Source: Candidatus Roizmanbacteria bacterium RIFCSPLOWO2_01_FULL_40_13 (lineage in GTDB: Bacteria > Patescibacteriota > Microgenomatia > UBA1406 > GWC2-37-13). From it: a stretch of DNA of 64,000 nucleotides. The notes under the pieces are model-generated. The model was not told the origin of the DNA. It searched no databases and saw only the letters and a list, made by a program, of their open reading frames with translations. Made by a program: the position numbers and the translations under genes. Each line of letters starts with the position of its first letter. Within the stretch, counting starts at the first letter, position 1. Of the stretch, positions 1 to 64,000 are shown in pieces. The stretch is taken from assembly GCA_001789745.1 (NCBI GenBank), contig MGAN01000004.1, forward strand, positions 64,064 to 128,063, given 5' to 3'.

Positions 1-711
1 ATTAAAGATGTGGTGTTGCCAAAAGCCGGAGTAAGTTTTTAGATGAAAATCGTACCATGGCGCAATTGCAGAAAAAAATAATAATAATCCTAGCAAAAGA
101 TATAAAAAATTTTTTTTAAGTTTAAGTAGTTGCCCGAAATTTAGCCAAATGATTAAAATAACTGCCGAAACCCCAACCAATGTTTTGGTTAGGACCAGAC
201 CGGCCAATGCCAGCATGACAAGTGGAAAAAATTTAAAGTTATTTGCTGATTTTACGGACAAAAAAACTGTCAAAATATTAAAAAGGATAAAAATCGAGTC
301 AAGATTTCCTGACCTGACTCTGATCACATACCAAACAGAGGTTCCCATGATTAAAGCTGCGGCCACTCCGATTACCTTTTTTCCATATAACTCAATTGCG
401 GTCTTATAGATCAAAAGAATCGATAATAACCCCAACAGTGTAGAAGGAAATCTCGTAGAAAACTCATTGATTCCAAACAATTTATAAGAGATCGCCATCA
501 GCCAAAATCCCATCGGCGGATGATCAAAATAGGGTTTGCCATTCCACATCATTCTGATAAAATCTCCGCTTCTTGCCATTTCTCTGGCAATTGATCCGTA
601 CCAGGCCTCATCCCAACTCGCCAGTGTATTATAATCTAAACGATAAAAGAAGATCAGTCCGAATAATATGGTCAAAAAAATTATTGGGGTAGCGCTTTTT
701 ATCTTTGTCAT
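1..711 (-). CDS. GT39/ArnT-like membrane glycosyltransferase, N-terminal part (runs off window start; absent from ORF track)
   Basis: Reverse-strand translation from ATG at 711 is open to base 1: MTKIKSATPIIFLTILFGLIFFYRLDYNTLASWDEAWYGSIAREMARSGDFIRMMWNGKPYFDHPPMGFWLMAISYKLFG..., typical GT39 N-terminus (DEAWY, YFDHPP). Confidence 0.85.
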   Translation of the reverse strand, partial: MTKIKSATPIIFLTILFGLIFFYRLDYNTLASWDEAWYGSIAREMARSGDFIRMMWNGKPYFDHPPMGFWLMAISYKLFGINEFSTRFPSTLLGLLSILLIYKTAIELYGKKVIGVAAALIMGTSVWYVIRVRSGNLDSIFILFNILTVFLSVKSANNFKFFPLVMLALAGLVLTKTLVGVSAVILIIWLNFGQLLKLKKNFLYLLLGLLLFFSAIAPWYDFHLKTYSGFWQHHIFN

Positions 712-733
712 TTTTTCCTTTTTTGTTATTTTA

Positions 734-933
734 TACTTCGATAACTTAAGGATTGCAACCAAGTTACTCAGCATATACCCGTCTATACCCGTCTTAGTTG
801 ATTTTGCAAATTGTCAACTAAAGTTATCTTATCAAATCAACTTAGAGGAGTATATACTGATTGCGATTTCAATTAATAGAAGTATAATCCGCTATTTCGC
901 TCCGACGAGCTGCAAATCGGAGTAAGATGGGTA
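734..933 (+). mobile_element. Y-type two-hairpin element (TACTTCG...GATGGGTA) with X element nested inside; TA on both flanks (732-733, 934-935)
   Basis: Sequence comparison with copies at 14219, 17669 and 63054. Confidence 0.85.
786..884 (+). mobile_element. X-type two-hairpin element (99 bp) nested in Y
   Basis: TACCCGTCTTAGTTGATTTTGCAAATTGTCAACTAAAG...GAAGTA, TA on both sides (784-785, 885-886). Confidence 0.85.
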
Positions 934-935
934 TA

Positions 936-1053
936 GATTAAAACCGCTTTATTTTCATTTTTTGCTTCTATCTTTGCGGGCAATAACATTTTTACCCTGC
1001 CGGCATTCTCGCTGTTTCTTATTGTGAATAATTTACTTATCGGACAACATTAA
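936..1053 (+). pseudogene. Possible 3' gene remnant (IKTALFSFFASIFAGNNIFTLPAFSLFLIVNNLLIGQH*) beginning at the Y element boundary
   Basis: Open hydrophobic frame without a start codon, ending in TAA, abutting the repeat. Confidence 0.35.
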
Positions 1054-1054
1054 C

Positions 1055-2584
1055 TCACCTGAATATTAAGGTTGCTCCAATCATATTTGGATCCGAAGGA
1101 ACTTCTATCTCTTCTGGAGTTAACTCATATTTCTCTACGATAATTCCATTTTTATAAGCAAATATTTTTTTGGGTTTCTTTATTAACTTAACTTGTCCTG
1201 CTTTCCATCCGTCTACGCTTAAAAAGGGATTATCTGTTGGTGTCAAAATTAAATAAGTTATTTTTTTCTTTTGGAAAGAAAATGCTCTAAAATTTTTGAA
1301 TTCTTTCTGCCTATAATTCATCGCATATCTTTGGGTATATGCAAATTGGTCACCGCTAAAAATATAGTAACCGAAGTCCTGATCGGCATCAACGTAAATA
1401 TCGTTTGTCATTCTGTTATAAAATTTCCAGGATCCGCCATCTTCGCTAATAAAATCCGGGTTTTTAACCGTTTTTCCTATACCACTGGTAATATTTAAAA
1501 TCAAAGTCGATATAAAAATAAAATAAAAAAGTCTTCGATCGACGTATTTGTATAATGCTGCAAAAAACATGCTTAACAGTCCTAAAAACGGCCAATGATA
1601 ATATCCCCAAATCTGGCCTTTGAACCCCAGCGTCAATACCCAAAAACCCAAATAAAAGTAAACGAGCAATAGATAAAGTCTTCTGGATTTTGACTCTTTA
1701 CCTTTTGCCAACTCCTCACCTGCTTTAAAGAACATAAATAACAAAGGGATAAACAGAAACCATTTATTGAAAGTTAAAAATCCGAGTCCGTCGGTGAATA
1801 CTTTTCTTGTTCTATCGTCAAGCAAATTTAAAAAAGGCATTTCTACTTTGCCTGTATTTACTTTTCCGGTGATAAAATTAAAGATAGCTTTAGATTGTAG
1901 AAAGTCGTGCTTAAGATCAAATAGTATAAAAGTCGATAATGGTATCAAAATAATTAGAAAAGACAAAACATGCGAATATTTTTTACTTCTCAGCAAATGT
2001 CTTAAGACATGAATAAATGTAAGAATTAATAAGGGAACTCCAAAAGCCATTTGGAATTGAATGATCAAACCCAATATAAAAATGCCGCTTAACAGAAAAA
2101 TCTGTTTGCCGGTGTTTAAATATCGCCAGTATATATGGAAAAAAATAGGAGTGAGTACTAAAGCTCCCCAAGGATTATATAGCGAGCGAATATCGGCAGT
2201 TGTAGTTGCCGCGACCAATGTTACCGCGAAAAGTGATATTCGCTGATCTCTAAATAAATTTTGCGCTGTCATGAAAATTACAATTAGGTTTATTATCGAC
2301 AGCATCATCCAAAACCAACCAACTGTCACCGGATTTCCGGTGCCGATGACAAAAGCCGGGACATTTAAATACAACCATAATGGTCCATGAAAAACTCCGG
2401 GGATTCCGCCGGAACGAGGACCAATCAGGGTTAAAGGCTTGTTTTTTACGATATCTTCGATCAACAGGAAATCTCTGGCAATATCTGTATGAAATACAAT
2501 GCTGCCGTGAAATACATACCATCCGCTAATATAGATGCAAATCGCAGTTACAAGAAGCAATAAGATTCTTGTGATTATATTCAT
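1055..2584 (-). CDS. Multi-pass membrane glycosyltransferase, GT39/PMT-like
   Basis: 509 aa, HTDIARDF motif, many TM segments; homologous in its N-terminus to the divergent neighbour at 2626. Confidence 0.75.
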   Translation of the reverse strand: MNIITRILLLLVTAICIYISGWYVFHGSIVFHTDIARDFLLIEDIVKNKPLTLIGPRSGGIPGVFHGPLWLYLNVPAFVIGTGNPVTVGWFWMMLSIINLIVIFMTAQNLFRDQRISLFAVTLVAATTTADIRSLYNPWGALVLTPIFFHIYWRYLNTGKQIFLLSGIFILGLIIQFQMAFGVPLLILTFIHVLRHLLRSKKYSHVLSFLIILIPLSTFILFDLKHDFLQSKAIFNFITGKVNTGKVEMPFLNLLDDRTRKVFTDGLGFLTFNKWFLFIPLLFMFFKAGEELAKGKESKSRRLYLLLVYFYLGFWVLTLGFKGQIWGYYHWPFLGLLSMFFAALYKYVDRRLFYFIFISTLILNITSGIGKTVKNPDFISEDGGSWKFYNRMTNDIYVDADQDFGYYIFSGDQFAYTQRYAMNYRQKEFKNFRAFSFQKKKITYLILTPTDNPFLSVDGWKAGQVKLIKKPKKIFAYKNGIIVEKYELTPEEIEVPSDPNMIGATLIFR

Positions 2585-2625
2585 GTTTAGCTTTTGCTGG
2601 AAATGATAAAATATTTCCTGAATAT

Positions 2626-4053
2626 ATGCAATTGAAATATATATTATTTATTCCGGCTATTTTGCTAATTATTTTTCTTTATACCTATAAACTTTTTTAT
2701 ACTTTTAATTTTCATCCCGATTTCGCCCGGGACATCTACGATTTGCTCATGATCGTCCGTGGTAAACCAAGCCTAATCGGGCCCAAGTTGAGTTTTGGCG
2801 GTATTTATTCTGGACCTTACTATTACTACCTGTTGCTGCCGGTATTTTATCTTTCAAACCTGAACATTTATTCACTGCCGATCCTTAATGCTGTTTTTTT
2901 TGTTCTTGCTTTAGCCTTCTTTTATCTGTTTATCTCAAAAAAATACGGTGTCTTTTCGGCAATCTTAAGTACTTTAGCTTTCGCTTTTATTCCAATCTAT
3001 TTAACACACTCGCGCAGTCCCTGGAACGGGTCGTTTTATCTACCCCTGCTCCTGATTTTTCTGATATGGCTGTACTTTGGTAAATTCGGCCGGATTGAAT
3101 CATTTTTAATGGGTTTTTTAGCCGGTGTAATAACTTCTATACATCTTGTCAATTTTCCGCTGCTGATATTTTCGGCTGTCTTCTTATTTTATTTTCTCAA
3201 AAAAAGAAAAAATCTTGGTTTTTATTTTTACGGAATTTTGACGGCTTTCCTTCCTTTGATTATTTTTGAGTTTAGGCATAATTTTGTAATGCTAAAGAAT
3301 ACTTTTATCACAGGGTCTTATCTGAACTTTATTGAAAATAAAAATATACCTGATGCTGTCAGCGGAAATAAAAATGTTTTTAAAAACATCTTGTTTTTGG
3401 GTAAAAATCTGTCATTGCAACTTGGAGTAAATATCTTATTCTATTTCGGATTTTTTGCTTTCGTTTGGAACAGAATTAAATTTGAAAAAAATAAGTTCCT
3501 GATTAAATCCGTTTCCCTGCTCGTACCGCTTTATGCCTTATTACTTAGATATCAATTCGGCCAACATTATTTATTCCCGCTATCACTTGTAATTGCCTTT
3601 ACTGCAATAATCACAATCCTCAATTTAAAAAGTAAATGGTTATTGCTGGTTATTATACTGCTTGAACTTTACTCTTTTCCAAAAAATATCTACGGATTGG
3701 GCGCACGCAAACCCGAAAAATATGAAACTGCAGTGCGGTATGCAATAAACAAAAAAATAATTAAGGAAAACGAACCGTTTAATATAATCCAATACTCAGA
3801 AGAATATAGGATATATGTTCCTGTAGGACACGAGTACCGTTTCTTTTTTCTTAAGCACGGTTTTAAACCCAAATCCGAATTTGAATATAATTCATCCGAT
3901 ATTCTTCTGATATTTTCCGAAGCGGAAGAATTGGATATATTAAAATTAAACAGTTGGGAACTGGACCAATTCGGCAAAGAAAATTTACGCATATCAGAAA
4001 AATATCAAATCGGAGATATTACAATCTTTAAAATAAAAAAAACTTATGATTAA
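2626..4053 (+). CDS. Multi-pass membrane glycosyltransferase, GT39/PMT-like
   Basis: 475 aa, HPDFARDI motif, many TM segments. Confidence 0.75.
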   Translation: MQLKYILFIPAILLIIFLYTYKLFYTFNFHPDFARDIYDLLMIVRGKPSLIGPKLSFGGIYSGPYYYYLLLPVFYLSNLNIYSLPILNAVFFVLALAFFYLFISKKYGVFSAILSTLAFAFIPIYLTHSRSPWNGSFYLPLLLIFLIWLYFGKFGRIESFLMGFLAGVITSIHLVNFPLLIFSAVFLFYFLKKRKNLGFYFYGILTAFLPLIIFEFRHNFVMLKNTFITGSYLNFIENKNIPDAVSGNKNVFKNILFLGKNLSLQLGVNILFYFGFFAFVWNRIKFEKNKFLIKSVSLLVPLYALLLRYQFGQHYLFPLSLVIAFTAIITILNLKSKWLLLVIILLELYSFPKNIYGLGARKPEKYETAVRYAINKKIIKENEPFNIIQYSEEYRIYVPVGHEYRFFFLKHGFKPKSEFEYNSSDILLIFSEAEELDILKLNSWELDQFGKENLRISEKYQIGDITIFKIKKTYD

Positions 4054-4870
4054 TAAAAATATTTCCATTATAATTCATACCTTCAACGACGAAAAAAATA
4101 TAGTCGGTTGTATTAAATCGGCCAACTTGCTTTCGGATAAAGTAATTGCTATTGATATGGAAAGCTCCGATAAAACCGTGGATTTAACCGAAAAAAATGG
4201 AGCGGTTGCCTACTCATTTCCCAAATCAAATTATGTTGAACCCGCAAGAGAATTTGGCATAAGCAAAGTTGATTCTAACTGGGTATTGATTTTGGATTCT
4301 GACGAAAGAATGACGGCAGAATTAGCCAACGAAATAAAAAAAGTAATTGACGCTGGAAGTCATTCTGGCTTGTCCAAAATCGATTCTGGGGTCCCCCGCC
4401 GAGGCGGGGTCCCCAGAATTACTCCTACTCATTATAAAATCCCCCGCAAAAATATCTTCGGCAAAGTTAAGTGGTTAAAACACGGTGGTTGGTGGCCGGA
4501 TTATCAGATTAGACTCATCAACAAGAAATATTTTAGATCCTGGCCAAAACCAATACATTCATTTCCGGTTATTTCCGGAAATTTAGGCTATTTAGAAAAC
4601 CCGATTCTCCATTATTTTCACGGTGATCTTGAATCAATGGTCGGCAAAACAATTGTTTTCGAAGATATAGAATCTGACTTGCTTTTTAAGGCTCAAAAAA
4701 ATGTTAACACTTTAACTTTTTTTCGTAAATTTATGGGTGAACTTTATCGCAGACTCATCAGAAACTTAGGTTTTTTGGATGGGGAGCTTGGTATAATTGA
4801 ATTAATTTATCAAGCATTCTCAAAGACAATAACCTATATATACCTATATGAAAAAGGCCGCTCTCTATAA
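4046..4870 (+). CDS. GT2 family glycosyltransferase
   Basis: ISIIIHTFNDEKNI, LILDSDERM, HGGWWPDYQIRLI. Confidence 0.85.
   Translation: MINKNISIIIHTFNDEKNIVGCIKSANLLSDKVIAIDMESSDKTVDLTEKNGAVAYSFPKSNYVEPAREFGISKVDSNWVLILDSDERMTAELANEIKKVIDAGSHSGLSKIDSGVPRRGGVPRITPTHYKIPRKNIFGKVKWLKHGGWWPDYQIRLINKKYFRSWPKPIHSFPVISGNLGYLENPILHYFHGDLESMVGKTIVFEDIESDLLFKAQKNVNTLTFFRKFMGELYRRLIRNLGFLDGELGIIELIYQAFSKTITYIYLYEKGRSL
4383..4419. repeat. Near-perfect GC-rich palindrome inside the GT2 coding sequence
   Basis: ATTCTGGGGTCCCCCGCC-gag-GCGGGGTCCCCAGAAT. Confidence 0.85.
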
Positions 4871-5945
4871 TCCTTATCTTGATACGTTGGGCGGTGGTGA
4901 AAAACATGTCCTTTCAATACTTAAAGTCCTGCAAGAGGAGGGATTCGAAATCAGTATCTTCTGGGATAAACATCTTCAAAGTCAGATTGAAGATCGTTTT
5001 AGTCTTCAATTTAATCAAAAACTAAAGTTTTTACCAAATATCTTTAATCCTCAAGAGGCCAGGGTAACCGGGAATTTCATAAAGAAATTAATGATTTTAA
5101 GTGAGTTTGATATTTTTTTCTATGTTACCGATGGAAGTTATTTTTTATCATCCGCTAAAAAAAACTTTGTTTTTTGCATGGTGCCCTACAATAAACTTTA
5201 CCGGATGACGTTACTTAATAAACTAAAAACTTCAAATTTTCGATTTATTACCAACTCGAGGTTTACGCAAAGCTGGATGAAAAAATGGGATATAAATTCT
5301 GAAATAATTTATCCGTATCTTAATCAGGAATTTATCGATCTCAATATCCAGAATTTAAACAAAGGAAATACAATACTGTCAATCGGCAGATTTTATAGTC
5401 ATCTTCACTCTAAAAAACAATCTATTCTAATCAATTTGTTCAAAAAATTAAAACAACAAAATAAGTTGTTTAAACATTTTAAGCTAATTTTGGCCGGCGG
5501 ACTGAAAATAGAGGATAAAATTTATTTAAATAAATTGAAATCACAAGTTACAAATAGCAAAGATATAAAATTTAAAATAAATGTACCTTATCGAGAACTT
5601 ATCAATCTATACAAAAAGTCTTTAATTTATATTCATACCGCAGGCTACGGAGTTGATGAAAACAAAAACCCGCACCGGGTTGAACATCTGGGGATAGCGC
5701 CGCTTGAAGCTATGGCGAGCGGCTGTATCACGTTTTGTTATAATGCCGGAGGACCCAAAGAAATTATCCAAGACGGAAAAACTGGATTTCTTTTTGGTTC
5801 TCAATCGGAGTTGAATAAAAAACTGTTTAAAGTTTTATCCAATCTAAGTCTCCAAAATGAAATTAAGTCAGCTGCAAAAAAATTTGTTAAAGATAAATAT
5901 GGTTATGAGGTTTTTAGAAAAAGAGTGAAGGAGATAATTCTATGA
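4848..5945 (+). CDS. GT4-family glycosyltransferase
   Basis: NPYLDTLGGGEKHV N-terminus, HLGIAPLEAMASGCITFCYNAGGPKEII C-terminal motif. Confidence 0.85.
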   Translation: MKKAALYNPYLDTLGGGEKHVLSILKVLQEEGFEISIFWDKHLQSQIEDRFSLQFNQKLKFLPNIFNPQEARVTGNFIKKLMILSEFDIFFYVTDGSYFLSSAKKNFVFCMVPYNKLYRMTLLNKLKTSNFRFITNSRFTQSWMKKWDINSEIIYPYLNQEFIDLNIQNLNKGNTILSIGRFYSHLHSKKQSILINLFKKLKQQNKLFKHFKLILAGGLKIEDKIYLNKLKSQVTNSKDIKFKINVPYRELINLYKKSLIYIHTAGYGVDENKNPHRVEHLGIAPLEAMASGCITFCYNAGGPKEIIQDGKTGFLFGSQSELNKKLFKVLSNLSLQNEIKSAAKKFVKDKYGYEVFRKRVKEIIL

Positions 5946-6853
5946 TTTCAATTATCATTCCGGTCTATAAAAACTACGGGCTGTTTTTCAACAATCTTAG
6001 AAATAATCAAAAATATTTTGCCGGTTGTGAAGTAATAATCATGAATGATTATCCGCAAGAAAAAATCGCTAAAAAAGTAAAAGAAATAATTCCTAAGGCT
6101 GTTGCTGTCGACAATAAAAAAAATCTTGGATTTGCCAATAATATAAACTCTGGCGTCAAAAGAGCTAAAGGAGAATACGTTTTGCTTCTTAATTCCGATG
6201 TAATCCTCAAAGACGATTCATTTAAGAAAACTGTTGAACAATTTAAGCAGGATAACAAAGTATTTGCATTGTCTTTTGCTCAATACGAATCGGATGGAAA
6301 ACTCGTGGGGGGTAATCGGGGATATTTTATGAATGGATTGATAAACCATATGCGACAAGCAAAAACCGACGATAGAAAAGTGATTTTCAATTTCTGGGCC
6401 GACGGTGGTTCATCAATTTTCAAAAAAGATCTTTTTCTCAAATTGGGTTCTTTTGATAGATTATATAACCCGTTCTATTGGGAGGATGTGGATCTGTCTT
6501 ATCGCGCCTGGAAAGCCGGATATAAAGTATATTATTGTTCTCAGGTCAAGGTACGACACTATCATGAATCTACTATCGGTAAATATTTCCAAAAAACTTC
6601 AATTCTAAAAACTGCCTACCGTAATCAATTTATCTTTAACTGGAAAAATTTGACAGATAAAGACTTTATTCTAAACCATTTACTTGCGTTACCAAAATTG
6701 TTGCTCATTTCACTTGTTAGAGGTAATTGGCCTTTTCTGCAAGGATTTTTTTTAGCTTTATTCAAATTGCCAAAAGTAATTAAATCAAGAAAGAAGACGC
6801 TAAAATTCTTTAAAAAAACAGATAAAGAAATTTTAGCTTTATTTAAAAAATGA
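5942..6853 (+). CDS. GT2 family glycosyltransferase (rhamnosyltransferase-like)
   Basis: ISIIIPVYKNYG, NLGFANNINSGVKRAKGEYVLLLNSDV, FYWEDVDLSYRAWKAGYKV. Confidence 0.9.
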   Translation: MISIIIPVYKNYGLFFNNLRNNQKYFAGCEVIIMNDYPQEKIAKKVKEIIPKAVAVDNKKNLGFANNINSGVKRAKGEYVLLLNSDVILKDDSFKKTVEQFKQDNKVFALSFAQYESDGKLVGGNRGYFMNGLINHMRQAKTDDRKVIFNFWADGGSSIFKKDLFLKLGSFDRLYNPFYWEDVDLSYRAWKAGYKVYYCSQVKVRHYHESTIGKYFQKTSILKTAYRNQFIFNWKNLTDKDFILNHLLALPKLLLISLVRGNWPFLQGFFLALFKLPKVIKSRKKTLKFFKKTDKEILALFKK

Positions 6854-8463
6854 AGAAAAAGACATTATTAACACTTGCCGTCTGCGTTTTAACCTCGCTG
6901 TTCCTCCATTTTTATAATATCAATGAGATTCCGCCTTGCATCAATGCCGACGAGGCAGCTTTCGGCTATAATGCCTATTCTATCTTAAAAACAGGCAGAG
7001 ATGAATATGGAGCTTATATGCCTCTTAGATTCAAATCGTTCGAAGATTACAAGCTTCCTCTCTACACTTATTTTTCTGTTCCTATTGTTGCCATATTTGG
7101 CTTAAATGATTTTTCTACTCGTGCATTAAATATATTTATTGGGATTTTATTCGTTCCTCTGATTTACTTACTTGCTAAAGAATTTTTTAAAAACGGAGTG
7201 GTCGCTTTACTCTCTGCATTTTTTACCTCTCTTTCACCGGGAATATACTTATTGTCACGGCATGCACATGAAGGAGTGATTGGGACATTTTTTCTTTTGC
7301 TGAGTCTTTTATTTTTAGTTAAATATCTTAAGTCTCCTCAACCTAAATACTTTGTCTTGATAAATTTATTCCTGCTTTTAAATGCATTTTCTTACCAAAC
7401 CGGTCGCATTTATCTTATTTTTTTCTTTTTACTTCAACTCTACCTAATTTTTTTCTTAAAAAAATTCAGACTGGTAAATAGAACTTCTAAAATTTTACTG
7501 CTTTTGCTGACGGTTATATTCGCCATATTTTTTGATTTTAAATACGGTTTAAATCGTGTCAACAATCTATTTTTTTTCAAAAATTCCGGTTTTCACTTAA
7601 GAACCACCGAGTATTTAAGTGAACACCCAAACAGAATTATTCATAATAAATTAACAGAGGCCGTGCGCGATGTAAGCTATCGATATCTTAGTCAGTTTTC
7701 ACCCGAATATCTGGTTATAAACGGTGATACCAACTGGAGATTTGGTTTTCCACAGCTTGGTCTTTTTACCGTGATCGAATACTTTTTATTCTTCGTTGGT
7801 TTGTATTATCTTTTTAAAAATAAAGAACAATTCCGATATTTGCTAATTTTTTTGATTTTTATCACTCCGATTAATAACGCTCTAACTTGGCAAAGCCCTT
7901 CACTCATCAGGACCTACGCGCTTTTATTTCCGCTCATCCTGGTCATTGCTTACGGAATTTATTACGGATACTTCAGGATCCCAAGCGGGAAATTGAAATT
8001 AATTTTTAGTATTTGTTTATTTGTCGGATTTGCATTTTTTAAAGTAATTACTTGGGATCTCTATTTCAACCATTACCCCAAAAGAGCTATGACTGTGCGG
8101 GCCTGGCAGTGCGGTTATAAAGAGTTGGTCGACTATGTAAGGAAAAATTATGATAAATACGACAAATTTTATATTACCGACCGCCACGGACAACCCTATA
8201 TCTATTTTCTTTACTACTGGCCATTTGATCCGGCTACTTACCAAAAACAGGCTAAAATATCCTCCCCCGACCAGTACGGTTTCGGACAGGTGGGAAGATT
8301 TGATAAGTTTGAGTTCACTTCCAAACTGGATTTGAGTCTGAAAAAAACTGTATTTGTTGGTTATCCAGAACTGTTTAACCACGCAAAAGAAGATGTCTTA
8401 AATAAAATCAAAAAAATAAAAGTTGGAACGGAAGAGATCTTTTGGATTTATGAATCAAACTAG
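6850..8463 (+). CDS. GT39/ArnT-like membrane glycosyltransferase
   Basis: 537 aa, INADEAAFGYNAYSILKTGRDEYG, multi-TM. Confidence 0.8.
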   Translation: MKKKTLLTLAVCVLTSLFLHFYNINEIPPCINADEAAFGYNAYSILKTGRDEYGAYMPLRFKSFEDYKLPLYTYFSVPIVAIFGLNDFSTRALNIFIGILFVPLIYLLAKEFFKNGVVALLSAFFTSLSPGIYLLSRHAHEGVIGTFFLLLSLLFLVKYLKSPQPKYFVLINLFLLLNAFSYQTGRIYLIFFFLLQLYLIFFLKKFRLVNRTSKILLLLLTVIFAIFFDFKYGLNRVNNLFFFKNSGFHLRTTEYLSEHPNRIIHNKLTEAVRDVSYRYLSQFSPEYLVINGDTNWRFGFPQLGLFTVIEYFLFFVGLYYLFKNKEQFRYLLIFLIFITPINNALTWQSPSLIRTYALLFPLILVIAYGIYYGYFRIPSGKLKLIFSICLFVGFAFFKVITWDLYFNHYPKRAMTVRAWQCGYKELVDYVRKNYDKYDKFYITDRHGQPYIYFLYYWPFDPATYQKQAKISSPDQYGFGQVGRFDKFEFTSKLDLSLKKTVFVGYPELFNHAKEDVLNKIKKIKVGTEEIFWIYESN

Positions 8464-8512
8464 GCAGATCTTACTTCTGCATGGCTTTTTTTATTGTTGA
8501 AGCAAAATAGTA

Positions 8513-8612
8513 TACCCGTCTTAGTTGATTTTGCAAATTGTCAACTAAAGTTATCTTATCAAATCAACTAAGGAGGGGTATATACTGATTGCGATTTCAA
8601 TTAATAGAAGTA
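8513..8612 (+). mobile_element. X-type two-hairpin element
   Basis: Nearly identical to X at 786-884 and 38052-38151. Confidence 0.9.
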
Positions 8613-8660
8613 CATCTTATTTTAACAATAATTCTGGAGGAGCCAGAATGACATGCTGTT

Positions 8661-9317
8661 TCAAACGAACAGTATGATTGAAAGATTGTAGAAGGCATGG
8701 ATAAAGATCGGTACAAACAAATTCTTCCTATCCAAAAACATAAAAGAGTTTACCAGACTCAACATCAGATCCGTTCCCATAAAAAGTAGCAATAAATCAC
8801 CTGTTAATTTATGATTGGTAAAGAGGATGGGCACATGAAGAAAGAAAAATAATACGCTTGCAAAAAAAGATGAGGTATAGATGTTTTTTGATTCCTCATA
8901 AAGTCTTTTGAGAATAAAACCTCTTGAGAGAATTTCTTCTGAAATTCCAGTGGCTAGGGCTAAAGCGATCATTACGGATATCTCCTGTAAACTCAATGAC
9001 CTCTGAAAAAGTACCAAGCTTTTAAACTTAATTGTATTAGCCAACACTGCAGAGAATGAAAAAATCAAGCCGACCGCTATGCTGATTAAAATATCCGAAG
9101 CAGGGAACTTGAAACTAAGATTAATTGATTTAAAGAAAGTTTTTTTCTCAATTTTTCTGATGTAATAATATACCGGTAAGATAAAAACCAATGGTTTAGC
9201 AATAAATTCGTCTAACCACTCCGGTAGTCTAAATTTAGCCCTATATACAGACCAAATAATTAAAATCACTGCCCAGAGATTAAGCGCCCTTTGGGTTGCG
9301 GTTACCTTAGACTTCAT
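8661..9317 (-). CDS. CPBP-family intramembrane glutamic endopeptidase (CAAX protease-like)
   Basis: EEILSRGFILKRLYE, FFASVLFFFLHVP, FIHAFYNLS motifs. Confidence 0.85.
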   Translation of the reverse strand: MKSKVTATQRALNLWAVILIIWSVYRAKFRLPEWLDEFIAKPLVFILPVYYYIRKIEKKTFFKSINLSFKFPASDILISIAVGLIFSFSAVLANTIKFKSLVLFQRSLSLQEISVMIALALATGISEEILSRGFILKRLYEESKNIYTSSFFASVLFFFLHVPILFTNHKLTGDLLLLFMGTDLMLSLVNSFMFLDRKNLFVPIFIHAFYNLSIILFV

Positions 9318-9360
9318 TAGTCAAAATGTACTCCATTTTTTTAGATAAATCAACCAATCA

Positions 9361-9582
9361 TTAAACACCGCGCAGAAGCGTTGCGAGTCTCATCTTCAAA
9401 ACACGGGCAATTTTATTAAGTATTTTGACAGAAGGATTTGCCTTGCCCTCTTCAATTCTGGCAAGATATGTCCTGTCGATATCAGACAGAAGAGCCAACT
9501 GTTCTTGTGAAAGCTTCCTTCTACGTCTAATACTTATTATTTTTTTACCCAATCGCTGATAGAAGAAGTTACCTCGGCCCAT
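9361..9582 (-). CDS. XRE-family HTH regulator
   Basis: LGKKIISIRRRRKLSQEQLALLSDIDRTYLARIEEGKANPSVKILNKIARVL. Confidence 0.9.
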   Translation of the reverse strand: MGRGNFFYQRLGKKIISIRRRRKLSQEQLALLSDIDRTYLARIEEGKANPSVKILNKIARVLKMRLATLLRGV

Positions 9583-9722
9583 TTTGCAGTTAAGATATAC
9601 AATGAAAGTCCAATTGTCTATGGATTATAATCTACAAAACTTATAATTTGGAACTCTATAACAATCTATTTTTTATGAATCGTATGTAGATTATAATCTG
9701 CACTAGTCTTGCTTTGAATTAT

Positions 9723-10814
9723 TTATTCGAGAAAATCTTTAAGTTTACGCGCCCGGGTGGGATGTTTTAATTTGCGAATTGCTTTTGCTTCAATCTGTCG
9801 AATTCTTTCGCGAGTTACCTTAAACTCTCTTCCGACTTCTTCCAATGTTTTAGGTTTACTGCCTTCAAGCCCAAATCTCATAATCAATACCTTCCGCTCA
9901 CGAGGAGAGAGAGTCTCCAGCACTCTGCCTAATGCGTCTTTCAATAGTTCGCGGGAAACCTTGTCATATAAAGTTGGTTGATTTTGATCTGCGACAAACT
10001 GTTCCAATGTAGCCTCTCTGTCATCCCCGACAGGTGTTGAAAGTGATTTGGGTTGTTGAGATATTTTAGTCAGATTCTCAACTTCCTCAACCGACATCAT
10101 CAGTTCTCTCGCGATTTCTTTAATCGTAGGCTCTCGACCCAATTTTTGCGTTAATCTCCTCTGTGCTTTATAGTAGCGATTTATATGGTCGACCATATGG
10201 ACAGGAATTCTGATGGTTCGCGATTGATCTGCTATGGCACGAGTTATTGCCTGTCTTATCCACCAGGTGGCATAGGTTGAAAATTTAAAACCGCGTCTCC
10301 AATCATACTTTTCGACTCCCCTAATGAGTCCTCTATTGCCTTCCTGAATCAAATCCAGGAATGAAAGGCGTCTTCCCAGATATTTTTTGGCAATTGATAC
10401 AACCAGTCTTAGATTGGCTTTGATTAGTTTTTCTTTGGCTTTAAGGTCGTTTTTTTCGTATCTTTTTGCCAGTGATATTTCTTCTTCAAAAGTTAATAAA
10501 GGAGTCTTTCCTATCTCTTTCAAATACATCTTAATCGGGTCGAGCGACTCTCCGTGTTTTAAAACTACCAGTTTTTCCAATTCTTTTTCTATCTCTTCTG
10601 CCGATTTGTTAGCGTCTGATTCCTCTCGAGTTGAGATAGTTTCAAAGATATCTATACCGGTTTTTAGGGCACGGTCAAAAAACATATCTATCTCTTCTAT
10701 ATGCTTTTCCGGCTCGGGATAGATCAGAAGAATGTCATCCTGGACTAAAAAACCGTCTTCTTCACCTTGCCTCAACAGCTCGTTTAAAGTTTTTGGGAAT
10801 TTGTGCTTTGCCAT
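9723..10814 (-). CDS. rpoD: RNA polymerase sigma-70 factor
   Basis: Regions 2-4: [56 protein letters not shown]. Confidence 0.97.
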
Positions 10815-10845
10815 TTTTGTTGGGTAAACGATGTAATTTTTTATT

Positions 10846-12618
10846 TTATAACGCTACAATCTTTTTTTCCACATCAGTGAGTTCTTTGCTTATTGACTTT
10901 AAATCTGTTTTAACCGTTTCGTCGTCAGACTTATCCGATGACAATAATTGAGAGATTTTGCGTTTTAGACTATATCTTTTGGCTTCATAAACTAATTTCT
11001 CTATCTTTTCATTTTTAATTTCAATCTCGGTTGAAGCAAAAAGATATAACTCGTCAAAAGTCGATAGAAGTTCTGGGGAAAGTCTCGGGCTAAAATCATC
11101 CAAATGAAAACTTCTGGATTTCTTTTTATAGTTCAGAAAGAGTTGACAGATTTTTTGGTAAGACGGTACGGAAAAATCATCCAATGTAAAAGTTTTAAAG
11201 ATGTCCTCTGCCAGCTGGAAAGGGCTGCTGCTTTGGAATATTCTGCTCAATAGATATTTCTGTATAACCACTTCTCTCATCATCTCGCTAGCAGATTTTT
11301 TCTGGGTGATCACGGAAAATCTTTGCTTCCTCTTCCTTCTTAAATTTCTGATCAGAGCCTCCACGCTGTTTTCGGTTACATCCAATACAGAAGCAACTTT
11401 TTTGACATAGTGGGACAACACAATCGGATTTTTGATCTTTCCTATAAATTCGCTTACCTCTTCAGCAAACTGTTTTTTTCCATAGGCGTCGGCTATCGGA
11501 TTCTTTTTTTGCGCAACATCAATAATAAAATCGTAAAAAGGAATAGGATTCTTTATTAATTTTTTAAATTTAACAAGGTCGGATCTTATAGCTTCATCCG
11601 GGTCTTTAGCATAATCGATTGTAACAACGCCTATGTTAAATTCAAGGTCTTCTGCTTCAATTATAGCTTTCTTCATCGATTCTTCCCCGGCTTGGTCGCT
11701 ATCCATAGCCAGAGTAATCTGATCCGTATATCTTTTTAAATACGTCAATTGTTCCCTGGTTACCGCAGATCCTTTGATAGCTGCGATATTGGTAATGCCC
11801 GCTTGATAGGAGGAAATCATATCGAATTCACCTTCAACCAGATAGATATTATTTTCTTTTTTGACGCTTTCTTTGGCTAGGTCTATGCCAAATAAGGTCT
11901 CTCTTTTGTGATAAAGAGGGGTTTCGGGGGTATTTATATATTTTGCATCTTTCGCACTCTTCTCCAAAGTCCTACCGGAGAATCCGATTATATTCCCGCG
12001 CGCATCTTTGATCGGGAAAATTAGTCTTCCCCTAAATCTGTCGTAAGAGAAACCTCTGTTTCCCCTAACTAAAAGTCCGCTTTCCAACAGTTCCCCTTCA
12101 TTATGCTTTTTTTTAAGTAAAAATTTGTACAGTGAGTCCCAAGATTGTGGCGCATACCCAAGCTGAAATTTTTTAATTATTTTTGTTTCAATCGAGCGGT
12201 TTCTCAAATACTTTAAGGCTTTTGTCCCAAAGCGTGACTTTTGCAGAATAAATTCAAAAAATTCGGCAGCCAGGTTATTAATGGCAATTAGTCGTTCTTT
12301 TTTTTTCCAGACTTTATCCTCAAAGTTGACTTTTGTCAGCTTTACTCCTGCTTTTTCAGCCAACTCTTTTAAAGCCTCGCTAAAAGTTAGATTCTCCCAC
12401 TTCATCAAAAACTTAAAAATGTCCCCACCCTCCTGACAAGAACCGAAGCAATGCCAGATCTGACGATCGGAAGAGACAATGAATGACGGCGTTTTCTCCT
12501 GATGAAATGGGCACAAGGTTTTGAAATTTCTCCCGGTTTTATTAAGTGGAATGAAGGAGCTGATATAGGAAACAATGTCCAGCTTGTGTTTTATATCGTC
12601 GGTTGCATTTTCCATCAC
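10846..12618 (-). CDS. dnaG: DNA primase
   Basis: [11 protein letters not shown] zinc-binding domain, [23 protein letters not shown] domain. Confidence 0.96.
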
Positions 12619-12675
12619 CCATATTGTACCATGGAGCTTCCATCCTCTTGTTTTTTTTTACGCGAATAAACTATA

Positions 12676-14142
12676 ATGACTTCTATGCTTTATCTTTTTA
12701 TCGATAAAAATATAGTTAAAGTTTTATATCTTAAAAAATCACTTCTTGGCCAGTATGAAACTAAAGTTTTTTCCAAAACTTATCAAGCCTCCGATCTTTT
12801 AGAAAATGGAAAAATCGTCAATATTGATTTTGTAGCGTCAGCTGTAAAAGAAGCCTTGCAATCACTTACAAATGACGGTGTTAAAACAAAGGAGGTTTTA
12901 CTGATCCTGCCTCAAGAAGCCTATACGACTTTGCGCATCCATGTGCCTGCGGAAATAACAACTTCTGCCGTCCCGGCTTTTATCAACGATAAGGTTAAAG
13001 CCAACCTGTCTATCAACCTGGACGACTGCAAATTTGACTGGTTTATCGAAGATGGCGCTAAGGAAAAATATATCTACTTTTTTGCCGTAGATAAAGATAA
13101 TTTAGCCCTTTTTCAACAAGCTTTACAGCTGATCGAACTAAAAGTGCAAAAGGTTTTACCCGAGTCGGTTGCTTATTTTAAGTTATTCCAAAAAACTTTA
13201 AGAAAGGAGAAGAAAGAAAACATATTTTATGTAGCTTATGAAAACAATCGCTTAACCGGACTGCTTTACGACTCATTCGGTCAACTATCATCCGATAAAT
13301 GGAACGCGGATCTTGATAAAGATAAAAAAATTGGGCAGGTTCTTAAAGAAAAGGTCGACGAGCTTAATACAAAGGGTATCAAGCTCAATCGCCTCATCCT
13401 GGCAGGAGCTCAATCAGATAAGGTAAGACAGGATACATTCACCAAAGAGATCGGTGTCTGGACAAATCCTATCAAAAGAATAATACCGGAATTTTACCAG
13501 GAATACCTGAAGCTGCTTATCGGTTCAACTAACAAACCTTTTTCCATCTTATCCTATGAAGTTTGCATCGGTACATTTATCTTCAACGAGCAGAATAAGA
13601 AATTCTCTCTCTTAAACGACTCAGGAGGTGGCAGGATGAAAAAAATACTTACCCTTCCCCGGGTCAATCTTGCCAAAAAAGAAGTGCTGATTTTTTTGGC
13701 TTCATTTATTGTCTCCTTTATCTTCTTTTTATTGATATCACGATCACATCTCAACCTAAAATTCAGTTTTATCCAAAAAAAGCTTGCGCCTATCGCTCAA
13801 CCTTCTCCTACTCCCCCGCCCGCTCGGGCAACCTCTACGCCCACTCCAGCCATTCCAAGGGAAGAGATTAAAATTAAGGTTTTAAATGGCGTTGGTACTG
13901 TAGGGTTAGCGAACGAAGTCAAAGAGCTGCTTAAGGAAAAAGGTTTTCAGGAGATTTTGACCGACAACGCCGATAATTTTAACTATCAACAATCAGAACT
14001 TCAAGTCAAAAAGTCCAAAGAGGAAATTACGTTTCTTATCAAAAGCGATCTTAAGGATAATGTTTCCTCATTTAAAGAAACCGCGCTTGATGAGGACGAA
14101 ACAGCCGACGCAGTTATTATCATCGGTTTAGACTTCAAATAG
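12676..14142 (+). CDS. PilM-like/unknown N-terminal region plus TM and LytR_C-like C-terminal domain
   Basis: EIKIKVLNGVGTVGLANEVKELLKEKGF resembles LytR_C; single TM before a Pro/Thr linker. Confidence 0.5.
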   Translation: MTSMLYLFIDKNIVKVLYLKKSLLGQYETKVFSKTYQASDLLENGKIVNIDFVASAVKEALQSLTNDGVKTKEVLLILPQEAYTTLRIHVPAEITTSAVPAFINDKVKANLSINLDDCKFDWFIEDGAKEKYIYFFAVDKDNLALFQQALQLIELKVQKVLPESVAYFKLFQKTLRKEKKENIFYVAYENNRLTGLLYDSFGQLSSDKWNADLDKDKKIGQVLKEKVDELNTKGIKLNRLILAGAQSDKVRQDTFTKEIGVWTNPIKRIIPEFYQEYLKLLIGSTNKPFSILSYEVCIGTFIFNEQNKKFSLLNDSGGGRMKKILTLPRVNLAKKEVLIFLASFIVSFIFFLLISRSHLNLKFSFIQKKLAPIAQPSPTPPPARATSTPTPAIPREEIKIKVLNGVGTVGLANEVKELLKEKGFQEILTDNADNFNYQQSELQVKKSKEEITFLIKSDLKDNVSSFKETALDEDETADAVIIIGLDFK

Positions 14143-14218
14143 CATACGCATAATTACTTTCTTGTATACCGATCGTTGATCATCCCGTCTATAGCGGTAG
14201 GGAGTGTACGAACGGTTA

Positions 14219-14420
14219 TACCCATTTTACTTACGATTTGCAGCTCTCTCGGAGCGAAAAAGCGGATTATACTTCTATTAATTGAAATCGCAATCAGTAT
14301 ATACCCCTCTAAGTTGATTTGATAAGATATCTTTAGTTGACAATTTGCAAAATCAACTAAGACGGGTATAGACGGTTATATACTGAGTAACTCGGTTGCA
14401 AACCTTAAGTTATCGAAGTA
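14219..14420 (-). mobile_element. Y-type element nested in Z
   Basis: TACCCATTTTACTTACGATTTGCAGC...TTATCGAAGTA with TA duplications at 14217-14218 and 14421-14422. Confidence 0.85.
14270..14368 (-). mobile_element. X-type element nested in Y
   Basis: TACTTCTATTAATTGAAATCGC...CTAAGACGGGTA with flanking TA at 14268-14269 and 14369-14370. Confidence 0.9.
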
Positions 14421-14468
14421 TATGCCGCTAGTAATTCAATTGCGTAGCGGTATATAATATTCAGACTT

Positions 14469-15473
14469 ATGGAAAAAGAGGAATTGGAAAAAAAATTAGA
14501 TAATATCGTCGCTAAGGTTAATTTACCTGCTAAAAAACAGGAAATATCTGAATTGGAAAAACAAACCTACGATTCTACCTTTTGGCAGGAGAGTAAAAGG
14601 GCTTCTGCAGTGATGAAAAAGATAAATGGCCTAAAAAAAGAGATCGAAGACGTCGAGATGATGCAACTTCTCATTGAAGAAAGTCAGTTCCGAGAAGCTG
14701 AAAAATTAATTAGTCAATATGAGATCCTTTTATTTCTCTCTGGAAAATACGATAAGGGAGATGCTATCTTCGCCATCCACGCAGGCCAAGGCGGCACTGA
14801 GGCTATGGATTGGACCGAAATGCTTTTTCGCATGTATACTCGCTATTTTGCCAAAAAAGACTGGATATATGAGGAATTTGATAGAGTTCCCGGAGAAGAA
14901 GCCGGCATTAAAACTACCACTATGAATGTCCACGGTACTTTTGCTTATGGTTTACTAAAATCTGAGGCAGGAGTTCATAGATTGGTTAGACAATCTCCCT
15001 TTAATGCTGATAAGTTAAGACAGACTTCTTTTGCACTGGTTGAGGTCTTACCTATTATTAAAGATCAGGAGGTAGAAATCAAAGATGAGGATCTGGAGTG
15101 GCAATTTTTCCGGAGCGGAGGTAAAGGAGGTCAAAATGTCAATAAGGTCGCAACTGCGGTCAGATTAACTCATAAACCCACAGGGATTACAGTCTCAAGC
15201 CAAGAGGAAAGGTATCAGGGAGCAAATCGCGAAAATTCCCTCAAGTTACTGCGTGCCAAGCTCTGGCAAATACAGTCGGAAAAAAAAGAAGGCGAGATTA
15301 AATCCTTCAAACAAGTCAAACTCGCCTCTTGGGGAAGACAAATAAGATCTTATGTCCTTCATCCCTACAAATTAATCAAAGATCTTCGTACGCAATACGA
15401 AGAGTCTCATGTAGAAAGAGTTTTGGACGGAGAACTAGATGAGTTCATTGAGGCATATCTAAAAAAAAGGTAA
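14469..15473 (+). CDS. prfB: Peptide chain release factor 2
   Basis: [42 protein letters not shown]. Confidence 0.96.
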
Positions 15474-15553
15474 GCTTCCCATTATTCCCTCCTCATCAAA
15501 GAGGAGAAGAGGTGGTTATTGTTTTTTCACATAATTCTTGCTAATCTTTTTAT

Positions 15554-16006
15554 ATGGAAAATGCCTCTCCCCCAGAAAACCTCATTCATAATTTAAATAC
15601 GGCGACTGATAATAAATCCTTTACTCTGCCCGTGTTTTTCTCGATTTTAATCATAGTAGTATTGCTTGGTGTGCTATCGGGTTTTTTTCTTGGTTCAAGA
15701 ATTAAAGCCACAAGTCAATCGACTCAACAAACCACATCGGACGAAGTTGAAAAAACAGCTGGAATCGTTGATAAAAAAACCTTTAGCGATAAAGCCGAAG
15801 GAATCTTAAGAGAAGGAGGTATCGATGGAGAGGGCAATTTTCATCTTGAACGGCCGGGAGGAGAATCACAAAATGCCTATCTTACTTCATCCACCGTCGA
15901 TCTGTCCCAATATATAGGCAAAAAAGTGAGGGTCTGGGGTCAAACATTTGCAACCGAAAAGGCCGGCTGGTTAATGGATGTAGGTTTAGTCGAAGTACTC
16001 CAATGA
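15554..16006 (+). CDS. Single-TM protein of unknown function
   Basis: 150 aa, one TM, C-terminal small beta domain (DLSQYIGKKVRVWGQTFATEKAGWLMDVGLVEV). Confidence 0.5.
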   Translation: MENASPPENLIHNLNTATDNKSFTLPVFFSILIIVVLLGVLSGFFLGSRIKATSQSTQQTTSDEVEKTAGIVDKKTFSDKAEGILREGGIDGEGNFHLERPGGESQNAYLTSSTVDLSQYIGKKVRVWGQTFATEKAGWLMDVGLVEVLQ

Positions 16007-16680
16007 TCAAATTCGAAAACGTCAGCAAAAAATTCCCTTTAGGTACTCTTGCTTTATCTGAAGTCTCTTTTGAGATAGAAGATAAGGATTTTGTTTTTTT
16101 CGTGGGACCTTCCGGTGCAGGCAAGACCACCATCCTTAAGCTAATTCTTCACGAATTTAAACCCTCAAACGGCACCATCTTGATTAATGATTTTGACGTC
16201 ACATCCAGAGAATTTTATCAGCTTGAAATGCTGCGTAGAAATATCGGTATGATCTTCCAAGACTTCAAAATTCTATTTGATAAAAATGTCTTTGAGAATA
16301 TTGCTCTGAGTTTAAAGGTATTAAGTGCAAATGATGATCAAATTACCAAAATTGTTAATCAGGCATTAGAATTGGTAGGTCTAACTAAAAAAAAGTTGTC
16401 TTTTCCAGTTCAGCTTTCGGCGGGTGAAATTCAGAGGGTCGCCATTGCTCGAGCTATTGTCGGCGATCGAGAAATCATCTTGGCAGACGAACCAACTGGC
16501 AACCTCGATCCCAAAACCACTTGGGAGATAATGAAAATTTTTAAAAAATTGGAAGGCAAAAAAACGATTCTTATCGCTACTCATAATATTGACATTGTCA
16601 ATAGTTTTCAGAAAAGAGTTCTGGTCTTAAAGCAAGGCAAACTCACTAAAGACCAAAGAAAAGGAGGGTATGAAGTATGA
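16003..16680 (+). CDS. ftsE: Cell division ATP-binding protein FtsE
   Basis: GPSGAGKTTILKLI, LSAGEIQRVAIARAIV, LADEPTGNLD; followed by FtsX. Confidence 0.92.
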   Translation: MIKFENVSKKFPLGTLALSEVSFEIEDKDFVFFVGPSGAGKTTILKLILHEFKPSNGTILINDFDVTSREFYQLEMLRRNIGMIFQDFKILFDKNVFENIALSLKVLSANDDQITKIVNQALELVGLTKKKLSFPVQLSAGEIQRVAIARAIVGDREIILADEPTGNLDPKTTWEIMKIFKKLEGKKTILIATHNIDIVNSFQKRVLVLKQGKLTKDQRKGGYEV

Positions 16681-17573
16681 ACGAGGTATTAACTTCAATT
16701 CGTCGGGCGCCGTATCAGTCTTTGGCTGCTTTTATGATCTTATTTTTTACCCTTTTCCTGTCGACTATAATGTTTGTTTCACTTAGCTTTTTTTACAGTT
16801 TACTTGGTTACGTAGAGACAAGACCGCAAGTAATAGTCTATTTTCAGACCGCAACTGAGAAAAATACGATTTTTAAAGTTCGCGATAAACTCATGAACTC
16901 AGGAAAAGTCGAATCGATTAAATATGTCTCAAAAGACGAAGCCTATCTCATCTATAAAGAGCTCAACAAAGACACTCCGTTACTGCTTGAAATGGTCTCG
17001 TCGGAGAACTTACCAGCTTCGCTTGAGGTTTTTGCCAAAAAACCAGTCTATCTTTCGGAGTTGGCCGAATTTCTCAAAAAAGAGCCGGGGGTCGACGAAG
17101 TTAACTTCCAGAAAGACATCTTAGACCGACTGCTCACTCTAACTAATATATTAAGAAAATCAACTATCGCTTTTTTTCTCTTTCTTATTTTTGTTTCAAT
17201 TCTTGTTCTCGCTACTACCACGCTCTTTAAGATCGCTTTGAAAAAAGATGAAATAGAGCTGTTGAGACTGCTGGGTGCAAGCAAGTTCTATATACAAAAA
17301 CCGTTTCTTATGGAAGCTACACTTTTTGGCGCCGCTGCTTCGTTTTGTTCATTCTTCCTGATCCTAACTCTTGTTCTCACTCTCAAGCCTTTTCTTGAAT
17401 CTTATCTAAAAGACATCCCTCGATTAACCGTTTCGTTTTTATTTACTAATTTAACCGTCTGGCCGATCAACTTGATATTTTTGGCAATTACTTTAGGTCT
17501 GTCTTTACTTTTTGGTCTTACTTTGGCTATCTTCTCAACCCTCCTTGCCACGCAAAAATATTTAAAGATGTGA
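16677..17573 (+). CDS. ftsX: Cell division permease FtsX
   Basis: 4-TM topology with extracytoplasmic domain, adjacent to ftsE. Confidence 0.9.
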   Translation: MNEVLTSIRRAPYQSLAAFMILFFTLFLSTIMFVSLSFFYSLLGYVETRPQVIVYFQTATEKNTIFKVRDKLMNSGKVESIKYVSKDEAYLIYKELNKDTPLLLEMVSSENLPASLEVFAKKPVYLSELAEFLKKEPGVDEVNFQKDILDRLLTLTNILRKSTIAFFLFLIFVSILVLATTTLFKIALKKDEIELLRLLGASKFYIQKPFLMEATLFGAAASFCSFFLILTLVLTLKPFLESYLKDIPRLTVSFLFTNLTVWPINLIFLAITLGLSLLFGLTLAIFSTLLATQKYLKM

Positions 17574-17600
17574 AATCCGGATTTTTCATTAAGTGATGTA

Positions 17601-17801
17601 TACCCATCTTAGAAGATTTTGCAAATTGTTAACTAAAGTTATCTTATAAAATCAACTAAGGAGGGGTATACTTCGATAACTTAAGGTTTGCAACTGAGTT
17701 ACTCAGTATATACCCATCTAATCCGCTTTTTCGCACTGACGAGCTGCAAATCGGAGTAAGATGGGTATATATACTGATTGCGATTTCAATTAATAGAAGT
17801 A
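17601..17801 (+). mobile_element. X-type element interrupted by a nested Y element (17669-17767)
   Basis: TACCCATCTTAGAAG...GAGGGGTA | Y | TATATACTGATTGCG...GAAGTA. Confidence 0.85.
17669..17767 (+). mobile_element. Y-type element nested in X
   Basis: TACTTCGATAACTTAAGG...TAAGATGGGTA, TA duplications at 17667-17668 and 17768-17769. Confidence 0.85.
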
Positions 17802-17821
17802 TATTTAGCTATAATTCAATT

Positions 17822-18994
17822 ATGCTCAAAAAATTCGTCGTAATATTTAACGTCATTATTTATCTAATTCTTGGTCAAGTATCCGTAGCTCAGAACAAGG
17901 CAGATGACGTACAAAAAAAAATCGGGGAATATCAAAAAAAATTAAGTGAGTTAACGTTGCAAAGAAATACACTCTCTTCTGAAATCCAGTACATGAGTCT
18001 TCAGATCAACCTGACTACCCTTAAAATTCAGGAGACGGAAGAAAAAATAATCTCGACGCAAAACGAAGTCGAAATTCTATCCTCAAGAATTGAGGGTCTT
18101 GATAATGCCCTCGATCATCTGACCAAACTGCTGCTCAAGAAAGTGGTAGAAAACTATAAAAACCGCCCGGCTTCTTTTTTTGAATTAATCTTTGATAGTC
18201 AAAACGCCAATGATTTCATCAGCCAAGTCAAATATCTCAAAACCGCCCAAGAAAACAATCAGAAACTTTTGCTTCAGGTGCAAGAAACTAAGTTTAACTT
18301 TGAAGAACAGAAAAGTCTGCGCGAAAAAAAGTCAGTTGAACTTAATGAGCTCGAAGCTCAACTTAACAGTCAAAAGGCATCACTCAATAATCAAAAAGCC
18401 GCCAAACAAAAATTACTTGAAGTGACGCAAAATGATGAAAGAGTCTATCAAAAACTTCTCGAGCGAGCCAAAGCCGAATACGCTGCCATTCAAGGCATTA
18501 TCGCAGGTGCAGGAACCGAGGCTAAACTTCGCGAGGTTAAAAAGGGTGAAAGCATTGCTACGGTGATTTCCGGAGCATCCTGCAATTCATCAGGCGGTCA
18601 CCTTCACTTTATCGTTCAAGAAGGCGGCACCGTGACAAATCCATTCAATTTTCTTAAAGCGGTAGATCATACTAACTGTTCAGGCTCAGGTTGCGGTTCA
18701 TCAGACGGTGACCCTTTCAATCCGTCGGGTGAATGGGACTGGCCCCTTAATTCCCCAATCGAGCTGGAACAAGGCTTTGGCAATACTTGGTCCGTCAGAA
18801 ATTCCTGGGTTGGGAGAATCTATAACTTTCACAATGGAATTGATATCAACGGAACTTCAAACGGCGTCTTTTCGGTTGCTGACGGAGACCTGTATCGAGG
18901 CAGTTATTCAGTAGGATGTGCTCTTCCTTATGTAAAGCTTGTTCACAAAGACTCAAATATCATAACATTTTACCTGCATGTTTACTCCCTTTGA
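17822..18994 (+). CDS. EnvC-like coiled-coil protein with M23/LytM-like C-terminal region
   Basis: Signal peptide, long coiled coil, then SGGHLHFIV and later FHNGIDING / FYLHVYSL. Confidence 0.75.
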   Translation: MLKKFVVIFNVIIYLILGQVSVAQNKADDVQKKIGEYQKKLSELTLQRNTLSSEIQYMSLQINLTTLKIQETEEKIISTQNEVEILSSRIEGLDNALDHLTKLLLKKVVENYKNRPASFFELIFDSQNANDFISQVKYLKTAQENNQKLLLQVQETKFNFEEQKSLREKKSVELNELEAQLNSQKASLNNQKAAKQKLLEVTQNDERVYQKLLERAKAEYAAIQGIIAGAGTEAKLREVKKGESIATVISGASCNSSGGHLHFIVQEGGTVTNPFNFLKAVDHTNCSGSGCGSSDGDPFNPSGEWDWPLNSPIELEQGFGNTWSVRNSWVGRIYNFHNGIDINGTSNGVFSVADGDLYRGSYSVGCALPYVKLVHKDSNIITFYLHVYSL

Positions 18995-19055
18995 AGATTT
19001 TTGTAGATTATAGTCCATTGACTCCCTCGAATCTTATTGGTCTAATAAGACTTAT

Positions 19056-20309
19056 ATGAGATTTTTCCTTGTTCTTACGATTGCTTTGACATTGCTTTTT
19101 ATATTATCTCCATCTGCTTTTGCCGTGACGACCGCAATTATCGAACCCCCCACAACAATTATTTCTGATCCTTTCGCCTTGAAAATCTCAATTGCTGGCG
19201 CAGCTGCTGGAAGCAATTATCTGCGGATTGACCTTTTCAAACCGTCAACGTCGAACTATTTTGGAGAGACATATAACGGAACCGGTTGGTATTCCGAAAG
19301 TGACTTCAATCAATATTTTCCTCTAATTATTGAAGCCGGGGTCAACTGGTTTGGAGAAATTCAAGGACGCATTGGCAATCCTACTTCTGCTCAATACGAC
19401 GGTCCGGGACCCTATAAATTGAGGATAAGGAGGTACACACCATCCGGAAACTATAATTCAGCGGAGGCAAACAATAATGTTACAGACGTCATTATTAATA
19501 TTGTCATACCAACCATCGCTTATACTCCAAATCAACTACCATCTGACACCCCCACCCCCGGCGAAAGCGAAGAACAACCATTGTCTCCCACTGTCACAAT
19601 CACTCAACAAACAATTAGCAATATTTTTCTTTCCGAAGTCATGCCTGATCCGGATTCTGGTCAGCAGGAATGGATTGAAATATATAATAAAAATAGTGTT
19701 CCCGTAGTTTTGGATGAGTGGTGGATCGATGATTTAGAAAAATCAGGCAGCACTCCCAAAAAGTTCACTCTCTCTTTAGATTCTGGTTCCTATGCGGTAT
19801 TTGAATTGTCAACTTCTGTCTTTAATAATGGCGGCGACAGCGTCAGATTATTGGACTCTGAACAAAATGAAGTCGATAGCTTTGAGTATCAAGCATCCGA
19901 AAAAGGTAAAACTTTAGGCAGAACGTCATTTGATAGCGACATTTTTTGCCAGCAAAGTCCGACTTACGCTGCGGAAAATGGACCCTGTCTGACTCAACCC
20001 GCAACTTCAAACAATATATTAGCTTCAGCAACGCCTGTTGGCGCCGGGACTCGAACGCCGACCGCCGCTGCGGCAGAAATACAATCAATCATCTCTCCCG
20101 TCAAATTTTCGTCAATTAAACAAGCTCAACAACCAAACAAAGCTATCGATCTGGCGACGAACAATCAAGTTCTAGGTGAAAAAACTGATATAAATGCAAA
20201 TAAAGCCTCCCGGGTTGGCGCACTGGTTTCCTCTCTTTCTTTTGCTGCTTTTTTTTATTCAATCCTCTCAATATCCTCAATTATTTTTAAACTGAAAATG
20301 GTGTCGTGA
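19056..20309 (+). CDS. Secreted lamin-tail-domain (LTD) protein with C-terminal TM
   Basis: IFLSEVMPDPDSGQQEWIEIYNKNSVPVVLDEWWIDD...DSVRLLDSEQNEVDSFEY. Confidence 0.75.
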   Translation: MRFFLVLTIALTLLFILSPSAFAVTTAIIEPPTTIISDPFALKISIAGAAAGSNYLRIDLFKPSTSNYFGETYNGTGWYSESDFNQYFPLIIEAGVNWFGEIQGRIGNPTSAQYDGPGPYKLRIRRYTPSGNYNSAEANNNVTDVIINIVIPTIAYTPNQLPSDTPTPGESEEQPLSPTVTITQQTISNIFLSEVMPDPDSGQQEWIEIYNKNSVPVVLDEWWIDDLEKSGSTPKKFTLSLDSGSYAVFELSTSVFNNGGDSVRLLDSEQNEVDSFEYQASEKGKTLGRTSFDSDIFCQQSPTYAAENGPCLTQPATSNNILASATPVGAGTRTPTAAAAEIQSIISPVKFSSIKQAQQPNKAIDLATNNQVLGEKTDINANKASRVGALVSSLSFAAFFYSILSISSIIFKLKMVS

Positions 20310-20328
20310 TTATTGTATTATTTTAATA

Positions 20329-20736
20329 ATGGAAAAAATATCTCGCTTCCTCTACTATTGGTTTCCGCCCGTTATCTGGATGGTTACTATTTTCTTTTTT
20401 TCATCACGCTTAAGTACAGAGGTAACGGGTGAATTTGTCGTTGACTTCATTTTTTTCAAATCCCTGCATTTGATCGAATATGCAATTCTTTATTTTTTCC
20501 TTTTCAGGGCATTCTTCTCAATTAATAATCAACAATTATCAATTAACTATAAATTCTTCCTTCCGCTCATTCTCTCTCTTATCTATGCAGTATCCGACGA
20601 AATTCATCAAACCTTTGTTCCCACCAGAGAAGGTAAAATCCGCGATGTTTTAATAGATTCCAGCGGCATCCTGGTAATGTATATTTATATTAAGACAAAT
20701 TTGCGGAAAATTAAGAAATTTTTTTACATAAAATGA
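20329..20736 (+). CDS. VanZ-like family protein
   Basis: AVSDEIHQTFVPTREGKIRDVLIDSSG. Confidence 0.85.
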   Translation: MEKISRFLYYWFPPVIWMVTIFFFSSRLSTEVTGEFVVDFIFFKSLHLIEYAILYFFLFRAFFSINNQQLSINYKFFLPLILSLIYAVSDEIHQTFVPTREGKIRDVLIDSSGILVMYIYIKTNLRKIKKFFYIK

Positions 20737-21626
20737 ACAAGCTAAAACTATTTATTCGTAACATTTTTATTCCTCATCCGGGTAACAACTATCGTTCCAA
20801 AGCTCTTCATATAGATTCCCTTACTTACTATTTACTCTTTTTCCTGCTTCTTACTTTTACTTTTAAGTTGTTTTATCTAAAAACTGGAGAAGTGCTTGGT
20901 TTTGCCACTGATATTACTGTGGATAAACTTTACCTGTTGACTAATGAGGTCAGACAGAAAAAACAATTAGCCCCTCTTGCTTATAACGTAAAACTGGCCG
21001 TAGCTGCACAAAAAAAAGCACAAGACATACTAAGTAAAAACTATTGGTCACATTATGGACCTGATGGTGCCACGCCCTGGGATTTTATACTCTCTTCCGG
21101 ATATGCCTATGAATATGCCGGAGAAAACTTGGCTAAGAATTTCCTCTTCAGCGATGGTGTTATTCAAGCCTGGATGAACTCTCCGTCACATCGGGAAAAT
21201 ATCCTAAGACAAGAATATAGCGATGTGGGCTTTGCTACTGCTAACGGAATTTTAAATGGAGAAGAAACTACGGTAATTGTTCAAATGTTAGGCAAACCTC
21301 AATCTTCAGCAATCGCGAAACAGCCAGAAATTAATTCTGTTGCGGTTGAAGCTCGATCAACCACTGTGGACCAAAATCCAACCGTTGGACGGCAACCTGT
21401 TATCATGGCTCAAAAGACTAAGCAACCGAACAAAAATATTAGTCTGTTTGCTTTCAACTCAAGTCTGATTTTTCTGGCATTTTTATTCTTGGCTTTAATT
21501 TTAGATCTGCATTTTGTCAATAAGTTACGAATCGTCCGCATTACCGGTAAAAATCTTGCCCATTTAATCTTTATTGGATTTATTTTTCTAGGTTTATTAT
21601 CAATTATTAAAGGTTCGATACTCTAA
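20733..21626 (+). CDS. CAP (SCP/PR1) domain membrane protein
   Basis: LTNEVRQKKQLAPLAYN...YAGENLAKNF...WMNSPSHRENILRQEYSDVGFA. Confidence 0.88.
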   Translation: MNKLKLFIRNIFIPHPGNNYRSKALHIDSLTYYLLFFLLLTFTFKLFYLKTGEVLGFATDITVDKLYLLTNEVRQKKQLAPLAYNVKLAVAAQKKAQDILSKNYWSHYGPDGATPWDFILSSGYAYEYAGENLAKNFLFSDGVIQAWMNSPSHRENILRQEYSDVGFATANGILNGEETTVIVQMLGKPQSSAIAKQPEINSVAVEARSTTVDQNPTVGRQPVIMAQKTKQPNKNISLFAFNSSLIFLAFLFLALILDLHFVNKLRIVRITGKNLAHLIFIGFIFLGLLSIIKGSIL

Positions 21627-21631
21627 ATTCT

Positions 21632-21916
21632 ATGAAGACTGCTCTTGGTCATCTGAAAAAAGAGTTTCAAAATCATCTTTTCGACTATCTGGTCTTGCTG
21701 ACGGGCGGCATTTTTTTCTTAATAGCACTTAATCTATTTCGTGGCGATAGGCTTTCAGAATTCATTATTTTATTCATCTTCATCTGTTTTTATATTCTCT
21801 GGGGTATTTACCACCATATCATAAAAGACGGCATCCATCTCAAAATTGTGGTAGAATACATACTCATTGCATTCACTCTAATGTTTGTATTCAAGATGAT
21901 CATTATGCCCTACTAA
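21632..21916 (+). CDS. Small multi-TM protein
   Basis: 94 aa, three predicted TM segments, operonic spacing. Confidence 0.55.
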   Translation: MKTALGHLKKEFQNHLFDYLVLLTGGIFFLIALNLFRGDRLSEFIILFIFICFYILWGIYHHIIKDGIHLKIVVEYILIAFTLMFVFKMIIMPY

Positions 21917-21917
21917 T

Positions 21918-22649
21918 ATGAAAGGAATGATTCTGGCCGGAGGCCTGGCAACTCGACTCAGACCGCTTACCTTGGTTACCAACAAACACTTGCTTCCAGT
22001 CTATAACAAACCGATGATTTACTATCCAATGGAAGTGATGAAGACGCTGGGGATCAAAGAAGTGCTTCTTTCCACCTCACCCGATCACTCCGGTGAATTT
22101 ACCAATCTTCTTGGTGCTGGAGAACAGTTTAATTTGAAATTGTACTATGCCATACAAAAAAATCCCAAAGGAGGAATAGCTCATGCCATTAGTCTCGCAA
22201 AAGAATTTGTCTCCAATGATAAATTGATAGTAATTTTGGGAGATAATATTTTTGACGGAGGAGTCATTAAAACTGCGGTAAAAAAATTTAATAAAAACTC
22301 TCATGGAGCTATGATTTTTGGAGTCAAAATACCAACCAAAACCAAACAATATGGAGTAATCGAGGTGGATAAAGATGGGACAGTTCTGTCCATTGAAGAA
22401 AAACCGGAACATCCTAAGTCTGATATTATTCAAACTGGAATTTATCTGTATGATCATCGTGTCTTTGATTTCATCAAAAAATTAAAGCCTTCTGCCAGAG
22501 GTGAGCTCGAGGTTACAGATCTAAATAATTTTTATCTTAAGGAGGGTTCCCTGACTTGCGGTTTTATAGACTGGTGGATCGATGCGGGTACCTCTTACGA
22601 TGAACTGTTACGCGCCAACAATCTGGTAGCAGAAAAAGTAACAAAATGA
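21918..22649 (+). CDS. Sugar-1-phosphate nucleotidyltransferase (RmlA-like)
   Basis: MKGMILAGGLATRLRPLTLVTNKHLLPVYNKPMIYYPME. Confidence 0.9.
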   Translation: MKGMILAGGLATRLRPLTLVTNKHLLPVYNKPMIYYPMEVMKTLGIKEVLLSTSPDHSGEFTNLLGAGEQFNLKLYYAIQKNPKGGIAHAISLAKEFVSNDKLIVILGDNIFDGGVIKTAVKKFNKNSHGAMIFGVKIPTKTKQYGVIEVDKDGTVLSIEEKPEHPKSDIIQTGIYLYDHRVFDFIKKLKPSARGELEVTDLNNFYLKEGSLTCGFIDWWIDAGTSYDELLRANNLVAEKVTK

Positions 22650-22699
22650 AACTGAATAATTGATTTGACTTTTTATCACTTTTTTTTCAAAATTGTCTA

Positions 22700-22975
22700 A
22701 TGGATACTACACAATTGCTGTTAACTATTGTACTCACGGTAACAACTGTTTTATTGGTTGCGGTCGGAATTCAACTTATCTTTATCTTAAAAGAAATACG
22801 TAAAACTTTTTCCAAAATCAATCAGATTGTTGAGAATTTTGAAAAAGTAGGCATGTCGGTTCAACATAGTTTTTCCGAAATAAGCGGATTTGTATCTGGT
22901 CTAAAATCCGTCTTTAAGGTTATAGATTTTATCCATACAAAAAAAAGTGGCAAGCCAAAATCAAATCAAACCTAG
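22700..22975 (+). CDS. Small membrane protein, DUF948-like
   Basis: N-terminal TM followed by amphipathic helix; overlaps next ORF. Confidence 0.45.
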   Translation: MDTTQLLLTIVLTVTTVLLVAVGIQLIFILKEIRKTFSKINQIVENFEKVGMSVQHSFSEISGFVSGLKSVFKVIDFIHTKKSGKPKSNQT

Positions 22976-23252
22976 CCTCAATGTCAACAACAATTTCAAC
23001 AGTCTCTGGGTAGGTTTTGCTTTTGGAGCTGTAACAGCATCAGCCTTGGTTTTTCTGCTGGGGACAAAAAAAGGTCGCGATCTGCTTAAAAAAATATTGG
23101 ACGTGACGGATAATCTTCAGGAGAACGCCTTATTCATAGCCGAACAAATTGAAGAAGCCTTTATTGAAAAAGAAAAAAATCCAACCATTCATAAAGAAGC
23201 AAAACCTGTCTTAGGTAATCTGCTGGATAAGATGAAATTATTAAGAAACTAA
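22947..23252 (+). CDS. YtxH-like small membrane protein
   Basis: GFAFGAVTASALVFLLGTKKGRDLLKKI. Confidence 0.55.
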   Translation: MASQNQIKPSLNVNNNFNSLWVGFAFGAVTASALVFLLGTKKGRDLLKKILDVTDNLQENALFIAEQIEEAFIEKEKNPTIHKEAKPVLGNLLDKMKLLRN

Positions 23253-23304
23253 CCTGTTCAACTATGCTCAGGACTATCCCGAAAGTCCTGAAATATAAAT
23301 TCAC

Positions 23305-23333
23305 TTGACAATATTGAACGACTCGTGTATAGT
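23305..23333 (+). promoter_or_regulatory. Sigma-70 promoter of rpoBC operon (TTGACA-N17-TATAGT)
   Basis: TTGACA 23305-23310, TATAGT 23328-23333. Confidence 0.75.
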
Positions 23334-23349
23334 TTATTATCTTTATTCC

Positions 23350-23377
23350 AACCCCTTATTATTTAAGGGTTTTTTTA
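23350..23377 (+). terminator. Leader hairpin-terminator (attenuator candidate) between promoter and rpoB
   Basis: aaCCCcTTAttatTTAAGGGtttttttatt. Confidence 0.6.
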
Positions 23378-23409
23378 TTGTTAAAAAAAATTAACAAGTT
23401 CCCCAGAGA

Positions 23410-26400
23410 ATGATTCAGATCAATTCATCTAGCTCCCTTGCTCAAAAAAAAACTCATCTCGGCGAAGAGGATAAAGAGTTAAAAAACTTTGATCTAATTG
23501 AAGTTCAAAAGCTTTCTTGGAATAAATTTATCAATCAGGATCTAAAACAGATATTTAAAGAATTTTTTCCCGTGGACGACTATACGGGAAAAAAATTCAG
23601 TCTTCAATTTGAAGACGTTTTCTTCGGAGAACCAAGGCATCCGCTGGAACTTTGTCTGCAGAAAAAACTAACTTTTGACGCTCCCGTTTATGTCAAATTA
23701 AAACTCCTAAATAAAAAAACCGGTTCCGAACGGACCCAAGAAGTTTACTTCTTCAATCTACCCAAAATGACTGATCGTGGCACATTTATCATCAATGGGA
23801 TTGAAAGAGCGATTATCAACCAAATCGTCAGATCTCCGGGAGTTTATTTTACAGCCGAGATTGATAAAACAACAGGGCTTACTTTATATAACGCGGAAAT
23901 TAGACCTTATATCGGCGCTTGGCTTGATATAACTATAAATAAAAATAACCTAATAGAAATGAAGGTCAATAAAAAAAGAAAGTTTTTCGCCACGGTACTT
24001 TTGAGGGCATATGCCGGAGAAAGCAATGCTCAAATTCTTGCAGATTTTAAAGAGTTAGATAAGGATTTAATCGAAAAATATCTTGAGCCAACCCTAAAAA
24101 AAGATCAGACTAAAGATAAAAATTCTGCCGTCCTTGAAATTTATCGAAAAGTAAGACCGGGTGAGCCGCTGATTTTAGATAACGCCTACGAAACTCTTGA
24201 AAATTTATTTTTTAATCACCGTCGTTATTCTTTGGCAAATGTAGGCAGATATAAACTTAATAAAAAATTACAGCTTGAACTGGCTATCGAACGGGAAAAC
24301 CATCTTCTATCCAAACAAGACATGGTCGAAACCATTAAATACCTAATCAATTTAACTAAAGGTAATGGGAGTTTTGACGATATAGATCATCTTGGCAATC
24401 GTCGTCTAAGAACGGTAGGCGAATTGGTAAGTATGTATGGAATTCGGGTAGGCATGGTGCGGGTAGAACGTGAGATTAAAGAAAGAATGAGTTTGGTTGC
24501 CGGTGAAACTAACGTTTCCCCATCCCAAATTGTCAACTCAAAACCGTTAATTGTTGCGATAAATTCATTTTTCAGAACTAGTCAGCTCTCCACGATTGTG
24601 GATCAAACTAACCCTCTTTCAGAACTTGATAATTTAAGAAGGATAACCGTAGGGGGACCTGGCGGAATCGAAAAAGAAAGAGCTTCATTTTCTATCAGAG
24701 ATATTTCCTCATCCCAATATGGAAGAATTTGTCCTATACGTTCACCAGAGGGACCAAACATCGGAGTCGTCACTTATATGGCGTTATATTCTCGCGTAAA
24801 TAAATTTGGTTTCCTCGAAACACCATATCGTAAAATAGTCAAAGAAAAAAAAGACAACAAAGTTAAAGTCAGACTATCTGAAGAAACCGTCTACCTTCAG
24901 GCTGACGATGAAGAGCAATATCATATTACTTCCAATAATACTAATATCGACAAGAACGGTTACGTCATTGACGAGCAAGTTGTCTGTCGCTATGGGGGCG
25001 AAATAGTAGAGGTGCCGGCGGTAAATCTTGACTATATTGACATCTCACCCCGTCAGGTTATTGGAGCTTCAGCAGCTCTGATACCCTTTTTACAAAATGA
25101 CGATGCCAGCCGCGCCTTGATGGGTACTCACATGCAATGTCAAGCGGTTCCTTTGGTCTCTCCTCATTCGCCAATTGTTGGCACAGGACTGGAAACTAAA
25201 ATAGCTTCAGCACTCAATCGTACTATTTTTGCTAAAGACGATGGGGTAGTAACATATGTAGACTCAGAAAAAATTGTCATTAAAACTAAAAATAACAAAG
25301 AAGCCGCTTATCAACTGCAAAGATACGTCAGGACTAACAAAGATATCGTATTTGATCAAAAACCGCGAGTGGAACCGGGACAAAAAATCAAAAAAGGGCA
25401 GATTTTGGTCGATGGTCCTTCAACTGATAATGGCAGACTTGCACTCGGTCAAAATTTAGTAGTCGCCTATACTTCACTAAACGGATTAGGCTATGAAGAT
25501 GGTTTTGTTATCTCGGACAGACTGATTAAAGACGACGTCCTCACATCGATCACTTCAGAAGAATTTATTGCGGATTTGGTCGATACCAAACTGGGGCCGG
25601 AAGAACTGACGCGGGATATACCTAATGTGCGGGAGGAAGTATTGCAGAATTTAGACAAAGAAGGTTTGGTTGTAGTAGGTTCGGAGATAACAAGCGGTGA
25701 TATTTTGGTCGGCAAAGTCGCTCCCAAAGGCGAAAAAGAGCTCACGGCAGAAGAAAGATTGTTAAGGGCCATTTTTGGCGAGAAAGCCAAAGATGTAAAA
25801 GATACTTCTCTGCGTATCCCTTATGGTAAAAAGGGGACGGTGGTGGGACTGGAGATCATAGATTCGAAAAAAGATCCCAATGAGCTTGAACCTAGTGTTT
25901 TAAAAAGAATTATTGTAACTACAGCCCAACTTAGAAAAATATCGGTCGGTGATAAACTCGCCGGGAGACACGGTAACAAAGGCGTTATTTCCAAGATACT
26001 ACCAGAATGGGATATGCCATATTTGGAAGATGGAACACCGGTAGATGTAATTCTTTCGCCTCTTTCTATACTCTCGCGTATGAATTTAGGACAACTATTC
26101 GAAACATTGTTAGGCCTTATTGCTCAATATAAAAATCATCATATAACCGTTCCTGTCTTTGAGAAAGTCAAGGAACAATTTATTACCTCTGAACTCAAAA
26201 AACTTGGACTTCCTATGAATGGAAAAGTCAAGCTATATGACGGACAAACCGGCCAACCATACGATAAAAATGTTTTTGTTGGAATCGGCTATATCATGAA
26301 GCTCATTCATATGGTTGAAGACAAATTTCATGCCCGTTCAGTTGGCCCTTATTCTTTGGTGACACAACAGCCACTGGGTGGAAAATCCCAAATGGGTGGA

Positions 26401-26625
26401 CAAAGATTCGGCGAGATGGAAGTATGGGCTCTTGAAACTCACCGTGTACCTTATACATTACAGGAAATGCTGACGATAAAGAGCGATGATGTCAGAGGTC
26501 GCACCAAAGCTTTTGAATCAATTATCAAAAAAATAGATATTCCACAGTCAAATGTACCAGAATCTTTTCATGTCTTAATGAAAGAATTAAACTCTTTGGG
26601 ATTGGCAATTGATTACATCAAATAA
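23410..26625 (+). CDS. rpoB: RNA polymerase subunit beta
   Basis: SQLSTIVDQTNPLSELDNLRRI, GRICPIRSPEGPNIG, GDKLAGRHGNKGVIS, GGKSQMGGQRFGEMEVWALE. Confidence 0.98.
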   Translation: MIQINSSSSLAQKKTHLGEEDKELKNFDLIEVQKLSWNKFINQDLKQIFKEFFPVDDYTGKKFSLQFEDVFFGEPRHPLELCLQKKLTFDAPVYVKLKLLNKKTGSERTQEVYFFNLPKMTDRGTFIINGIERAIINQIVRSPGVYFTAEIDKTTGLTLYNAEIRPYIGAWLDITINKNNLIEMKVNKKRKFFATVLLRAYAGESNAQILADFKELDKDLIEKYLEPTLKKDQTKDKNSAVLEIYRKVRPGEPLILDNAYETLENLFFNHRRYSLANVGRYKLNKKLQLELAIERENHLLSKQDMVETIKYLINLTKGNGSFDDIDHLGNRRLRTVGELVSMYGIRVGMVRVEREIKERMSLVAGETNVSPSQIVNSKPLIVAINSFFRTSQLSTIVDQTNPLSELDNLRRITVGGPGGIEKERASFSIRDISSSQYGRICPIRSPEGPNIGVVTYMALYSRVNKFGFLETPYRKIVKEKKDNKVKVRLSEETVYLQADDEEQYHITSNNTNIDKNGYVIDEQVVCRYGGEIVEVPAVNLDYIDISPRQVIGASAALIPFLQNDDASRALMGTHMQCQAVPLVSPHSPIVGTGLETKIASALNRTIFAKDDGVVTYVDSEKIVIKTKNNKEAAYQLQRYVRTNKDIVFDQKPRVEPGQKIKKGQILVDGPSTDNGRLALGQNLVVAYTSLNGLGYEDGFVISDRLIKDDVLTSITSEEFIADLVDTKLGPEELTRDIPNVREEVLQNLDKEGLVVVGSEITSGDILVGKVAPKGEKELTAEERLLRAIFGEKAKDVKDTSLRIPYGKKGTVVGLEIIDSKKDPNELEPSVLKRIIVTTAQLRKISVGDKLAGRHGNKGVISKILPEWDMPYLEDGTPVDVILSPLSILSRMNLGQLFETLLGLIAQYKNHHITVPVFEKVKEQFITSELKKLGLPMNGKVKLYDGQTGQPYDKNVFVGIGYIMKLIHMVEDKFHARSVGPYSLVTQQPLGGKSQMGGQRFGEMEVWALETHRVPYTLQEMLTIKSDDVRGRTKAFESIIKKIDIPQSNVPESFHVLMKELNSLGLAIDYIK

Positions 26626-26628
26626 ACT

Positions 26629-29600
26629 ATGGAAAATACAGATTTAGTTGATTTTTCCGGTCTTCGCATCAGTCTTGCTTCTCCTGAAGTGATCTCCAAA
26701 TGGTCTCATGGAGAAGTTACAAAACCCGAAACCATAAACTATCGTACTTTCAGGTCAGAAAAAGACGGTCTCTTCGATGAAAGAATTTTTGGACCTACCA
26801 AAGATTACGAGTGTTATTGCGGTAAATATAAAAGAATCCGCTATAAAGGCATTGTCTGTGACCGTTGCGGTGTCGAGATCACGACCTCGGCAGTGCGTCG
26901 AGAAAGAATGGGCCACATCAAGCTTGCCTCCCCAATCGCCCATATTTGGTATTTCAAAGGACCTTCTTCAGTTTTAAGTACGATACTTGAGATCCCTCCC
27001 CATTCATTGGAACGAATAATATACTACGCTCTCTATCTGGTAAAAAATGTCGACAAAGAAAAACAAAAGCAATCTATCAAAATAATCCAGGATCTTGAAA
27101 AAAATGAAATTGATAATCTGGAAAGTGAACATCGAGTGAATCAAGATAGGACCGAGGCGGAATTTAAAAAACAAAAGTCAGATCTGCTAGAAAAAATAGC
27201 CAACAAAGAACAAAGAGAAATTGCCGAACAAGAGCTTGAATTTAAATTGAGAGAGCAACTTAAATTATTATCAGACAAATTTATTGATCAAAAAAATCAA
27301 AAATCCAGTTTTTTTGATCGACTTATTAAGATAATGAGGTCATTAAAGTATTTAAACACGATTGAAGAAGACGACTTTTTATATATGAAAGAACATAAAG
27401 CAGACGGCTTTATCGAGTCGGGAATGGGTTCGGAAGTCGTCTATGAGATTCTATCCTCTTTTGATCTTAATAAAAAATATAGCGAGGCCTTAAAAGAACT
27501 CAATGAAGTCAAAGGAGAAAGAAGAAACAAATTACTCAAAAAAGTCCGCTACCTTGAGTCATTTGTTAAGGCTAATATTTCCCCAAAATGGGCAATCCTC
27601 ACCGTGTTACCGGTTATTCCGCCGGACCTTCGTCCTGTAGTGCAGCTTCCTGGCGGTAAATTTGCCACGTCAGATCTTAATGATTTTTATCGCAGGGTTA
27701 TCAACAGAAATAATCGATTAAAACAACTGATTGATTTTGGAGCGCCGGAAATTATTCTTCGCAATGAGAAAAGAATGCTCCAGGAAGCGGTAGACTCGTT
27801 AATAGATCTTCAGAAATCAAGAGGCAGAGCTCGATCCCGAGGCGCTGCGTCAAAAATACAAAAATCCTTATCCGATATACTTCGCGGTAAACAAGGTCGA
27901 TTTAGACAAAATCTCTTGGGTAAAAGAGTTGACTACTCCGGCCGATCGACCATAATTGTCGGTCCGGAACTTAATCTACATCAATGCGGTCTGCCAAAAG
28001 AAATGGCTTTGGAATTGTTTAAACCCTTCCTGCTACACGAAATCATAGTTAGGGGTCTTGCTCCAAATATAAAAAGCGCTAAAAACTACCTAGAAAAAAA
28101 AGAACCGATTGTCTATGATATCTTGGAAGAAATCTCAAAAGATCATCCGGTTTTGTTGAACCGCGCCCCAACGCTTCATAAACTCTCTATTCTCGGATTT
28201 TATCCCGTCCTTACCGATTCATATGCAATAAAACTTCATCCAACAGTTTGCGCTGGGTATAACGCTGACTTTGATGGAGACGCAATGGGAGTTTTTCTTC
28301 CTTTATCCAGAAACGCCATTGATGAAGTTAAGTCGCGAATGCTGCCTTTTCATAATCTGCTCAAGCCTGCCGATGGTACACCCATCGTCTTACCCAACAA
28401 AGAGATGGCCTTAGGCTGTTATTATATTACCACCTTTGACGCCCGTTATAATGAATCGCCCGATAATAAATTAAAATATTTTAGCACGGATAACGAAGCG
28501 TTGATTGCCTTTCAATTCAAAAAAATCTTATTAAGACAACCTATTTTTGTCAAAGTAAAAGACCATCTATTAAAAACTTCGGTTGGCCGAATAATTTTTA
28601 ACCAAGCGCTACCGAGTAAGCTCGGTTATATCAATCAAGAAGTAAAAGCCTCTTCCCTAAAGCAGATTGTCATGAAAACCATGAAGATCTTGGATAATCA
28701 GGAAGTCGGCGCATTGATTGATAGGCTAAAAGAAATTGGCTTTTGGGGAGCAACAATTGCTGGCGGATTGTCTTTTTCGGTGTTTGACTGTGTAATTATC
28801 AAAAAAAAAGCAGACATGTTAAAACTGGTGGAAAAAGAGGTTGAAAAAGTTCAAAAAAATTATCGCCAAGGTCTTCTTACCTTGGAAGAGAAAAAACGCT
28901 ACACCAATAAACTTTGGATCGAGCTGACCGAAAAACTGGCGTCTCTCACCTGGAATGCACTTGATGAGGAAAACCCAGTAAAATTAGCTATAAAATCAGA
29001 GGGCCCCAGAGCTTCACGCGAACAACTTAAGCAGCTTTCGGCTATTAAAGGCTTGGTGGTTGATCCTTTAGGAAAAATTATTGAAGTCCCAACTAAATCA
29101 AATTACCGCGAAGGTCTATCTATTTTCGAGTACGTTATTAACGCGCGTGGCGCGAGAAAAGGACTAACAGACTCCGCACTCAAAACTGCTGACGCCGGAT
29201 ACCTGACTCGTCGCTTAGTAGATGTTGCACATGACATGATCGTCAGAGAAGAGAACTGCGGTATAGCTGATGGATTAACCATAAGCATTACTGATACCCG
29301 GGGAGAAAAATTTATCGATAGAATCAAGGGTCGTTTCTTGGCAAAAGATTTATATACTGAAAATAAAAAACTATTACTTAAGGCAAACGAATTGATTGAC
29401 GAAGATAAAATCCAGTTAATCACTAAATCTGGAATTGCTAAAGTTGTCGTTCGCTCCCCGCTTTATTGTCAATCTAAATATGGCGTCTGTCAAAGTTGTT
29501 ATGGTCTCGACCTCTCAAATAATAATCTCGTTGAAATCGGAGTCCCTGTAGGTGTAATCGCAGCCCAATCAATCGGTGAACCCGGCACACAATTAACCAT

Positions 29601-30420
29601 GAGGGTTAGGCATTTTGGAGGGATTGTTATTTCAGACGTTACTCAAGGACTACCGAGAGTTGAGGAATTGTTCGAAACCAGAACTCCAAAAGTTGTTTCA
29701 CCCATTATAGAAAATAGAGGTAGGATCTCTGTTCAAGAAGATACAAAGAGAGAGGTTTATTTGGTAAAAGTGACTTCATCTGACACAACCCCGCCGACAG
29801 AACAAGAATATGCTATTCCCATGTCGCAAAAACTTAAAGTCGAAGACGGTCAGTTAGTCAATGTAGGAACTCAACTTTCTGAAGGTTATTTGGATGTAGA
29901 TGATATTTTAACCATCAAAGGACTGCGCTCTGCTCAATTTTACCTGCTTGACGAGATTCAAAAAGTCTATGAATCGCAAGGTATCAACATCCATGATAAG
30001 CACTTTGAGGTGATTATCAGAAAAATGAGCGATAAGGTGATTATCGAAGACGAAGGTGATACTTCCTTTATTAAAGACGAGGTCGTTTCAAAAATTCGCT
30101 TCGGAGAAGAAAATAAAAAAATACTGGCTCAGGGAGGAAAACCTGCGGTTGGTAAAATCTCGATCTTGGGAATTACTCGAGCTGCCATCTACACGGATTC
30201 CTGGTTATCAGCCGCTTCTTTTGAACAGACTACCAATGTCTTAAGTTCTGCGGCGATCAAAGGTCAAATAGATTACTTGTTAGGCTTGAAGGAAAATGTT
30301 ATAATTGGCAGACTTATTCCCGTAACCAAAGATCTAATTGAAAAATATTACGGGAGGTTCTTAAGCAAATATGCCCACGATCAACCAACTAATCAAAAAA
30401 AAGAGGAAGAGTCGAATTAA
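26629..30420 (+). CDS. rpoC: RNA polymerase subunit beta'
   Basis: [28 protein letters not shown]. Confidence 0.98.
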
Positions 30421-30796
30421 AAAATCACGCGCCGCAGCCTTAAAATTGACTTTCAATACCTTAAAGAGAAAGTATGTCGCAACAAATAACTCAATGAAGA
30501 GAGGTGTCTGCACCATTGTTCGTACAATGACTCCTAAAAAACCAAACTCTGCCCTGCGCAAGGTCGCCCGCGTCAGACTCTCAAACAAATTTGAGGTTAC
30601 TGCCTATATTCAAGGTATAGGTCATAACTTGGCGGAGCATTCAATAGTTTTAGTTAGAGGAGGTAGAGTCAAGGATCTTCCCGGAGTTAAATATCATATA
30701 GTCCGAGGCAAATATGATACCGGGGGTGTGGTTGATAGAAAAACTTCACGCTCAAAGTATGGAACCAAATTAGAACAAGCTAAATCTGCTTCTTAA
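30371..30796 (+). CDS. rpsL: 30S ribosomal protein S12
   Basis: [46 protein letters not shown]. Confidence 0.98.
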
Positions 30797-30881
30797 ATTG
30801 ATCTAATTAACCTAATTGACCTGATTTCTTTAGAATTATTTAGATCAATTAGAATAATTAGAAATTAGAAATTTTATAAAA

Positions 30882-31355
30882 ATGCCCAGACGCCCTTATA
30901 AAAAAAGAGAGATTGACCCGGACTATATCTATAACAATCACGAGGTCGCGAAACTTATAAATTATATTATGTTTGAAGGGAAAAAAACTATTGCCAAACA
31001 GATTGTCTATCAAGCATTTGAGGAGTTAAAAAAACAAAAACAAGATCCGTTAAGGATATTACATCTGGCTATCCTACATGTTTCACCAACTCATGAAGTA
31101 AAACCGCGTAGATTAGGCGGCGCTTCATATTTGGTACCTACCGAAGTCCGCAAAGATCGAAAACTTTTTTTAGCATTAAACTGGATTATCGAAGCAGCAA
31201 AGGCTCATTCAAATAAAGAGTTTCATAGTTTTTCTGATAAATTGCTGGCTGAACTTTTGGACGCTTCTAAAAATCAAGGTCAGGCTGTAAATAAAAAAAT
31301 GCAGACTGAAAAATTAGCAGAAGCGAATAAAGCTTTCGCACACTTGAAGTGGTAA
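30882..31355 (+). CDS. rpsG: 30S ribosomal protein S7
   Basis: [42 protein letters not shown]. Confidence 0.97.
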
Positions 31356-31356
31356 T

Positions 31357-33453
31357 ATGCCGCAGCAATCAGTAATCACCAAAAATCGCATCGTGCCGTT
31401 AGAAAAAATCCGCAACGTAGGAATCATCGCTCACATCGACTCGGGTAAAACAACTACCACAGAACGAATTCTTTTTTATACAGACAGAACCTATAAATTA
31501 GGAGATATCGACGAAGGCACGACCCAGATGGATTGGATGCCGCAGGAAAAAGAGCGAGGAATCACTATCATGTCTGCAGCTACAACCACTTTTTGGCGTG
31601 GTGTCAGAATAAACATCATCGACACGCCCGGCCACGTTGACTTTACTGCCGAAGTAGAGAGGTCTCTTAGAGTACTTGATGGGGGCGTTGTAATTTTTGA
31701 CGCAGAAGAAGGCGTTCAAAGTCAGTCGGAGACTGTTTGGAGACAAGCAGATAAATACAAAGTCCCCAGAATCTGTTTTATCAATAAGATGGACAAGTTG
31801 GGAGCAGATTTTGCAGCTACGGTCAAAGAGATTGAGGAAAGATTGGGAGCCAAACCTGCAACCATGGTTTATCCCATCGGCAAGGAACATGAGTTTAAGG
31901 GAATCGTAGACCTTCTTAGTCTAAAATCGCTTATCTGGGATAAAGATCCGCAGGGAACCAAATATTCGGTGCAGGACGAGATTCCTGTTGATATTAAAGA
32001 AAAAGTTCTTAAAGCCAGATCTAAACTAATTGAACAGGTTGCCGAGACTGATGACGGACTTTTGGAAAAATATTTAAGCGGCACCGAACCCACCACGCAC
32101 GAACTTAAAAAAGCCCTGCGAGCCGCAGTCATCGCCTACAAATTAATTCCTATTTTTGCAGGCACTTCTCTGCGTAACAAGGGCGTTCAACCGGTCCTAG
32201 ACGCTATAGTTGACTATCTTCCTTCACCGGTCGATCTAAACGAGATTAAAGCCATCAATCCTAAGACTCAAAAAGAAGAAGTCAGAAAACTCGTCAATGA
32301 AGAAAAATTTTCAGCTCTTGCCTTTAAGATTCAGCTCGACCCCCATGTTGGAAAACTCACCTATACCCGTATCTACTCCGGAGTACTGGAATCCGGTTCA
32401 TACGTCTATAACATCAACCGCGGCAAACAAGAAAGAGTCAGCCGAATCCTTCTCATGCACGCCAATCAAAGAGAAGAAATCGACAAAGCCTTCGCTGGTG
32501 AAATCATAGCCTTAGTCGGTCCCAAAGATACCAAAACTGGAGATACGCTCACAGATCAAAACCATCCCATACTATTGGAAAAAATCACATTCCCCGATCC
32601 CGTCATCTCGCTTGCAATCGAACCCAAAACAAAAGCGGATCAGGAAAAGTTGTCTTATACACTGCAGCGCTTGGCGGAAGAAGACCCCACCTTTAAAGTA
32701 AAAATTAACCACGAAACAGGCCAAACTATCATGTCCGGGATGGGCGAATTACACTTGGAGATTTTAGTCGACAGGATGAAGCGCGAAATGGGCATGCAGG
32801 TCAATGTAGGCAAACCTCAAGTCGCCTATAAAGAAACCATAACCAAATCCTCTGAAGCCGAAGGCAAATATATTAGGCAGACAGGCGGTCACGGACAATA
32901 TGGTCACTGTCTTATTAAAATTGAACCGCTGCAACTCGGTGAAGGCTACAAATTTGTCAATAAAATTAAAGGCGGAGCTATCCCTTCCGAATTTATTCCC
33001 TCGATAGATAAAGGGGTACAGGAAGCAATTGAAAAAGGGGTTTTATTGGGTTTTCCCATTACCGACCTCCGGGTCACTCTCTATGACGGTAGCTATCATG
33101 ACGTAGATTCCTCGGATATTGCTTTTAAAATTGCAGGATCAATGGCCTTACAGGACGCGGTGAAAAAAGCCGGACTCACTCTGATAGAACCGGTTATGAA
33201 GCTCGAGGTGACCGTGCCTGAAGAGTTTATGGGAGTAGTAATCGGTGACATCTCCAGCAAAAGAGGCAAAATTTTGAATACCGAAAAAAGAAGTCGGGCC
33301 GTCATCATCAAAGCCTATGTTCCTCTGTCGGAGATGTCAGGCTACGCAACTGTCGTTCGCTCCCTTACCGAAGGCAGAAGTTTTTTCTATATGGAACCAT
33401 CCCACTACGAAGAAGTTCCCCGCAATCTCATCCAGTCAATGTTAAATAAATGA
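31357..33453 (+). CDS. fusA: Elongation factor G
   Basis: [43 protein letters not shown]. Confidence 0.98.
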
Positions 33454-34088
33454 AAATACTAGTTTTCTCCGATACGCATTTAACTGATAAATTTGAAGAA
33501 AATAAATTCAACCTTCTTAAAAAAATAATTTCAGCATCAGACCGTGTAATCATTAATGGAGATTTTTGGGATGGTCAACTTACTACTTTTGATAAATTTA
33601 TATCTTCGGGATGGAATAAATTATTTCCTCTTCTTAGATCTAAAAAAACGATCTATCTTTATGGAAATCATGATCTTAAATCCTTTTCAGATAGCCGAAC
33701 AAGTCTTTTTTCAGTTATTCAAACCGATATTTACAGTCTTAAATTAAATGAAAAAACTCTTGTTTTTCAACACGGAAATAAACTTCTGCCTTTAATCGAT
33801 GAAAAATTACCTCGTTGGTTGACAAAATATACTACGTTAGTTGCAGGATTTCTCTTAGTTAATTTACCTCCGCTTCGCTACTTATTAAAAACAGCCGGAC
33901 AAAAAATGAAAGATAAAGTCAAAAAAATATACAAAAATGGGGAAATTGTTGTTTGCGGTCATTCACACTGGGTTGATTTTGATTTAAACAATCAGTATAT
34001 CAATACAGGCTATATTGAAAATGGGGTTGCCAAGTATCTTCTCATCCGGAACAACCGTTTGCTTGCTCAAGAAGAAAATTACCTTTAA
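33450..34088 (+). CDS. Metallophosphoesterase
   Basis: VFSDTHL, INGDFWD, YGNHD, CGHSH motifs. Confidence 0.88.
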
Positions 34089-34606
34089 TTTGTCCTTAAT
34101 TTTATTACGGTAGTGATTTGAGAATTAGGTATATAGACAAAATTTCCATCCTTATCTTTTAAAACCGTCATCCGCAGAGTCATTTGATATACTTCACCTT
34201 CTATCTTACCTATTCTTATCTTATCTCCAATATTAAATTGGTTCTCAACAATAATAAAAAAACCGGAAATAACATCTTTGACCAAAGTCTGGGCTCCGAA
34301 AGAAAAAGCTAATCCCAAAATTCCCGCCCCGGTCAAGATTGGCCCGATATCTACACCCCAGTGAGAAAATATAATCAATACTGCAATAAGCAGCAATACC
34401 GTATCGACGATGTTATATAACAATGATCTGATCGTCTTAGTCTTTGCGACAAAATTCGCATTAACCACCTTCTTTTTTAATCCAGTAAAGACCAAATTCA
34501 GGCTCTTCTTAGCTATCTTTGAGGCTATAAAAACAACCAAAAATGCTCCTACAGAAAATAAAAATCTGTTTGGATATGAGTCGGAGACTCCCAACACATT
34601 AAGCAT
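34085..34606 (-). CDS. MscS-family mechanosensitive channel (short)
   Basis: GPILTGAGILGLAFSFGAQTLVKDVISGFFIIVENQFNIGDKI. Confidence 0.88.
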   Translation of the reverse strand: MLNVLGVSDSYPNRFLFSVGAFLVVFIASKIAKKSLNLVFTGLKKKVVNANFVAKTKTIRSLLYNIVDTVLLLIAVLIIFSHWGVDIGPILTGAGILGLAFSFGAQTLVKDVISGFFIIVENQFNIGDKIRIGKIEGEVYQMTLRMTVLKDKDGNFVYIPNSQITTVIKLRTN

Positions 34607-34716
34607 TACTCAATTATAGCATTTTTTACCCCTTGACCCCGCACAACGCTTGCCTTCTCTTGAGGTTTACATCGTCATATTGGATAGACGCGTATACGGG
34701 GTCGGCGCGATTTTTA

Positions 34717-34791
34717 ATAAACGAGTGTTTATTCTAAAAATCGCTTGACAAAGTGAACGAAGGTTTACTATACTGGTAAACGAATGTTCAC
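34717..34791 (+). promoter_or_regulatory. Promoter with three LexA-like 16-bp operators (RTRAAC-GARK-GTTYAY)
   Basis: ATAAACGAGTGTTTAT 34717-34732; GTGAACGAAGGTTTAC 34753-34768; GTAAACGAATGTTCAC 34776-34791; TTGACA 34745 and TATACT 34769. Confidence 0.75.
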
Positions 34792-34863
34792 GATTAAATT
34801 TTCCTTTTGAAATTTATAATTCCGATTGAAATTCAAATTTTTAAAAATTAAAAAATAAAATCT

Positions 34864-35427
34864 GTGGTCAGCAACCGTCTTAACGCAATTAAAAAATTCT
34901 TCCACAAGCACAAACGCCTCCCTTCCTATTCCGAGATGCTTAAGCTTTTTAACCTTTCCTCAAAAAATGCCGTTTTTAAAATTGTGCAAAAGCTCATTGA
35001 GCTGAATTTTCTCAAAAAAGAAAGTCATAAACTCGCGCCCACCTCCAAATTTTTTGCGCTTCCCTTGGTTGGCCTCGTTAAGGCGGGTTTTCCCATCCTG
35101 GCCGAAGAAAATAGAGACTATTTGACCTTAGACGAGTATCTCATCGGCGATCCTCAATCCTCATTTTTACTCAAGGTCAGCGGCGACTCGCTCATCGGCC
35201 TGGGCATCTTTGACGGAGATCTGGTTATTATCGACAAAAAAGATCAAGCGACTTCCGGCGACGTAGTGCTTGCCCAGATTGACCGCGAATGGACGCTTAA
35301 AATCCTGAAAAAAGACGGTGTCAAAGCTTATCTTGAAGCGGCAAATCCCAAATACCCTCCTTTTTACCCCGTCCAGGAGTTGGAAATCTTTGGGGTTGTC
35401 AAAGCGGTGATTAGGAAGTTTAATTAA
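34864..35427 (+). CDS. lexA: LexA-like S24-family repressor (GTG start)
   Basis: wHTH N-terminus; VKAGFP cleavage site, VSGDSLIGLGIFDGDLVIIDKK, catalytic Lys in WTLKIL. Confidence 0.85.
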   Translation: MVSNRLNAIKKFFHKHKRLPSYSEMLKLFNLSSKNAVFKIVQKLIELNFLKKESHKLAPTSKFFALPLVGLVKAGFPILAEENRDYLTLDEYLIGDPQSSFLLKVSGDSLIGLGIFDGDLVIIDKKDQATSGDVVLAQIDREWTLKILKKDGVKAYLEAANPKYPPFYPVQELEIFGVVKAVIRKFN

Positions 35428-35578
35428 CTGAACATTGGACATAATTCCCACGTTCATCCTGGGCGATCCCGTCAAAGGTGGGAAAGTCGAAGAATTTTGG
35501 CGGCTATGGAATCTCTCGCTTATAGCTTCGATAGGGAAGGTGAATTAACGATCCGCCTTCAGTTAACTTAAAAAAACA

Positions 35579-36133
35579 ATGAATAAAAAGACAAAAATAC
35601 TACTCAAAAAAACCTCTGGTAAAACTATTGGTTTATTCATAGATAATGCCAATTGGTTTTATCCTCAAAAAGAACTTCGGTGGAGAATATCATTTACTAA
35701 ACTAAAACAATTTTTGCTAAGAAACTATAGACTATCTCTGTTGAAAATTTATGCAGGAACTCCTTTAGATTATAAAAACCAAAGATCTTTTGCTAAATTC
35801 GTCAAAGTAGTACAAAAAGAAGGATATATCATTGAAACTAAACCTCTCAAAAAAATATGGATTAATAAAAATAAGAAAATATTTGAGTATAAATGTAATT
35901 TCGATGTTGAAATAGCTCTAGACGTTGCCCGGAATATAAAAGACCTGGATCTAGTAATTATCGGTAGCGGAGACAGCGATTTCGTTCCAGTTAGGCAGTT
36001 CACAAAAGAGTACAAGAAAAATTTTATAGTTTTATGCTTTGAAAAGGGCGTTGCTTGGGAAATAAGAAAAGGTTACCACATATTTTTAGAGCAAATACGA
36101 AATTTTATTGAAATGCCTACAAAAAAGCCCTAG
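35579..36133 (+). CDS. NYN-domain (PIN-like) nuclease
   Basis: IGLFIDNANWFYP, LVIIGSGDSDFVPV. Confidence 0.85.
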   Translation: MNKKTKILLKKTSGKTIGLFIDNANWFYPQKELRWRISFTKLKQFLLRNYRLSLLKIYAGTPLDYKNQRSFAKFVKVVQKEGYIIETKPLKKIWINKNKKIFEYKCNFDVEIALDVARNIKDLDLVIIGSGDSDFVPVRQFTKEYKKNFIVLCFEKGVAWEIRKGYHIFLEQIRNFIEMPTKKP

Positions 36134-36150
36134 CCTTGCGGCTAGGGTGT
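36128..36150. terminator. Hairpin at the stop codon of the NYN gene
   Basis: CCCTAGCC-ttgc-GGCTAGGG preceded by A-run (T-tail on the minus strand). Confidence 0.4.
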
Positions 36151-36204
36151 CAATAACGTATCTATGTTAACAAATAAATTACTATTTGTAAATGGGTATT
36201 TGAC

Positions 36205-37440
36205 ATGATGCTACAAATCTACTTTTGGCCTAATGTTATTCTCCATCTTGACGGCGACGCATTTTTCTCGTCTGTCTTTCAGGCTGTAAACCCCAACCTT
36301 AAAGGAAAACCCGTCGTTACCGGCAGCGAACGGGGCTTAGCAACGGCAGTTTCTTATGAAGCCAGAAAATATGGAGTAAAAAGAGGAATGCTTACCTGGC
36401 AGATCAAAAAAATCTGTCCTCAATGCGTTATTCTTGAATCTGACTATGAACTCTATAGTCTCTTTTCTCATAAAATGTTTGGAATACTTCGAACTTTCAC
36501 TCCAACTGTAGAAGAGTATTCCGTAGACGAGGCTTTTGCAGACATTAAGGGACTAAGAAGACCTTTGAGTATGAGCTATCTGGAGATTGCGCAGGCGATA
36601 AAGAATAAGGTCGAATCTTCCCTTGGTATCAGTATATCTGTCGGCGTCTCTATTACCAAGTCGTTGGCAAAACTAGCTTCTTCGCACCAAAAACCTTCCG
36701 GACTTACAGTAATAGACGGCCGAAATATCGAAGAACTTTTGGCTCAAACAAAAATCCAGGATGTCTGGGGAATAGGTCCAAATACCACCGCCTATCTAGA
36801 AAAATTTAACGTCAAAACAGCGCTCGACTTTGTTTTAAAATCCGAAAATTTTATCCAATCTAATCTTTCAAAACCTTTCTACGAAATATGGAAAGAGCTT
36901 AGAGGTGAAAAAATCTATGAATTAGACACGCGGGGCAAACAATCGTACAAGGGAATTACCAGATCCCAAACCTTCACACCCTCGACAAACAGCAAAGATC
37001 TTCTTTGGGCCAGGCTTTCTATCCATATTGAGGAAGCCTTTACTCAAGCCAGAAAATTTCACTACTTGGTTGGAAAGATAAGTCCTTTTTTAAAAACTCA
37101 AAACTTTGAGTATCATACATCAGAGATAAAACTTAAAGAAAAAGTAGCCTACCCCTATCTAATCCGTAAAAAACTTAGAGAAGCCTTTGACCTAATTTAT
37201 AAAAAGGGTGTAGTGTACCGCTCAACCGGCTGCACTATCTCCGGCTTTCAAGAAGACAATTTATCCCAAATGACCTTATTTGACAAAGATCAAAAACTAG
37301 AGGAAAAAATAAAAAAAATCTATCCGCTCTTTGAAAAGAAAAAAATCGACTTCGGCTCGATGCTATTTGACAAGCAAAGATCTGAGAAAATAAAACACAA
37401 ACCAAGACTTAACCTACCGATTTTAGAATTAATGCAATAA
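36205..37440 (+). CDS. Y-family DNA polymerase (DinB/UmuC)
   Basis: ILHLDGDAFFSSV, YSVDEAFADI, GVSITKSLAKLAS, VWGIGPNT. Confidence 0.92.
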   Translation: MMLQIYFWPNVILHLDGDAFFSSVFQAVNPNLKGKPVVTGSERGLATAVSYEARKYGVKRGMLTWQIKKICPQCVILESDYELYSLFSHKMFGILRTFTPTVEEYSVDEAFADIKGLRRPLSMSYLEIAQAIKNKVESSLGISISVGVSITKSLAKLASSHQKPSGLTVIDGRNIEELLAQTKIQDVWGIGPNTTAYLEKFNVKTALDFVLKSENFIQSNLSKPFYEIWKELRGEKIYELDTRGKQSYKGITRSQTFTPSTNSKDLLWARLSIHIEEAFTQARKFHYLVGKISPFLKTQNFEYHTSEIKLKEKVAYPYLIRKKLREAFDLIYKKGVVYRSTGCTISGFQEDNLSQMTLFDKDQKLEEKIKKIYPLFEKKKIDFGSMLFDKQRSEKIKHKPRLNLPILELMQ

Positions 37441-38058
37441 TTTTACCAAAGGGCAATTCTTGTGATCGTGTTTTCTGGCAGGGCAATATTTCCTCCCGTA
37501 GTCAATCATCAGATAGGTAAACCTGAACCAGTCTTTTTTAGGTATAATCTTCATCAAATCCCGTTCGATTTTGTCAGGATTATCATGTTTTGTGAGTCCG
37601 TATAACTTTGAGAGTCTTTTAACGTGTGTATCAACGGCGATTCCCTCCACTACCCCATAAGCATTACCCAAAACCACATTTGCGGTTTTTCTAGCTACCC
37701 CGGGTAGAGTTAAAATCTCATCCATATTATCCGGTACTTTTCCGCCGAACTTCTCTTTTACCGTCTTGGCAGCAGCCAGAATATTCTTTGCCTTGTTTCG
37801 GAAAAATCCGGTTGATCTGATACTCACTTTAAACTCATCCAGTTCGGCGCTCACATAATCGTCCAGGGTTTTATATTTTTTGAATAACTTGTCAGTTACT
37901 TTATTCACCATCTTATCTGTACACTGGGCCGATAAAATAACTGCGACCAAAAGCTCCCAATCATTCGAGTATTTAAGAATAATTTTAGCCCCAGGAAGGA
38001 GTTCCTTTAATCTATGAATTATCTTTCTGATTAACTCTTTTCTTTTTACTATACCCAT
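37429..38058 (-). CDS. nth: Endonuclease III
   Basis: ELLVAVILSAQCTDKMVN, LPGVARKTANVVLG, VDTHVKRL, C-terminal Cys cluster. Confidence 0.95.
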   Translation of the reverse strand: MGIVKRKELIRKIIHRLKELLPGAKIILKYSNDWELLVAVILSAQCTDKMVNKVTDKLFKKYKTLDDYVSAELDEFKVSIRSTGFFRNKAKNILAAAKTVKEKFGGKVPDNMDEILTLPGVARKTANVVLGNAYGVVEGIAVDTHVKRLSKLYGLTKHDNPDKIERDLMKIIPKKDWFRFTYLMIDYGRKYCPARKHDHKNCPLVKLLH

Positions 38059-38151
38059 CTTAGTTGATTTTGCAAATTGTCAACTAAAGTTATCTTATCA
38101 AATCAACTAAGGAGGGGTATATACTGATTGCGGTTTCGATTAATAGAAGTA
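38052..38151 (+). mobile_element. X-type two-hairpin element
   Basis: TACCCATCTTAGTTGATTTTGC...GAAGTA with flanking TA. Confidence 0.9.
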
Positions 38152-38243
38152 TATATCCTTCATATTTTTACGGAGATTGAGGGGATTCGTCCCGATTAAG
38201 CGGAGCATGTGGGTCTGGAACAACTTAGTCCTTATAGCTTATA

Positions 38244-38594
38244 TCAAACCTTTATTCGTACAAAATAAAATTCACTAGGTATTTCACCACCTGCCTCAAA
38301 TTTATGCAGAGAATTAGCGGGAATAATCATCACGTCTTCTGCCTTATATTCAACAATCTCATCTTGCCAGAAAAATTTTCCTTCTCCTTTTAATACAATT
38401 CCCATTTCATCATATATTTCATGTTTATGCCAATCCCACTTATCTCCCGATTTTAAAGTGCCCTTGGTTAATGCATCGATATTATCAGTAACGAGATCTT
38501 CTTTTGTTGCGAGCGTTTGTCGTGAACCAAGAGTATTATGAATTTCCTCAAACGGAACTTGAGCTATATTGAATATCTTAAATTTTTTATTCAT
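38244..38594 (-). CDS. Cupin-domain protein
   Basis: WDWHKHEIYDEMGIVLKGEGKFFWQDEIVEYKAEDVMIIPANSLHKFE. Confidence 0.85.
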   Translation of the reverse strand: MNKKFKIFNIAQVPFEEIHNTLGSRQTLATKEDLVTDNIDALTKGTLKSGDKWDWHKHEIYDEMGIVLKGEGKFFWQDEIVEYKAEDVMIIPANSLHKFEAGGEIPSEFYFVRIKV

Positions 38595-38622
38595 GAGATT
38601 TATTATATCAATTGACGCTTTT

Positions 38623-38886
38623 TTATGAACGCTCTTCTAAATACTTCTTTATCATTGCTTTGATCGTTTTTCTTCCATATCCACCTTTTAAATATTCCTC
38701 TCTATTTTTTGCATCAATTCTGTTGAGAAATGCTTCATAAAAGATGAGTTTGTAAGGTATGAATGGTTTTGTAGCACTACTGTCCCCAGAATTATGTTCT
38801 TTAAATCTCTTCTTGAGGTCAGATGTATATCCAATATAAAGAGAGCCATTTTTTAAACTTCGAAGAATGTATGTATAGTAAAACAT
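38623..38886 (-). CDS. GIY-YIG nuclease family protein (start moved to MFYYTYIL)
   Basis: YYTYILRSLKNGSLYIGYTSDLKKRFKEHNSG. Confidence 0.9.
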   Translation of the reverse strand: MFYYTYILRSLKNGSLYIGYTSDLKKRFKEHNSGDSSATKPFIPYKLIFYEAFLNRIDAKNREEYLKGGYGRKTIKAMIKKYLEERS

Positions 38887-38966
38887 GTGGCGGAAACGCA
38901 ATAAATTTGCAAAGCAAATTTAAGCGTTCCAGCAACGTTGAAATTGCTTTGCAATTTCTTACGTTG

Positions 38967-39056
38967 CGGTGGGGGCGAGATTTGAACTCGCGATCCCGAT
39001 TTAATCGGGATGCAGGTTTTCGAAACCTGTGCATTCAACCGCTCTGCCACCCCACC
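38967..39056 (-). tRNA. tRNA-Ser(CGA)
   Basis: GGTGGGG...CAGGT-TTCGAAA-ACCTG, long variable arm CATCCCGATTAAATCGGGATCG, GTTCAAATC T-loop, CCCCACC acceptor; CCA not encoded. Confidence 0.93.
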
Positions 39057-39057
39057 T

Positions 39058-39106
39058 CTTCATCGGGATTTGAAACCGGACCGTTCAACCGCTCGGGCAC
39101 ATTTCC
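39058..39106 (-). pseudogene. tRNA-Ser/Leu-like fragment adjacent to tRNA-Ser
   Basis: Reverse strand GTGCCCGAGCGGTTGAACGGTCCGGTTTCAAATCCCGATGAAG: D-arm and T-arm-like pieces without an anticodon arm. Confidence 0.45.
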
Positions 39107-39226
39107 TACCTTATCCAACAATACAATTTTACCAAAAAATTATACTATTTAGTAAGTCGCCATGCGCCAATTCTAACCTATCAGATTAGAACTGGATTGG
39201 TATAACAATCTAAAAATAATTTGAAA

Positions 39227-40270
39227 CTAGAGTTTTATTATGCTTTTGGGGACGTCGGCTAATTCCAGGAGCTTAATTTCTGTTGTAGTAACAATCGTCT
39301 GATATTTTTTAACCAAATCGATAACCAGTTTTTTGTTTCTTAAATCCAGTTCGGAGAATATATCGTCCAGAAGCAACAACGGTCTGTAGCCGTATATTTG
39401 TTCGAGATATTTTATCTCATTAAACTTTAGCCAAAAAACAGCCAGTCGCTGCTCGCTTCTTGATCCGAAACGATGTAGATTTTTCTCGGAATTATCTACT
39501 TCACTGATTTGAAAATCGTCCTTTTGAGGACCTATCATCGTCTTTTTTATCCTTCTTTCCAGATCAAAATACTCTTCAAGTTTTTTCTTATTAAATACGT
39601 TTTTTAGATAGCTGATCGAAAAGGATTTACTGTCGATTTTATTATTCTTATTTAGAAAATCCAGATATGACTGTCTTTTTTCAACTAAATAAATCGCTTG
39701 TTTTTCCAGGTAATCATCCCAATAAATCAACTCGTCCTCAAAGCCCTGTTCGTATTTGAATCTTTCTAAAATTTTATTTCTCTTCCTTAAAGCTTGTTCG
39801 TAATTATTTAAGTGTTTCTTATAGAGATAGTTTGTGGAGCTAAGAAGTGTATTAAAATATTTTCTCCTCTTATCCGGTGACCCGGTCATAATCTCAATCT
39901 GCTCCGGGGAAAACAACACCACTTTGGTTACCTCTTCCTGATATTGGTACTGTCTCTTCTTAACCCCGTTAATGCTGAAAACCTTCCTTACTGTCGAGTC
40001 GGATTTATTAAAATCAACCCGGAACTCAAAATTACTGTCTGTGCTTATATATTCTGCTTGAATATTGGCTATATTTTCGGCAAATTTTATTAATTCCTCT
40101 TCTCTGCTTTCTCTAAATCCTACGCTCTGCGAAGTCAAATATACTGCTTCCAATAGATTAGTCTTGCCTCGAGCGTTTTCACCAATAATTATGGTAAGAA
40201 ATGGATTGAAATTAAATTTTTCCTCCCCAAAATTACGGAAGTTTTTTAAGTGAATCTTTTTTAAAAGCAT
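39227..40270 (-). CDS. recF: DNA replication/repair protein RecF
   Basis: MLLKKIHLKNFRNF, IIGENARGKTNLLEAVYL, LLLDDIFSELD. Confidence 0.93.
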   Translation of the reverse strand: MLLKKIHLKNFRNFGEEKFNFNPFLTIIIGENARGKTNLLEAVYLTSQSVGFRESREEELIKFAENIANIQAEYISTDSNFEFRVDFNKSDSTVRKVFSINGVKKRQYQYQEEVTKVVLFSPEQIEIMTGSPDKRRKYFNTLLSSTNYLYKKHLNNYEQALRKRNKILERFKYEQGFEDELIYWDDYLEKQAIYLVEKRQSYLDFLNKNNKIDSKSFSISYLKNVFNKKKLEEYFDLERRIKKTMIGPQKDDFQISEVDNSEKNLHRFGSRSEQRLAVFWLKFNEIKYLEQIYGYRPLLLLDDIFSELDLRNKKLVIDLVKKYQTIVTTTEIKLLELADVPKSIIKL

Positions 40271-40441
40271 AGAAATTGTACGGATCTACAGATTAAATTC
40301 GGATGATGCGGATATCCGGACACCTCTCCTGTTTCCCCTTCTTAATAAGGAGGGGATTAAGGGATTGTTATTATCCGCATGTCCGTGGCATCCGCATAAA
40401 AATCCGCAACATTCGTATTATATTATGTTACAATATCAATA

Positions 40442-41179
40442 ATGCCTCAAAAGGAAACGCTTACTTACAAAAGAGTCCTGCTCAAGATATCGGGCTCACC
40501 ATTTGGCAGCGACAAAAAAAGTATTGACTTTCATAACGTTGGTAAAATCGCCCAAATCATAAAAAATGTCCACTTTAAAACCGGGGTTGAGATAGCGGTT
40601 GTAATTGGCGCCGGCAACATTTTCCGGGGTCGAGAAATTGAAGGTACCAAGGTAGATCATGTTGTAGCCGACCAGATCGGGATGCTTGGAACAATCGTCA
40701 ACGCGCTGGCTCTTCAAGAGGAATTGGAGCGACTGGGAGATATAACCAGAGTTCTCTCATCAATTGATATCCCTCCTCTTTGTGAACAGTTTATAAGAAG
40801 AAGGGCTTTAAGACACATGGAAAAAGGTAGAGTGGTTATTTTAGCCGGTGGGACAGGTAATCCCTACTTTACCACTGACTCGGCAGCGGCTCTTCGGGCA
40901 ATCGAACTTAAATGCGACATCTTACTTAAAGCATCAGACGTCGACTCAATTTATGATAGGGATCCGGATAAATATCCTGACGCCAAGAAGTTGGAACGTG
41001 TAGATTATCAAACGGCACTTGAGGAAGGATATAAGATCATGGATAATACTTCTTTTGCTCTCTGTCAGAGCCGAAAAATGCCAATTATTGTCTTTAACTT
41101 CAATAAACCGGAAAACCTGGAAAAGATTATCAGGGGCGAAAAAATAGGCACTTTTGTCTCAGATGATTCCTCCGCCTAA
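40442..41179 (+). CDS. pyrH: UMP kinase
   Basis: YKRVLLKISGSPFG, AVVIGAGNIFRG, LLKASDVDSIYDRDP. Confidence 0.95.
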   Translation: MPQKETLTYKRVLLKISGSPFGSDKKSIDFHNVGKIAQIIKNVHFKTGVEIAVVIGAGNIFRGREIEGTKVDHVVADQIGMLGTIVNALALQEELERLGDITRVLSSIDIPPLCEQFIRRRALRHMEKGRVVILAGGTGNPYFTTDSAAALRAIELKCDILLKASDVDSIYDRDPDKYPDAKKLERVDYQTALEEGYKIMDNTSFALCQSRKMPIIVFNFNKPENLEKIIRGEKIGTFVSDDSSA

Positions 41180-41485
41180 ACCAAAGATTGAGCTTATGAG
41201 CCTTACGACGGCAAAAGAGAGAAGGAGTAAAACCAAACCAATCACTCCGGTTGTTAATTTGGCTTGAGCAGATTTTACTCTCTCCGGATTTCCTTGCGAC
41301 ATCATAAAATCATAACCTCCCCAAATAAATACCAAGAGTAATATTACCGCAGCCAGAGGGATCAAGAATTGAACCACTCTGTTGACTAAATCCCCTATCG
41401 TATTAATCCCTTTAGGTCCGGTTGGCAGCGGGCCGTCAATGCATTGACCCCCGATACAAATTTTTTGTGCTAGGTAGTTAGACAT
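41159..41485 (-). CDS. VirB2/TrbC-like pilin-type membrane protein
   Basis: Two TMs with [43 protein letters not shown]. Confidence 0.75.
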
Positions 41486-44400
41486 GTGTGACGGGGAAAT
41501 TTGTCGATTGCTTTTGGGTACCGTTGAGCTGATTATTTTGAGGTGTCGCTTGACCTGGGGCTTCCTCTTTTATTTCTTTTCCGTCTATGCTTGCTTCTTT
41601 ATTATCTGATCTTTCTGCCAAATTTTCCGCTTCTTTCTCTTCAACCACTTCCTGAACCTTTGTTGAGGCGCATTTGCTACAGATAGGCGTTGAATTCTTG
41701 ACGACTGCTGTGTCGAATTTATTACCACAGGTTTCGCAAAACAAATGTTTGCTGTTTTGTTTTTTGAGCGAATCTTCAGCTACCAGCTCTACTTTTTCGA
41801 TATTAAAAATAAAGCTCTCGCCGTCAAAATCAACCTGTATTTGATTACCCTCCACAACTTTCTTCTCGATTATGAAGGTTGAGATTGGATTTTCGATAAG
41901 CTTCTGTATGGCTCTGCGCAATGGTCTGGCTCCATAGATGGGATCAAATCCCTCACGCACGATCTCTTTTACCGCAGCTTCCGTATAGATAAAACCGATA
42001 TCCTGTTCCTCCAATAGCTTTGCCACTCCCTTGAGCTGTAATTTGACAATCTCTATCATATGAACAAACTTCAATGGCTCGAAAATTATGACCTCATCGA
42101 ATCTGTTCAAAAGCTCCGGCCTGAAAAACTTACGAAGTTCCCCGGTTACTCTACTTTTTATCTGATCGTACTTCTTTTTGTCAATCTCCTCATCTACCTT
42201 TTTCTTTTCTGCCAACTCTTTCTCAAGCGGAAAATCTTTCCCAAAATATTCCGATAACGTCTGGGTCTGCCAAATCTTATTTCCAGACTGCCTGAACCAA
42301 ACCGTGTCTCCAACGATAATTATTTCCTTATTGGCTGGCGAAAAAGTATGTATATCCCAGTAAGCCGTAGGAAATACCTTCTCGGACTTCTTCTCTTTTT
42401 TTGAATCGGCTTGTTGTTCTGGTTCCTCTGTTTTTTTAACCGAAACTGCTGGATTCTGACCGGCTCCGTTTTGCTCTTTATTTTCTGGTTTAGGAATCTC
42501 TTCGGTTTTTATCTCCTCAATCTGGGTTCCGGCAAAATAATCTTTAAGATAACCGGTCTGCCAGTCATTCATATCCTCTTTTCTTACCCAATATCTGTCT
42601 TTGTAAGTCGCAATCTCGCGCTCATCTGGACTAAAGGTATGAGTTTTAAGTCTGGCGGTAGGCAACTGTTCATCCGGCGCATCAGGAAACGCGTTTACCA
42701 CAACGCCATTTTTGAAATAATCGATCAGCGTGGTTGCTTTCCAGTTTTTGGCCGTAGTTGAGGTTCTGATAAAGGTCTTGTCCGCTTTCGTTAATACCTC
42801 AACTCCCTTGGCGGAAATCGCGTGAGTGCCAAACCCTTGCACCGGAAATCCTTTTTCTTCGCCCGGCTTAACCCCGGTTTTATCTTCTTCCTGATCATTC
42901 TGTGCAGTTTTTTCTATCTCTTGCCCGGCAAAATAATCAAGAAGCATTCCCTCTTTCCATTCTCCTGAGAAGTCGGTTGGCTGAAGACTGACATCTGAAG
43001 ACTGATTTTCTGATTTATCAGATGTTCCGTTTTCTGTCCTCTGATTTATCCGATCTCGTTCAAAATACTTGGTTCCAATTGTCAAAATTTCTCTACCTCT
43101 GGGAGAAAAAGTATAGGTCGATAGAACCGGAGGCTCCTCAATCTCCATCTTTCCGGTTTTTAACAGCTCGTCTTGAATCATCTTGGTTCCGATATTTGAA
43201 GTACAGATCACCACCGTGTTTTTAAAGGAAATAACATGTCCTTTGTTATCGGTAAGCCTGCCGTCATCCAATATCTGAAGCAGAATGTTAAATATGTCGG
43301 GGTGAGCTTTCTCAACCTCGTCAAAAAGCACTACCGAATATGGCTTGCGGCGAACCACCTCGGTTAATTTACCCCCTTCCTCGTATCCTACATAGCCCGG
43401 CGGCGCACCCAAGAGTTTTGCAACCTCATGTCGTTCCATATATTCCGTCATGTCAAATCTGATCATGGCTTCTTCCTGGCCAAACAATACTTCGGCCAGG
43501 GTTTTAGCCAGTTCGGTCTTACCCACACCGGTTGGACCCAAAAAGACAAAACTGCCAATTGGCCTTTGTGAAGACTTTAGCCCTGCCCTGCCTCGCCGTA
43601 CAGCTGCCGCAACCGCCGTGACGGCGATATTTTGATCGATCAGCCGCTTATGCATTACGTCTTCCAGCTTAGCCAGTCTTTCTATCTCGGATTCGCTGAT
43701 TTTAGAAATAGGAATTCCGGTCCAGCGCGAAACTATATCCTTGATAATATCTGTGCTTACTGCAGTCGTGGTCTGGGCTTTTTTCATGGCAAACTCGTCC
43801 TTTTTTTCTTTTAGGGTCGACTCGATCTCGTCGATTTTGGAATTTAAGATTCGTTCTTTGACGCGATCACCGGACTTTTGCGCCTCCTGTCGTTCTTGTT
43901 TTAGTTCTGCCACGCGTGTATCAAGCGACTTTATCTCCTCAGGCAGAGAAATCAATGGCAATCTCACGGCAGACGCAGCCTCGTCAATCAGGTCTACCGC
44001 CTTATCAGGCAGATATCTATCGCCCACATATCTTTTGGACAACTTTACTGCCGCTTCAACCGCGTCGTCTGGGATCTTGACTCGATGAAAAGCTTCGTAT
44101 TTGTCTTTGATTGCTTTGAGCATTTTAATTCCCTGCTCAATATTCGGCTCTGGCACCACCACAGGTTGAAATCTTCGCTCCAGGGCCGGGTCTCTTTCAA
44201 TATACTTTCTGTATTCGGTTAACGTAGTTGCACCGATTAACTGCAGCTCGCCTCGCGCCAGGGCCGGCTTTAAGAAATTTGAGGCATCCATAGCGTTGTC
44301 GCCGGAGGCTCCAGCGCCTACTATATTGTGTATTTCATCGATGAACAAAATAATTTTTCCCTTGCTGGCCTTGACCTGATCGATCAAAGACTTCATTCTC

Positions 44401-45518
44401 TCTTCGAATTCTCCCCTGTGCGATGCGCCCGCGACTATACTCATTAAGTCAAGCTGCAGTACTTTTTTATCAAGTAGCGGTTCTGGGACCGATTTTGATA
44501 CAATTTTCTGGGCTAATCCTTCGACGATTGCGGTTTTGCCCACTCCGGCTTCTCCCACCAGGGAGGGATTATTTTTGGTTCGTCTTGATAAGATATGTAT
44601 CACCCGCTCAATGATATCTGACCTCTCAACCACCGGATCCAAAAGTCCCTGTGCTGCTTTGGCAGTCAAATCTATGGTATATTGGTCAACGGAACTTTTT
44701 TTTACTTCTTCTTCCTTTCCCTCTTTCTCCAATCCTTCTTTTTTACCGATTATCTTCTTATTCAAGTCTTGCTTTTTAAGTCCGAGTTTGCCTAAAATCT
44801 TTGCTCCTGCTCCTTCGCCCTCTTCAAACAAAGCCAAAAGTATGTGTTCGGGAGAGATAAATTCAAAGCGAAGCTTTCTGGCAACCACCAGAGATATACC
44901 TAAGATTCGTTTGACTCTCGGAGATAACTGCGGGATTTTTTGGTTTTTGCCCGGTTTGTAAATTTTGTTTAACTCCTCTTCAATTGTCTGAGGTTGGATT
45001 TTTAACTCGATGAATAGATTATAGATCTCACTGTCTGAAAGTAATCCGTGTAAAAGATGCTCGCTGTCGACAAAATCTACCTTAAGTTCTTTGGCTTTAT
45101 TTTGGGCAGATAAAAACACTCTATTTGACCTTTGCGTCAGATGCGTCATCAGGTCAATTTCCTCCTGTTTTTTTTGCTCATCCCCTGCCGGTTTTTTAGA
45201 CAAATCAGCCGATACCGTAGTACCGGCAGCGGACAGTGGAGCGGTTTTCCCGGCTGCGGGAGTCGAAGATACCGTAGTAGTATCGGTTTTAGTCCCGTCA
45301 GGATGCGAGGTAATAGTCTTGCTGACCGTAGTCTGCTCGTTCACAACTTGAGGTTGAGGAGGCGTACCGATTCCGCTATAGCTTTGCACGCCGGACGATT
45401 GAGTAGTTTGTGTCGTCTCAACCACTTTCTGGGTCGAAGTTGAACTCTGAGTTGCATTAGCATCATCACTTATACTTGCTTTTTTCTGCGGTTTTTTAAT
45501 AAAATCAAATAAAGCCAT
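41478..45518 (-). CDS. ClpC-type double-AAA+ ATPase with four-repeat insertion in AAA2 and C-terminal zinc ribbon (start moved to MALFDFIKK)
   Basis: [123 protein letters not shown]...CSKCAS. Confidence 0.92.
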
Positions 45519-45528
45519 AAATTTTATT

Positions 45529-46374
45529 ATGAAGAATTTCTTGCCAATTGTCAATCTATTTTATCAGCGGTTTAAAAGAAAAGTTCTGATTTTTGTTTTA
45601 ATTTTTTCGCTATTTCAGACTTTTTTTATTTCTCCAAAGTACGCTTACGCTCAACCTCCCCAAGATAATAGTATCAGTATTAAAACTCTGGTAGATTTGA
45701 TAAATTTATTGTTTTCCGGGAGCTTCTTTCCACAGGGCGGTAATCTCCCCACCTTACCGCCGTTTCCTACCAATATTCATATTTCTGGCGGACCTCTCCC
45801 CTCAATTGCTTACACACCCGGTCCGCTTCCTTTTACACCACCATCAGGCTATAAATATTATGCCCAGTGCGGAGGATCATACGATGATATTCCTTTACCA
45901 AATGGTTGCAATCTTTGCAAGGCCGGTTGCGGTCCAACAACCGTAGCCATGATTCTGGCCTCATTGGTTAACAGCAGTATAGATCCTGCAGATGTCGTTA
46001 ACGAGTATCGAAATAACAACTATTACGCAGGTTGTGACGGATCGACCTTGTCTAACGCCAAAGATGCATTGGATAATCTTGGAGGTCCCAAAGGATTAAA
46101 AACCACCCTTTACCGTTCTTATAACACCGCGCCAATTGAACAGGTAGCCAGCGATTTTAATAACTGGATAAGATCAGGCTGGACGATATTTGCCCTTGCC
46201 AACTACTGCGAGAACGGCTGTGGTCATTTCTTCTGGATCATCGAAATTGATAATAACAACAACGTCTGGGCTTATGATCCCTATTATGGCAGATACGAAG
46301 CGCCGCCGATTAATGAAAACCGCTATTATCCATTCCCCAAATACCGAGCCGCTTTTGGGGTAAAAAAACTATAA
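45529..46374 (+). CDS. Secreted C39-like cysteine peptidase
   Basis: Signal peptide; [33 protein letters not shown]. Confidence 0.75.
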
Positions 46375-46393
46375 TTTAGGCTAACATTAAATT

Positions 46394-46825
46394 ATGCCAA
46401 AAATAAATCTTAAGATCTATTTGATAATCTCGGTTATCTTATCCTTTCTGATAATCTTTTTTTTGACATTGGTATTTATTAACTATAAAAGACAGGTTGG
46501 AATAACTCCGACAACCGCGCCCATACCTACTTTGGAGCTTTATCCGACAGCCTACATTTCACCGGACATTGTCCACCCGACCGATTTTACTGGTGTTCTT
46601 GAAGAAGAACTGCCGCCGGAAATCAAAAACGCTTCCGACCAAATTCAGGAGCTAAGCAATCAGGTGCCGATTGCCCATCCAAGCTTTGCAATCGATTTCA
46701 GCTGGGAAGAATACAAATTCATTGTGACTCTCAATGAACCCAAAGATCAAGCTATGGTTGATTTCGAAAACTGGATAAGCCAAAACTATCCCGACATACC
46801 AACTGAAGAATTTATTATTGAATAG
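46394..46825 (+). CDS. Single-TM protein
   Basis: 143 aa, N-terminal TM, same strand and operon spacing as C39-like gene. Confidence 0.55.
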   Translation: MPKINLKIYLIISVILSFLIIFFLTLVFINYKRQVGITPTTAPIPTLELYPTAYISPDIVHPTDFTGVLEEELPPEIKNASDQIQELSNQVPIAHPSFAIDFSWEEYKFIVTLNEPKDQAMVDFENWISQNYPDIPTEEFIIE

Positions 46826-46877
46826 TCTATAACAATGAAAGTTTGACACTTCTGTCTTTTTTTGTTTAAATGAATCT

Positions 46878-48689
46878 ATGCTTTCTTACTATCTTAAAGT
46901 TATCAAAAAAATACTCGGTTTAGCCAAAAAAGTGTTATTGGTTATTGTTGTCTTTGCCTCAATCATAACCCTTTTTGCCTATTTCATAAATAAAGATAAA
47001 CAAAAGCTCCATCAAAGTAATTTTGATCCGGTCAAACAAAATCGTAAGGCTATCTATGAGGTGATCAAAGATCCGGAGTTGAATAAAACCAGGGAAGGCA
47101 AACTTGCAATTACCGTCTATCGTTCATTAATGTGCGTGACGGTAGGAGAAAGTTGCACTGATAATCCGAATGATGGAGATACAAGATTTCAAAGTAGTGT
47201 TTTTGGCTATATGAGTAATCTTTTAACTCTTCCCTTCAGCAAACCTCCAGCTTCCGGAGTCTCCTGGGTTTACAATGGTCTGGCCGATTCTGGTTTAGTT
47301 CCTAAAGTCCGTGCCGCTCAAGGAATTGGCTTTGCCGCTATAAGTCCTCTTCAGCCAATCTGGAAAATATTCCGAGACGCAACCTATGTGTTGCTAGTGT
47401 TAATTCTTGTCGCAATCGGATTTATGATCATGTTTCGGATGAAGATAAATCCTCAAACGGTTATATCTATTGAAAGCGCGCTTCCCAGAATTATTGTGGC
47501 ATTGCTTTTGATAACTTTTTCCTTTCCTATTGCAGGATTTATGATTGATCTAATGTATGTGGTTATGGCCTTGACGATCTCTATCTTAGTCCCGGCAAGC
47601 GCAGTCCAGCTTGACTTGGCAGCAATCCAGAATATGTATCTTACCGCCACACCCGGAGTCTTAATCGATGAATTATTTCCGATAAACGAGAATATCATTA
47701 TCAATACCCCTTTAGGTTCTTTATTAGGCGGAACCGGGCCAATTGCAGAAATGATTAAATCTAATGGTTTGGTGCAAATGTGGACTTACATTGTGGGATT
47801 AACATCTATAGGTTACAATTTCTACGCGATTTTGCCACGCATACTTCAAACCATATTTTTATTATTAAGTGGAGTAGGCGCGTATATTGCGAGCAATCAT
47901 GTTGTAAAATCTTTAAGTACAGGTGGGGGGCTTTATGCGATGCTTGAAGATATCAATATCCAAGCCGCTACCTTCGGATTAGGTGTAGGAGGCATTATCT
48001 CATCTTTTTTCGGTACTATTACTTTCATAGTCTTGTTTGTAGTCATTGTCATGTTTTTTGGAGTGCCTCTCCTTATAGGACTTTTGGTTTGGTTCACCAT
48101 ACTATTCTTGTTCTTTCGCATTTTTTTCCTTTTATTATCAACCTATATCAAAATCGTCCTGTTTATCATTTTTTCGCCTCTGTTACTGCTTTTTCAAGCA
48201 ATACCGGGCAGGAATGCTTTTGGCTTCTGGTTTAGAAATCTGTTCGGTGAGATTCTGACATTTCCTCTGATTGCTACAATCATTCTTACAGGAAATATAA
48301 TGATCAGTAATATATCCTTAGTTCCAAGCCAAGTTAATGTAGGACCAGTTACTACGTACGGAAAAGTTTATTGGGCGCCACCTTTCTTATACGGCCTTAA
48401 CCAAACCGCTTTTTCCTTTTTAATTGGACTTGGAATTATCCTTCTCATACCAGATCTAGTAAAATTGGTTAAAGAACTTATGGGTGTTAAACCATTGCCA
48501 ATTAGCATTGGCCTTGGTACTTATTTTGGCGGAGCCGGAGCAGCAGTAGGCGGTGGACTTGGTCTTGCCGGACAATACGGATCTTTAGCTATTGCTTTCC
48601 CTGGGCTTAGAACTTTTGGCGAAAAACTTGGGGGCAAAATTGGGCTCGGAGGTTTATTCAGAAACCCTGAAGGGGGGGGAAGTAGATAA
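46878..48689 (+). CDS. VirB6/TrbL-like polytopic membrane protein
   Basis: IFRDATYVLLVLILVAIGFMIMFRMKINPQTVISIESALPRIIVALLLITFSFPIAGFMIDLMYV; C-terminal Gly-rich tail. Confidence 0.7.
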   Translation: MLSYYLKVIKKILGLAKKVLLVIVVFASIITLFAYFINKDKQKLHQSNFDPVKQNRKAIYEVIKDPELNKTREGKLAITVYRSLMCVTVGESCTDNPNDGDTRFQSSVFGYMSNLLTLPFSKPPASGVSWVYNGLADSGLVPKVRAAQGIGFAAISPLQPIWKIFRDATYVLLVLILVAIGFMIMFRMKINPQTVISIESALPRIIVALLLITFSFPIAGFMIDLMYVVMALTISILVPASAVQLDLAAIQNMYLTATPGVLIDELFPINENIIINTPLGSLLGGTGPIAEMIKSNGLVQMWTYIVGLTSIGYNFYAILPRILQTIFLLLSGVGAYIASNHVVKSLSTGGGLYAMLEDINIQAATFGLGVGGIISSFFGTITFIVLFVVIVMFFGVPLLIGLLVWFTILFLFFRIFFLLLSTYIKIVLFIIFSPLLLLFQAIPGRNAFGFWFRNLFGEILTFPLIATIILTGNIMISNISLVPSQVNVGPVTTYGKVYWAPPFLYGLNQTAFSFLIGLGIILLIPDLVKLVKELMGVKPLPISIGLGTYFGGAGAAVGGGLGLAGQYGSLAIAFPGLRTFGEKLGGKIGLGGLFRNPEGGGSR

Positions 48690-48711
48690 TTATAACAAGA
48701 ACTCTTGGTTA

Positions 48712-49602
48712 TTACCCAAATCCCGGTATTCTAAGTATATCAACTCCAATTACTCTCAAAATAAAGATTGAAAATATTATCAAAAGTAAACCCATTATAC
48801 AAGAAGTCAACATCTCCTGGGCTTTTTTGATCCTCTCCGGATTACCGCCTGATATTTGTATGACAATAGCAGCGTAAATAATACAAATAAGCGAGATGAT
48901 CCCGGCAAGCGAAATGCCCAACCCCATCACAGTCTCAGTGACGAACTGGCTGGTCGTTGTTCTTATACATCCTATCCCCGTCCAAACACCACCCTCTCCT
49001 AACTCCGAGGGTTTGCTGGGATTATAACCGATACATTGATAACATTTGGTTTTTTCCGAACTACTGCTTATGTTATCACAAAACGGTTTTAGAGCGGCAA
49101 GCGCCGGACTTGAATTTGCTTTACAATAACAACTGTCCTCACCGATTTTTCCAATCGGACTAGCGTTTGTTACGCATCTGTTTTTGTCCATATATGTTTT
49201 CATGCCTTGTTTAATATCTCCGACACTTGGCAAGAGTTTTGCCGTTGAAACGGGTAAAAAAAAGAAAGGAATACTGTCAAATTTCGCATTTACAAAATCA
49301 ACCAATTTTTCTACTAACCAGTCAATTCCTACGGGAAGACTGGCTATAAAATCTTTATCAATCGTGCCAAAATCTTCCACGGGAGAAAAGCAGCAGGAAT
49401 ACTGCCTATGATTAAAATCGTTCGGATCAAAATTGCCCTGAGTAGCAGGATCAAAACCTTTTCCGCAAGATATTCCGGGTTGTGGAGCGAATTGTCCTTG
49501 CGCTTTAATTATATTAAATTTTGCCGAGGTTAGAAAAATTAATACGCAAAGCAACCAGTAAATTAGATATTTTTTCATGACAATACTTACATTACAACGC
49601 AA
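48712..49602 (-). CDS. Secreted Cys-rich region plus VirB2-like two-TM C-terminus
   Basis: Signal peptide; GISLAGIISLICIIYAAIVIQISGGNPERIKKAQEMLTSCIMGLLLIIFSIFILRVIG. Confidence 0.7.
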   Translation of the reverse strand: MRCNVSIVMKKYLIYWLLCVLIFLTSAKFNIIKAQGQFAPQPGISCGKGFDPATQGNFDPNDFNHRQYSCCFSPVEDFGTIDKDFIASLPVGIDWLVEKLVDFVNAKFDSIPFFFLPVSTAKLLPSVGDIKQGMKTYMDKNRCVTNASPIGKIGEDSCYCKANSSPALAALKPFCDNISSSSEKTKCYQCIGYNPSKPSELGEGGVWTGIGCIRTTTSQFVTETVMGLGISLAGIISLICIIYAAIVIQISGGNPERIKKAQEMLTSCIMGLLLIIFSIFILRVIGVDILRIPGFG

Positions 49603-49654
49603 AACGAGAGAAATCTCAAGTGAATTTACTGAAGTCTAAATTTAAGCAAGTATT

Positions 49655-52600
49655 TTATGCCGGAGCACCTGCTCTTTGGCCGCCGCTAAATTCTTTTGCT
49701 GCCTTAGATATATATTGCCAGATAAACCAAATCAGCAGAAATGGCAGAACTGAATTTATAATCTCCCAAGCTTTATGCTTAAATTTGGCGCCTCCGTCAC
49801 GCCTCAACGATCCTTCCCACCACTCGAAATCCGGATTCCGTTTAGTCTTATGTTTGCCTAAATTTATCTCTTTCCCGAACAGTTTAACCTTGACATCCTC
49901 CTCTATGTATGGACTCCCTTCTTTACTGGCCGGATCATACGGCGTAGCAGACAATACTCTGGCTTGTCCAAGCTGGTAAATAAACTGGTCGATGGTCGAG
50001 ACATCCCACTCCCAGACTTTGGCATAAGGTCCCCCATAAAGTTCTGCCGCTATCGAGTGCGGTCTGTCCGTCACGGTCCAGCTTGTTGCCCAGCTTCGCG
50101 CCAAAGTATCTTTCTTGAAGAAATTTATGACTCCTAGGGCCAAATGATGGGCTACTTTTTGGCCGTAAGCTGGTCCGTGGACGCTTGTTAACGTATCTCT
50201 AGCCTTTTTGAGTAAACTTACTATTTCTCCAACATCATGCTTGCCGTCGATGGCTGCGGCATGCAGCTTGTCGTTAAGATGCATGATCTCGTCGGTCACG
50301 CCTTTTTCAACAGCAGCGGTATCCTTTAAGGCTCTGGCTATCAGCCGTCCGCCTGCGCCGCGATAGGCAACCAGGCTCATATCCGTATCGTCCAGACCAA
50401 AAGTGAAGGTGTATCCTCCTTCTTCCGTGATATTCGGATTGATGAACTTGGAAAAAGCCGTCAAAAATTCTTTGCTATTTTTTGTCGTTCCTCCTCCGTA
50501 ATCGCTTTTGATTATCTTAAAAAGTTTAACCACGTCTTCTATTTCTTTCTCAGATACATCCCTTCCCGATTCACCAAGATAGTCTCTAATCCACTTTTCA
50601 GTCAGCTTGAAATTCAAATCCTTGCTGACTTCATCCAAATGAAAACCCACTTCCTTAGATTCCAAACTTTTTTGGTCATCAGGATGTTCCTTATTCCACT
50701 TATTCACATATTCTTTAAGTTTGTCTTTCATTTCCGAACTAACCTTTTTTCGAAGTCCCGCCTCAGCAAGACAAAGATTTTTCATCACTCTGTCAAATTC
50801 TTTGGACGACATATTCATCTCCAGTCTGGTTTTTTTCCAGCGGCTGGTGCCGTCCTTATGAAATCTGTCCCTGTCAACGCGCAAGAATTTGGAAGGAAAT
50901 CTCTTGGCCACCAACCTTGCCAAAGTTTCACCCATAAATAAATTACTTTTTTCGGTTTCAATATGACCCTCCAACTCGTGCACTTTTATCATGCCGTTTT
51001 TGAGTTTTAGTTTGGCATATTTTTCAGCTTTCGCCTGTAATCCGTCTAAAAATTTAACCACATCTGCTTCCTGAAAATCTTTCGGGTCTTCGATAAAGTA
51101 ATTTTGATAAAGATAGTTAAAGAATTTCCTTTTTTCCGCAGCCTTATCAGACTGGTCATACTTCTGTTTAAGCAATTTCTTCCCTGCTTTTCCCGTGACC
51201 ATGAAATCGTAGCAGATCTCATAGCCTATATTTTCAATAGCCTTCCATGTTTCCAACGGATCTATGTCATTAGTAAGTCTTTTTTTTCCATCTGGAGTTG
51301 TTACTTCTTTAAAAACCATATTGCCTTGCGTCGTGTAGTAAATCCGCCAGCCTCGTCTTTTGCTTGGTCCTCCCACATTCCCAATATCCAGCATAAAATC
51401 AATCAGCAGCGGATTTTTGATCATATCGTCTCTCCCCTTGACGAAAGATTCTCGATATTTTGCTAAATTATCCCAAAGTACTCTGTGGTCCCAGACGCCG
51501 GTGGTTTTCAATCCCTCAAGCGGATGCGAGCCTTCAACCGGCATAAAAAGCCACAAAGGCAAAGACGCCTCAGCCTGCCACCTCCACCAAAAATGAGCGG
51601 GATTTAAGGGAGTCAGAGGATCGGCATCGTTAGTATAATAGCTCGTATATGCGGATGATCCATCGGGATTGAGATGCGGCTCTGCATAAGCTGCCTTTTC
51701 CTCCTCGGTCATAAAGATCCCGCGGTGAGCGCCGATTGCCATAAACAGGGCGCTTTTGAGCTTGCTCTCCTGACTCTTCAATTTAGGATGCATTCTCTTC
51801 AGGGCTTCCAATACCTCCTCCTCCAGCCTGGTCATCACGGTTCCGGTTTTATTCAAAAACATGTCCGTTGCGTGGATCCAATCCTGCGAAGCAAACTGCT
51901 CTTCGGAAAATTTTTCATAGAGATTGATCGCATCCTGAAGAAGATCGGCATTGGGGAAAAGAAACATTTCCTCAAGTGCCGGAGTCTTCATCCTCTCTGC
52001 GTATTGACCCAACTGTGCATAAAATCCGCGCTCTGGATCCTTGGGATGGGTGAGGATTGAACGTGCGTTATGCAAGTATTCTCTCTCTCCGATATATTCG
52101 TCGGTCATCAGGCGAAGATAACTGGCAAATCCGCTTAAGTTCACGTCTTCAGGCTTGGAAAGAGGTCTATAGCGTATTCTTGGCTTATCGACATATACTG
52201 TATCGCCATTTTCATCTTTATACTCAATTACTATATCCTCTATAATCGGGTCCAGTCCTACCGATTTAGTCAATTTAATTTTTTGATCGGGATTGTCCCT
52301 TTCGTATTCCTCCAGCGCCGTTCTAAGCTTGTCAAGATAGCTTCCGAAAGTGGCGAGGGTAGTATTGATACCTCTTACGAAATTCTCCTGTCCTACCTCC
52401 TGCCAAAATTTTTCCGGACTTGTCTCCGTGAATCTGGCCAAGATCTTATCCAACACATCAACCAACCTCTCTTCAATTATTTCAGATGCTTTACTATAAG
52501 CCTCTTTTTCGCTTAATGCTTTTCCTTTAACTCTTGCCTTTTCTATAGCTTCGCTTTTGATCTCGTCTATATAGGAAATAAATTTTTCCGGAGCGGATAT

Positions 52601-53428
52601 GGCGATAATGAATTTATGATATTCCGGGGTTAAATACAGCTCAAAATCGCGGATCAACTGCTGTAAAGTATAGATTTCTTGCTGCAGCTCAATTTTCTTT
52701 CTTTCTTCTTCTGCTTGTTCTTGAGTTGTTTGACTTCGACGTCTATTTTCATCTTCTTGCTCTCTTCTAAGTTTGTCCATTAATTTGTTCCTTACTTCTT
52801 CTTCCGGAATAACGAACTTACCCTCGTCATCTATTTTAATCTCAAGTTGCTTTATAAGTTCATCCTTTGTAACTGTGCTAATTTCTCCAAGTCTGTCATA
52901 AATTATTTGACCTAGTAACTTAGCCGCTATTGGATTATCTTGATATAATTTCTTAAAATCCTTTTCGAATCCGGTTAATTCCTGACCCGGCTTGGAGAAA
53001 AATATGTCCCTATATATATATTTATCGATCAAAGGATAAAGATAACTTGCAGTTGTATCGGTCATTAACCCTGCTCTTTCGGCAAGTTCTGCCAATACCT
53101 TTTGACTCGCATTCGCTTTAGCTTTTACTACACCTTGTTTTATCGCCTCCAATACTTTTACTACGGTTTTTTTCACCTCTACGGCTTCTTTTCTTTTCCC
53201 TTCCACGCTTAATCCGCCGGTTGCTTTTGCCATATCGCGCACTTCGCTGGCTGCTGTTGACTTTTCTGCCAACTCTTGCAAATATTTTTGGGCCAGCTGT
53301 TTTTCTGCAATACTCAATTGGTCTCCGCTTTTATTGGCTCTTGCTGCTTTAATCTCTTTTTGGGCTTCCTGTCTAGCTTGTTGTACTTCATCTCCTCCGG
53401 AATGTACGGTCTCACCTGGTTCTGCCAT
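49655..53428 (-). CDS. Large (1257 aa) C-terminally TM-anchored protein, unknown function
   Basis: Charged coiled-coil-rich N-terminus, no recognised domain; single C-terminal TM WEIINSVLPFLLIWFIWQYI. Confidence 0.75.
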   Translation of the reverse strand: MAEPGETVHSGGDEVQQARQEAQKEIKAARANKSGDQLSIAEKQLAQKYLQELAEKSTAASEVRDMAKATGGLSVEGKRKEAVEVKKTVVKVLEAIKQGVVKAKANASQKVLAELAERAGLMTDTTASYLYPLIDKYIYRDIFFSKPGQELTGFEKDFKKLYQDNPIAAKLLGQIIYDRLGEISTVTKDELIKQLEIKIDDEGKFVIPEEEVRNKLMDKLRREQEDENRRRSQTTQEQAEEERKKIELQQEIYTLQQLIRDFELYLTPEYHKFIIAISAPEKFISYIDEIKSEAIEKARVKGKALSEKEAYSKASEIIEERLVDVLDKILARFTETSPEKFWQEVGQENFVRGINTTLATFGSYLDKLRTALEEYERDNPDQKIKLTKSVGLDPIIEDIVIEYKDENGDTVYVDKPRIRYRPLSKPEDVNLSGFASYLRLMTDEYIGEREYLHNARSILTHPKDPERGFYAQLGQYAERMKTPALEEMFLFPNADLLQDAINLYEKFSEEQFASQDWIHATDMFLNKTGTVMTRLEEEVLEALKRMHPKLKSQESKLKSALFMAIGAHRGIFMTEEEKAAYAEPHLNPDGSSAYTSYYTNDADPLTPLNPAHFWWRWQAEASLPLWLFMPVEGSHPLEGLKTTGVWDHRVLWDNLAKYRESFVKGRDDMIKNPLLIDFMLDIGNVGGPSKRRGWRIYYTTQGNMVFKEVTTPDGKKRLTNDIDPLETWKAIENIGYEICYDFMVTGKAGKKLLKQKYDQSDKAAEKRKFFNYLYQNYFIEDPKDFQEADVVKFLDGLQAKAEKYAKLKLKNGMIKVHELEGHIETEKSNLFMGETLARLVAKRFPSKFLRVDRDRFHKDGTSRWKKTRLEMNMSSKEFDRVMKNLCLAEAGLRKKVSSEMKDKLKEYVNKWNKEHPDDQKSLESKEVGFHLDEVSKDLNFKLTEKWIRDYLGESGRDVSEKEIEDVVKLFKIIKSDYGGGTTKNSKEFLTAFSKFINPNITEEGGYTFTFGLDDTDMSLVAYRGAGGRLIARALKDTAAVEKGVTDEIMHLNDKLHAAAIDGKHDVGEIVSLLKKARDTLTSVHGPAYGQKVAHHLALGVINFFKKDTLARSWATSWTVTDRPHSIAAELYGGPYAKVWEWDVSTIDQFIYQLGQARVLSATPYDPASKEGSPYIEEDVKVKLFGKEINLGKHKTKRNPDFEWWEGSLRRDGGAKFKHKAWEIINSVLPFLLIWFIWQYISKAAKEFSGGQRAGAPA

Positions 53429-53429
53429 A

Positions 53430-53648
53430 TTATTTTTTAGTTTGGAACTTGTAACCTGTATTTGCCAGTAAAAATACCGATAAAGAAGCTGTCTTCAAAA
53501 ACTCCGTAAGACTGCCGCAACTCATACAGGACGGGCGCGTTATCATATACATTAAGGAGTCAAAAAGAATCACAATAGGAAGAATCAAAAGTGTCGGAAG
53601 GAAAAGAAGGGCTTTTTTTGGGAAATCTCCCCTTTTTTTCGAATACAT
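53430..53648 (-). CDS. Small hydrophobic protein
   Basis: 72 aa, TM, directly upstream of the 1257-aa gene. Confidence 0.35.
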   Translation of the reverse strand: MYSKKRGDFPKKALLFLPTLLILPIVILFDSLMYMITRPSCMSCGSLTEFLKTASLSVFLLANTGYKFQTKK

Positions 53649-53815
53649 ATTAGATTATAGTACTACTATGGGTTATTGTCAAATAATAAGTCCTCAATTC
53701 ATTCTACTAAAATTGTAATACGTAAGATGACGAAAATTATAAAAGATAAGATTTTTTAAGCTGATAATTATCATACTAATAATGCAAATGATGCTTATTA
53801 TGCTAATATAAAAAT

Positions 53816-54202
53816 ATGGATAAATTAATTTATCCAGAGCTTTCATACAAAATTACTGGTGCTCTATTTAAAACTCATAATAAGTTAGGAAAGTTTTGTA
53901 GTGAAAAACAGTATTGTGACTTTTTAGAGAAGTGCTTTAAAGAGAAAAATATAAATTACATACGAGAAAAAGCCTTACCACCGCTTTTCATAGATGAAAA
54001 ACCCGGTAGAAACAAGGTGGATTTTTTAATAGAAAATAAAATTATTTTAGAAGCAAAATCTAAAAAAATTGTAACGAAAGACGATTATTATCAAATAAAA
54101 AAGTATTTGACTTCACTGAAATTAAAATTGGGAATTTTAGTGAATTTTAGAAGCGCCTACCTTCATCCAAAGCGAATATTAAACTCAGCTGCAAAGGAAT
54201 AA
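53816..54202 (+). CDS. GxxExxY family protein (PD-(D/E)XK-like)
   Basis: YPELSYKITGALFKTHNKLGKFCSEKQYCDFLE, VDFLIENKIILEAKS, LGILVNF. Confidence 0.88.
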   Translation: MDKLIYPELSYKITGALFKTHNKLGKFCSEKQYCDFLEKCFKEKNINYIREKALPPLFIDEKPGRNKVDFLIENKIILEAKSKKIVTKDDYYQIKKYLTSLKLKLGILVNFRSAYLHPKRILNSAAKE

Positions 54203-54262
54203 TTTATTAGCATAATTTGAGGCATTTGCATATCAATTTGTAGATTGGCATTAAAAAAATGT

Positions 54263-54724
54263 TTACTCTTCTTTTTTTGGACCTACTATCAGTTGTCTAT
54301 CCCTTCCTTCACCCTCAGAATAAGAAGTCAGGTCGGGGTGACTTTTGGCAATATATTCGTGAATGATTTTGCGCTCATAAGAGGAGAATGATCTCACCGG
54401 TACCTCGTGGTTTTCTGACTTGGCTCTTTGGGCAATATCTTCGGCAATCCCCTCCAACCGCTCTACCTGCTTTTCCCGATAGTCGTTGACATTCAGCAAA
54501 AGATCGACCGGTTCGCCGAATTTTTTATAAAACATAACCTCGAGTATTTTTTGCAAAGCCCTGATTGTTTCTCCATGCCGCCCAATCACAGTCGGAGCGT
54601 CATCTTCGGTTTTGATAACTATATGAAAAACCTCTTCTTCTTGAGTTACTTCAAGCTCGAACTTATCGATCATTTTCTTTAGAAGCTCCTCGGTTTCTGT
54701 TTTGATTGTTTCCAGTTTATCCAT
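54263..54724 (-). CDS. jag: KhpB/Jag RNA-binding protein (KH + R3H)
   Basis: VIGRHGETIRALQKILEVM, RSFSSYERKIIHEYI, SEGEGRDRQLIVGP. Confidence 0.9.
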   Translation of the reverse strand: MDKLETIKTETEELLKKMIDKFELEVTQEEEVFHIVIKTEDDAPTVIGRHGETIRALQKILEVMFYKKFGEPVDLLLNVNDYREKQVERLEGIAEDIAQRAKSENHEVPVRSFSSYERKIIHEYIAKSHPDLTSYSEGEGRDRQLIVGPKKEE

Positions 54725-54728
54725 ATGT

Positions 54729-54888
54729 TAATAAAACTCTAAATACTAAACCCTAAATCCTAAACAATTTCAAAATTAAATTGCTCTAAATTCAAAACAA
54801 TTAATATGTTTTGATAATTTGAATTTAGGTAATTTGGATTTGTTTAGAATTTAGAAATTAGGATTTAGGATTTAGGATTTATTTTTCT
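54729..54888. repeat. AT-rich inverted repeat with (GGATTTA)n heptamers between jag and yidC
   Basis: CCCTAAATCCTAAACAA... versus ...TTAGGATTTAGGATTTAGGATTTA. Confidence 0.65.
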
Positions 54889-55680
54889 ATACTGCATTAT
54901 ACTAAAAATTGAAAAGATGTTCCAGTATAAGGATAGACCAACCGGTAAGGAATAGGAAAACCAGCCTATCATCAAGGGAAAGATGAATTTCATCTGCACG
55001 CTCATGGCTTTTTGGAAATCTCCGGTATCATCTTTTTTGCCGTCCTTTTCGGTTCCTTTGTTCTTCGAAGCTAGAGACGCATCGCTATGCGTCTCTACAG
55101 GTGCGGGCGTCATCACCGACGTCTGGCCGAATTGCAAAACAGCCGTCAATACAGGTATCAAAAAATAATACCATAGACCGGATTTGGCAGGAGTCAGAGC
55201 CAAATTAAAACCAAAAAACCAGGGATCGATCGACTGAATTCTCAATAAAGGATGATACAAAACATTGTTGATTTGTGCAATTATTTTGCTTCCGTTTCCA
55301 TTTAACAGAAATAATGAAAGCGTATTATACAAAGCAATAAATACCGGAATCTGGATGATCATAAACAGGCACCCCGTCGCTGGATTAATCCCTGCCTGTT
55401 GATAGAGCTTCATGTGCTCCTCCTGGAGTCTTTTTTTATCATTCTTATGCTTCTGGGACAATTTATCAAGATGGGGTTTAAGATCCTGCATCTTTTTGCT
55501 GGTCTCAAGCTGCTTTTTGAAAAAGGGATGAAGTATTAAGCGAATGACCACGGTCAAACCGATAATCGCCAAACCGAATGCTCCCGGAATTCTAAGGAAA
55601 AGTAACCCTTTGTTAAATAAAAGCAATAGATTAATGATCGGAAAAACAAAAGTAGTTGTAAAAAAATTTGGCGTTAGCAT
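54865..55680 (-). CDS. yidC: Membrane insertase YidC/Oxa1
   Basis: LHPFFKKQLETSKKMQDLKPHLDKLSQKHKNDKKRLQEEHMKLYQQAGINPATGCLFMIIQIPVFIALY. Confidence 0.95.
   Translation of the reverse strand: MLTPNFFTTTFVFPIINLLLLFNKGLLFLRIPGAFGLAIIGLTVVIRLILHPFFKKQLETSKKMQDLKPHLDKLSQKHKNDKKRLQEEHMKLYQQAGINPATGCLFMIIQIPVFIALYNTLSLFLLNGNGSKIIAQINNVLYHPLLRIQSIDPWFFGFNLALTPAKSGLWYYFLIPVLTAVLQFGQTSVMTPAPVETHSDASLASKNKGTEKDGKKDDTGDFQKAMSVQMKFIFPLMIGWFSYSLPVGLSLYWNIFSIFSIMQYRKINPKS
55072..55097. repeat. Near-perfect palindrome within yidC
   Basis: TAGAGACGCATCGCTATGCGTCTCTA. Confidence 0.9.
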
Positions 55681-55685
55681 AAAAA

Positions 55686-55820
55686 TTAAACAGTAAGTCT
55701 TTTTCTTTCCTTATTTCTTCTCCTTTTCAATACCTTTCGTCCGTCTTTGGAACTCATTCTTTTAAGAAATCCGTGAACTCTTCTTCTTTTTTTCTTTTTG
55801 GGTTGATAGGTCCGTTTCAT
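55686..55820 (-). CDS. rpmH: 50S ribosomal protein L34 (44 aa, absent from ORF track)
   Basis: [44 protein letters not shown]. Confidence 0.95.
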
Positions 55821-58096
55821 AATTGATCATTCAATATTGAACTGTTTTCGCCATGAAACACTCTCCACACTGCTTCTGTCACATACGGCATAAAGGGATG
55901 TAGCATTTTTAAGTTCTCAAAATATACTTTCTCCAACTCGCCGCGAACTTTAATCTTACCATTTCTAAGATCCTCTTTCAATTGCTCAAGATAGTAGTCG
56001 GCCAGCCTATGCCAAACAAACTCATAAACCAGTCCTAAAGCCTGAGAAAATCTAAAATTATCCATTGCTTTTAAATATTGTTTTTTTTCTTCTTGGAATT
56101 CTTTTGCCAATTCCACTAAAACCTCGGAGGTTCTCAACTTTGTGGATTTTGAGTTTTGAGTTGTAGTTTTGACTTTTGCCTGCCCCTCGAACCCCGCCCT
56201 TGGCGGGAGAAGTGGGGACTTTTGACTTTTGACTTGCAGATTCATATAGATGAATCTGCCTATATTCCAGATCTTATTCGCAAAGTTCCTCATACCTATA
56301 ACTTTCTCTTCGGCCAATGGCACATTACTACCCTCGCCTATGCCAAAAACCAATGAAGCTCGGAAGGCGTCTGCGCCATATTTATTGACCAGATCAATTG
56401 GATTGATTACATTACCCTTGCTTTTACTCATCTTCTGACCTTTAGCGTCAACCACTTTTGACCAAAGATAGACATATTTAAAGGGAATCTCGTTTTTTAT
56501 ATACAAAGAAAACAATATCATCCGCGATATCCAGAAAGGCAGAATATCGGATAAGGTACCCATCACGTCGGTGGGAAATCTGGTTTCATATTCATCCTTT
56601 TTCAGCGTCACCAGAGGCCATTGCCCGGAAGAAAACCAGGTGTCGAAAGTATCGGTTTCCTGAAGCCAGTTTCGACCGTCTTTTGGTTCATTGTTACTCA
56701 CCGCATACTCAACCGGATTTTGCTTATCAACCGTAACAATAACCTGCTGCAATCCTGATCTGATCTCAGAAAGAGAGTGCTTAAGTTCAAGACATTGTTT
56801 AAGAGTGCCTTTTTTTAATTTACCCTTTTTGTCGATAAAACTAAGCTGAATTCTATTTTCATTTCCGTCTGCCAGATACCAAACCGGGATTCTTATTCCC
56901 CAAGCAATCTGGCGACTGATCGGCCAGTCGCGCATCACCTCAAGCCACTGCAGAATCTGCTTTTTATATCTTTTGGGGATAAATTTTATCTTTTCTTTTT
57001 TAACCGCCTCAATTACCGGTTTTTTTAAATCTGCTACTTTGATAAACCAGTTAGGGAAAATTGTTGGCTCAAGATCGCGCCCGCATTTATAACAAACGGC
57101 AACACTGTGTACATAAGATTCGTCTACTTTTTCAATCAACCCTTTCTCCTGCAGATCTCCCACCACTTTTTCTCTGGCCTGTTTGATCTTTAAACCGGCG
57201 TAAGGCCCGGTCAACTCGTTTAACCTGCCGTCAATATTAATAACTTTTTTTACTGCTAAATTATGCCGCTTTCCCGCCTCAAAATCCTTAGGGTCATGCG
57301 CCGGTGTAATTTTTACAACACCGGTGCCGAACTTTCGTTCAACCATCTCGTCTGAAATTACTTTCATCCTGAATTTACCCAGCAGTCCTTCGACTTGGAT
57401 CTCTTTGCCGATCCAATTCTGATAACGCTTATCCTTGGGATGTACCGCGACTGCCGTATCCCCGAATTTGGTCTCGGGCCGAACAGTGGCTAAGACAAAA
57501 GGTCCGTATTTAAGATAATAAAGCGGGTCCCGACGTTCGATATGGACAGTTTCTAATTCCGAAAGTGAAGTGCCGCAATGAAAACAATAGTTAACGATAT
57601 ATTCGTCTTTATAGACATGTCCGTCCTTTTCCATTTTGACAAAAGTTGAGTCTACGGTCTGTAAAACCTGCTTATCCAAGGTAAATACGCTTCTCTCCCA
57701 GTCTGACAAGAATCCCAAACGCTTAAACTGTTCATAGATTAATCCGGAATTATCAACCACAAATTCATAAATGTTTTTGTATAAATCTTGACGGCTGTAA
57801 TCGAATCTTGATTTACCCTGCCTTGCCAGATGTTTTTCATAGACGTATTGGGTCTCAAAACCGGCGTGGTCAGTACCCGGTATCCAAAGACTGTCATAGC
57901 CCGTCAATCTCTTATAGCGAATCAGAATATCCTCTACGGTATACATTCCGTGGCCGGCGTGAAGTGAAGCATTGGCGTTAGGCGGAGGCATCAAAATCGT
58001 AAAGGGTTTTCCCCGTTTAGATCTAAGCAGTCCTTTTTTCTCCCAAGAATTGTAAATTTTTTCTTCTGCTTCAGAAGGTTTGAACTTTTTATCCAT
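55817..58096 (-). CDS. valS: Valyl-tRNA synthetase
   Basis: [46 protein letters not shown]. Confidence 0.95.
56183..56217. repeat. Palindrome within valS
   Basis: CCCCtcgaaCCCCGCCcttGGCGGGagaagtGGGG flanked by TTTTGACTTTTG on both sides. Confidence 0.75.
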
Positions 58097-58127
58097 TGTT
58101 AATTGTTGTATTATATAATAAACCTTT

Positions 58128-60308
58128 ATGAATTGGATATTTACATCTCTACCTTGGTATTTCGCTTATTTGCTTTTAGGAATAATCTTTTTTCCTTTGA
58201 CTCAAAAAATTTTCTCCAAATTTTTCCCCGATTTGGGATACGCTTTTTCCAAGATACTGGCTTTGATTTTATTAAGCTACTCGCTTTTTGTCTTTGGCAT
58301 TCTTAAGCTTTTACCTTTCAGCCAAACCGGCCTGATATTTTTATTGATTATTTTCGCATTCATAAACCTGACAATTTATCAAAAAAACAAACAGGGTAGT
58401 AAAAGGTATGATTTAAAGTCTTTATTGCTTATTGTCTTTGAGGAAATTCTCTTTTTGTCGGCATTCTTTTTCTGGATATTTGTCCGCGGCCAAGAACCCT
58501 CGATTAACGGTCTGGAGAAATTTATGGATTTTGGCTTTATTAATTCCATCCTGCGGACCGATTATTTTCCGCCTTTGGATATCTGGCTGGCAGCCGAAGC
58601 AGGGAAAATAAACGGCAATTTTATTAACTATTACTACTTTGGCCATTTAAGCGGAGCATTTTTAATCAAACTTACCAATATTAAAGCTACAATCGGTTAC
58701 AACCTCATCCTTGCTTCAACTTTTGCCCTTTCGGTCACCCAGACGTTCTCTCTGGTTGTAGCCATTGTCAATAAATTTCAGGAAAAAATCAAAACCAAAT
58801 TAGACGAGTACGGACAGATCTTAAAACTGGTTTTTTTTGGGTTGCTTGGAAGCTTCATTGTTAACCTGGCCGGCAATCTTCATAGCATTTATCTATTTAC
58901 GCGAGGCTATCCCAATGAAGATCCTGTTCCCTTCTGGCAGATTTTATCCTGGTATAATCCGTCAGGATACTGGTATCCTAATGCTACGCGCTTTATTCCC
59001 AACACTATTCATGAATTTCCCTCTTATTCATGGGTGGTCGCGGACATGCACGGACACGTCTTCGACATTCCCTTTGTAATATTAACTTTGGCATTTCTAT
59101 TTATAGTATTCGTCTATTATTCAAGTCATAAAAAACCGTTTTCAACTAGTTTCAACCGTTTTCAACTAGTTTCAACCGTTTTTCTCGGTTTTCTTACTGC
59201 GATCCACTATATGACTAACGCTTTTGACGGTCCAATTTACATTCTCTTAAGCGCAGTAATACTTTTCTATTTTTTCAAGTTGACAGGGAAGTGGTTTCTC
59301 CATGTACTTATTTTATCCCTATCGTTTTTAATTTTTTCACTCCCTTTCTCGATTCACTTCAAACCTTTTGTCACTGGAATCGGTGTAAACTGCAGTCCGA
59401 AATTCTTAACCGACCTGGGCAAAATTGGCCCCTTCTTGTTTGAAGCCGGCAACTGTCAAATATCTCCTGTCTGGATGCTTTTAGTTCTTTGGGGGTTTTT
59501 TTGGTTAAACTTTATTTTGTTGTTAATATTCAAACAAAAGTTTGGCAAACCGGTGAATCAGGGGAATAATGAAACAATAGATACGTTTATCTTAATACTT
59601 TTTTCCTTTAGCACTATCTTAATTATTATTCCGGAATTTTTTTATATCAAGGATATCTATCCTGCCCATTTTCGAGCCAATACTATGTTTAAGCTTGGCT
59701 ATCAGGCATTTGTTATGATGGGTATCGCCTCAACCTATGTTTCTTTAATAATCAAATCCTTGCCCAAAAAACCCAGATTAATTTTCTCCGCTATATTTAT
59801 CCTTTTCTTTTTGCTTATCGCTGCATATCCTCTTTTTTCTATCCCCTCCTATTATGGCCAACTAGATCGTCCTGTAGAACTTGACGGAGCAAAGTGGTTA
59901 ACAGATAAGTATCCGGAAGATAAAGAAATTATCGACTATATAAATCGAAATATCGATAATCAGCCGGTTATACTTGAGGCTCAAGGCGACTCCTATACCG
60001 AGTATGAAAGAATTTCAGCCTTCACCGGTTTGCCAACGGTTGCCGGTTGGTGGGTACACGAGTGGTTATGGAGAGGATCGGCAGACGTGGTCGGCGTCAG
60101 AATCCCCGATATCACCAATATTTACGAGTCTGAAGACCTGCATCTGACAAAGAATCTGCTTGATAAATATAATGTTTCATATGTCATCGTATCAGGGCTG
60201 GAAAAACAAAAATATCCAAATCTCAAAAAGAACAAATTTGACAAAATTGGCAAACAAATTTTCCAGTCTTCAAATAAAAAAGGGGCTATTTATCAAGTAA
60301 AATTATAA
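58128..60308 (+). CDS. DUF2298 (Chlor_Arch_YYY) membrane protein
   Basis: NGNFINYYYFGHLSGAFLIKLTNIKATIGYNL; HEFPSYSWVVADMHGHVFDIPF. Confidence 0.85.
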   Translation: MNWIFTSLPWYFAYLLLGIIFFPLTQKIFSKFFPDLGYAFSKILALILLSYSLFVFGILKLLPFSQTGLIFLLIIFAFINLTIYQKNKQGSKRYDLKSLLLIVFEEILFLSAFFFWIFVRGQEPSINGLEKFMDFGFINSILRTDYFPPLDIWLAAEAGKINGNFINYYYFGHLSGAFLIKLTNIKATIGYNLILASTFALSVTQTFSLVVAIVNKFQEKIKTKLDEYGQILKLVFFGLLGSFIVNLAGNLHSIYLFTRGYPNEDPVPFWQILSWYNPSGYWYPNATRFIPNTIHEFPSYSWVVADMHGHVFDIPFVILTLAFLFIVFVYYSSHKKPFSTSFNRFQLVSTVFLGFLTAIHYMTNAFDGPIYILLSAVILFYFFKLTGKWFLHVLILSLSFLIFSLPFSIHFKPFVTGIGVNCSPKFLTDLGKIGPFLFEAGNCQISPVWMLLVLWGFFWLNFILLLIFKQKFGKPVNQGNNETIDTFILILFSFSTILIIIPEFFYIKDIYPAHFRANTMFKLGYQAFVMMGIASTYVSLIIKSLPKKPRLIFSAIFILFFLLIAAYPLFSIPSYYGQLDRPVELDGAKWLTDKYPEDKEIIDYINRNIDNQPVILEAQGDSYTEYERISAFTGLPTVAGWWVHEWLWRGSADVVGVRIPDITNIYESEDLHLTKNLLDKYNVSYVIVSGLEKQKYPNLKKNKFDKIGKQIFQSSNKKGAIYQVKL
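59136..59175 (+). repeat. Two tandem 20-bp units inside the DUF2298 gene
   Basis: CCGTTTTCAACTAGTTTCAA x2 followed by CCGTTTTT. Confidence 0.9.
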
Positions 60309-60314
60309 GGCAGG

Positions 60315-60343
60315 TTGACAAAGAAAAAATTATTTGCTATGTT
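60315..60343 (+). promoter_or_regulatory. Consensus-like sigma-70 promoter TTGACA-N17-TATGTT
   Basis: TTGACA 60315-60320, TATGTT 60338-60343. Confidence 0.6.
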
Positions 60344-60349
60344 ATTGTG

Positions 60350-60431
60350 GTAATCCCGAAAGCGTTCGGAATAAAAAGAGCATTACTACTCGTCGTCCCC
60401 TAATACGAGCGGTAGTGATGCTCTTTTTTTT
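60350..60431 (+). ncRNA. Candidate small RNA (two hairpins, second is intrinsic terminator)
   Basis: CCGAA-AGCG-TTCGG, then AGAGCATTACTACTCGT...ACGAGCGGTAGTGATGCTCT followed by an uninterrupted T-run. Confidence 0.5.
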
Positions 60432-60435
60432 ACTT

Positions 60436-60588
60436 TTACAAGTGGTATAGTTTTACCGGAATTTGAATATTTTTCTTAGTTAACTGTAAGAATTGCTCCT
60501 TGGCAAACATTGTAAGATCCTTTTTTGCTATATATTTAAGTTCTTCTTTATATTTTTTGGATCTTTGTAATAGGATTTTTATCTTCAT
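60436..60588 (-). CDS. 50-aa basic small protein (absent from ORF track)
   Basis: MKIKILLQRSKKYKEELKYIAKKDLTMFAKEQFLQLTKKNIQIPVKLYHL; stop lies just before the shared terminator hairpin. Confidence 0.45.
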   Translation of the reverse strand: MKIKILLQRSKKYKEELKYIAKKDLTMFAKEQFLQLTKKNIQIPVKLYHL

Positions 60589-60791
60589 ATCTCAACTATA
60601 AACTATTACTAAAAAGTTGTCAAGACCTATAGAAACAATAATTAATTCTATAAGTTATACCTATAATAATATACCACTATTTTAGCTTGTTGTGATGCTT
60701 TTTATTATTTTCAGAAATATATGTGGATAGTTTGTGGATTTCTCATCCAAGCCTTGCCCTAATCGCCGGTTATTGTATAATTTGTAGACAT

Positions 60792-61571
60792 ATGGCTTTT
60801 TCTTTATTGACATATAATGTCCTTTACAATAAAGCTTTTTTGCAAATCGAAAAAATACTTAATAAATTTAAACCGGATATAATCTGTCTACAGGAAGTCG
60901 AAACCAGTGGCAAAAACTTGGGAAGATTAGAAAAATTCGGTTATAAATTAGCCGATTTTTCCAACTCTTTTATTACATTCGGCAAAATCTATGGTATTGC
61001 CACCTATTTTAAACCTGATAAACTGAAGTTGATCAAATCTCAATCCTTCTACCTACCCAAATCAATCTATGAAATGATTATTACTTTAAAAAAAATCCTA
61101 AAAGGCGGCAGTAAGCCCCGAACAATTTTGAGAACCCATTTTTTAAGAAATAAAAAACATGTGTCTATCTATAATCTCCACCTTTCCCTTCAGGGCATAA
61201 ATCGGACAAGAGCCAAACAACTTAAAATCATCCTTGAACAATCGCTTGAATCCAACGATCGCCCCGTAATAATAATTGGCGATTTTAACTACCTGCCATA
61301 TAGAAGAAGAGGTCTTGAAAACTTGATGAAAAATTATGGTTTTAAGGAAGCTACCAAAAAAATCTATTACACTGTCCGTTTTCCTGAAAGGAAGTTTGCG
61401 AAATATACTTTATTTCAGGAGCTGATCTTAAAAATGATAAGAAGGATCTTTACCAAAAAAGTCAAGATCGATTATATTTTTTATAAAAATTTAAAACTGC
61501 TTAACACGAAAAGAATTAATGTAGAATACTCCGACCACTACCCGGTAATTTCCTCCTTTCAATTTACTTAA
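60792..61571 (+). CDS. Endonuclease/exonuclease/phosphatase family protein (start moved to MAFSLLTYN)
   Basis: LLTYNVLYN, DIICLQEVE, IIIGDFNYLP, YSDHYPV. Confidence 0.85.
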   Translation: MAFSLLTYNVLYNKAFLQIEKILNKFKPDIICLQEVETSGKNLGRLEKFGYKLADFSNSFITFGKIYGIATYFKPDKLKLIKSQSFYLPKSIYEMIITLKKILKGGSKPRTILRTHFLRNKKHVSIYNLHLSLQGINRTRAKQLKIILEQSLESNDRPVIIIGDFNYLPYRRRGLENLMKNYGFKEATKKIYYTVRFPERKFAKYTLFQELILKMIRRIFTKKVKIDYIFYKNLKLLNTKRINVEYSDHYPVISSFQFT

Positions 61572-61643
61572 GTCCGCTTAACTTATTATATATTTTTTAA
61601 TCTTGTATAGTTAGCGCAAAACAAAATGACCGGTTTTGATAAA

Positions 61644-61810
61644 TGTCATGCTGAACTTGTTTCAGCATCTATACCCCCCTCTTAGTTGATTTTGCAAATT
61701 GTCAACTAAAGTTATCTTATCAAATCAACTTAGAGAGGGGTATATACTGATTACGATTTCGATTAACAGAAGTATAAACAACAAGATCCTGAAATAAATT
61801 CAGGATGACA
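61644..61810. repeat. TGTCATGCTGAAC... / ...TTCAGGATGACA inverted-repeat element interrupted by X
   Basis: TGTCATGCTGAACTTGTTTCAGCATC ... AAGATCCTGAAATAAATTCAGGATGACA. Confidence 0.75.
61672..61774 (+). mobile_element. X-type element nested in the CTGAA-palindrome repeat
   Basis: TACCCCCCTCTTAGTTG...AACAGAAGTA with flanking TA. Confidence 0.88.
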
Positions 61811-61835
61811 AATATGACATTTCGTATTGCGGTAG

Positions 61836-63044
61836 CTATACTACGTAATCAATTGTCTTTTTCCATAAACTTTCAATTTTATTGATTATTTTTTTATCAA
61901 TGCTTATGTGTTTTTCTTCTAAGTTTTTCTTTCTAAACTTATTGACTACGTTTTTAAAATTTGAAACAAGATTGCCGAATATCACTTCTTGCGAGTATCG
62001 ATCCAGCATCCTCTCTCTTGCTCTCTCTGCTAAAAATTCGGTTAATACCGGATAATCTAATAGAAGTTTTAGGGCAAAAGGGAGTTGGGTTTTAATATGT
62101 GAGTGATTAATCACCACCCCAGACCTATCCAAAACCTCACCATTGCTTCCTGCATCTGAAGCGATACATGCAAGTCCGCAGGACATTGCTTCAAGAAGTG
62201 CTAACGGCATTCCCTCAAACTTTGACGGCAATACAAATATTTCACAACTACTTAGAATGTCAACTTTTTCCTTTTCATCTTTTACTAGTCCTGTAAAAAT
62301 AATTCTTTTGTCTTTGTACTCTTCTCTTAATGACCTTTCCAGATCTCCCGGGCCGACTAACACTAGTTTTGTATTGTCTTGAGGGTTTAAATTAAGAAAA
62401 GAATTTATCAGCATCTTAGGATTCTTGTCTGAAGTTAATCTACCCAAAAACAAAATTCCTCTGTTGATAGCGTGTTTCTGCTTGAATTTGGTTTGCTTTA
62501 TTCTTTTGTAAATATTCGTATCTACTCCGTTGGGCAAGACTAGGATTTTGTTCCTGTTGATTCCTCTATTGATATAATATTGGGCTAACTTGTCAGTGAA
62601 AACATGTAGTAAATCAAATTGCTTGCAAATGGGGGAATAAGTTAGAAAAAGAGATTTTAAGATTAATTGATAGGAGCTGTCGCTATTATTTAAGTCGGCA
62701 TGCCAAACTCCTACGGCTGGTATTCCGAATTCATGACAGATTGTTGGTATAAAAATATCTAAGGGTGATAAACCTATTGCCGTATATACGATATCTGGCT
62801 TAATGTTGAAGATATATTTCTTAAATAAAGATAATGATTCTTCTTTAGGCACAAATATTGCCCTTTCGTTAGCAAAATAATAAGGAATGTGGAAAGTATT
62901 TTTTTGGTTATTCTTCTTATTGCTAAATCTAACTACATATGCCTCATGTTCGCGGTTTATTAAATGCAACTTTAAACGTTGTGTAAAAACTCCTATGCCT
63001 CCTACTTTGTTAAATTCTTCTTTATCTACTAATAGAATTCTCAT
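61836..63044 (-). CDS. GT4-family glycosyltransferase
   Basis: VGGIGVFTQRLKLHL, LFLGRLTSDKNPKMLI, FVLPSKFEGMPLALLEAMSCGLACIASDAG. Confidence 0.92.
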   Translation of the reverse strand: MRILLVDKEEFNKVGGIGVFTQRLKLHLINREHEAYVVRFSNKKNNQKNTFHIPYYFANERAIFVPKEESLSLFKKYIFNIKPDIVYTAIGLSPLDIFIPTICHEFGIPAVGVWHADLNNSDSSYQLILKSLFLTYSPICKQFDLLHVFTDKLAQYYINRGINRNKILVLPNGVDTNIYKRIKQTKFKQKHAINRGILFLGRLTSDKNPKMLINSFLNLNPQDNTKLVLVGPGDLERSLREEYKDKRIIFTGLVKDEKEKVDILSSCEIFVLPSKFEGMPLALLEAMSCGLACIASDAGSNGEVLDRSGVVINHSHIKTQLPFALKLLLDYPVLTEFLAERARERMLDRYSQEVIFGNLVSNFKNVVNKFRKKNLEEKHISIDKKIINKIESLWKKTIDYVV

Positions 63045-63053
63045 TTATTTATA

Positions 63054-63155
63054 TACTTCGATAACTTAAGGTTTGCAACCGAGTTACTCAGTATATACCC
63101 GTCTAATCCGCTTTTTCGCGCTCCGGCGAGCTGCAAATCGTAAGTAAGATGGGTA
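63054..63155 (+). mobile_element. Y-type element, tandem with X
   Basis: TACTTCGATAACTTAAGG...GATGGGTA. Confidence 0.88.
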
Positions 63156-63254
63156 TACCCGTCTTAGTTGATTTTGCAAATTTTCAACTAAAAATATCTT
63201 ATTAAATCAACTTAGAGGGGTATATACTGATTGCAATCTCAATCAATAGAAGTA
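63156..63254 (+). mobile_element. X-type element, tandem with Y
   Basis: TACCCGTCTTAGTTG...GAAGTA. Confidence 0.88.
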
Positions 63255-63293
63255 TATAGATATTTTATTAAAAAAATATCAATTTTGTTTGTA

Positions 63294-63381
63294 TACCGTT
63301 CGTAGTTCAATTTGCGAAAATAAATGAACAAATGGAACGTACGAACGGTTATGCCGCTAGTATTTCAATTGCGTTGCGGTA
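63294..63381 (+). mobile_element. Uninterrupted Z-type two-hairpin element
   Basis: TACCGTTCGTA...TACGAACGGTTATGCCGCTAG...TTGCGGTA. Confidence 0.8.
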
Positions 63382-63394
63382 TATAATAAATCAA

Positions 63395-64000
63395 GTGAAA
63401 ATATCTGTCGTAATTCCTGCTTTTAATGAAGAAAAATATATTGCCGCCTGTCTTACTAGATTATTTGACCAGATTGAAAAACCTGACGAGGTTATAGTAA
63501 TTGATAATTTTTCGACAGACAAAACTTCAGAAATAGTTAAAAAATTTAGAGTCACGCTGATTGAGGAAAAATGCAAAGGCATCGCTCACGCGAGAGACAA
63601 AGGTTTCAATTTAGCCAAAGGTGATGTGATTGCCCGTTGCGATGCCGATTCGTTGGTTCCGTCAGACTGGATAAAAAAAATCAAACGGAATTTCGCCCAA
63701 GGGAAGATTGACGGTTTGCTGGGACCTATTAGCTATTATGATCTCGCTTTTAAATCTACAATTTATTCCAAAATATTCATTCACTTTATGCATTTTCTAC
63801 AAGGTTATCACACGCTAATTGGCAACAATATGGCAATTACCAAGTCTGTTTGGCAAAAGGTAAAAAACCAGGTCTGCAGTGAAATAAACATCTTCCATGA
63901 AGATATTGATTTGGCGATTCATGTTAAAAAAGCAGGAGGAATTATTAGATATGATCCTTCATTGGTAAGCTATACCTCCGGTAGAAGAATTGCCAAGAAT
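63395..64000 (+). CDS. GT2 family glycosyltransferase, 5' part (GTG start; runs off window end; absent from ORF track)
   Basis: VKISVVIPAFNEEKYIAACLTRLFDQIEKPDEVIVIDNFSTDKTSEIV...DVIARCDADSLVPSDW. Confidence 0.88.
   Translation, partial: MKISVVIPAFNEEKYIAACLTRLFDQIEKPDEVIVIDNFSTDKTSEIVKKFRVTLIEEKCKGIAHARDKGFNLAKGDVIARCDADSLVPSDWIKKIKRNFAQGKIDGLLGPISYYDLAFKSTIYSKIFIHFMHFLQGYHTLIGNNMAITKSVWQKVKNQVCSEINIFHEDIDLAIHVKKAGGIIRYDPSLVSYTSGRRIAKN

Follow-up and report, generated by a model that had tools for sequence, protein, structure and literature searches.

What kind of FtsEX partner is encoded behind ftsX in the 64,000-nucleotide stretch of a Candidatus Roizmanbacteria genome analysed here (the window), where the motifs of an M23 (LytM/lysostaphin) peptidase domain appear in swapped order? 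The locus begins with ftsE, the ATP-binding subunit of FtsEX (16003..16680, + strand; TIGR02673 FtsE, 250.9 bits, just below the cut-off of 264.85). It adjoins ftsX, the permease subunit with its extracellular domain (16677..17573, + strand), which matches PF18075 FtsX_ECD (57.7 bits) and PF02687 (38.0 bits), both above cut-off. Directly downstream, an open reading frame at 17822-18994 (+ strand) encodes a protein of 390 aa. Its N-terminus (aa 1-23, 17822..17890) resembles a signal peptide, as judged by eye from a hydrophobic stretch, and is followed by a coiled coil that we presume to bind FtsX (aa ~25-227, 17894..18502; helices 2-47, 51-113 and 129-227 in an AF2 model). The coil profile PF24568 CC_PcsB scores 24.9 bits on this protein, just below its cut-off of 27, and the NCBIfam PcsB/EnvC profiles give partial matches far below cut-off. 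FtsEX partners of the EnvC/PcsB/CwlO/RipC type likewise combine a secreted coiled coil with a hydrolase-type head behind it and are encoded next to ftsEX.

Motif order and the permuted M23 domain

The M23 domain of the 390-aa protein begins with the half that is normally C-terminal. This half B (aa 237-278, 18530..18655, + strand) corresponds to positions 75-114 of a 114-position canonical M23 profile built mostly from domains of other bacteria, and reads VKKGE(SIA)...CNSSGGHLHFIV...NPFNFLK, with HLH at aa 260-262 (18599-18607). Next comes the linker (aa 279-302, 18656..18727, + strand) that connects the old C-terminus with the old N-terminus; its length varies from 3 to 39 residues in relatives. 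Half A, normally N-terminal (aa 303-390, 18728..18991, + strand; profile positions 10-67 of 114), comes last and reads WDWPL...QGFG...FHNGID...VKLVH...YLHVYSL, with HxxxD at 18830-18844 and YLH at 18971-18979. The motif order is thus HxH - HxxxD - YxH, and the collinear M23 order HxxxD - YxH - HxH is absent. These coordinates bear out the claim of the sequence-only reading that the motifs of one M23 domain are present with the HLHF half first, as does the Pfam match: PF01551 scores 32.1 bits on the native protein (cut-off 28.7) in two stretches with the C-terminal part of the profile first, the better stretch placing profile 61-96 at aa 237-274.

If the domain is circularly permuted, then rotating it should restore a continuous match. 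We found that the isolated domain in native order scored 34.7 bits in two stretches, whereas the rotated domain scored 40.3 bits in a single, full-length stretch covering 2-96 of the 96 profile positions. The same rotation applied to a relative (L037) raised the score from 57.1 bits in two stretches to 60.0 bits in one. The protein shares HxxxD, YxH, HxH, KKGxxI and NPxxxL with the M23 family (PF01551), and differs from it in its permuted order: the domain is opened after the YxH strand, and its former termini are joined. Because the collinear motif order is absent, we file the protein as a permuted variant of M23 rather than an ordinary member.

The same HxH-first order was present in 89 sequences after redundancy reduction. 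In these relatives, roughly the last third of the canonical profile comes first and the first 60% comes last, and all share one cut point (profile ~67/75), which lies in the turn that follows the YxH strand. The C-terminus lies no more than 4 residues from the YxH histidine in 80 of 88 proteins. Because the linker between the old termini shrinks to as few as 3 residues, these sequences are better read as one closed domain than as two unrelated half domains. Whenever a cysteine immediately preceded HLHF, half A contained one as well (52 versus 0; Fisher p = 2e-4, phylogeny ignored), as expected if the two halves pack together. The early stop after YxH, likewise pointed out before, is real: it lies at 18992-18994, and orthologs end at the same place. 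This agreement, together with a gap free of HLH up to the next gene at 19056, excludes the frameshift with a second HLH downstream of 18994 that had been considered at the outset.

The best single piece of evidence for permutation, judged from sequence comparison, is a tandem pair of paralogs. In genome G362 (L196:2706-5139), ftsX is followed first by a permuted and then by a canonical gene. By BLASTP, the coil and half A of the two proteins align straight through at 36% identity, and aa 247-289 of the permuted protein, the HLHF half, match aa 344-386 of the canonical one, behind half A. Together, the rotation test, the common cut in 89 relatives, the 3-residue linkers and this pair support the earlier proposal of circular permutation, and their sequences indicate that the 390-aa protein carries a complete M23 domain in permuted order that is not a product of chance. 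The effect of the permutation can be tested directly on the L196 pair. In L267, too, a permuted and a canonical M23 coiled-coil gene stand in tandem directly behind ftsX; each tandem is a ready-made natural pair for such a comparison.

Distribution and origin of the permuted order

Of the 281 genomes of the class (Microgenomatia), 142, under 35 family labels, gave an end-to-end, collinear match to a profile of the permuted domain, and the permuted order was also found in several Patescibacteria lineages outside the class. A survey of M23 proteins of the candidate phyla radiation (CPR), suggested in the sequence-only reading, therefore returned the same order across the class and beyond it. On contigs outside Patescibacteria, nearly all of the matches listed were the size of the HLHF half, with two exceptions that covered more; a sample of these proteins, including both larger matches, was in normal order throughout in a pattern-limited scan. 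A scan of viral contigs yielded matches the size of the HLHF half and no permuted match. A Pfam search of the window's genome returned, as its sole M23 match, a LysM-like protein in canonical order (G000:C13:20452-20739, L001), and missed the permuted gene; permuted domains can thus be overlooked in genome screens.

M23 enzymes are among the best-studied cell-wall enzymes. A 2022 review of the family makes no mention of permutation, and in the titles and abstracts listed by searches of open-access papers we found no earlier description of circular permutation in LytM, M23 or lysostaphin domains or in Patescibacteria. Natural circular permutation is described within another peptidoglycan-hydrolase superfamily, NlpC/P60 (YaeF/G6R, LRAT-like), in PMC6403190 (citing Anantharaman and Aravind 2003); those proteins have a papain-like fold unrelated to M23 and are not tied to FtsEX in that paper. 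A natural permutation in many families of one phylum, at the FtsEX locus, accounts for the truncated look that half-domain annotations can have in these genomes.

Did the permutation arise once? In a tree of the domain, a branch with SH-aLRT 96 had 61 of 71 permuted rows on the same side. The unconstrained tree requires 4 changes, and a single permuted clade was not rejected (p-AU 0.956) after 5 long or odd rows were dropped; the domain is too short for phylogeny to tell one origin from a few. A more speculative and rather unlikely reading is that the permutation goes back to one or very few events early in Patescibacteria and owes its persistence to a change in control: the FtsX-bound coil would be wired directly to the strand of the catalytic HLH motif instead of acting via a restraining arm, and FtsEX movement could gate the zinc site mechanically. 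On this reading, selection for allosteric control of a division hydrolase would have maintained a natural circular permutation.

FtsEX linkage and interchangeable heads

In the window, as in most loci read, ftsX is immediately followed by the permuted gene. Because seeding on the permuted trait had to be avoided, we seeded a survey on FtsX, found in 139 of 143 genomes of the phylum, and examined the gene that follows it in 80 genomes with nearly all different family labels. Where that gene encoded a coiled-coil protein, it carried one of four heads: permuted M23 in at least 15 genomes (one of them interrupted), canonical M23 in 7, a CHAP-like head in ~13 and a C39-like head in ~10. Permuted M23 was thus the commonest of the four, and the proposed link to ftsEX is supported also in genomes selected by FtsX alone. 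An apparent rule that canonical heads never stand behind ftsX (0 of 10 loci) was discarded as sampling bias, given the 7 found here. When representatives were checked against Pfam, 5 CHAP heads matched, as did 6 C39-like heads (5 above cut-off and 1 below), and one candidate, L274, gave no match. These results describe a modular locus in which permuted M23, normal M23, CHAP and C39 heads swap on one coil; even within the window's own family, sister genomes bear a C39-like head on the same coil.

The C39-like heads (Peptidase_C39, papain-fold) replace M23 in the FtsEX-linked orthologs L019-L023, L025-L030, L283, L287 and others. We know of no C39-type FtsEX partner.

How does this protein compare with characterized FtsEX partners? 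The Gram-positive FtsEX-controlled hydrolases PcsB, CwlO and RipC have the coil fused directly to the hydrolase head, as here, and the weak CC_PcsB and PcsB profile matches point the same way. Those enzymes bear a CHAP or NlpC/P60 cysteine-peptidase head. The head described here is instead a permuted metallopeptidase, even though CHAP or C39-like heads do occur at this locus in Patescibacteria relatives. Like the 390-aa protein, the Escherichia coli murein hydrolase activator EnvC joins a coiled coil to a C-terminal LytM domain; here the partnership with FtsEX is indicated by gene order. In EnvC, a restraining-arm helix (residues 222-278) lies between coil and LytM (PMC7668044), and the LytM domain is in normal order and degenerate, whereas in the 390-aa protein the domain is permuted, the ligands are intact and the model places the coil ~5 residues from the first strand. 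Other Patescibacteria have canonical M23 proteins with a homologous coil and normal motif order, among them L189, L194 and the product of the second L196 gene. Their heads lie ~45 residues behind the coil's YQ anchor; in permuted proteins, ~22 residues separate that anchor from the KKG strand.

Structure prediction, proposed in the sequence-only reading as a check on the zinc site, gave models of uneven confidence. The full-length AF2 model shows long helices followed by a beta domain; at low overall confidence, it ends the coil helix at aa 227 and starts the first strand at aa 232, with no restraining-arm helix between coil and head. Because only ~5 residues then separate coil and strand, the coil may act directly on the HLH strand. 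Confidence was low over aa 255-344 in the full-length model, which rested on 9 aligned sequences; the domain model (also 9 aligned sequences) reached pLDDT 72 and pTM 0.76, with residues 94-113, just before HxxxD, below 50. Foldseek, which aligns in sequence order, found no PDB match to the domain model at E <= 0.001. Given this order-bound comparison and the shallow alignment, the outcome weighs neither for nor against a single zinc site.

Function of the permuted head

The 390-aa protein contains H337, D341, H260, H262 and H386, all invariant in the full-length alignment. A pattern-based count found the catalytic residues in 73 of 89 sequences, an underestimate in which several misses are artefacts of the pattern or clipped contigs. 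We detected no Amidase_3 in the genome (~89% complete). Because the catalytic residues are intact and no Amidase_3 to activate was detected, a direct FtsEX-controlled hydrolase is likelier on this genomic evidence than an EnvC-type activator. The sequence-only reading had left the two roles side by side; the hydrolase now gains ground, and the activator is less favoured.

We conclude that the protein is probably an FtsEX-controlled peptidoglycan hydrolase with a coiled coil and a permuted but complete M23 zinc peptidase head that folds into one domain. By analogy with EnvC and PcsB, the secreted coiled coil would bind the extracellular domain of FtsX. The linker would have fused the old N- and C-termini, with new termini created immediately after the catalytic YxH strand; the coil would therefore continue directly into the strand that leads to the HLH motif. 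Most probably, the two halves come together as an ordinary M23 domain with a single zinc site, in which H337, D341 and H262 would bind zinc and H260 and H386 would be catalytic. During FtsEX cycling, the head would then cleave peptide cross-links at the site of division. A permuted M23 at this locus amounts to a natural experiment on the coupling of FtsEX to its hydrolase.

An alternative is that the permuted LytM head is non-catalytic and, like EnvC, activates another hydrolase when FtsEX fires. EnvC is itself an FtsEX partner with a degenerate LytM domain (PMC7668044, PMC9662197), and some permuted relatives have lost a ligand: L011 has HTP, L235 and L241 lack the HxxxD histidine, and L248 has HLD. 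Not all permuted heads are therefore enzymes, and those lacking a ligand may be activators; one genome, G015, carries a degenerate and an intact copy, the intact one behind ftsX. For the 390-aa protein we nevertheless consider an activator role unlikely: its zinc and catalytic residues are intact and invariant, the genome offers no detected Amidase_3 as a partner, and the alternative heads at the same locus, CHAP and C39, are enzyme-type folds.

The order of the halves could also reflect a domain-swapped dimer, in which half B of one chain completes half A of another. Coiled-coil proteins often dimerise, and the linker, which spans ~24 residues here and reaches 39 in relatives, is long enough; the 3-6-residue linkers in many relatives, however, favour fusion of adjacent termini within one domain and make a swapped dimer quite improbable. 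That the gene is an assembly error, a frameshift or a pseudogene remnant of tandem M23 domains is the least credible explanation, with a negligible chance of being right. The window's genome is indeed a draft assembly of 21 contigs, but the same order recurs in >140 separately assembled genomes, nearly all without stops, no second HLH precedes the next gene, and the catalytic residues are conserved; the orthologs already refute such an artefact. The single-chain, FtsEX-controlled hydrolase thus remains our preferred reading.

Several further features of these loci were observed. In G015, HTP replaces HLH in the degenerate copy (L011, on C9), whose upstream sequence, as far as read, contains no ftsX, and the intact copy behind ftsX is L040, on C11; by their sequences, the two are likely an enzyme and pseudoenzyme pair. 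In the window, the hydrolase gene is followed by a gene for a secreted Lamin-tail-domain protein (19056-20309). Similar-looking secreted proteins occupy this position in many related loci and are possibly linked to the same step. The gap between ftsX and the hydrolase gene (17574-17821) contains inverted and direct copies of TATACCCATCTTA. Because GTATACCCATCTNA has 7 exact occurrences in the 1.04-Mb genome and 0 when read backwards, this motif looks like a dispersed intergenic repeat.
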